This document shows, piece after piece, positions 1 through 29,320 of a stretch of DNA of 29,320 nucleotides. This DNA is from a virus: positions 1 to 29,320 of IMG/VR virus record IMGVR_UViG_3300030450_000353; one strand, given 5' to 3'. The position numbers were made by a program, and so were the translations under genes. The notes under the pieces were generated by a model, which was not told where the DNA came from, ran no database searches, and saw only the letters and a program-made list of their open reading frames with translations. Position 1 is the first letter of the stretch. Each line of letters opens with the position of its first letter.

Positions 1-1302
1 GCAAATGAATTTATAGAGTTTTTAAAAGATGCAAGATTTGGAGATAGTGTAAAAGCTAGATTCGGTGCTTCTGATGACTTACAAATCTATCACGATGGTT
101 CACACTCATATATTCAAGACGTTGGAACAGGTAGTTTAATTATTGAAGGAAGTGCTGATTTAATATTAAAAGCGACAGGAAGTAATAATTTAATCGTTTG
201 TAATGCTAATGCTGATGTTCAACTAATGCACAATGGAACAGAAAAACTTAAAACTTTAAGTACAGGCGTAACAATCACAGGAACTTTAACAGTTGATGAA
301 ATTAATTTAGGAGATAACGAAAAAGTAATTTGGGGTGGTGGTTCAGATTTACAAATATATCACGATGGTTCTGATAATCAGATATTAGCAAATACTGCTG
401 CTCAAGACATAGTTTTTAAAACAACTGTTTCATCTTCTGGAGATACTACAGCTTTAACTATTTCAAGTAATGGAGATTTAAGTACAGGCAGAAATGTAAC
501 CATAGCAGGAGACTTAACTGTAAATGGTACAACGACAACAATAAATACTTCAACAATAGCAGTAGAAGATTCAATGATTGAGATGGCTAAAGACAATGCT
601 GCTAACTCACTTGATATTGGAACATACGGAAAATACAATGATGGAACTGCAAGATATATAGGTTTGTTTTCTGATGCTTCAGATTCTAATACTTTCAAAT
701 TATTTAAAAATCTTACAGTACAACCAACAACTACAGTAGATACTTCTGACGGAAGTTTTGCTTTAGCTGATTTAGATTTAGCAGCTTTATCTCTTTCAAG
801 TAATATTACTCAAAGTGCAGGTCAAATTATTCCTAATGAAATATCAATGGGAGATGACAAAAAAATTCTTGTAGGAAATGGAGATGATATGCAAATTTAT
901 CACGATGCTTCCAATTCTTATATTGATGAAGCAGGAACTGGTAATATATATATTCGTTCTGATGAAAGTATTTTCTTACGTTCAAGAACAGGAAACCAAC
1001 CTTTTATAAATATGACAAAAGGAGCAGAGGTTTCGCTATACTTTAATGATTCAGAAAAACTACAGACGACAAATACAGGAATTACTGTTTCAGGGGAGGC
1101 AACAGTTGGAAATGGCACAGATGGACTTTTACTTTCTTATAGTGGTGGAAATTCAAGTGGAATTATAGATACTGCCGATGATTCTACAGCAGTAGAAATT
1201 AGAACAGGTAATGTTCAAAGACTTTCTATTGATTCATCAATAGCAACTTTTGCACAAACACTAAGAGTTAATGGAACTACTACGACAGGAATGGTAATTT
1301 AG
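1..1302 (+). CDS. Tail fibre, middle part (5' end outside window, ends at a frame break)
   Basis: The reading frame is open from base 1 with no start codon, so the N-terminus is missing here; the product of 28320-29320 has the same composition and repeat type and probably supplies it. The protein is rich in Gly, Thr, Ser, Asn and Asp and has low-complexity beta-strand character. Three copies of an (L/M)QIYHD(G/A)S motif lie near 82-102, 346-372 and 889-912, typically followed by SYI and GTG. This motif recurs in fibres of marine phages and fits a trimeric shaft. The frame stops at TAG 1300-1302, but the adjacent frame continues the same kind of sequence from about 1290. The two pieces are most likely one gene interrupted by a one-base deletion or sequencing error. 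Likely role: adsorption fibre shaft. The receptor cannot be inferred. Confidence 0.75.
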   Translation, partial: ANEFIEFLKDARFGDSVKARFGASDDLQIYHDGSHSYIQDVGTGSLIIEGSADLILKATGSNNLIVCNANADVQLMHNGTEKLKTLSTGVTITGTLTVDEINLGDNEKVIWGGGSDLQIYHDGSDNQILANTAAQDIVFKTTVSSSGDTTALTISSNGDLSTGRNVTIAGDLTVNGTTTTINTSTIAVEDSMIEMAKDNAANSLDIGTYGKYNDGTARYIGLFSDASDSNTFKLFKNLTVQPTTTVDTSDGSFALADLDLAALSLSSNITQSAGQIIPNEISMGDDKKILVGNGDDMQIYHDASNSYIDEAGTGNIYIRSDESIFLRSRTGNQPFINMTKGAEVSLYFNDSEKLQTTNTGITVSGEATVGNGTDGLLLSYSGGNSSGIIDTADDSTAVEIRTGNVQRLSIDSSIATFAQTLRVNGTTTTGMVI

Positions 1303-3332
1303 AAATAGGAACTAATAATGCTACTGTTCTTACAATGACTGGTACTGCTTCAACTTTTGCAGGAAAAATTTATGCTTCTAATGATGATCCTGCGTATTCT
1401 TTTGCAAGTGATACAACTACAGGATTATCAAGAACAGGAACTAATCAAATGGCTTTTAAAGTTGGTGGAACTCAAACTTTAGAACTAGCTGCTGATTTAT
1501 CTGCAACTTTTGCAGGAACAATAACAGGAACTACAGCTACTTTTGTTAAAGACCAAAATGCTGATTCTAAAATTCAGCTTTATAATGCAAATGCAGGAGC
1601 AGCAGCCGAAGCTACTATTTATGTAACAAATTCTAGTGCTGCATCTGCTGGATTGTTTTTGGGTACAGCAGGAACAGGCACTACTACAGCAGGTGGTTTT
1701 ATTCAAGACGGATGTCATATTGGCTCTGGTAGTAATGCAAGTGGTGGTTTATCTATAATGACAAGAGCAGCAGCAGATATGAGATTCTATACAAATGGTC
1801 ATACTAACGAGAGAATGAGAATTGATGCAGCTAGTGGAGATGTTACTATTATTGCAGGTTATGGAGGAGGTACTTATCCTTTAAGAGTAGGTTATGGTAG
1901 CTATGCAAGTTTTACTCCTACTTTTTCTATTGCCGATACAGGGAATGTAAAAATAGGAACTGCAACAACTATAACTCCTGCTACTCAAGCAGATGATTTA
2001 GTTATTGATAATGGTGCAACTGAATCTGGAATAACTATAGTTTCAACTTCAGCAGGTGGGATAAGATTTGGAGATGCTGCTAGTGCTTCAATAGGCTCTA
2101 TAGAATATGGACATTCTAGTAATACGATGAGTTTTGGTACTAATGGTTCAACTGCTTTAACTATTAATTCTGCTGGAAATTTGGGATTGGGAACGACTGA
2201 TCCTACAAGCGATGCAATCGTAAGACTTATAGAAATTGAAAATGCCACTAGTGCAGGGATTGCTTTTGATGCAACTGGTGCAAGAAAATTCTCATTGTAT
2301 AGTAGTTCATCAAGCACTTTTGCATTAAGAGATGAAACAGCAGGAGCAAATAGATTAATAGTAGCAGCAGGAGGTGAAATTGGAATTGGTGGTGCTCCAG
2401 TAACAAGTAGAACATTATCAATTTATAACACTTCAGCAAATAATGAACTAGAATTTCAAGGTACTGATTATACAAATATTTATTCACAAACCACAAGTCA
2501 AATGGCTCTTGAAGTTTTAGGAGCAGGAGGTACTTTAAAATTAGCAACAACTGGAGGTCATATGACTATTGATGCAGATGGGAACGCAGGTATAGGTAAT
2601 GGTTTTAATAACACAAATGCTGAAAGATGGCAATTTTTATCTAAACCTACTTCTGGTGGTGCTTGTGCTTCTAATGGAGGTTCGGGATATTTTGCTTTCG
2701 GAGATGGTTATAGCACAGACGATGCTATATTAATGGTAAGAAATGATGGTGATAGAGGATCAAAAGGACACGCTTCTGGTTCTTCTTTATTTAAAGCAGA
2801 ATTTAATGATGGGAATACTGCTATGGACATTAATAAAGATGGAACAGTAATGTTTGGAAAAACAAACGCTAATGTAGACACAGTAGGACATAGATTTGAT
2901 TCAGATGGAGCATCTTATACTTCTATTACAACCAGTGATGGAACACATTATGTGAGAGATACTACTACTTCGTTATATAGATTTTATGTAACTGGTGGAG
3001 GTGTTATATATGCCACAAACACTTCAATAAGTTCTATTTCTGATGTTACTTTAAAAGAAAATATAAAACCTTTAGAAACAGGTTTAGATGAAATACTGAA
3101 ATTACAACCAAGAAGATTTGACTGGAAAAATGGAGATGGCAAAAATATAGCAGGATTTGTTGCTCAAGAAGTTGAAGAAGTTTTGCCTGATTTAGTTAGT
3201 GATGCTAAATATACAGATGAGGAAACAAAGAAATCATTAAAAATGGGAGATATGATTCCAACTTTAGTTAAAGCTGTACAAGAACTTAAAGCAGAGGTAG
3301 ATGAACTAAAAAAGAATTGTAATTGCAAATAA
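1290..3332 (+). CDS. Tail fibre, C-terminal part with S74 intramolecular chaperone domain
   Basis: The first ATG in this frame is at 1335, but the frame is coding-like from about 1290 and reads on from the upstream fibre piece, so this is probably not an independent gene. Residues up to about 560 (from 1335) are Thr/Gly/Ser/Ala-rich fibre sequence. The C-terminus, from about 3035, contains the S74 (endosialidase C-terminal chaperone) signature: SDVTLKENI, then LKLQPRRFDWK, GFVAQEVEEVLPDLV, and an amphipathic helix with VKAVQELKAEVDELKK. In known members this domain trimerises the fibre and then cleaves itself off at a Ser at its N-terminal boundary, here the Ser of SDVTLKEN. The terminal helix fits a trimeric coiled coil. 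No terminator is visible after the stop; a candidate promoter for the lysis genes overlaps the end. Confidence 0.85.
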   Translation, partial: NGNLEIGTNNATVLTMTGTASTFAGKIYASNDDPAYSFASDTTTGLSRTGTNQMAFKVGGTQTLELAADLSATFAGTITGTTATFVKDQNADSKIQLYNANAGAAAEATIYVTNSSAASAGLFLGTAGTGTTTAGGFIQDGCHIGSGSNASGGLSIMTRAAADMRFYTNGHTNERMRIDAASGDVTIIAGYGGGTYPLRVGYGSYASFTPTFSIADTGNVKIGTATTITPATQADDLVIDNGATESGITIVSTSAGGIRFGDAASASIGSIEYGHSSNTMSFGTNGSTALTINSAGNLGLGTTDPTSDAIVRLIEIENATSAGIAFDATGARKFSLYSSSSSTFALRDETAGANRLIVAAGGEIGIGGAPVTSRTLSIYNTSANNELEFQGTDYTNIYSQTTSQMALEVLGAGGTLKLATTGGHMTIDADGNAGIGNGFNNTNAERWQFLSKPTSGGACASNGGSGYFAFGDGYSTDDAILMVRNDGDRGSKGHASGSSLFKAEFNDGNTAMDINKDGTVMFGKTNANVDTVGHRFDSDGASYTSITTSDGTHYVRDTTTSLYRFYVTGGGVIYATNTSISSISDVTLKENIKPLETGLDEILKLQPRRFDWKNGDGKNIAGFVAQEVEEVLPDLVSDAKYTDEETKKSLKMGDMIPTLVKAVQELKAEVDELKKNCNCK

Positions 3333-3345
3333 TATACTATATTTG
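3317..3345 (+). promoter_or_regulatory. Candidate Bacteroidetes-type promoter for the lysis genes
   Basis: TTG at 3317-3319 is followed after 18 nt by TATATTTG at 3338-3345. This matches the Bacteroidetes primary-sigma form (-33 TTG, -7 TAnnTTTG). It overlaps the last codons of the fibre gene and precedes the ATG at 3371. Spacing and the -7 box are both good; no start site has been measured. Confidence 0.5.
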
Positions 3346-3370
3346 TTTTTATTAATATAAATTTTAAAAA

Positions 3371-3622
3371 ATGAGCAAAATAAGTAAAGAAGAACTCAAA
3401 GAGTTACAAGGACAAGAACAAAAAAAGAACGCTATAAAACACGACTTAGGTCTTTTAGAAACACAGAAGCATAGCTTATTGCACGTTTGGGCAGATATTA
3501 TTACTCAACAAGAAGGTGCTAAAAAAGAGCTAGAAGAAAAATATGGAAAGGTAAATATAAACCTTGAAGATGGCTCTTATGAAAAAATAGAAGAACCAAA
3601 AGAAAATGAATCTAAGGACTAA
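3371..3622 (+). CDS. Small charged coiled-coil protein
   Basis: An 83-residue, strongly charged protein (Lys, Glu, Gln) with predicted helix across residues 1-60 and an acidic tail (EEPKENESKD). It has no signal peptide or membrane segment. It is the first gene behind the candidate promoter at 3317-3345 and overlaps the next gene by 17 nt, so it is probably co-transcribed with the lysis genes. Similar short coiled-coil proteins occur beside endolysins in marine phages, but I know of no assigned role. Function unknown. Confidence 0.6.
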   Translation: MSKISKEELKELQGQEQKKNAIKHDLGLLETQKHSLLHVWADIITQQEGAKKELEEKYGKVNINLEDGSYEKIEEPKENESKD

Positions 3623-3800
3623 TATATTAAATGTGGGTATAACTGATTTAAAAATTTATAGTTTAAACGCTACTATACTTGGCATTAGTTTTACCGACAT
3701 TGATATAATGTTAAAGATTTTATTAGTTTTAATTTCAATAGGATATACTGGTCATAAATGGTTTTTAATGTATGAAAAAAACAAAAGCAAAAGTAAGTAA
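3606..3800 (+). CDS. Small single-span membrane protein, possible holin component
   Basis: 64 residues with one clear hydrophobic stretch at about residues 34-54 (IMLKILLVLISIGYTGHKWF) and a Lys-rich C-terminus (EKNKSKSK). The first 30 residues are also fairly apolar (ITDLKIYSLNATILGISF). It overlaps the preceding gene by 17 nt and the endolysin gene by 29 nt. Size, membrane segment, charged tail and position right before a cell-wall peptidase fit a small holin or pinholin. The 5096-5497 product is a competing and better holin candidate, so the role remains open. Confidence 0.5.
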   Translation: MNLRTNILNVGITDLKIYSLNATILGISFTDIDIMLKILLVLISIGYTGHKWFLMYEKNKSKSK

Positions 3801-4254
3801 AAATATAAGCGAAAATATTTCGTTTAAAGAAGCTACATACTCTGAAACAGCTAAGAGGTTAAAAATAAAAAACGAACCTTCAGAAACTCATATTAAAAAT
3901 ATGAAAATAATAGCAGAAAAATGTTTCCAGCCTTTAAGAGAATGGGCAGATCATCCTATTAGAATTAACTCAATGTATAGGTGTGGGGAGCTTTGTGAAG
4001 CAATTAAATCAAGTAAAAACTCTCAGCATACTAAAGGACAAGCTATTGACTTGTCTAGTTTAGGAGAAAAAACAAATGGAGAATTATTTGAATGGATTAA
4101 AGAAAACCTAGATTTTGACCAAATGATATGGGAGTTTGGAAATGATGAAAGTCCTAAATGGATTCATATATCTTATGTAAATAAAAAATCTAACAGAAAT
4201 AGAATACTAAGAGCAAAATACAAAGGCAGCTTCGTTACTTATCATATAATATGA
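3772..4254 (+). CDS. Endolysin, M15 family zinc peptidase
   Basis: 160 residues. The M15 (D-Ala-D-Ala carboxypeptidase / L-Ala-D-Glu endopeptidase) metal-site pattern is present: SQHTKGQAIDL gives His86 and Asp93 (HxxGxAxD), and WIHISY gives His132. A conserved N-terminal MYRC segment lies near residues 68-71. These residues would hold one Zn ion and cut the stem peptide of peptidoglycan. There is no obvious signal peptide, so release through a holin is expected. The start overlaps the preceding membrane-protein gene by 29 nt; the stop overlaps the next ATG (ATGA). Length is normal for stand-alone M15 phage endolysins. The cut bond cannot be decided from sequence. Confidence 0.85.
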   Translation: MKKTKAKVSKNISENISFKEATYSETAKRLKIKNEPSETHIKNMKIIAEKCFQPLREWADHPIRINSMYRCGELCEAIKSSKNSQHTKGQAIDLSSLGEKTNGELFEWIKENLDFDQMIWEFGNDESPKWIHISYVNKKSNRNRILRAKYKGSFVTYHII

Positions 4255-4409
4255 TTAAAAGATATGAAGTTGCTATAATAGACAGGTCGCTTGAATGTTT
4301 CCCTTTTATTATAGGATTTTCAGTTCATCCAAAAGACGAAAAGGATGATTTTTTAGAAATCAATTTTTATATATTTTTTATCGTATTACATATTAAAATA
4401 TTTTATTAA
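4251..4409 (+). CDS. Hypothetical microprotein (52 aa)
   Basis: The start ATG overlaps the endolysin stop (ATGA), and the stop is directly followed by the next ATG at 4410, which supports a real gene in a compact operon. Two aromatic and aliphatic patches are visible, around FPFIIGFSV and the C-terminal FYIFFIVLHIKIFY, separated by a charged stretch (PKDEKDDFLE). The C-terminal patch could enter a membrane. No family recognised. Confidence 0.4.
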   Translation: MIKRYEVAIIDRSLECFPFIIGFSVHPKDEKDDFLEINFYIFFIVLHIKIFY

Positions 4410-4544
4410 ATGCCAATACCAAAAGTCAATTCAGGAGAAAAACAATCTGATTATATGCTTAAATGCGTACCAGAACTTATGAAATACCATCCTAAAGAAG
4501 AAGCTATTGCTATTTGCTACCAAACTTATAAAGACAAAAAATAA
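4410..4544 (+). CDS. Small conserved phage protein, 44 aa (C-x(20)-C type)
   Basis: 44 residues with the pattern PIPKxxxGE, then DYMLKCVPELM, then EEAIAICYQTYKDKK. The same short pattern (Pro-rich start, one Cys in a helix, a final AICY) occurs as a small protein or terminal domain in many tailed phages, often near head or lysis genes. The gene starts immediately after the previous stop and its own stop overlaps the next ATG (TAATG). No biochemical role is known to me. Confidence 0.6.
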   Translation: MPIPKVNSGEKQSDYMLKCVPELMKYHPKEEAIAICYQTYKDKK

Positions 4545-4822
4545 TGCCAATAGACAAAAAAATAGAAATAGATATTGATGGAGATTCTAAACCAGACATA
4601 AAAATAGATTTTAAGACCTTAGCAATTTGTACTGGGTTTATTGTATCTGGAGCAATGAGTTATCAAAATCTAAAATCCGAAATAGAAATAGCTAAAGAGC
4701 TTCCTATAATTGAAATTCAACAAGACGAAGTGGTAAATCAAAAAATACAATTTTTACAATTAGAAATAGATAATTTACAAGAGCAGGTAAAAGACTTAGA
4801 AAAAAAAGTATATAAAAAATGA
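4544..4822 (+). CDS. Membrane-anchored coiled-coil protein, spanin- or holin-accessory-like
   Basis: 92 residues in three parts: an N-terminal segment rich in alternating charged and Ile residues (KKIEIDIDGDSKPDIKIDF), one hydrophobic segment (LAICTGFIVSGAMSY, about residues 27-41), and a C-terminal helix with heptads (IQFLQLEIDNLQEQVKDLEKKV, about 67-88). An N-terminal anchor plus periplasmic coiled coil is the layout of i-spanin-like proteins, and the gene lies between endolysin and holin. There is no lipobox partner nearby, so the spanin idea is inference only. It overlaps both neighbours by a few bases. Confidence 0.5.
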   Translation: MPIDKKIEIDIDGDSKPDIKIDFKTLAICTGFIVSGAMSYQNLKSEIEIAKELPIIEIQQDEVVNQKIQFLQLEIDNLQEQVKDLEKKVYKK

Positions 4823-5019
4823 ATCAAAGTAAACTGCCTGTAGAGTTAGATGAGAAAACTATTAAACAACAAATAGCAACTGGTCAGACTATAAGTAAAA
4901 TAAACACGCTAATGGATATAGCTGAAGGTTTAAACGGTGGTACTTGGGATGGTGTTCAAAGGCTTAATTTATTAATTAGCGTAGAAAATAAACTTTTTGA
5001 CTTAATAGACGAATTATGA
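4819..5019 (+). CDS. Hypothetical small protein (66 aa)
   Basis: 66 residues, mostly helical, no membrane segment, no Cys. The visible pattern is TISKINTLMDIAEGLNGGTWDGVQRLNLLISVENKLFDLIDEL. The start overlaps the upstream stop and the stop overlaps the next ATG (ATGA), so translation is probably coupled. Function unknown; placed in the lysis operon by context only. Confidence 0.55.
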   Translation: MNQSKLPVELDEKTIKQQIATGQTISKINTLMDIAEGLNGGTWDGVQRLNLLISVENKLFDLIDEL

Positions 5020-5099
5020 TAATTGAAACATTTTTGATGTTAATTTGTGCTACTTTAATTTTAGTTGCGTTACATCATTATATGAGAGACGATATATGA
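5016..5099 (+). CDS. 27-aa single-span membrane microprotein
   Basis: The peptide is almost one hydrophobic helix (FLMLICATLILVALHH) followed by YMRDDI. The ATG overlaps the previous stop (ATGA) and its TGA overlaps the ATG of the holin-like gene. That double coupling is the main reason to believe it. It could modulate holin timing, but this is inference. Confidence 0.45.
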   Translation: MIIETFLMLICATLILVALHHYMRDDI

Positions 5100-5497
5100 A
5101 TATATTAGCAAAAATATTTGGAAATACTGGAGTTGGAATAGCTGAAAAAATATCAGGTATTGTAGATAAATTCGTACATACAAAACAGGAGAAAGCAGAG
5201 TTTCAAAAAGAAATGGATCAAATTTGGATTGAAGCTGAAGCTGATATGCAGAAGAATGTTACTGAAAGGTGGGGTATGGATTCACAGGTTCATTCTAGTT
5301 GGTTAGCTAAAAACGTAAGACCTATGGTTTTATTAATTTTAGTTATTTCTACAATATTAATGGTATTTATAGATGCAGGATGGATAAGTTTTGATTTAAA
5401 AGATTCGCATACGGATTTACTTCAGATAGTTTTATTAACTTGTATTGGAGCTTATTTTGGCGGAAGATCATTTGAGAAGGTAAAAAAGAATGGCTAG
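5096..5497 (+). CDS. Holin (phage holin with C-terminal YFGGRS(F)EK motif)
   Basis: I chose ATG 5096 over the in-frame ATG 5045 because it overlaps the preceding stop and begins MNILAKIFG. That gives 133 residues. An N-terminal amphipathic part with charged helix (residues about 20-60) is followed by SWLAKNVRPMVLLILVISTI and a second hydrophobic segment (DLLQIVLLTCIGAYFGGRS), then EKVKKNG. The NVRPMV...YFGGRSFEK arrangement is that of a common class of phage holins with two to three membrane segments. Expected role: inner-membrane permeabilisation that lets the M15 endolysin reach the wall. It is the best holin candidate in the window. Confidence 0.7.
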   Translation: MNILAKIFGNTGVGIAEKISGIVDKFVHTKQEKAEFQKEMDQIWIEAEADMQKNVTERWGMDSQVHSSWLAKNVRPMVLLILVISTILMVFIDAGWISFDLKDSHTDLLQIVLLTCIGAYFGGRSFEKVKKNG

Positions 5498-5630
5498 AAG
5501 ATATATAACTCCAGCTTACATACATAAACCGAAAAAAAAACGACCTAATATACATAGCAAAAATAGAAACACAAATCAAAAAAATGGAAAATACTACACA
5601 GGAACAAAATACAAAGGACAAGGCAGATGA
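5490..5630 (+). CDS. Small basic protein (46 aa)
   Basis: 46 residues with a strong positive charge: MARRYITPAYIHKPKKK, then RPNIHSKNRN, ending TKYKGQGR. It overlaps the holin gene by 8 nt. Very similar basic microproteins with the layout PAYIHKPKKKR...YKGQGR are common in marine phages. Charge suggests nucleic acid or membrane-surface binding, but no function is established to my knowledge. Confidence 0.6.
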   Translation: MARRYITPAYIHKPKKKRPNIHSKNRNTNQKNGKYYTGTKYKGQGR

Positions 5631-5721
5631 AATATTCTTAGATATTAAGAATCGTCAGAAGTATGAAGAAAAAACAATTTGTAAAATAGACGATGAAGAT
5701 TGTCTTTGCTGTGGTAGTTAA
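5584..5721 (+). CDS. Cys-rich acidic microprotein (45 aa)
   Basis: 45 residues starting inside the preceding gene in another frame (47-nt overlap). The N-terminal two thirds are charged; the C-terminus is CKIDDEDCLCCGS, with four Cys in 13 residues, enough for one metal or redox site. It is the last gene before the non-coding gap at 5722-5914. The long out-of-frame overlap lowers confidence, but the Cys cluster and its place at the end of the operon support it. Confidence 0.45.
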   Translation: MENTTQEQNTKDKADEIFLDIKNRQKYEEKTICKIDDEDCLCCGS

Positions 5722-5740
5722 AAAAAAATTTATATATTTG
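5706..5740 (+). promoter_or_regulatory. Candidate promoter with TATATTTG -7 box
   Basis: TATATTTG at 5733-5740 is a perfect Bacteroidetes -7 element. The nearest upstream TTG (5706-5708) is 24 nt away, slightly long. It overlaps the end of the upstream gene and would start RNA at about 5747, giving a leader of roughly 170 nt before the ATG at 5915. Confidence 0.4.
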
Positions 5741-5831
5741 CTAAATAGTTGAACATCTATACAAGGTTCTAAACTTCAGTAACTACGACTGTTGGATCAG
5801 GTAAATTAAATAGTTTCTTTTTATGGGGGGG
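5741..5831 (+). other. Non-coding leader with direct repeat and G7 run
   Basis: This stretch has no usable reading frame. TAAATAGTT occurs twice (5742-5750 and 5807-5815), flanking a more GC-containing 55-nt core in which short stems are possible (GAAC with GTTC, CAGT with ACTG). It ends in seven consecutive G at 5825-5831, directly before the pyrimidine mirror repeat. It could be a small RNA, a leader, or part of a replication site. No known RNA family recognised. Confidence 0.3.
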
Positions 5832-5833
5832 TT

Positions 5834-5879
5834 TTTCTTTTCTTTTTCTTTTTTGTCCTTTTTTCTTTTTCTTTTCTTT
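5834..5879 (+). repeat. Perfect pyrimidine mirror repeat (H-DNA-forming)
   Basis: Two 21-nt all-pyrimidine arms (5834-5854 and 5859-5879) are exact mirror images about the centre GTCC (5855-5858). From the centre outward, each arm reads six T, C, five T, C, four T, C, three T. The complementary strand is all purine in the arms. A homopurine-homopyrimidine mirror repeat of this length is the classical requirement for an intramolecular triplex. It lies in a 193-nt intergenic gap between lysis and replication genes, next to G7. The symmetry is seen directly; the structure and any role in replication or transcription are inference. Confidence 0.85.
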
Positions 5880-5887
5880 ATATATTA

Positions 5888-5903
5888 AAATATTTGTTAA
5901 TAA
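5888..5903 (+). repeat. 16-nt repeat, copy 1 (upstream of 5915 gene)
   Basis: The 16 bases AAATATTTGTTAATAA at 5888-5903 recur exactly at 10014-10029. In both places a TATATTT element follows after 4 to 5 nt and a start codon lies close downstream (ATG 5915 here). A shared promoter or operator element is the simplest reading. Confidence 0.5.
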
Positions 5904-5914
5904 TCGTTATATTT

Positions 5915-6169
5915 ATGAAACAATTTATATTGTATATGGATTTTAAGACAGAAACAATAGACAAAATATTAAACTATAAGTCTGTATCTAAAAAAGACAA
6001 AATATCTAGAATGTTAGAAATAGATGCTATTATGTATTGTAATTTAGGAATAGATAGTTCCTTAAATGCTAAACGTAGAGTTAAAAAAAATAGCAGATAT
6101 ATTTATAAAGCTATCTCTAAATTAAATAAAGAGTTAGGTACTAAATTTCTAATATATCAAGATAAATAA
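5915..6169 (+). CDS. Hypothetical protein (84 aa), first gene of the replication region
   Basis: I chose ATG 5915 (MKQFILYMDFKTETI) over the in-frame ATG 5894, because the latter overlaps the repeat and the TATATTT element. The protein is basic and helical, with pattern DKILNYKSVSKKDKISRMLE and a Lys/Arg-rich middle (NAKRRVKKNSRYIYKAISKL). It could bind nucleic acid, but no motif decides this. The stop codon is immediately followed by the ATG of the NinG-like gene, so the two are likely translated together. Confidence 0.55.
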   Translation: MKQFILYMDFKTETIDKILNYKSVSKKDKISRMLEIDAIMYCNLGIDSSLNAKRRVKKNSRYIYKAISKLNKELGTKFLIYQDK

Positions 6170-6574
6170 ATGGCTAGAAAAATAACTAGAAGAAACCTAG
6201 TAAAAAAGTTAGATACAATATTTAGTGAATATATCAGACGTAAACATTCCGATAAAAACGGAATAGTTAAATGTTACACTTGTAACAAAAAAGCATACTG
6301 GAAAGGAGAAGGTATGCAGAATGGACATTTTATTTCCAGATATTCTAGAATACTTCGTTGGGATGAAAATAATTGCAGACCTCAATGTTATGCTTGTAAC
6401 TGTATGAGGTATGGTCAGAACTATATATTTGCGATGAATCTTAATAAAGAATTTGGGTACGACATAGCTTCAGAACTTTTAATTAAATCAAAACAAATTT
6501 CTAAGTTATCAAACGATGAGATGATTTCGTTAATAAATAAATATAAAAATTTAGTAGAAGAATTAAATAAATAA
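6170..6574 (+). CDS. ninG: NinG-like recombination nuclease (HNH-type zinc protein)
   Basis: 134 residues. The NinG (lambda Rap) signature is clear: an N-terminal basic region (MARKITRRNLVKKLDTIFSEYIR), a first Cys pair in KCYTCNKK, then MQNGHFISR, LRWDENNCRPQCYACN and MRYGQNY. NinG proteins are HNH-fold nucleases or branched-DNA binding proteins that help phage recombination and junction processing; the Cys residues hold zinc. It lies upstream of the ERF annealing protein, which fits a phage recombination module. A terminator follows at 6611-6644. Confidence in the family is high; exact substrate is not known from sequence. Confidence 0.88.
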   Translation: MARKITRRNLVKKLDTIFSEYIRRKHSDKNGIVKCYTCNKKAYWKGEGMQNGHFISRYSRILRWDENNCRPQCYACNCMRYGQNYIFAMNLNKEFGYDIASELLIKSKQISKLSNDEMISLINKYKNLVEELNK

Positions 6575-6610
6575 TTATTTTTGAGCAGTTCTGTTCAATT
6601 TGTCTTTGGG

Positions 6611-6644
6611 AAAAGAGGGTTAATTTAGGTTAGCTCTTTTTTTT
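6611..6644 (+). terminator. Rho-independent terminator after ninG
   Basis: AAAAGAGGGTTAA pairs with TTAGCTCTTTT across a 6-nt loop (about 12 pairs including three G-T), followed by eight or more T. It separates ninG from the next genes. Confidence 0.6.
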
Positions 6645-6689
6645 GTCTAGAATTAGGATATAAACAAATAATTTAATATCTTAGCCTTT

Positions 6690-6890
6690 ATGAATACAGA
6701 ACTATTAGTAAGACAACAATTTATCAAGGATAATATTGATGTCAATTTAGACAAAGACACGCTTTTAAAAGAAGCACAATGGCAGGTTACTTTTTACGAA
6801 AAAGAAGTAATCAGGTCATACGAAAAATTAGAGTTAGCTAAGTTAGCTCTTAAACAATTAGAATCAGGTTATGAAGCACAATTACAATAA
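6690..6890 (+). CDS. Small coiled-coil protein (66 aa)
   Basis: 66 residues, almost entirely helical, with heptad-like spacing (WQVTFYEKEVIRSYEKLELAKLALKQLES). It lies behind the ninG terminator and four bases before the next small gene, which is also helical. Such short coiled-coil proteins often precede ERF or SSB genes in phages, but I recognise no family. No membrane segment or Cys. Confidence 0.55.
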   Translation: MNTELLVRQQFIKDNIDVNLDKDTLLKEAQWQVTFYEKEVIRSYEKLELAKLALKQLESGYEAQLQ

Positions 6891-6894
6891 CCTA

Positions 6895-7017
6895 ATGGTC
6901 GCATATTATAAAGACAGAATTGATGCTCTAGTCAGAAAAATAAATAAGCTAGAGTTTCTCTTAGAATTTAAACAATCAGAAATACAAAAATTAAAAAATG
7001 GAACAATCGTTAAATGA
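6895..7017 (+). CDS. Helical microprotein (40 aa)
   Basis: 40 residues with one charged amphipathic helix (DALVRKINKLEFLLEFKQSEIQKLKN). It starts four bases after the preceding stop and overlaps the ERF gene by 20 nt. Support is gene packing and coding-like composition only; no function can be given. Confidence 0.4.
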   Translation: MVAYYKDRIDALVRKINKLEFLLEFKQSEIQKLKNGTIVK

Positions 7018-7546
7018 CAAGTTAGGCATAATTCAAACAGAATTAAAGTCTAAAAAATCTAGGTATAATTCTTTTGGCAAATATTATTTTAGGTCAGCAG
7101 AAGATATACTTGAAGCAATTAAACCTTTTCTTATTCCGATGAATTTATCAGTAAGAATAACGGAAGAATTAATTGCAGAAACTACAATTAAATCAACTGC
7201 TGTAATAACAGATGGTTTAAGTAGGTATAAAGCAACTGCAATAGTTGGAGTAGATATGAATCAAAAGGGGATGCAAACTCCTCAAAAGTTTGGTACTGCT
7301 TCTAGCTATGGAAAAAAGTATGCTTTAGGAAATCTATTTTTAATAGATGATACTCAAGATAGTGATGCTTTAAACACTCACGATAACAAACCTAAATTAT
7401 TAGCAAACACTCCTCAGCACAAAAAAGTTTTGGAAGGTTTAAAAAATGGTTATAAGTTAGATGACGTGAGACAAAAGTATTTATTAACTTCAGAGATGGA
7501 AATAGAATTAAATAATGTTTTAGAAAAATTAAATGTAAAATTATGA
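6998..7546 (+). CDS. erf: ERF-family single-strand annealing protein
   Basis: 182 residues. The ERF family core is visible: an N-terminal helix, KYYFRSAEDILEAIKPFL (about residues 28-45), a beta-rich region, and the hallmark GTASSYGKKYALGNLFLI followed by DDTQDSDA. The C-terminal tail (about 135-182) is helical and less conserved. ERF proteins anneal complementary single strands in phage recombination and genome circularisation. The next gene is an SSB-like protein that overlaps its stop, and ninG lies upstream. With the 5'-3' exonuclease at 10047 this makes a complete exonuclease, annealase and SSB set. Confidence 0.88.
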   Translation: MEQSLNDKLGIIQTELKSKKSRYNSFGKYYFRSAEDILEAIKPFLIPMNLSVRITEELIAETTIKSTAVITDGLSRYKATAIVGVDMNQKGMQTPQKFGTASSYGKKYALGNLFLIDDTQDSDALNTHDNKPKLLANTPQHKKVLEGLKNGYKLDDVRQKYLLTSEMEIELNNVLEKLNVKL

Positions 7547-7863
7547 GTTTATTAATTAATGCGAGTATAGCTGTGGACAAATTACCAAAAGAAAAATTTG
7601 TTAAAGCTAAAAATGGTAGGGTTTATTATCAGATGACAATATCTGTAAATGACCAGTCTAGATTTGGAAACAACGTCTGGATATATGATTCTCAATCTAA
7701 AGAAGAAAGAGAAGCAAAAAAGAACAAACATACACTCGGAAATGGAGCTGTAGTTTGGACAGATGGTAATGTAGTAGTAGCAGAGAAGGATGAAAAGAAA
7801 AATACAGATCACATTGTTGCTGGAACTGAAGATGCTTACAAGAAAGAGGATTTACCATTTTAA
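7543..7863 (+). CDS. ssb: SSB-like single-stranded DNA-binding protein
   Basis: 106 residues. The N-terminal part looks like an OB fold: alternating beta segments in LINASIAVDKL, KNGRVYYQMTISVND and NNVWIYDSQSKEER. The C-terminus ends KKEDLPF, like the acidic-hydrophobic tip (DDDIPF) by which bacterial SSBs recruit partners. It overlaps the ERF stop by 4 nt. It is shorter than host SSB (about 150-180 aa), as usual for phage forms. A hairpin and a terminator follow, so this closes the recombination transcript. Confidence 0.72.
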   Translation: MSLLINASIAVDKLPKEKFVKAKNGRVYYQMTISVNDQSRFGNNVWIYDSQSKEEREAKKNKHTLGNGAVVWTDGNVVVAEKDEKKNTDHIVAGTEDAYKKEDLPF

Positions 7864-7868
7864 AAAAA

Positions 7869-7900
7869 GTTACGGATTTCTTCCGTTGAGTTCACGTAAC
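7869..7900 (+). other. Nested hairpin between ssb and helicase-like gene
   Basis: GTTA (7869-7872) pairs with TAAC (7897-7900), and CGGA (7873-7876) pairs with TCCG (7882-7885). CG 7873-7874 could alternatively pair with CG 7895-7896. No T run follows, so this is not the terminator itself. It could be an mRNA end structure or a protein site. Confidence 0.3.
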
Positions 7901-7907
7901 TAAAATT

Positions 7908-7946
7908 AGGGGGTAAAGGTATAAGTATCTTTCCCTCTTTTTTTTT
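7908..7946 (+). terminator. Rho-independent terminator after ssb
   Basis: AGGGGGTAAAGGTA pairs imperfectly with TATCTTTCCCTC over a TAAG loop and is followed by a run of about ten T. Confidence 0.7.
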
Positions 7947-7957
7947 ATATTTATCCA

Positions 7958-8818
7958 ATGACAAAAAACCTAACTAAACTACTCCATCAATTAGAGAGAG
8001 AATGTTTCGTAGATACCTCTCAAGAATTATCTTATCCTCCAGTAGCTTTATCGTTAGGAGAAAAATTACTTAAATCAAAACAAGGAGATCAATTAGTTCC
8101 TGTGCCTATTGGTACTTATGGAAATATATCAGTAGTTCATTCTATTCCAAAAACAAAGAAAACTTTTTTTATATCTTTGTTAGGTTCTGTATATTTATCA
8201 GGACAAAACAATTTTGGAGGTAACATTAAAGGACATAGAAACGGAAGATGTTTGTTACACATAGATACTGAGCAGGGTAAGTGGCATTGTCAGAGAACTT
8301 TTAAAAGAGTTTTAGATATGAATAAAGACGTTCCAAATGGATGTTATCATACCTACGCTTTAAGACCACTTAATTCAAAGACAAGAATAGAATTTATTGA
8401 ATATTGTTTAAAGACAAAAAAGAACTGTGGGTTTTTAATAATTGATGGTATTGCTGATTTATGTAATGATGTAAATAATATAGAAGAATCAAATATGGTC
8501 GTTCAAAAATTAATGAGCTGGTCAGCAGATTTTAATATTCACATTTGCACAGTAATACATAGCAATTATGGAACAGATAAAATGACTGGGCATTTAGGTT
8601 CTAACTTAATGAAAAAAGTTGAAACAGAAATAGCCTTAGAAAAAAACAATGTAAACAAAGACTGGATAACCGTTAAATGTAAAAGAAGTAGGGGTTATCC
8701 TTTTGAGACATTTAGTTTTAAAGTAAATGAACTAGGACTACCAGAAATAGTTGGGGATTTATATGATCCTTTAAACGGTAGTTATGGAAGTAAAAAAAAC
8801 GATGGAAAAGTTATTTGA
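7958..8818 (+). CDS. RecA-fold ATPase, RepA/DnaB-like helicase or loader
   Basis: 286 residues. It resembles RepA-like phage ATPases: a strand then HSIPKTKKTFF at residues 61-71 in the Walker A place, LLHIDTEQGKWH (about 100-111), a hydrophobic strand with Asp (CGFLIIDGIADL, about 157-168) as Walker B, then CTVIHSN and the GSNLMKKVETEI stretch as in RecA-fold motif regions. The Walker A is degenerate: the usual glycines are replaced (SIPKTKKT), but Lys68-Thr69 remain. There is no DNA polymerase in the window, so this protein probably works at origin opening or helicase loading with the host replisome. The stop overlaps the sigma-like gene. Confidence 0.65.
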   Translation: MTKNLTKLLHQLERECFVDTSQELSYPPVALSLGEKLLKSKQGDQLVPVPIGTYGNISVVHSIPKTKKTFFISLLGSVYLSGQNNFGGNIKGHRNGRCLLHIDTEQGKWHCQRTFKRVLDMNKDVPNGCYHTYALRPLNSKTRIEFIEYCLKTKKNCGFLIIDGIADLCNDVNNIEESNMVVQKLMSWSADFNIHICTVIHSNYGTDKMTGHLGSNLMKKVETEIALEKNNVNKDWITVKCKRSRGYPFETFSFKVNELGLPEIVGDLYDPLNGSYGSKKNDGKVI

Positions 8819-9263
8819 AAAGAATAACGACTGGATTGATATTTGTAAGTCTTTTGGACTAGACGAACCAACTTCTCAAGATTTGGTTCAAGAAATGTAT
8901 ATTAAAATTCAATTAAAGTTAGAGGGTGGATTAGATATATCTTATGGAAAATCTGACATAAATACTTATTATATTTTTAAAACTCTTAGAAATTTATTCT
9001 ACGATTTAAAAAGAAAAGGCAAAAACATAATACGAGTAGGAACAGAATCCTTAAAGGCAAAAGAAGGAGACGTAGATTATACAGCCAAATATAAATTGGT
9101 TCAGGAAGAATTAGAGAAGATGTACTGGTATGACCGTAAGGTTTTTGATATTATTAATTCTGGAGAATCTATTGCAGAATTATCTAGAAAATCTGGAATA
9201 CAATACTATTCTCTTTATAATACTTATAGAAAAGTTAAAAAAAGATTAAAAGATTTATTATGA
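8802..9263 (+). CDS. Sigma-70 (ECF-like) family transcription factor
   Basis: The start is either ATG 8802 (MEKLFEKNND, 153 aa) or the in-frame ATG 8784; both lie inside the ATPase gene. Region 2 is visible as TSQDLVQEMYIKIQL and then YYIFKTLRNLFYDLKRKG, matching sigma regions 2.1 to 2.4. Region 4 is visible as EKMYWYDRKVFDIINSG, ESIAELSRKSGIQYYSLYNTYRKVKKRLKDLL, a helix-turn-helix. Such sigma-like proteins in Bacteroidetes phages probably redirect host RNA polymerase to phage promoters. The promoter it reads is unknown; the repeated CGTTATA elements near several start codons are possible targets. It could also be a replication regulator sharing the fold. Confidence 0.68.
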   Translation: MEKLFEKNNDWIDICKSFGLDEPTSQDLVQEMYIKIQLKLEGGLDISYGKSDINTYYIFKTLRNLFYDLKRKGKNIIRVGTESLKAKEGDVDYTAKYKLVQEELEKMYWYDRKVFDIINSGESIAELSRKSGIQYYSLYNTYRKVKKRLKDLL

Positions 9264-9397
9264 AATTAGGAAACTTAGTAGAAAAAATAACTACATATAC
9301 AGGAATAAAATGGATAGTAAAAAAGATTTGGGGAGACGATTGTGGATGTGATGAAAGAAAAGAAAATCTAAATAAGATAAAAATAAAAAGATGGTAA
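9260..9397 (+). CDS. Conserved Cys-containing microprotein (45 aa)
   Basis: 45 residues: MKLGNLVEKITTYTGIKWIV, then WGDDCGCDERKENLNKI. The ATG overlaps the preceding stop (ATGA) and the stop lies inside the next gene. A helix-plus-DCGCxxRKExLN pattern of this length recurs in many marine and Bacteroidetes phages, so I am fairly sure it is real. The CxC within an acidic turn could bind metal. No known role. Confidence 0.65.
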   Translation: MKLGNLVEKITTYTGIKWIVKKIWGDDCGCDERKENLNKIKIKRW

Positions 9398-9609
9398 AAT
9401 TAAATAAACAAGATTATGAAAGATGGAGTAAATTTAGAATGGGTAAGAAGTCAAACATATCCAGACAAGAACTGGAAATGGTCAGCGACTTTCACTCACG
9501 ATATTACGATGGTGGACATAAATATTTTATACCTTGCACCTGTTCGCCAAAAACAATAAATCAATGGATTGCTGATTTAAACAAGATATGGGAAAATGGC
9601 TCTGAGTAA
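9391..9609 (+). CDS. Hypothetical protein with CTC motif (72 aa)
   Basis: 72 residues, charged N-terminal half (YERWSKFRMGKKSNISRQELEMVSDFHSRYY) and a C-terminal half with FIPCTCSPKTINQWIADLNKIW. The CTCSPKTIN(Q)WI segment looks like a conserved core, and I have seen this layout in other phage proteins of similar size, but I know no function. It overlaps the microprotein gene upstream by 7 nt and the nuclease gene downstream by 14 nt. Confidence 0.6.
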   Translation: MVKLNKQDYERWSKFRMGKKSNISRQELEMVSDFHSRYYDGGHKYFIPCTCSPKTINQWIADLNKIWENGSE

Positions 9610-10015
9610 AATACACAAATTAGAGAAGGCAGTTATAATGGTTCTTAATATTGATGGATGGTCTCTGAAACATACTGGAGACACTTACGAACATTATGAC
9701 GCTATTGGATTAACTCCTAAAGGAAAAAAATGTGTTATAGAAATGAAATTCAGAACTAAGTATTACGAAGAAAAAATGATAGAAAAATATAAGTTTGATG
9801 AGTTAATGAAATTACCTGAAGATGTAACTAAGTTATATTTTATTAATGATCCTAAAGGAAACTTTATGTATTGGTTAGATAACTTAAAAATGCCAGAACC
9901 TACTACCTTATATTGTCCTGATACTACGATATGGACTAAAACACGACTAGACAAAGAAGTCTATCTCTTAAAGGAAAATCAAGCCAGTAGAATAAATCTT
10001 AATTCTACTTATTAA
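9596..10015 (+). CDS. PD-(D/E)XK-type nuclease
   Basis: 139 residues. The active-site pattern is visible: an N-terminal helix with Glu10, Asp35 in HYDAIGLTP, and Glu49-x-Lys51 in KKCVIEMKFR, on the two strands expected for the fold. A Tyr/Lys-rich helix (EEKMIEKYKFDELMKL) follows, as in VRR-NUC or Holliday-junction resolvase-like members. Likely role: DNA end or branch cleavage in replication and recombination, next to the 5'-3' exonuclease. The C-terminal third (residues 85-139) is beta-rich and not diagnostic. The family is likely; the subfamily and substrate are uncertain. Confidence 0.65.
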   Translation: MALSKIHKLEKAVIMVLNIDGWSLKHTGDTYEHYDAIGLTPKGKKCVIEMKFRTKYYEEKMIEKYKFDELMKLPEDVTKLYFINDPKGNFMYWLDNLKMPEPTTLYCPDTTIWTKTRLDKEVYLLKENQASRINLNSTY

Positions 10016-10042
10016 ATATTTGTTAATAAATTACTATATTTG
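10014..10042 (+). promoter_or_regulatory. 16-nt repeat copy 2 followed by TATATTTG
   Basis: AAATATTTGTTAATAA (10014-10029) repeats the element at 5888-5903. TATATTTG follows at 10035-10042, a perfect -7 box, and the chosen start codon is ATG 10047. The TTG in the repeat is only 12 nt from the -7 box, too close for the usual -33 position. If it is a promoter, transcripts would be nearly leaderless. Confidence 0.45.
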
Positions 10043-10046
10043 TATA

Positions 10047-10766
10047 ATGATATTATTAATTGATGCAGACAGTTTAGTCTTTGCAAGTTGCTATAAGACT
10101 AAAAAAGAAGGCGAAGTATTAGAAGATATTTACCATAGAAATATTGAAGATGCTATTGATAAATTTGATGAACAGTATATGAAAATAGTAAACGACTTAG
10201 ATGATATTTATAATGTTACTAAGGTAGTTACTTTTAATGGCAGTAAAGGAAACTTCAGAAAAAAAATAACTCCTACTTACAAAGCAAATAGAAAAGGTCA
10301 GGAATTACCACCTTTATTATTTGAAATGCACCAATACGTTAAAGATAGTTATGATAGTATTTATGGATATGGAATAGAAACAGACGATTTAGTAGCTACT
10401 TATTGGCAAGATTTAACGGATGAGAAAGGTAGAGAAAATGTAATGATTGTTAGTATTGATAAAGACTACCGACAGTTTCCAGCTTTAATTTATAACTATC
10501 ATTATAACCATAGAGAGGTATTAGATATAACTCCAGAACAATCTCTTTATAATTTCTACGAACAATGTATCACAGGAGATTCTGCTGATAATGTCAATTA
10601 CTTTAAAGGAAAAGGAAAAAAGTTTTCTGAAAAATATTTTAAAAATTGTAGAACTAAATATCAATATACAAGAAAACTATACGAATTATTTAAACAACAA
10701 TATAAAGGCAAAGCAAGACAGAAATATGTTGAATGTTATAACTTACTTAAATTAAGAACACAATGA
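10047..10766 (+). CDS. 5'-3' exonuclease (FEN / T4 RNase H-like)
   Basis: I chose ATG 10047 (MILLIDADSLVF) because the first strand with its metal-binding Asp starts there; the in-frame ATG 10020 lies in the promoter-like element. 239 residues. Motifs in order: LLIDADSLVF, TYKANRKGQELP, GYGIETDDLVATY, VMIVSIDKDYRQFP, then YEQCITGDSADNV and a following GKGKKF, as in helix-hairpin-helix 5' nucleases. The acidic cluster binds two metal ions. It would remove RNA primers or resect ends to give substrate for the ERF annealase. It overlaps the DnaA-like gene by 4 nt. Confidence 0.85.
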   Translation: MILLIDADSLVFASCYKTKKEGEVLEDIYHRNIEDAIDKFDEQYMKIVNDLDDIYNVTKVVTFNGSKGNFRKKITPTYKANRKGQELPPLLFEMHQYVKDSYDSIYGYGIETDDLVATYWQDLTDEKGRENVMIVSIDKDYRQFPALIYNYHYNHREVLDITPEQSLYNFYEQCITGDSADNVNYFKGKGKKFSEKYFKNCRTKYQYTRKLYELFKQQYKGKARQKYVECYNLLKLRTQ

Positions 10767-11290
10767 ATTTAAAGCCTATTGAAATAGCAGATAAAATTAA
10801 ACAGTTATCTGGTATAAATATATTTGAGAATACAAGAAAAAGACCAGTTGTAGAAATGAGGTCTTTACTTTGTTATTTGCTTAGAGAAAAACTAGGAATG
10901 AGATGGACTAATATAGCTTTGTTTTTTAGATCACAGGGAAAACCAATAAACCACGCTACGGTAATCCATAGTAAAAAGTTGTATAAACTTTATAAAAAAA
11001 CAAATAAAAGATTAGATGAAATTGAAAAAATATTTTCTTTTAGAAGTGATTTGTCAGTAGATGAAATAGATAGGGTTCACTATTTAGAAAACAAATGTAG
11101 AAACCTACAACAAAGACTAGAAAATCCTTTGGTTAAATTGGTTATTGATATTCCACTACAAAAACACGACAAAGCAAAACACGACATAGAAAGACTTATA
11201 AAAAGCTGGGAATGGAAAGACAAAGTATTAGTAGAGATGCCTAAAGGCAAACTAAGCACAGCAGAAAAAACCTTACTACAAGATGGATAA
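10763..11290 (+). CDS. DnaA domain IV-like DNA-binding protein
   Basis: 175 residues. Residues about 24-75 match the C-terminal DNA-binding domain of DnaA: RKRPVVEMRSLLCYLLREKLGMRWTNIALFF, then INHATVIHSKKLYKLY, where NHATVIH corresponds to the DnaA (D/N)HTTVLH signature that contacts the DnaA box. There is no AAA+ domain. The rest (80-175) is helical and charged, ending LSTAEKTLLQDG. It may mark the phage origin for the host replisome, or compete with host DnaA. It lies between the 5'-3' exonuclease and small genes, overlapping both neighbours by a few bases. Confidence 0.75.
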   Translation: MNLKPIEIADKIKQLSGINIFENTRKRPVVEMRSLLCYLLREKLGMRWTNIALFFRSQGKPINHATVIHSKKLYKLYKKTNKRLDEIEKIFSFRSDLSVDEIDRVHYLENKCRNLQQRLENPLVKLVIDIPLQKHDKAKHDIERLIKSWEWKDKVLVEMPKGKLSTAEKTLLQDG

Positions 11291-11444
11291 AGATATTCTA
11301 TTAGTTTTACTTAGGTTAATTCTAAAAGACTTTAAAAGAAGATGTGAACAAACCTACGATGAATACGAAGCTGATAAATGGTCAGAAAACCATAAACAGA
11401 TAAATAAGATCATAAGACAAATAAAACAAGGAGGAATAAAATAA
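11283..11444 (+). CDS. Hypothetical small protein (53 aa)
   Basis: 53 residues. A hydrophobic start (DILLVLLRLILKDF) is followed by a charged helical part (CEQTYDEYEADKWSENHKQINKIIRQIKQ). The start overlaps the DnaA-like stop by 8 nt and the stop overlaps the next ATG (TAATG). The stretch AGGAGG at 11429-11434, eight bases before the next ATG, is a rare SD-like sequence in this window. Function unknown. Confidence 0.5.
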   Translation: MDKDILLVLLRLILKDFKRRCEQTYDEYEADKWSENHKQINKIIRQIKQGGIK

Positions 11445-11737
11445 TGGAAACGAACAAAGACAAAAGAAAACAAATCCCTATATATACTGGAGTATTAAAA
11501 TACTTTCCAGATGCAATAGCAGAAATAGCTAAAGTATCTTATATAGGAAATCAACAACATCATCCTAACAAGCCTTTACATTGGGATAGAGCTAAAAGCA
11601 CAGATGAATTAGATGCTCTTATGAGACATCTTTTAGAGATAGGTAAAACAGATTCTGATGGAATGAGACATACTGCAAAAGTAGCTTGGAGAGCTTTAGC
11701 TTATTTACAAAAAGAATTAGAAAATGATATACAATAA
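11444..11737 (+). CDS. DUF5664 / dATP-dGTP diphosphohydrolase-like protein
   Basis: 97 residues matching the DUF5664 layout: IYTGVLKYFPDAIAEIAKVSYIGNQQHHP, then KPLHWDRAKSTDELDALMRHLLE, then HTAKVAWRALAYLQKELE. The His/Asp-containing MRHLLE and HTAKVAWRAL helices recall MazG/HD-type nucleotide hydrolases, and related domains are annotated as dATP/dGTP diphosphohydrolase. It overlaps the methyltransferase gene by 14 nt. Possible role: tuning the nucleotide pool or degrading modified nucleotides. The family call is good; the activity in this short form is not certain. Confidence 0.75.
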   Translation: METNKDKRKQIPIYTGVLKYFPDAIAEIAKVSYIGNQQHHPNKPLHWDRAKSTDELDALMRHLLEIGKTDSDGMRHTAKVAWRALAYLQKELENDIQ

Positions 11738-12356
11738 GGATTGTATGGAAGCTATGAAAGATATGTCAGATAATCAATTTGACTTGGCTATTGTTGATCC
11801 ACCTTATGGTAAAAAACCAAGTAGAAATAAAAATGGTTTAGGTGTGGCAAGAAGAAATTTTGAAAGTGGATGTGATAATTGGGATATAAAACCAAATAAA
11901 AAATATTTTAAAGAATTATTTAGAATTAGTACAAACCAAATTATTTGGGGAGGAAATTATTTTATTGAGAATTTATATAGCAGCAATAGTTTTATAGTTT
12001 GGGATAAAAAAAGAATAGGTAATATATACGCAAATTGTGAAATGGCTTGGACATCTTTTAATTCAGTAGCTAAAATATATAAATTTCAATGGCACGGAAT
12101 GTTGCAAGAAGATATGAAAAATAAGGAAGTTAGAATACATCCAACACAAAAACCAGTTAAACTATATGAATGGTTATTAATAAATTACGCTACAGAAGGA
12201 GATAAAATATTAGATACTCATTTAGGTTCTGGTAGTATTGCAATCGCTTGTCATAATCTTAGATATGATTTTACAGGCTACGAAATAGACAAAGATTATT
12301 TTGAAGCAGCAAAGAAACGAATAGAACAACATACAAGCCAATTAAGGTTATTATGA
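11724..12356 (+). CDS. DNA methyltransferase, N4/N6 (beta-class order)
   Basis: 210 residues. The catalytic motif IV is AIVDPPYGKK (DPPYG, residues 25-29). The AdoMet-binding motif I comes late, as ILDTHLGSGSIAIAC (about 165-178), after HPTQKPVKLYEWLL, which is typical of the beta-class N4-cytosine/N6-adenine enzymes. Between them lie FIVWDKKRIG and a short target-recognition region. No restriction gene is nearby, so it is an orphan phage enzyme that probably protects the genome from host restriction or marks it. The recognition sequence cannot be read from the protein. Confidence 0.88.
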   Translation: MIYNKDCMEAMKDMSDNQFDLAIVDPPYGKKPSRNKNGLGVARRNFESGCDNWDIKPNKKYFKELFRISTNQIIWGGNYFIENLYSSNSFIVWDKKRIGNIYANCEMAWTSFNSVAKIYKFQWHGMLQEDMKNKEVRIHPTQKPVKLYEWLLINYATEGDKILDTHLGSGSIAIACHNLRYDFTGYEIDKDYFEAAKKRIEQHTSQLRLL

Positions 12357-12517
12357 AAAGAATATTAAATAAAATAGTTAAATATATCAGGTGGTTATAT
12401 AGACCTAAATGGATTTGGTTAAAAGTTCCTATTGAATATGAATCTCAAAAAGAACGTACTGAATGTCTTAATAAGACAGAAAAACATATTTTAGATAAGA
12501 CAAAAATTATTTATTAA
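12353..12517 (+). CDS. Hypothetical basic small protein (54 aa)
   Basis: 54 residues, very basic and aromatic in the first half (MKRILNKIVKYIRWLYRPKW), then KVPIEYESQKERTECLNKTEKHIL. The ATG overlaps the methyltransferase stop (ATGA), and it is the last gene before a terminator-like hairpin. The amphipathic Arg/Trp/Lys start could bind membrane or nucleic acid. No family recognised. Confidence 0.5.
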   Translation: MKRILNKIVKYIRWLYRPKWIWLKVPIEYESQKERTECLNKTEKHILDKTKIIY

Positions 12518-12529
12518 CTTACGTTATAT

Positions 12530-12550
12530 ACTTGAATAATCAAGTTTTTT
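12530..12550 (+). terminator. Small terminator-like hairpin before terminase genes
   Basis: ACTTGA (12530-12535) pairs with TCAAGT (12540-12545) over a 4-nt loop and is followed by T to 12550. The remaining gap to 12636 is AT-rich with no gene I can support. TATACTTG at 12527-12534, close to a -7 box, overlaps the hairpin. Confidence 0.45.
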
Positions 12551-12636
12551 CAAGATATGTATATAAATAGATTATCTTCATTTAAAAAATATATTAAGAA
12601 AACGCTTAACATAAGTTTTAAAAAATTAAATAAATT

Positions 12637-12870
12637 ATGGGTACTTACGGTGGTAAAAGACAAGGAGCAGGAAGAAAATCAAAAAGCGAAGAAGTCCAAC
12701 TAATAGAGAAACTTACTCCATTAGAGCCTTTAGCGTTTGAAGCATTAGAGCAAGGCTTAAAGAATAAAGACTTTAAGTATGTTCAGCTCTATTATAATTA
12801 CTTTGCAGGTAAACCAAAAGAAACTAAGGATATTAGTATAAATGAAGACAAGCCTTTATTTATAGATTAA
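12637..12870 (+). CDS. terS: Terminase small subunit (short form)
   Basis: 77 residues. The N-terminus MGTYGGKRQGAGRKSKSEE is the characteristic start of a family of small terminase-like proteins, followed by a helical core (LEPLAFEALEQGLKNKDFKYVQLYYNYFAGKPKET). It ends one base before the large subunit gene. Expected role: recognise phage DNA and activate packaging. It is short compared with typical small subunits (about 120-180 aa) and lacks a clear oligomerisation domain. Context makes the call fairly safe. Confidence 0.72.
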   Translation: MGTYGGKRQGAGRKSKSEEVQLIEKLTPLEPLAFEALEQGLKNKDFKYVQLYYNYFAGKPKETKDISINEDKPLFID

Positions 12871-12871
12871 T

Positions 12872-14041
12872 ATGAAGTTTACAAAAACCTTAGCTCTAAA
12901 AAAACTAAGAAAGCTAGATAAAAGAATAAGGATAATAAGAGGGGGTTCTTCAGCAGGTAAAACAATAGCTATATTACTTATCTTAATTGACTATGCAGTA
13001 TCTAATAAAGGAAAAGAAATAAGCGTAGTATCTGAAACCATACCACATCTACGTAGAGGTGCTTTAAAGGACTTCTTAAACATCTTAAAGGCTCTTAATA
13101 GGTATGATGAAAGGAAGTATAATAAAAGCACTTTAAAATACGAATTTAGTAATGGCTCATATTTAGAGTTTTTTTCAACTGACCAACCTGATAGATTAAG
13201 AGGAGCAAGACGTACAGATTTATTTATTAACGAATGTTCAAATATAAGTTTTGATGCTTACCAAGAATTAAGTATTAGAACCTCTGGTAATATATGGCTT
13301 GACTATAATCCAGCTAATTTGTTTTGGGTAGATAAAGAATTAGTAGGGCAACAAGATACAGACTTTATTACTTTAACCTATAAAGATAATGAGAGCCTTC
13401 CTGAAACAATAGTTAAAGAAATAGAGAAAGCAAAAGAGAAAGCAAAGACATCAACATACTGGGCAAACTGGTGGAAAGTATATGGTCTAGGACAAATAGG
13501 TAGCTTAGAGGGTGTTTGTATTCCAGACTGGAAACCTTTAGATAATATACCTTATGATGCTAGGCTACTTTGTGGAGGGTTAGATTTTGGTTATTCAGTT
13601 GATTTTTCTGCTTACATACGTTTATATAAATGGAACGAATCCTATATATATGATGAAGTCTTATATCGTAAGGGTATGTTAAATAGAGATTTAAGTTTAT
13701 TCTTTAAAAGCAATAACATAATAGAACATATTTACGCTGATTCAGCAGAGCCTAAATCTATAAGTGAAATAAGAGCTTATGGTCATTCAATATCTGGAGT
13801 TACAAAAGGGAGAGATTCCATAGTATATGGATTAAACCTAATAAATCAAAATGAGATATATGTAACATCAAGATCAAAGAATCTAATTAAAGAACTTCAA
13901 GGATATATCTGGTCAAAAGACAAAGAAGGAAACGATACACAAAAACCAACTGGAGTTCATCCTGATTGTATTGATGCTGCTAGGTATGCTTTGATGATGC
14001 AACTAGAAACGCCTAATAAAGGCACATATTACGTATCTTAA
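12872..14041 (+). CDS. terL: Terminase large subunit
   Basis: 389 residues. The ATPase domain has Walker A GGSSAGKT (residues 24-31), Walker B LFINE (118-122) with Glu122 as likely catalytic carboxylate, and a coupling-type segment before residue 180. The nuclease domain begins around residue 230 with GGLDFGYSVDFSA (metal Asp), then HIYADSAEPKSI and, near the end, HPDCIDAARYAL. It translocates DNA into the procapsid and cuts the concatemer. Length is near the lower end for TerL. The closest style is the terminase_3 / PBSX-like group. Just downstream is a candidate promoter, so packaging and later genes may be transcribed separately. Confidence 0.93.
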   Translation: MKFTKTLALKKLRKLDKRIRIIRGGSSAGKTIAILLILIDYAVSNKGKEISVVSETIPHLRRGALKDFLNILKALNRYDERKYNKSTLKYEFSNGSYLEFFSTDQPDRLRGARRTDLFINECSNISFDAYQELSIRTSGNIWLDYNPANLFWVDKELVGQQDTDFITLTYKDNESLPETIVKEIEKAKEKAKTSTYWANWWKVYGLGQIGSLEGVCIPDWKPLDNIPYDARLLCGGLDFGYSVDFSAYIRLYKWNESYIYDEVLYRKGMLNRDLSLFFKSNNIIEHIYADSAEPKSISEIRAYGHSISGVTKGRDSIVYGLNLINQNEIYVTSRSKNLIKELQGYIWSKDKEGNDTQKPTGVHPDCIDAARYALMMQLETPNKGTYYVS

Positions 14042-14059
14042 AATAAGTTATTAAATATT

Positions 14060-14090
14060 TTGTTTATATCATTATAATTGTTTTACTTTG
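14060..14090 (+). promoter_or_regulatory. Candidate promoter downstream of terL
   Basis: TTG at 14060-14062, then 21 nt, then TACTTTG at 14084-14090, one base short of the TAnnTTTG consensus. It lies in the 83-nt gap before the gene at 14125. Confidence 0.4.
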
Positions 14091-14124
14091 TTATGTCATT
14101 AGACACAGAACTAAAATTACTAAA

Positions 14125-14331
14125 ATGAAAAACTTTTATAAACAAATTGAAGATGAAACCAAACTTAAAGGCTCAGTAGATTTCCAAGTAAAGGGAAATA
14201 AATTTAGAACTTTTATAGATTGGGAAAAAGACTTCTGTTTAACATATTATAGCAAAAGTGGCGATAATGCTTGGTGTGTACAAAACGCAGATGGGTTAGA
14301 GCATAAATTAAATAAAATAATAAATCAATAA
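14125..14331 (+). CDS. Hypothetical protein (68 aa)
   Basis: 68 residues, mixed alpha/beta: MKNFYKQIEDETKLKG, then beta strands VDFQVKGNKFRTFIDW and FCLTYYSKSGDNAWCVQN, then a C-terminal helix. Two Cys are present. It is flanked by a candidate promoter and a strong terminator, so it may form a one-gene transcript. No family recognised. Confidence 0.55.
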   Translation: MKNFYKQIEDETKLKGSVDFQVKGNKFRTFIDWEKDFCLTYYSKSGDNAWCVQNADGLEHKLNKIINQ

Positions 14332-14338
14332 AAAATAA

Positions 14339-14363
14339 GGGGAGGGTAAAACCCCCCTTTTTA
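14339..14363 (+). terminator. GC-rich terminator
   Basis: GGGGAGGGT pairs with ACCCCCC over a short A loop and is followed by TTTTT. It is one of the few GC-rich stretches in the window. Confidence 0.75.
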
Positions 14364-14374
14364 AAAAAGATATT

Positions 14375-14464
14375 ATGAAAAAAGAATTAATAGAAGGAAT
14401 ACTGTTTATGATACTATGGACAGTATTCGCTTGGTTAAGTTTAACTATAAGTGCTTTCTTATGA
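14375..14464 (+). CDS. 29-aa membrane microprotein
   Basis: A short peptide, MKKELIEGILFMILWTVFAW then LSLTISAFL: charged start followed by one transmembrane helix. Its TGA overlaps the next ATG (ATGA). Support is translational coupling and a clean hydrophobic helix; function unknown. Confidence 0.4.
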   Translation: MKKELIEGILFMILWTVFAWLSLTISAFL

Positions 14465-14610
14465 TTAAGGCAACTTTAAAATTCAGAGACAAACTAGCTA
14501 GAGATAAATACTTCAATAGAGAGTTCAACGATAAAAAGCATATAGATAATTTTATCAATTATGCAAATAGAGAATGGGGTTACTTATTAGATGAAATCTG
14601 GTATGAATAA
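14461..14610 (+). CDS. Hypothetical small protein (49 aa)
   Basis: I chose ATG 14461 (MIKATLKFRDKLARDKYFNR) because it overlaps the preceding stop; the in-frame ATG 14416 would sit inside the membrane microprotein gene. 49 residues, charged, ending REWGYLLDEIWYE. It overlaps the next gene by 8 nt. No family recognised. Confidence 0.45.
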   Translation: MIKATLKFRDKLARDKYFNREFNDKKHIDNFINYANREWGYLLDEIWYE

Positions 14611-14767
14611 GATATATAAAGTAGAATACTGGTTTCACGATAATAACGAAATGCACGATTACGATAGAATAGCTATTGAAGCTAAAAGCGAAAACGAAGC
14701 TATTGAAAAAGCTAAAGAATCGTATAATGTACCTATAGATGCTAGAGGGTTTAGAATAATTTATTAA
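14603..14767 (+). CDS. Hypothetical small protein (54 aa)
   Basis: 54 residues with an alpha/beta pattern: strand KIYKVEYWFHDNNEMHDYD, strand RIAIEAKSENEAIEKAKESY, then a short strand at the C-terminus (RGFRIIY). The beta-alpha-beta layout with AKSENEAIEKA recalls small ferredoxin-like domains seen in phage proteins. Unknown function. It overlaps the upstream gene by 8 nt and is followed by a 95-residue protein gene 8 nt on. Confidence 0.45.
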   Translation: MNKIYKVEYWFHDNNEMHDYDRIAIEAKSENEAIEKAKESYNVPIDARGFRIIY

Positions 14768-14775
14768 CTTAGTAT

Positions 14776-15066
14776 ATGGACAAAATTGAGAACTTACACG
14801 ACCTTGAATATATGGGCAATATTCAGTTGTGCTTAGAATTGTCTCTTAAATGGAGCAAACTAAGACCAGAAAACAAAGAAGTAAAAGCGTTAAGCAGAGC
14901 TATTGTGGATATATCTTTTTACGTTATGAGAATCTCAAAAGACTTAGAAAAGTATAAAGATTCAATTTCTGATTATAGATATAACCAAAATAAAGCCTTA
15001 CTAGAATTAAAAGAAATTAAAGACAAATACGATAACTTAAAAAAAACTGAGCTAAACGCAACATAG
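14776..15066 (+). CDS. Coiled-coil protein (96 aa)
   Basis: 96 residues, all helical. The C-terminal half has heptad spacing (YRYNQNKALLELKEIKDKYDNLKK), and a central stretch is apolar (AIVDISFYVMRI). It is the last of the small genes before the tail module and is followed by a repetitive TTAGT stretch. No recognised family. Confidence 0.5.
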   Translation: MDKIENLHDLEYMGNIQLCLELSLKWSKLRPENKEVKALSRAIVDISFYVMRISKDLEKYKDSISDYRYNQNKALLELKEIKDKYDNLKKTELNAT

Positions 15067-15089
15067 AATATAGAGTTTTTCATAGATTG

Positions 15090-15120
15090 TTAGTTAGTTA
15101 ATTTAGTTAGTTTAGTTTGG
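15090..15120 (+). repeat. Short TTAGT-type tandem repeat
   Basis: TTAGTTAGTTAATTTAGTTA and onward to 15120: five imperfect TTAGT(T) units in 31 bases between two small genes. It places stop codons in several frames. Origin by slippage or a binding site are both possible. Confidence 0.4.
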
Positions 15121-15134
15121 ATAAAGGTGGACAG

Positions 15135-15224
15135 ATGAGCAGTTTCCTAAGTGGTTTAATGCTTATTTTGTCTGCCTTTTTTATTGTAATAAAATGTTTA
15201 ATTAAATACGTTATAATATTATGA
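15135..15224 (+). CDS. 29-aa membrane microprotein before the tail chaperone
   Basis: MSSFLSGLMLILSAFFIVIK then CLIKYVIIL: one or two short hydrophobic stretches. Its ATG has a purine-rich AAAGGTGGACAG upstream, and its TGA overlaps the next ATG (ATGA). The same DNA can also fold into an imperfect hairpin ending in TTTTTT (15129-15182), so it might be a terminator rather than a gene. Confidence 0.3.
   Translation: MSSFLSGLMLILSAFFIVIKCLIKYVIIL
15195..15220 (+). promoter_or_regulatory. CGTTATA element before tail assembly chaperone
   Basis: CGTTATA at 15209-15215 sits 5 nt before ATG 15221. The surrounding ATTAAA(n2)CGTTATA(n2)ATT matches the element at 21931-21950 almost base for base. Related copies lie at 5905-5911, 23069-23076 (CGTTAATA) and 25383-25389. 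It could be a promoter or translation signal. Confidence 0.35.
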
Positions 15225-15871
15225 AACTTAAATTAGAAGTTCCTGCAAGTTTAAATGATGTTAGTTTAAGAGATTATAAACACTATCTTAAAATACAGGA
15301 CAATAATAAAGATGATAAGTTTCTGGCTGCTAAGATGATTGAGATATTCTGTAATGCTCCATTAAAAGAAGTATTAAGAATGAAGCTAAAAGATACAGAG
15401 AAGATATGTAAAATGTTAGAAGAAGTATTCAAATCAAAACCTAAGCTAGTCAGAAAATTTAAAGTAGGAAAAACACAATACGGATTTCATCCATCTTTAG
15501 ATGAGTTAAGTTTGGGAGAGTATATTGACTTAGATACATATATAGGAGACTGGGATAATATTGAAAAGGCAATGAATGTTTTATATAGACCTATAAAGCA
15601 TAAATTTCAAGATAAGTATTCTGTAAAAGAATATAACGTAAAGATAGACGATAGTTTACTAGAGATGCCAATGTCAGCAGTAACAAGCTCTATTTTTTTT
15701 TTATTCAATTTAGGGATAGACTTGTCGCAAACTATGGTGAACTCTTTGGGAAAAAAGAAGAACATAACCTTGATAGAATCTCAAATTTTGGAAGGAAGTG
15801 GGGTTGGTATCAATCAATTTACGAACTCGCTAAAGGAGATATTACAAGATTTGAAAATATCACAGAGCTAG
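15221..15871 (+). CDS. Tail assembly chaperone, zero-frame product (gpG-like)
   Basis: 216 residues. The region DELSLGEYIDLDTYIGDW (about 93-110) followed by AMNVLYRPI is typical of tail assembly chaperones of Bacteroidetes phages. The zero-frame C-terminus is GVGINQFTNSLKEILQDL. Position upstream of tail completion proteins and the tape measure fits: these proteins bind the tape measure and guide tube polymerisation. A second frame (-1) is coding over the last 170 nt (see the 15757-15957 entry), as in lambda gpG/gpGT. The start is preceded by the CGTTATA element shared with other genes. Confidence 0.75.
   Translation: MKLKLEVPASLNDVSLRDYKHYLKIQDNNKDDKFLAAKMIEIFCNAPLKEVLRMKLKDTEKICKMLEEVFKSKPKLVRKFKVGKTQYGFHPSLDELSLGEYIDLDTYIGDWDNIEKAMNVLYRPIKHKFQDKYSVKEYNVKIDDSLLEMPMSAVTSSIFFLFNLGIDLSQTMVNSLGKKKNITLIESQILEGSGVGINQFTNSLKEILQDLKISQS
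15748..15757 (+). promoter_or_regulatory. Probable -1 ribosomal frameshift site (GGGAAAAAAG)
   Basis: In the zero frame the codons read GGA AAA AAG, so both G GGA AAA and A AAA AAG heptamers are in slip register. A AAA AAG is among the most efficient bacterial slippery heptamers. A second in-register heptamer, T TTT TTA, lies at 15697-15703. A weak stem (CCTT with AAGG) may follow; I see no strong pseudoknot. Confidence 0.65.
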
Positions 15872-15957
15872 GCGTTCATAAATGTTTTATGATGTTAAGT
15901 TATATGAAAGACAAAAACGAGCTGGAAGCAGCACAAATTAAAAAACGAATTAAATGA
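15757..15957 (+). CDS. Tail assembly chaperone, -1 frame extension (gpGT-like)
   Basis: The -1 frame downstream of the slippery site reads EEHNLDRISNFGRKWGWYQS, then IYELAKGDITRFENITELGV, then HKCFMMLSYMKDKNELEAAQ and IKKRIK, to the TGA at 15955-15957. The TGA overlaps the next ATG (ATGA), which anchors the end. The KWGWYQSIYxLAxGDITxF and SYxKDKNELE patterns are characteristic of this protein class. The fusion would be 245 residues versus 216 for the unshifted form. There is no start codon suited to independent translation. Alternative: a base-count error in the run of ten T (15693-15702), but both frames look like conserved endings. Confidence 0.65.
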   Translation, partial: EEHNLDRISNFGRKWGWYQSIYELAKGDITRFENITELGVHKCFMMLSYMKDKNELEAAQIKKRIK

Positions 15958-16448
15958 GCAATCAAGGAATAAGAGGTTTTTATCAGGTTACTGAAATTGT
16001 TAAAGATCAGTTACTAGAAGATATAAATATCAAGACAGTAACTACTGGCGATATATCAGATGTAAACCTTAGAAAACAAGACATATTTCCAATGGCTCAT
16101 ATTATAGTTAATAGTGTAACAGTTGGAGAGCAAACTCTAAGTTTTAATTTAAGCGTCTTGGCTATGGATATTGTAAACAGGTCTAAAGCTGAAGTTACTG
16201 ACTTATTTACAGGAGATAATAATGTTCAAGATATTCTAAATACACAGCTAGGCGTTCTTAATAAACTTATTCAAGTATTAAGACGAGGTGGTTTATATAC
16301 AGCAACTTCAGCAATAAGTCCAAATAATCCTTATCAACTAGAAGGCGATCCTACCTTAGAAGCATTTTTAGATAGGTTTGATAATGAGTTAGCAGGATGG
16401 ACAGCTACTCTAGATATTACAATTTATAATGATATAACTATTTGTTAA
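15954..16448 (+). CDS. Probable tail terminator / minor tail protein
   Basis: 164 residues. Secondary structure reads helix, then beta strands FPMAHIIVNSVTVGEQTLSF and LSVLAMDIVN, then helix (VQDILNTQLGVLNKLIQVLRRG) and final strands WTATLDITIYNDITIC. That alpha/beta layout and its place between tail chaperone and completion protein fit tail-terminator-like proteins, which cap the tube at the head-proximal end. The ATG overlaps the frameshift product stop; its own stop overlaps the next ATG (TAATG). The family is inferred from context. Confidence 0.5.
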   Translation: MSNQGIRGFYQVTEIVKDQLLEDINIKTVTTGDISDVNLRKQDIFPMAHIIVNSVTVGEQTLSFNLSVLAMDIVNRSKAEVTDLFTGDNNVQDILNTQLGVLNKLIQVLRRGGLYTATSAISPNNPYQLEGDPTLEAFLDRFDNELAGWTATLDITIYNDITIC

Positions 16449-16990
16449 TGGAATTTAAAGAAATAAAAAAAACACTAACTCAATATGCTAAATATGTTAT
16501 TCAGCAATCTAGAAGTAATCTTACTAAAGGAAAACATAATTCTACAAAGGAATTATATAGGTCTTTAGGTTTTGAACTAGACCAAGAAAAAAATGCTTTT
16601 TTACTTGAGTTCTTAATGGAGGATTATGGAGCTTTTCAAGACAAGGGAGTTAGTGGTATTAAATCTAGTTATACTAGAAAAGGTACTTCTGTTTTTAATA
16701 AAAATTTTAAGTATGGAAGTGGTACAGGAAAAAAAGGTGGATTAACAAAAGGAATAGATAAATGGTTAAGAAGTAAAAAGTTTCAATGGAGAAATAAAAA
16801 AACAGGCAGGTTTATGAGTTATCAATCAATGAGGTATATTATAGTTAGAAGCATATATAATAAAGGTTTAAGACAAACTCTTTTCTTTTCTAATCCCTTT
16901 AACAAAGGATTACAAAAATACGGAAATGAATTAGTAAACGCTTTTGCTTTAGATTTAGAGAATAGTTTAATGTTAGGAACAAAAAAATAA
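16448..16990 (+). CDS. HK97 gp10-like neck / tail completion protein
   Basis: I chose ATG 16448 (MEFKEIKKT), overlapping the upstream stop. 180 residues. The layout is an N-terminal helix, LYRSLGFELDQEKNAFLLEFLMEDYGAFQDKG (strands plus the DYGAFQDKG turn), a basic loop rich in Gly/Lys, and a C-terminal helix. The Y(G/A)xFQDxG turn is the typical element of HK97 gp10-like head-tail joining proteins. Expected role: connect head and tail. It is followed three bases on by the next tail gene. Confidence 0.6.
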   Translation: MEFKEIKKTLTQYAKYVIQQSRSNLTKGKHNSTKELYRSLGFELDQEKNAFLLEFLMEDYGAFQDKGVSGIKSSYTRKGTSVFNKNFKYGSGTGKKGGLTKGIDKWLRSKKFQWRNKKTGRFMSYQSMRYIIVRSIYNKGLRQTLFFSNPFNKGLQKYGNELVNAFALDLENSLMLGTKK

Positions 16991-16993
16991 GAG

Positions 16994-18007
16994 ATGGCAA
17001 TAATACCTTTAAGAAGTCCAAGATATGAAATACTAACTACTCCTTCAGGAGCTGTAAGTGCGAAGCTAGAATTAACTATTGATAGCACCTTACGCTATAC
17101 TATTACTAAATCTTGTACTGCTGGAGAAACGGTTACTTTTGAAATAGCAGAATTATGTAGAGATTATATAACTCCTGCTATGTACACATCTGGAAACTTT
17201 GCATTAAGTACACTTTCTAAAATAGACATTTCAAGAGTTATTACTTTTTATGATGGTGCAAATGCATCTGGTAGTGTTGTGGCTGGTGGAAATACCGTTG
17301 CCTACGATGGCTTTGATGGTTATGGAGAATATATGGATGGTGCTAATTATGAAATACCAGAAGGTGCAACAAATGCTTTTTTATTAAGTAAAAATCCTAG
17401 CGACAGTTATGAGATTTTTTTACCAATAGGACATAGTGAACAATTAATAGCACTCAATACAAGTGAAGAAAAAGTTTCTGTCAGTGTGGGTTCTACGGAC
17501 ACTTCCGAAACTTATAGAAGTTCAACTTGTACGGTTAATAGAATAGATTGCTCTAAATATAGTCCTACGAGAATATGGTTTGTAAATAAATTTGGAGCTA
17601 TTCAGTCTTTATATTTCTTTACAAAAGAAGTAGAAGTTTTAAATACTAACCAAGAAACATATCAAAGAAATACAATAGATACAAGTACAACGACAGCTAG
17701 TTATTTTAGACCTGCTGATTCAGGTAATCCAACATATCCACATCCAATAACCACATTTACAAAAAATGGAAAAAAGAGTTATTCTTTAAGTTCTGGTTAT
17801 TATCCTGAATGGGCAAATGTTTATTTTGAACAGTTAATGTTATCAGAATATATATGGATAAAAGAGACAGTAGGAAGTGCTGCTAAGCCTTTAGCAGTTC
17901 AATTAAAGACAAGTTCAATGACTTATAAGACTTCTTTAAATGATAGGCTTATAGAATATACTATGGATTTTGAAGAATCATTTGACCATATTAATAATGT
18001 CAGATAA
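16994..18007 (+). CDS. Tail structural protein (337 aa)
   Basis: 337 residues, beta-rich with many Thr and Ser. It opens IIPLRSPRYEILTTPSGAVS followed by SAKLELTIDSTLRYTI and has RIWFVNKFGAIQSLYFF near the middle, a segment type I associate with large tail proteins of Bacteroidetes phages. No enzymatic motif is visible. It lies between completion proteins and a 688-residue tail protein, ending in an overlap with the latter. It may be a distal tail or tail-tip protein. Unlike most siphoviruses, it is placed before the tape measure gene. Confidence 0.5.
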   Translation: MAIIPLRSPRYEILTTPSGAVSAKLELTIDSTLRYTITKSCTAGETVTFEIAELCRDYITPAMYTSGNFALSTLSKIDISRVITFYDGANASGSVVAGGNTVAYDGFDGYGEYMDGANYEIPEGATNAFLLSKNPSDSYEIFLPIGHSEQLIALNTSEEKVSVSVGSTDTSETYRSSTCTVNRIDCSKYSPTRIWFVNKFGAIQSLYFFTKEVEVLNTNQETYQRNTIDTSTTTASYFRPADSGNPTYPHPITTFTKNGKKSYSLSSGYYPEWANVYFEQLMLSEYIWIKETVGSAAKPLAVQLKTSSMTYKTSLNDRLIEYTMDFEESFDHINNVR

Positions 18008-20073
18008 TGCAAAAATTACAACTGTATATAAGTGGAACTAGAGTAGATTTATTCAAAGATGAAAGCGTTTCAATGACGCAATCCATTCAAAATGTAAAAG
18101 ACATATCAAAAATCTTTACAGAATTCACTAAGACATTTACTATTCCTGCTTCTAAAACTAATAATATCCTTTTTAAACATTATTATAACTTTGATATTAC
18201 AGGTGGATTTGATGCTAGAAATAAGGTAGCTGGAGAAATACAATTAAATGATATTCCTTTTAAAACTGGTTTTGTAAAACTAGAAGGAGTTGAAATGAAA
18301 AAAAATAAAGCGTATGGTTATAAAGTAACATTCTTTGGAGATACGGTAAGTCTAAAAGACTTATTAGGAGACGATCAGCTTTCTTCTTTAAGTTCTTTAA
18401 ATACTTATAATCTTACTTATAATTATACTAATGTTGCTTCTAAATTAACAAACACATCTGGAACTGATCCTATTATATGTCCTTTAATAACTCATACTAG
18501 ACAATTATATTATGATACTTCTACTGCTGGAGAGGGTAATTTATATAAGCCTTCAAGTGGATATTTAACTTCAACTAATGGTGTTTACTGGTCAGACTTA
18601 AAATACGCTATAAGATTGCAGGAAATAATTGACGCTATAGAAAGCCAATATTCAATTACGTTTTCTAGTGATTTCTTTAATGACGCTACAAATGCTCCAT
18701 TTTACAATTTATATATGTGGTTACATAGAAAAAAAGGAGACGTTGAACCAGCTACTCAGGTAACGGAAACCTATCAGCAAGTTAGTAGCTTTACAGCTTA
18801 TAGCACTCCTAGTCCAGAAACAAGTATGGTAACTGGAGCTTTAATTATTCCTAGTTCGTTGGTTACATCGCCAAACTTTTTAAATGGTAATGATTTAAGT
18901 TTTATTCCTAATAGTTCTTACACTTCAACTGCTTATAATATTAGAGTTTTTAGAAATGGTAGTTTGTTTTATCAAGGAACTAATTTGACAGGAACTACAA
19001 TTTTAACCAGCACTCAATTAGGGTATTTAGGAGCAGGAAATTATACTGTTTCTGTTTCTTCAGCTACAAGTGCTACTTCATTTTTTGATGCTGGAGATAT
19101 AAGATGGGCATTAACAGGACAAAAAGGAGAATCAGTATCTAGCTGGTCTGACGAATGGAGAAGCTCCTCTGCTCAAGCAACTTCAGCAGATTTTGAATTT
19201 GTAATAACTGAGCAATTACCTAAAATGAAAATTATAGATTTTTTGACAGGATTATTTAAGGCATTTAATTTAACTGCTTATGTTGATGTTACTGGAACTA
19301 TTGTAGTTAGAACTTTAGATAGTTATTATACAGCTTCTTCTGTAGTATGGGATGTAGATGATTATGTAGATATTTCAAAAGGAACAGTAGATGTAGCTTT
19401 ACCTTTTAAAGAAATAGCTTTTTCATTTAAAGGATTAGGAACTTATTTAGCAAAACAATATGAACAATTAGAAAACTCAGGATGGGGTTCTTTAAGTTAT
19501 ACCTTAGATGATGCTACTTATGATGCTCCAGAACAAACCTACAATGTTCAAGTTCCTTATGAACATTTACAATATGAAAGATTATATAGTCAAGCTGGTG
19601 CTATAACTGATGTTCAATATGGTTGGTGTGTGGATGATAATAAAGATAGCTATATAGGAAAGCCGATTATTTTTTATGCAATAAGAAAAACAAGTGGAAC
19701 TGATATTTTATTAAAACAAGCTGCAACTACCAATGCTGATATTGACGATTACTGGATTCCTTCAAATAGTCAAGCCTTAGCTTCTGGAACTAGCACGCAA
19801 AATATAAACTTTCAATTAGAGGTAAATGAATACACAGAAGATACTGCCTTTACAGGAACTTTATTTGAAAATTATTATAAGACTTATATTCAAAATGTCT
19901 TTAATAACAAAAGGCGTTTAACTAAGGTTAAAGCGTACTTACCATTAAAAATGATTTACAATTTAAAATTAAATGATAAAATTTCGTTAAATGGTTATAC
20001 ATATAAAATAAATAGCATAACTACCAATTTAACAACTGGAGAAAGTAGTTTAGAATTATTAAACGTAGTATGA
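18007..20073 (+). CDS. Large tail protein, probable baseplate hub-like
   Basis: 688 residues. The N-terminal section MQKLQLYISGTRVDLFKDES, then SIQNVKDISKIFTEFTKTFTIPASKTNN and GEIQLNDIPFKTGFVKLEGVE, is the recognisable head of a family of tail proteins in Bacteroidetes phages, followed by a beta-rich middle. The C-terminus has YLPLKMIYNLKLNDKISLNGYTYKINSITT, which resembles the end of baseplate hub or distal tail proteins. There are no lytic-domain motifs. Likely at the tail tip. The ATG overlaps the upstream stop and the stop overlaps the next ATG. Confidence 0.55.
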   Translation: MQKLQLYISGTRVDLFKDESVSMTQSIQNVKDISKIFTEFTKTFTIPASKTNNILFKHYYNFDITGGFDARNKVAGEIQLNDIPFKTGFVKLEGVEMKKNKAYGYKVTFFGDTVSLKDLLGDDQLSSLSSLNTYNLTYNYTNVASKLTNTSGTDPIICPLITHTRQLYYDTSTAGEGNLYKPSSGYLTSTNGVYWSDLKYAIRLQEIIDAIESQYSITFSSDFFNDATNAPFYNLYMWLHRKKGDVEPATQVTETYQQVSSFTAYSTPSPETSMVTGALIIPSSLVTSPNFLNGNDLSFIPNSSYTSTAYNIRVFRNGSLFYQGTNLTGTTILTSTQLGYLGAGNYTVSVSSATSATSFFDAGDIRWALTGQKGESVSSWSDEWRSSSAQATSADFEFVITEQLPKMKIIDFLTGLFKAFNLTAYVDVTGTIVVRTLDSYYTASSVVWDVDDYVDISKGTVDVALPFKEIAFSFKGLGTYLAKQYEQLENSGWGSLSYTLDDATYDAPEQTYNVQVPYEHLQYERLYSQAGAITDVQYGWCVDDNKDSYIGKPIIFYAIRKTSGTDILLKQAATTNADIDDYWIPSNSQALASGTSTQNINFQLEVNEYTEDTAFTGTLFENYYKTYIQNVFNNKRRLTKVKAYLPLKMIYNLKLNDKISLNGYTYKINSITTNLTTGESSLELLNVV

Positions 20074-20216
20074 TAAAAAACATTATAGATTTATTACAAG
20101 TTTCAAATGGAGAAACAGAAAATATTAGAATAGCACAGGGTAAATATGCTTTACCTGAAAGTTTTTCTAAGGCATATAAAAAAATTAAAAAAGAAATTCA
20201 ATGGCTAAAGACGTAG
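20070..20216 (+). CDS. Small protein before tape measure (48 aa)
   Basis: 48 residues: MIKNIIDLLQVSNGETENIR, then IAQGKYALPESFSKAYKKIK and KEIQWLKT. The ATG overlaps the preceding stop (ATGA), and the gene overlaps the tape measure start by 16 nt. Position suggests a tail assembly role, but there is no recognised family. Confidence 0.45.
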   Translation: MIKNIIDLLQVSNGETENIRIAQGKYALPESFSKAYKKIKKEIQWLKT

Positions 20217-21916
20217 TAGTTAATTTAAAAGCAAATACAGCTCAAGCTGAAAAAAACGTAGAAGGTCTTAATAAAGATTTAAAAGAAACTCAAGCTGATA
20301 TTAGTGGAATAGAAGATGCAGGAGATCAGATGACTGGTGGTATGGTATCTGGTTTTAAAGGAATGTTGGCATCTGTTAAAAGTGCTATTACAGGACTTAA
20401 AACTTTTAGAGGTGCTTTACTTGCAACTGGTATTGGTGCTTTTGTAGTCGCTATTGGTTCGGTGGCTACTGCTCTTAGTAATTCTGAAGAAGGACAAAAC
20501 AGACTTAATAAATGGCTTACTCAAATTTCAGTTGTTATTGGAAATGTTACTGATATTTTAGGAAATTTTGGTAATGCAATAATTAGTGTTTTTACAGGAA
20601 ACTTTAGTGAAGCAAAAGAAGCCTTAGCAGCAGTTACGGAAGGGATTAAAAACTTCGGAGAAGAAACAAAAAAAGAAATAAAAGTAGCTGGAGAACTTGC
20701 TGATATGAGGGCGAAAGCTGATAAAGTAGAACGAGATTTACTACTTGAAAGAGCAGAAGCAGATAGAAAATTTAATGAATTAAGAGAAAAGGCAGCAGAT
20801 AAAGAAAATGTGGCTATTGCAGATAGAATAGCAGCTTTAAAAGAAGCAGCAGCTATTGATGAAGCGATTACTAAAAAAGAAATTGAAGCTGCAAGATTAA
20901 GATTTGAAGCTAAAAAAGCTGAAAACGCTTTATCAGCATCTACTAAAGAAGATTTAGATGAAGAAGCTGCTTTACAGGCTAGATTAATTGAACTTGAAAC
21001 AGCAAGGCTTAAAAAGGCTAAAACCTTAACTGCTGAAATTACTACCAATTTAAGAGAAGCTGAATCTGAAAGAAAAAGAATAGCAGCCGAAGCTAAAAAA
21101 GCAATAGACGATGAAAACAAAGCAAAAGAAGATGCTGAGAAAAAATTAGCAGAAGTTAAAAAATTAATACGAGATAATACTGCTGTAAGTGAACAAGAAA
21201 AAAGAGATTTACAGATAATCAAAATAGATGAGCATTTCCAAAAATTAAAAGAACAAGCTATTGCTCAAAATTTAGATATAACAGAATTAGAAAATGCTAA
21301 TGAATCTGCTAGACAAGCTAAATTAGATGAATTTGCAGCTCAAGATGATGCAAGAAATAAAAAAGCTGTATCTGACCAAAAATTAACTGATGCAGCTATG
21401 GTTATGAGCAAAAGAGCTTCTATAGCAACTATTGGTGGTTTAATGGGACAGCTTTCAGGTCTTTTAGGCGAAGGAACAGCAGCTTCAAAGGCAGCAGCAT
21501 TAGCTGAAATTTTAATATCATCTGGTGTTGGGTTTGCTCAAGGTTTAGATATTGCTCAAAAATCTGCTAAAGCAACTGGTCCAGCAGCAGCTTTTGCATT
21601 TCCAATATTTTATGCTACTCAAGTCGTAGCTATACTAACAGCAATAGGAAAAGCTAAACAAATATTATCTAAAGTAAAAGCTCCTAGTGGTGGGGGTTCT
21701 AGTAGAGGTGGGGGTGCTGTACCTTCTGTTTCTGCTCCTCCTACTCCTCCTACTCCACCAGATGTAACTTCAGTTGGTGGCTCTGGTATGAATCAATTAG
21801 CAGATGCAATAGGTTCTCAAAATCAACAACCAGTTCAAGCGTTTGTTGTTAGTAATGACGTAACAACTGCTCAAAGTTTAGAACGTAACATCGTAGATGG
21901 TGCTTCTATTGGATAA
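20201..21916 (+). CDS. Tail tape measure protein
   Basis: 571 residues. It starts MAKDVVVNLKANTAQAEKNV, a typical tape measure opening, then a helix-rich region with a hydrophobic segment (RGALLATGIGAFVVAIGSVATAL, about 69-91). A long charged coiled coil follows (about 160-390, rich in Ala, Glu, Lys). A second apolar block contains SGVGFAQGLDIAQ and ATQVVAILTAIGKAKQI (about 440-490). The end has a Gly/Pro-rich linker with PPTPPTPP. At about 1.5 angstrom per residue this predicts a tail of some 85 nm. No lytic domain is seen. It is the clearest evidence for a long non-contractile tail, since no sheath gene is present. Confidence 0.88.
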   Translation: MAKDVVVNLKANTAQAEKNVEGLNKDLKETQADISGIEDAGDQMTGGMVSGFKGMLASVKSAITGLKTFRGALLATGIGAFVVAIGSVATALSNSEEGQNRLNKWLTQISVVIGNVTDILGNFGNAIISVFTGNFSEAKEALAAVTEGIKNFGEETKKEIKVAGELADMRAKADKVERDLLLERAEADRKFNELREKAADKENVAIADRIAALKEAAAIDEAITKKEIEAARLRFEAKKAENALSASTKEDLDEEAALQARLIELETARLKKAKTLTAEITTNLREAESERKRIAAEAKKAIDDENKAKEDAEKKLAEVKKLIRDNTAVSEQEKRDLQIIKIDEHFQKLKEQAIAQNLDITELENANESARQAKLDEFAAQDDARNKKAVSDQKLTDAAMVMSKRASIATIGGLMGQLSGLLGEGTAASKAAALAEILISSGVGFAQGLDIAQKSAKATGPAAAFAFPIFYATQVVAILTAIGKAKQILSKVKAPSGGGSSRGGGAVPSVSAPPTPPTPPDVTSVGGSGMNQLADAIGSQNQQPVQAFVVSNDVTTAQSLERNIVDGASIG

Positions 21917-21930
21917 ATACAAAATTATAA

Positions 21931-21950
21931 ATTAAAACCGTTATACAATT
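21931..21950 (+). promoter_or_regulatory. CGTTATA element before head protease gene
   Basis: CGTTATA at 21939-21945, 5 nt before ATG 21951, within ATTAAAACCGTTATACAATT. It is the second member of the near-identical pair with 15201-15220, at the start of the head module. Confidence 0.35.
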
Positions 21951-22895
21951 ATGAAGATTATAGAACTCATCCTAGACGAAGCTCAAGACCTTATGGGAAT
22001 TGAAGCTATTTCTATTGTAGAGAATCCAGCAATAGAAGAAAACTTTTTAGCGTTAAAGTCAGACGAAATCAAACTAGCAGAAATAAATAAAGACAAAAAG
22101 ATATTAATGGGAGCTTTACTTATTCCTAATAAACCTATTTATAGAAACAACGAAGAAGGAGAATACTATATTTATTTTTCAAAAGATACTGTATTAAAAG
22201 CTAGTCAGCTTTATTTAAAAAACGGTAATCAAAACAACTCAACTTTAGAACATCAACACGAACTTAATGGTCTTACTCTAGTAGAATCTTGGATAGTTGA
22301 AGATGACAAATACGACAAGTCCAGAAAATATGGTTTAAATGTGCCAGTGGGAACTTGGATGGGTTCTGTAAAAGTAAACAATGATGATGTATGGAATGAG
22401 TATGTTAAGTCTGGTAAAGTAAAAGGATTTTCTATTGAAGGATATTTTGTAGATAAAATGGATGGAAAATATAATGAAAAAAAACAAGATAACTTTTCTA
22501 AAGATTTAGCTAATATAGAAGAAGAAGAAGCTAAAGAATTATTATCTGATATATCTGATATATTAATAAACAAAAAAGGAAAAAAATCTAAAACAGAATA
22601 TCATTCTGACTATCCTCAATCCGTTAAAAACAATGCTAAGAAAGGATTAGAACTAAATAAGAAATTAAACAACAAATGCTTTTCAACTGTTAATAGAATA
22701 AGAGCTAATAAGCTAATTAAGGGTAAACCAATATCCGTATCTACTATTAAAAGAATGAATAAATATCTATCAAAAGCTGAGGAGCATTTTGACGCTAAAG
22801 ATAAGCTGTCTTGTTCAACTATTAATTTCCTGTTATGGGGTGGTTTAGCTGCTAAAAAATGGTCAGCTTCAAAACTTAAAAAATTAAAAAATTGA
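21951..22895 (+). CDS. XkdF-like prohead protease with fused C-terminal domain
   Basis: 314 residues. The N-terminal 200 residues match XkdF-type putative proteases: MKIIELILDEAQ, IEAISIVENPAIEENFLALK (VxxPAI motif), GALLIPNKPIYR, HQHELNGLTLVESWIVED, and VPVGTWMGSVKV...WNEYVKSGKVKGFSIEGYF. The His-x-His in EHQHELNG and the GFSIEG serine fit a serine-protease fold. The remaining 105 residues form a separate module (DYPQSVKNNAKKGLELN ... RANKLIKGKPISVSTIKRMNKYLS ... WGGLAAKKWSASKL) found in other phage head proteins. Expected role: maturation of the scaffold and capsid, downstream genes in the same block. It is preceded by the CGTTATA element. Confidence 0.8.
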   Translation: MKIIELILDEAQDLMGIEAISIVENPAIEENFLALKSDEIKLAEINKDKKILMGALLIPNKPIYRNNEEGEYYIYFSKDTVLKASQLYLKNGNQNNSTLEHQHELNGLTLVESWIVEDDKYDKSRKYGLNVPVGTWMGSVKVNNDDVWNEYVKSGKVKGFSIEGYFVDKMDGKYNEKKQDNFSKDLANIEEEEAKELLSDISDILINKKGKKSKTEYHSDYPQSVKNNAKKGLELNKKLNNKCFSTVNRIRANKLIKGKPISVSTIKRMNKYLSKAEEHFDAKDKLSCSTINFLLWGGLAAKKWSASKLKKLKN

Positions 22896-23044
22896 AAAAG
22901 AAAGGGTATATACCAAGTAGGACAAGTCCTAAAAGTGGTAGTAGAGCTTGTTTCTGTAAAGACACTAATACTTACTCACGCACTTGTTGCAATGGAGACA
23001 TATGGTCGCAAGGAATTGGAGTAATAAGTAGAACTGCATCTTGA
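22892..23044 (+). CDS. Conserved Cys-rich microprotein (50 aa, TTG start)
   Basis: The frame starts with TTG at 22892, overlapping the protease stop (TTGA). The core is SRACFCKDTNTYSRTCCNGD followed by IWSQGIGVI: four Cys in a CxC...CC pattern and a conserved QGIG end. Proteins of this size and pattern (C-x-C-x(9 to 10)-CC-x(7)-QGIG) occur next to head genes in many Bacteroidetes phages. The Cys could hold a metal or form disulfides in the virion. Function unknown. There is no ATG in this frame, and the pattern makes the TTG start credible. Confidence 0.68.
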   Translation: MKKKGYIPSRTSPKSGSRACFCKDTNTYSRTCCNGDIWSQGIGVISRTAS

Positions 23045-23084
23045 AAATGCAAAATTAATTTTAATAACCGTTAATAGAATAATT

Positions 23085-23762
23085 ATGAAATCAAGTGAAA
23101 TGATAAACAAAATCAAAACGCTTCTTGACATTCAAGTAAAACTTGAAGAAAGGAAATTAGAAAATGGTACTGTTGTTGAAGCAGAATCATTTGAAAAGGG
23201 TAGAGAAATTTTCATCAAAACAGACGATGAAAAAGTCGCTATGCCTGTTGGCGAATATATCTTAGAATCTGGCGAATTAGTCGTTGTAGAAGAAGAAGGT
23301 ATAATTGCTGACGTAAGAGATGTTAGTGATGACGTTCCTGCTAAAGAAGAAGATTCTGCTGAAACAGAAGATTTAGCTGAATTTGATCCAGATAGATACG
23401 TTAGCGTAGATGACTGGAGAGGTATGGAAGAAAGAATTGCTAATTTAGAAGATGCGATTGCTGATCTTAAAGGAGATAAGCAACCGAAATCTGAAAAAGT
23501 AGTTGAAGCTGAAGAACAAGAAAAAGATAACTCTAGACAACCAAAATCTAGAACTATCAAAGAGGAGTTCTCAGAAGAAAACAAAGAGAATAAAAAAGAA
23601 AACCTTAAAGACGAACTTAAAGATGAACTTTCAAAACCTGCTGCTAATCCTATTAAGCACAGTCCAGAAAACGAATCTAATAAGATTGAAATGAAAAGGT
23701 TTTCAGAAAAAAGACGACCATCTGTTATGGACAACGTCTTAGAAAAATTAATAAACAATTAA
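23085..23762 (+). CDS. Head scaffolding protein
   Basis: 225 residues. A beta-rich N-terminal domain is typical of Bacteroidetes phage scaffolds (VKLEERKLENGTVVEAESFE, GREIFIKTDDEKVAMPVGEY, LVVVEEEGIIADV). It is followed by a strongly acidic region, a short coiled coil (DDWRGMEERIANLEDAIADLKGD, about 110-132), and a Lys/Glu-rich low-complexity part. The end is KRRPSVMDNVLEKLINN, a small basic helix suited to capsid binding. It lies directly before the major capsid gene (13-nt gap) and after the protease, the usual place for a scaffold. It is probably removed by the protease. The CGTTAATA element lies 13 nt upstream of the start. Confidence 0.8.
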   Translation: MKSSEMINKIKTLLDIQVKLEERKLENGTVVEAESFEKGREIFIKTDDEKVAMPVGEYILESGELVVVEEEGIIADVRDVSDDVPAKEEDSAETEDLAEFDPDRYVSVDDWRGMEERIANLEDAIADLKGDKQPKSEKVVEAEEQEKDNSRQPKSRTIKEEFSEENKENKKENLKDELKDELSKPAANPIKHSPENESNKIEMKRFSEKRRPSVMDNVLEKLINN

Positions 23763-23775
23763 ATTATAAACTATT

Positions 23776-24696
23776 ATGGCTTTATCAATTACATCAACGT
23801 ATGCAGGAGAATTTTCAGGGAAATATATCGCTGCTGCATTATTATCAGGTAACACAATCTCAAAAGGTGGGATAGAAGTGAGACCGAACATTAAGTATAA
23901 AGAAGTTGTTAAAAAAGTAGCAACGTCTGGACTTATTGTAGATGCAACTTGCGACTTTACAAGTGCTGGAAACATCACATTAACTGAAAGGATAATTCAA
24001 CCTGAAGAATTCCAAGTAAACAATGAATTTTGTTTAACTCCATTTGTTAGCGACTGGGAAGCAGTTTCTATGGGCTATTCAGCTTATGAGAAAATACCTC
24101 CTAAGTTTTCTGACTTTTTAATTGCTCACGTTGCTGCTGAAGTAGCACAAAAGACTGAGCAAAATATCTGGCAAGGTGCTAATGGAACTGCTGGGGAGTT
24201 TGACGGATTAGTAACTTTAGCTGCTGCTGATTCAGACACAGTTAAGATTAGTGGTACAACTATAACTAACACTAATGTAATAGCAGAAATGGCTAAAATG
24301 ATTGACAATGCTCCAAGTGCTATTTACGGTAAAGAGGACTTAAAACTTTATGTTTCTCAAAACGTAGCTCAAGCATATATTAGAGCTTTGGGCGGATTTG
24401 CAAACGTAACTCCTGGTTATGAAAACAAATCTCAAATGTGGTATAGTGGTCAAGAATTATCTTTTGATGGAGTACAAGTATTCCTAGCAGAAGGTATGGA
24501 AGATAATACTATGTTATTAGCTCAGAAATCTAACTTATGGTTTGGAACTGGATTGCTAAACGATGCGAACATTGTTAAGACACTAGATATGGCAGACTTA
24601 GATGGCTCTCAAAATGTAAGAGTTATTATGAGATTTACTGCTGGAGTACAATATGGTATTAGTACCGATGTTGTAGTCTATTGTGGTACTTGCTAA
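23776..24696 (+). CDS. Major capsid protein
   Basis: 306 residues: MALSITSTYAGEFSGKYIAA, then ALLSGNTISKGGIEVRPNIK, CDFTSAGNITLTERIIQPEE (probable beta-hairpin / E-loop region), FCLTPFVSDWEAVSMGYSAY, IPPKFSDFLIAHVAAEVAQK (spine-helix-like), and LKLYVSQNVAQAYIRALGGF in the P-domain region. The end is IMRFTAGVQYGISTDVVVYC. This is the layout of HK97-fold capsid proteins of Bacteroidetes phages. There is no N-terminal delta domain, so a separate scaffold is expected, and one is present upstream. A strong terminator follows, so this gene ends a transcript. Confidence 0.85.
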   Translation: MALSITSTYAGEFSGKYIAAALLSGNTISKGGIEVRPNIKYKEVVKKVATSGLIVDATCDFTSAGNITLTERIIQPEEFQVNNEFCLTPFVSDWEAVSMGYSAYEKIPPKFSDFLIAHVAAEVAQKTEQNIWQGANGTAGEFDGLVTLAAADSDTVKISGTTITNTNVIAEMAKMIDNAPSAIYGKEDLKLYVSQNVAQAYIRALGGFANVTPGYENKSQMWYSGQELSFDGVQVFLAEGMEDNTMLLAQKSNLWFGTGLLNDANIVKTLDMADLDGSQNVRVIMRFTAGVQYGISTDVVVYCGTC

Positions 24697-24714
24697 TTAG
24701 AATACATTTAATAT

Positions 24715-24755
24715 AAGGGTAGGATAGGATTACTCCTACCTTACCCTTTTTTTTT
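24715..24755 (+). terminator. Strong terminator after major capsid gene
   Basis: Left arm 24715-24729 and right arm 24734-24748 form about 14 pairs with one mismatch over a TTAC loop, followed by nine T. It is the best terminator in the window. Confidence 0.88.
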
Positions 24756-24775
24756 AACTTTATAAATATAATATT

Positions 24776-25297
24776 ATGGCTTGTGCTTTAACAACTGGAA
24801 GGGAATTACCTTGTAAAACTGGGTTTGGTGGTATTAAATATGTTTACTTTGCAGATTATGGAACGCTAGGAACAGTTACTATAAACGCTGATGGTACTAT
24901 TGACGCTATGTCTGGTTCACCTGCTTGGTATCAATACGACATAAAAGGCAATAGCTCTTTAGAAACTACTATAAATAGTTCTAGAGAAAATGGTACAACT
25001 TTTTATGCTCAAACTCTTAATCTTACTTTAACTTATTTAGACGTTGCTACTCAGCAAGAAATTCAACTTCTTGCAGTAAGCAGACCTCATTTAGTAGTAG
25101 AAGATTATTATGGAAACCAATTTTTATGTGGATATGAAAACGGAGTAGAATGTACTGGTGGAACGATTGTAACTGGAGCTGCTGCTGGAGATTTATCTGG
25201 CTTTACTTTGACTTTTGAAGGTCAAGAAGAAAAAGGTCCTTATTTTGTAGATGCAGGAGTAGTAACTGCTAATGCAGCTCAAATCACTCCAAACTAG
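24776..25297 (+). CDS. Probable major tail tube protein
   Basis: 173 residues. A beta-rich single domain: CKTGFGGIKYVYFADYGTLG, then TVTINADGTIDAM, WYQYDIKGNSSLETTINSSR, ENGTTFYAQTLNLTLTYLD, QQEIQLLAVSRPHLVVEDYY, GNQFLCGYENGVECTGGTIV, and FTLTFEGQEEKGPYFVD. The order of strands, with a QTLNLTL strand followed by a helix, then GFTLTFEGQE, resembles tube proteins of Bacteroidetes phages. It stands between two strong terminators, consistent with high, separately controlled expression. A head decoration protein is the main alternative. Confidence 0.6.
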   Translation: MACALTTGRELPCKTGFGGIKYVYFADYGTLGTVTINADGTIDAMSGSPAWYQYDIKGNSSLETTINSSRENGTTFYAQTLNLTLTYLDVATQQEIQLLAVSRPHLVVEDYYGNQFLCGYENGVECTGGTIVTGAAAGDLSGFTLTFEGQEEKGPYFVDAGVVTANAAQITPN

Positions 25298-25327
25298 GCT
25301 TTCTAATCTTAGTGGTATTCTTTAAAG

Positions 25328-25358
25328 AAAGGCATCCTTTTCAGGATGCTTTTTTTTA
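25328..25358 (+). terminator. Terminator after tube gene
   Basis: GCATCCT (25332-25338) pairs with AGGATGC (25343-25349) over TTTC, extended by AAAG with T, and followed by nine T. Confidence 0.85.
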
Positions 25359-25395
25359 TTATACAAATTGATAAAATAATTCCGTTATATATCAA

Positions 25396-25836
25396 ATGAT
25401 AGTTTTAACTACAACTGCAACTCAGACTTTAACGATAATACCTAGAGAATATTTAGGTAGTTTTTATGTTAAATTTAGAGATACAAGTTTAAATAAAACT
25501 TTTAGTTATTTTGAAGATACAACCACAACTAGTGGGGATTATCTAAGTTTTACTGGAAACTATGTAGATGCTTCAGATGATTCTATTTTTATTGAAGGTA
25601 GGTTTTATGATTTAGATGTTTATGCTGATTATAATTACTGGAATACTAATTTGAGTTTATGGGAAAACTACGATGAAATATGGCAAACGGATTCTAACCA
25701 AGAATCAAGGGTTTATAAAGACAGAGTATTCTGTACAGACCAAGATATTGACCAAGATGATTTTGATATGTATTCAATGAATAAAGACCAATACGTTACA
25801 AACGATTCTTATAATAATGAGTATATTGTAATATGA
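25396..25836 (+). CDS. Hypothetical structural protein (146 aa)
   Basis: 146 residues, beta-rich N-terminal half (MIVLTTTATQTLTIIPREYL, then FYVKFRDTSLNKTFSYF, SIFIEGRFYDLDVYADYNYW). The C-terminal half is acidic (VYKDRVFCTDQDIDQDDFDM, then NDSYNNEYIVI). The pattern SIFIEGRFYDLxVY and RVFCTDQDIDQ is one I associate with small structural proteins beside capsid or portal genes in marine Bacteroidetes phages, but no role is known. It starts 6 nt after a CGTTATA element and overlaps the portal gene by 4 nt. Confidence 0.55.
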   Translation: MIVLTTTATQTLTIIPREYLGSFYVKFRDTSLNKTFSYFEDTTTTSGDYLSFTGNYVDASDDSIFIEGRFYDLDVYADYNYWNTNLSLWENYDEIWQTDSNQESRVYKDRVFCTDQDIDQDDFDMYSMNKDQYVTNDSYNNEYIVI

Positions 25837-27722
25837 AAAAAAGAAAAAGAAATAGCTTTGGACAGTTTATGAAAAGCGTTAAATCTGAAATAAGTTTTGT
25901 CAATTTAAGCACATATACAAGTCCTGAAGTAATAGAAAAAACCAATAAAGAATGGGTAGAATATGGCGAAGATAATAACTACTTTCAATATCTTATTGAT
26001 AGATATAATGGCAGTCCAACAAATAATGCTGCAATTAATGGTATTAGTCAATCTATTTATGGCAAAGGTTTAAATGCAACTGATGCAAATAGAAAGCCAG
26101 AAGAATATGCTAAGATGGTATCTATGTTCAATAAAGATACCGTTAGAAAATTATGTTATGATCTGAAACTTATGGGACAATGTGCTATTCAAGTAATCTA
26201 TTCTAAAGATAGAAAGTCAATAGCAAAATTAACTCATTTTCCAGTTGAAACACTAAGAGCCGAAAAAGCAAATGAAGAAGGAGAAGTTCCAGCTTATTAT
26301 TATTGTAAAGACTGGTCTAAAATTAAACCTAGTGATAGTCCATTAAGGATACCTGCTTATGGGCATAGTAAAGAATCAATAGAAATATATTATGTACAAC
26401 CTTATAAAGCAGGGTTTTATTATTATAGTCCAGTAGATTATCAAGGTGGACTTCAATACTGTGCTTTAGAAGAAGAAATATCTAATTATCATTTGAATAA
26501 TATAGAAAACGGTTTAAGTCCTTCTATGTTAATTAACTTCAATAATGGTATTCCTAATCAAGAAGAAAGACGAATATTAGAGCATAAGATAGCTGAAAAG
26601 TTTAGTGGTTCTAGTAATGCTGGAAAATTCATTCTTGCTTTTAATGATAATAAAGATGCTCAAGCTGAAATAACTCCAGTTCAACTATCAGATGCACATC
26701 AACAATATCAGTTTTTAAGTGAAGAATCTACTAAAAAGATAATGTTAGCTCACAGGGTAGTTTCACCAATGCTTTTAGGTATTAAAGATTCTACTGGATT
26801 AGGTAACAATGCAGATGAAATTAGGACAGCCAGTTTGCTTATGGATAATACTGTTATAAGACCGTTTCAGGAACTTTTAATAGATTGCTTTGATAACCTA
26901 TTAGCGTACAATAATATTGCCTTAAACCTCTATTTTATTACGTTACAGCCTTTAGAGTTTACAGAAGTTGATCCTGACTTACAAGATAAAGAAGCTATTG
27001 AAGAAGAAACAGGAGTTAAACAAGATTTATCTGACGATAGACCAGAATTATCGGATGATGAAGCTAAAGATATTCTAGGAAGTTTAAGAGAATCTGCTCA
27101 AGAAATTGGAGACGATTATGAATTTGTAGATGAATTAGATGAAGATGAAGAAATTAGTAATGAGGACTGGGCAAATTCTTTAATAAAAGAAAAGAAAAGT
27201 ACCTTATCTAAATTAAAGTCTTTTGTGGGTTTAGAAAGTGCTAGTGAAGATAATGTAGGTAGTGTTAGAGATGGAAGTGCTTTTAGTTATTTAGATTCTA
27301 AAAATGATCTATATAAAATACGTTATAAATATGCAGTTGGTTCTAGAAAACCAATGCAAAGTGGAAATAAGTCTAGAGACTTTTGTGAAGAAATGATGAA
27401 GCTATCTGGTAATGGTTTAGTATGGAGAATAGAAGATATAGATAAGGCTTCTTGGAGGGAAAATGTAAACGTAGAATTTAGACACAAAAATAAACGATAC
27501 GATATATTTAAGTTTAAAGGTGGTATATATTGTAGGCATAAATGGGTACGAGTTTTATATAAAGCAAAAAATAAAACAGAAATATCTGAAAACTTAAAAG
27601 ATTATAGAAAAGCAACTAAAAAAGAGTTTCCTTCCTATATGAATAATAAGAAACCTAGAGGTACAAAAGAAAGCGTTATAGCTCCTGAAAATATGAAAAA
27701 TAGAGGAGCATATCCAAAATAG
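25833..27722 (+). CDS. Portal protein with extra C-terminal domain
   Basis: 629 residues. The first 400 have the portal layout: EWVEYGEDNNYFQYLIDRYN, then SPTNNAAINGISQSIYGKGL, MGQCAIQVIYSKDRKSIAKL and THFPVETLRAEK (clip and wing strands), HHLNNI-type helix in YHLNNIENGLSPSMLINFNN, EERRILEHKIAEKFSGSSNA, and LLGIKDSTGLGNNADEIRTA (stem/crown). An acidic linker (residues about 400-450) leads to a separate domain at about 500-629 with SRDFCEEMM, EDIDKASW, and IYCRHKWVRVLY. This domain is fused to head proteins in several phage groups. The portal forms the dodecameric DNA channel. It sits downstream of the capsid gene, unlike the usual order. Confidence 0.85.
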   Translation: MKKRKRNSFGQFMKSVKSEISFVNLSTYTSPEVIEKTNKEWVEYGEDNNYFQYLIDRYNGSPTNNAAINGISQSIYGKGLNATDANRKPEEYAKMVSMFNKDTVRKLCYDLKLMGQCAIQVIYSKDRKSIAKLTHFPVETLRAEKANEEGEVPAYYYCKDWSKIKPSDSPLRIPAYGHSKESIEIYYVQPYKAGFYYYSPVDYQGGLQYCALEEEISNYHLNNIENGLSPSMLINFNNGIPNQEERRILEHKIAEKFSGSSNAGKFILAFNDNKDAQAEITPVQLSDAHQQYQFLSEESTKKIMLAHRVVSPMLLGIKDSTGLGNNADEIRTASLLMDNTVIRPFQELLIDCFDNLLAYNNIALNLYFITLQPLEFTEVDPDLQDKEAIEEETGVKQDLSDDRPELSDDEAKDILGSLRESAQEIGDDYEFVDELDEDEEISNEDWANSLIKEKKSTLSKLKSFVGLESASEDNVGSVRDGSAFSYLDSKNDLYKIRYKYAVGSRKPMQSGNKSRDFCEEMMKLSGNGLVWRIEDIDKASWRENVNVEFRHKNKRYDIFKFKGGIYCRHKWVRVLYKAKNKTEISENLKDYRKATKKEFPSYMNNKKPRGTKESVIAPENMKNRGAYPK

Positions 27723-27728
27723 AAAAAT

Positions 27729-28244
27729 ATGGCAGCAACAGCGTTATTTATAAATAGAACTGATTTAGTAAGAAACTCCATTATTGATGGAAATGTTGAT
27801 ACTGATAAATTCATCCAGTTTATTAAATTGGCTCAAGAAATACATATACAGAATTATATGGGGACTGAGCTTTATAATCAAATTGGAACAATGATTAGTG
27901 ATGGTACTATTGATGACGTTGGTAATGCTAAATTTAAAACTCTATTAAATGATTATATAGCTCCTATGCTTATATGGTTTGCTCAAGTGGATTACATTCC
28001 TTTTGCAGCCTATCAAATAAGAAATGGAGGAATATATAAACATTCATCTGAAACTTCAGAATCTGTTTCAAAAAATGAAGTAGATTTTTTAGTAGAGAAA
28101 GCAAGAACCAATGCAGATTGGTATGCTAGAAGGTTTATTTCGTATATGGATTTTAACCAAAGTGATTTTCCAAAATATACGAGTAATAGCAACGATGATA
28201 TTTCACCTTCAGATGAAGCTACGTTTAATGGATGGGTATTATGA
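27729..28244 (+). CDS. Head-tail connector (DUF6712-like)
   Basis: 171 residues: ALFINRTDLVRNSIIDGNVD, then TDKFIQFIKLAQEIHIQNYM, GTELYNQIGTMI, LLNDYIAPMLIWFAQVDYIP, FAAYQIRNGGIYKH, and VDFLVEKARTNADWYARRFI. It is all helical with the helix order of DUF6712/gp6-type connectors in Bacteroidetes phages. It starts six bases after the portal stop. Expected role: ring between portal and tail completion proteins. Confidence in the family is good. Confidence 0.75.
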   Translation: MAATALFINRTDLVRNSIIDGNVDTDKFIQFIKLAQEIHIQNYMGTELYNQIGTMISDGTIDDVGNAKFKTLLNDYIAPMLIWFAQVDYIPFAAYQIRNGGIYKHSSETSESVSKNEVDFLVEKARTNADWYARRFISYMDFNQSDFPKYTSNSNDDISPSDEATFNGWVL

Positions 28245-28336
28245 CATATAAACCTAAAAAAAATAATATAGAAAAATTAAGAATTTTTTTAAAAATAAAA
28301 CAAAATAAACAAATAAAAAATGGCAAGTCTATTTAA
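28241..28336 (+). CDS. Doubtful 31-aa basic peptide
   Basis: ATG 28241 overlaps the connector stop (ATGA), and the frame runs 31 codons into the start of the fibre gene: a Lys/Asn/Ile-rich peptide. The composition is what A-rich leader DNA would give by chance, so it may only be the leader of the fibre mRNA. Confidence 0.2.
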   Translation: MTYKPKKNNIEKLRIFLKIKQNKQIKNGKSI

Positions 28337-29320
28337 CACTAAGATTTCAAATACATATGTAGGTTTAATTAAGACGCTTGATTCAGCAGTTATTTCATCA
28401 AGTCTAAAAGAGCTTTCCGATGGTTCTGGTAATTCAACTGGCTTATCTATAAATACAGGTGGAGATTTCAAAGCGACAGGAACGATTGAATGGGGTTCAT
28501 TAAAGGATACAGGAGAAAATATAACGATTACTAAATTTGTAGATGAAGCTGATGGCATAGCTTCAAATGATAATGATACAACAATTCCAACTAGTGCTGC
28601 AATAGTAGATTATGTAGCTTCAAGAATAACCTTAGAGGACTTAGATTTTAGTGGTACAACTGGCACAGGCTCTGTAGATTTAGACAGTCAAGTTTTTGCT
28701 ATTGTAGGTACAGCAAATGAAATTGAAACAAGTGCAGGAAGTCAGCAATTACAAATAGGATTACCAAGTACAATTACAGTTAATGTTACTGGAAATGTAA
28801 CAGGAAATTTAACTGGAGATACAACTGGAAATGTTACAGCTACAAGTGTATTAGCAGATGGTGTTACAGCTACAACTCAAAGTGCTGGAGATAATTCTAC
28901 AAAAGTAGCGACTACAGCTTACGTTGAAACAGCAGTTGATACGGTAGATACTTTAGCTGAAATACTTGCTATTGGAAATACAACTGGAGGAACAAGTATA
29001 ACTGTATCTAGTGGAGATAATATTAATTTTACTGATAGTTCTATGGCTATTTTTGGAACTGGTAGTGATTTAAAAATTTATCACGATGGCTCTACAAGTT
29101 ACATAAAAGATGTAGGTACTGGTAATTTAGAATTACAAGGAAGTGCTATTATTTTAAAAGATACAAGTTCTAACACATTAGGAACATTTTATAGTGGTGG
29201 AAAAAGTGAACTCTACTTTAATAATTCAAAAAAGTTTGAGACAACTTCAGATGGTGCAACTGTTTCTGGTGGTTTAACAGCAACTGGTAGTTCGGTATTT
29301 ACTGCTGCAAGTTTTAGTGG
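28320..29320 (+). CDS. Tail fibre, N-terminal part (3' end outside window)
   Basis: ATG 28320 is preceded by an A-rich leader. The start MASLFNTKISNTYVGLIKTL, then DSAVISSSLKELSDGSGNST and GLSINTGGDFKATG, is the usual N-terminus of this fibre class and probably the attachment end. It is followed by a helix-hairpin stretch (TIPTSAAIVDYVASRIT), low-complexity VTGNVTGNLTGDTTGNVT, and a KIYHDGS repeat near 29066-29095 like those at the left end of the window. The frame is open at 29320. Joining 29320 to base 1 puts the frames one base apart, so one base or a segment of 3n+1 is missing. The complete gene would be at least about 1445 codons, ending in the S74 domain at 3332. Confidence 0.82.
   Translation, partial: MASLFNTKISNTYVGLIKTLDSAVISSSLKELSDGSGNSTGLSINTGGDFKATGTIEWGSLKDTGENITITKFVDEADGIASNDNDTTIPTSAAIVDYVASRITLEDLDFSGTTGTGSVDLDSQVFAIVGTANEIETSAGSQQLQIGLPSTITVNVTGNVTGNLTGDTTGNVTATSVLADGVTATTQSAGDNSTKVATTAYVETAVDTVDTLAEILAIGNTTGGTSITVSSGDNINFTDSSMAIFGTGSDLKIYHDGSTSYIKDVGTGNLELQGSAIILKDTSSNTLGTFYSGGKSELYFNNSKKFETTSDGATVSGGLTATGSSVFTAASFS

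Follow-up and report, generated by a model that had tools for sequence, protein, structure and literature searches.

The occurrence of a perfectly symmetrical pyrimidine tract in a non-coding gap of a phage genome raises the question as to whether such a tract is kept by selection and, if so, what the phage uses it for. The window analysed here is a 29,320-base IMG/VR record taken at its full length, and all positions refer to it. The tract is a perfect mirror repeat at 5834-5879 on the plus strand, made of two 21-nt pyrimidine arms with zero mismatches (left arm, 5834-5854, TTTCTTTTCTTTTTCTTTTTT; right arm, 5859-5879, TTTTTTCTTTTTCTTTTCTTT) in which T runs of 6, 5, 4 and 3 are separated by a single C, on either side of a GTCC loop (5855-5858) that is also the most frequent loop across relatives. 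Both arms are read directly from the sequence and recur in relatives. A first-pass annotation of this DNA had reported a mismatch-free 21-nt mirror around GTCC, which we confirm with the coordinates above. It had also placed seven G immediately upstream; the G7 run is present (5825-5831, plus strand) but two T intervene before the left arm, and the run is lineage-specific, most relatives having GG or TAGGG. In ten dinucleotide-preserving shuffles of the window the best mirror arm was 9-13 nt, in comparison with 21 nt in the window itself. The record contains one copy of the mirror, and within the window a purine stretch with run lengths equal to those of its arms exists only on the opposite strand at the mirror site. 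Identical 56-nt tracts were found in eight contigs with different metagenome ids and this recurrence in independent metagenomes rules out an assembly error, so that the worry raised earlier about artefactual run lengths can be set aside.

A first set of relatives was gathered through the neighbouring proteins (the NinG-like protein, the holin-like protein and the product of the small gene after the tract). The same gap in many of these relatives carries a perfect mirror with different run lengths, for example 3-6-4-3, 6-6-4-3, 5-6-3-3, 5-3-4-4 and 4-4-4-4, and alternative loops such as ACTC, GGTTAC and GTTTAC are also seen. Later relatives were anchored by pattern scans on a conserved RNA-like sequence upstream, with the tract itself left unused so that there was no selecting on symmetry. 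The anchors gave 138 distinct loci, 124 of them with a T-rich tract; L325 among these 124 proved to be an AT repeat that the filter had let through, and it is excluded from later counts. Perfect mirrors make up 102 of these tracts and the remaining 22 are imperfect, 17 of them by one mismatch. Facing bases in the anchor-locus tracts are T/T in 2154 pairs, C/C in 329, G/G in 16 and A/A in 14, with 32 unlike pairs, and the perfect arms comprise at least 42 distinct sequences.

Changes within the inner 16 nt of the arms were counted by Fitch parsimony on a tree of 122 tips, built on the adjacent upstream RNA region and not on the whole phage. This gave 55 changes for the left arm, 54 for the right arm and 58 for the pair, where about 109 pair changes would be expected if the arms were independent, and the near coincidence of the left, right and joint counts indicates that the two arms change together. 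The inner 16 nt are equal between arms in 105 of 122 loci, in comparison with a mean of 11.6 (maximum 23) when right arms are re-dealt. Recombination of the whole module may inflate the joint changes on this tree; it cannot generate 42 different symmetric arm pairs. As a control, the inner mirror CTTTCTTTTT-N4-TTTTTCTTTC (10-nt arms) was scanned for in bacterial and archaeal genomes. At the 117 cellular sites found, none of which has the conserved RNA core, symmetry ends at 10 nt in 78, at 11 in 25, at 12 in 10 and at 14 in 2, with longer symmetry at just 2 sites, one of them a simple repeat, whereas 27 of the 29 phage sites with the same inner seed keep it up to 19-20 nt.

The low complexity of the tract would be in keeping with a mirror produced by chance, slippage or an assembly artefact. 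Slippage, however, acts locally within one run and cannot hold two arms equal, in agreement with the first-pass view that drift or slippage was an improbable source; the same tracts recur in independent metagenomes, the cellular control mirrors stop short without extension and the joint arm changes on the tree already refute this explanation, to which we attach practically no weight. The proposal that the mirror would be kept in related phages when its bases change is strongly upheld by the 42 arm types and the parsimony counts, and from these sequence comparisons it appears nearly certain that mirror symmetry is under selection. Arms of 26-27 nt with A or G interruptions were seen in L060, L263, L283, L293, L138 and L141, with matched A/A interruptions in L138, L141 and L293 and A/G in L263 and L283; most of these six loci belong to a lineage in which the element is inverted. 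A coding role for the tract was considered and rejected, as no common frame is preserved when the perfect arms range from 16 to 22 nt and the loops are of either 4 or 6 nt.

Mirror identity is what a triplex demands, one strand segment being placed there on the other's duplex. The parallel covariation of the arms favours a triplex since Watson-Crick processes keep inverted or direct relations instead. Of the 102 perfect mirrors, 76 have a loop of 4 nt and 21 one of 6 nt (97 of 102 together), CC is absent from all 102 perfect arms against the 24% expected by shuffling, each C thus being isolated, and nearly all T runs are of 3-6; isolated C, T runs of this length and loops of 4 or 6 nt all fit a pyrimidine triplex. 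Some symmetric interruptions are A/A or G/G, which fall outside the canonical triads and count against such a fold. An A/G interruption could form a G.T-A triad, a hint from too few independent cases that the 3′ half is the third strand. Overall, intramolecular triplex DNA (H-DNA), for which the tract had been proposed as a substrate, would be the best account of the parallel covariation, and we consider it likely that the tract folds in this manner. The tract is also T-rich on the non-template strand and holds many TTnTTT words, as might suit a double-stranded protein site or a T-rich polymerase pause site of the NusG type at which symmetry is incidental; a mirror register would be unneeded at either, dimeric DNA-binding proteins read inverted or direct repeats, and the joint run-length changes on both sides would go unexplained, all of which makes this a poor candidate.

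Like the H-DNA mirror repeats described mostly in eukaryotic studies, the phage element has an R.Y tract, mirror arms, a short loop and the potential for T.A-T and C+.G-C triads. Unlike them it is single-copy and fixed in place, comes with a structured RNA and shows covariation of its arms over many phages. Bacteria also have ITxF intrastrand triplex motifs (PMC4666352), which form triplexes from a single strand, are present in many copies, lie in variable regions and have no phage link; they have in common with the phage mirror that they are intergenic triplex-forming repeats in prokaryotes, but the phage element is a single-copy mirror repeat. A search confined to the open literature found no published description of a comparable co-varying phage mirror element.

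The first-pass annotation was concerned with the tract alone, and while its description of the tract holds, it overlooked that the tract forms the end of a putatively transcribed module, one that has its own promoter and a conserved structured RNA. From 5′ to 3′ the module consists of the promoter, a covarying RNA stretch of about 60 nt with a pseudoknot and a hairpin, a G-rich spacer and the mirror. The promoter is a -7 box, TATATTTG (TAnnTTTG; 5733-5740, plus strand), of what we take to be the Bacteroidota type, and would start a small RNA. Of 119 distinct loci, 111 carry the motif TAnnTTT[G/A] at a distance of 60-140 nt before the tract, in comparison with 31 of 119 in a control window, and the median box-to-tract spacing, as judged by motif, is 86 nt. 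The RNA core of the window is of a class that we term type B, in which an H-type pseudoknot (5745-5769, plus strand; S1, 5745-5748 with 5757-5760; S2, 5751-5754 with 5766-5769) is followed by a hairpin element (5777-5806, plus strand) comprising S3 (CAGT, 5777-5780, with ACTG, 5788-5791) and the conserved TTGGATCAGGTAAAT (5792-5806).

A pattern scan for type B matched 22 stretches. Across 26 distinct type-B cores S1 is 100% paired (shuffle mean 73%, maximum 85%), S2 100% (shuffle mean 93%, maximum 98%) and S3 96% (72% shuffled). Type-A cores, with the pattern ACTT-N4-(A/C)CCTAATAAA...GGA.G-N4'-TTGGA(A/T)C, are 100% paired in 54 distinct cores with 19 different stem pairs, in comparison with 54% shuffled. 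The case for RNA structure is one of covariation, as energy folding of the single-strand RNA of the window is no better than that of shuffles (z +1.0). Rfam covariance models gave nothing at gathering score in the window or in 14 loci, and the RNA core was absent from the GTDB genomes when these were scanned for it. The core ACTT-stem-CCTAATAAA-GGA-stem-TTGGATC was also seen with no pyrimidine mirror at all (L232, L241, L254, L256, L257, L261, L268, L290, L298 and L333), and for this reason it looks like a wider phage RNA family outside Rfam. In L273 (762-810, plus strand) the core is followed by G6-TAA-G6 in place of the mirror, ahead of a GAACCCCCTAAAGGGGTTC hairpin, mirror-less L286 and L292 have G7-TAA-G7 before the same hairpin and L298 has G7-AGGG downstream of the core. 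It is as if, in these mirror-less cousins, interrupted G runs made another non-B element that replaces the mirror.

Between the RNA core and the mirror lies a short pyrimidine run, Y0 (5814-5822, plus strand), which tends to mirror the outer part of the left arm (Y1) across the G run. The Y0/Y1 mirror arm averages 8.9 nt, in comparison with 7.9 (maximum 8.3) when re-dealt, and reaches 14-16 nt in L239, L185 and L182. Coupling of RNA and mirror is seen from the opposite direction as well, in that all 16 loci found by the mirror pattern only have an RNA core upstream on the same strand, L127 having just a diverged core-like hairpin. Wherever core and mirror co-occur the pyrimidine strand is always the RNA-like strand.

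This constancy of strand would also be expected of a triple helix at the RNA level, in which an A-rich strand (a poly(A) tail or mRNA) is gripped between both U/C arms of the transcript in the manner of ENE/MALAT1 and the small RNA is stabilised, and such a reading gains further from the T-run register being better kept than the interrupting base, with C/G, G/C and A/G pairs occurring. However, the rest of the window has no A-rich tract whose G positions match, the 329 pairs in which C faces C are not demanded by a poly(A) partner and ENE-type flanking stems are absent, so that we regard an RNA triple helix as unlikely. If the triplex is one of DNA, the fixed strand and the link with a promoter and an RNA suggest that it folds while the tract is being transcribed, and such a coupling to transcription seems somewhat favoured.

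The module lies in a non-coding gap (about 5722-5914) between the lysis genes and NinG/ERF/SSB, the neighbour gene matches bearing out the first placement of the tract between lysis and replication genes; the window is likewise free of any ORF of 60 aa at 12357-12636. The invariant left neighbour is a holin-like gene (5096-5497, plus strand) with a weak, sub-threshold match to PF11351 (GTA_holin_3TM). To the right are a small gene (MLEIDA..., 5915-6169, plus strand), a frequent neighbour with no Pfam match, and a NinG-like endonuclease gene (6170-6574, plus strand; PF05766, 5.7e-11) that starts a recombination/replication cassette of ERF (PF04404), SSB-like and AAA genes. When loci were placed by tblastn, at least one neighbour was placeable in 118 of 122, and in nearly all placeable loci the module sits between M15/holin/spanin and NinG/ERF/SSB/AAA. 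The RNA and the pyrimidine strand are inverted together relative to the neighbours in L060, L128, L130, L135, L138, L141, L142, L263, L271 and L283, and the module is in another gene context in L129, L134 and L136. Its fixed position and joint inversion indicate that it is a unit belonging to a place and not the leader or tail of one operon.

A non-coding tract of conserved position might also serve as a packaging or ejection signal. The terminase genes are about 7 kb away, however, the tract is tied to a transcribed RNA and its orientation is reversible, and we consider this function very improbable. Among the roles suggested in the first-pass annotation, a replication origin and a transcription block stay viable and packaging or ejection is unsupported.

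Several further features of these genomes were noted. Several relatives without the module (L002, L003, L005, L019 and L022) have AT-rich palindromic repeats (TATAGTA / TAGTCTATAATAGACTA) in the corresponding gap upstream of NinG, possibly another type of origin. At 5490-5630 the window encodes a tiny basic protein (KRPNIHSKN...YKGQGR), and similar short proteins precede the module in many relatives (L088, L108). By eye, the predicted protein at 10763-11290 has a stretch, HATVIHSKKL, resembling DnaA domain IV, which makes it a possible initiator. The isolate phage tooticki has its NinG region in a different gene context. Searches of annotated phages with the gap or the RNA core by blastn gave no credible match, a hit in a Pelagibacter phage lying within coding sequence and being dismissed as due to chance. 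The terminase is best matched by Flavobacterium phages (47% identity), and these relatives together with the promoter type suggest a Bacteroidota host.

The phage probably uses the tract when starting genome copying or when stopping transcription. As the most likely reading of the module we propose a phage replication origin, with a probability of about 0.45. RNA polymerase would start at about 5741, make the pseudoknot/hairpin RNA (the whole transcript having a predicted length of about 140 nt) and then traverse the mirror with its T/C-rich strand as the non-template strand, and negative supercoiling behind the polymerase would let one pyrimidine half fold onto the duplex of the other half, the third strand forming T.A-T and C+.G-C triads with GTCC as the loop. 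The matching purine half of the template would be left free and stay paired with the nascent U/C-rich RNA. This locked RNA-DNA hybrid would halt the polymerase and leave the duplex opened, and the 3′ end of the RNA, after RNase H, would prime DNA synthesis. Counting against this reading, the hybrid that U/C-rich RNA makes with a purine template is of the weaker kind, and long G runs (at least 4) occur in only 36 of 119 loci. GC skew and fourfold-site skew have no inflection at 5.8 kb and give no origin signal, but every gene is on one strand.

The proposed origin resembles several known priming systems. Like the ColE1 RNA II pre-primer, it has a structured RNA upstream of a hybrid-forming tract, but the phage RNA is far shorter and different in sequence, and no antisense RNA I was seen. 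The T4 origin oriF combines a promoter with an AT-rich unwinding element, a priming R-loop and a primer processed by RNase H (PMC3016281). Similarities to T4 oriF/oriG are a promoter with an AT-rich element no more than about 100 bp beyond it, a site near replication functions and an RNA that would prime; in contrast, the T4 unwinding element is not sequence-specific and no mirror repeat or conserved pseudoknot RNA is described there (PMC3016281). Origin activity of the phage module is a prediction. At CSBII of human mtDNA a non-B structure stops transcription, stabilises an R-loop and is needed for priming, with its strongest effect on supercoiled DNA (PMC6317783). The LSP-CSBII arrangement of a promoter, an RNA of about 90-120 nt, a non-B element and then termination with an anchored hybrid is what we propose here. 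CSBII uses a G-quadruplex (PMC6317783) whereas the phage module has a pyrimidine mirror, although some of its RNA-core cousins carry CSBII-like G runs; in place of the several long G runs of a CSBII-type G-quadruplex the window has a single G7.

The main rival to an origin is a triplex transcription block with no role in replication, in which co-transcriptional folding of the mirror would terminate the small RNA and provide an insulator between the lysis and the replication operon, the RNA itself acting elsewhere. No GC hairpin directly before a T tract, as in an intrinsic terminator, is found within 5400-6100 and the last stem ends at 5791, more than 40 nt before the mirror, so that something else must end the small RNA. 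Among 115 loci of the usual orientation, 74 have a promoter-like box after the mirror, in comparison with 22 in the control, and where the module is inverted its RNA points towards the end of the lysis operon. A simple terminator hairpin would come at a lower cost, however, and a block does not account for the constant association with a single RNA core or for the site beside the replication genes; we consider it a less likely, though serious, alternative. More tentatively than an origin as such, the module could be a new class of phage origin, in which a pseudoknotted pre-primer RNA forms a hybrid that is locked open by a mirror triplex and the arms are kept by compensatory evolution.

Whether H-DNA serves any selected purpose in cells is a question long debated on the strength of single sequences. 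More than 100 phage loci that alter both arms jointly are for a triplex the equivalent of the compensatory changes by which RNA stems were proved, and the element is short, has about 40 natural variants and can be tested on plasmids. Should the new class of origin proposed above be real, its triplex would be the first in nature for which covariation has demonstrated selection. The only genes recognised beside the module in this large group of uncultured Bacteroidota phages are NinG, ERF, SSB-like and AAA, and if the module is an origin it would explain how replication starts in the group.
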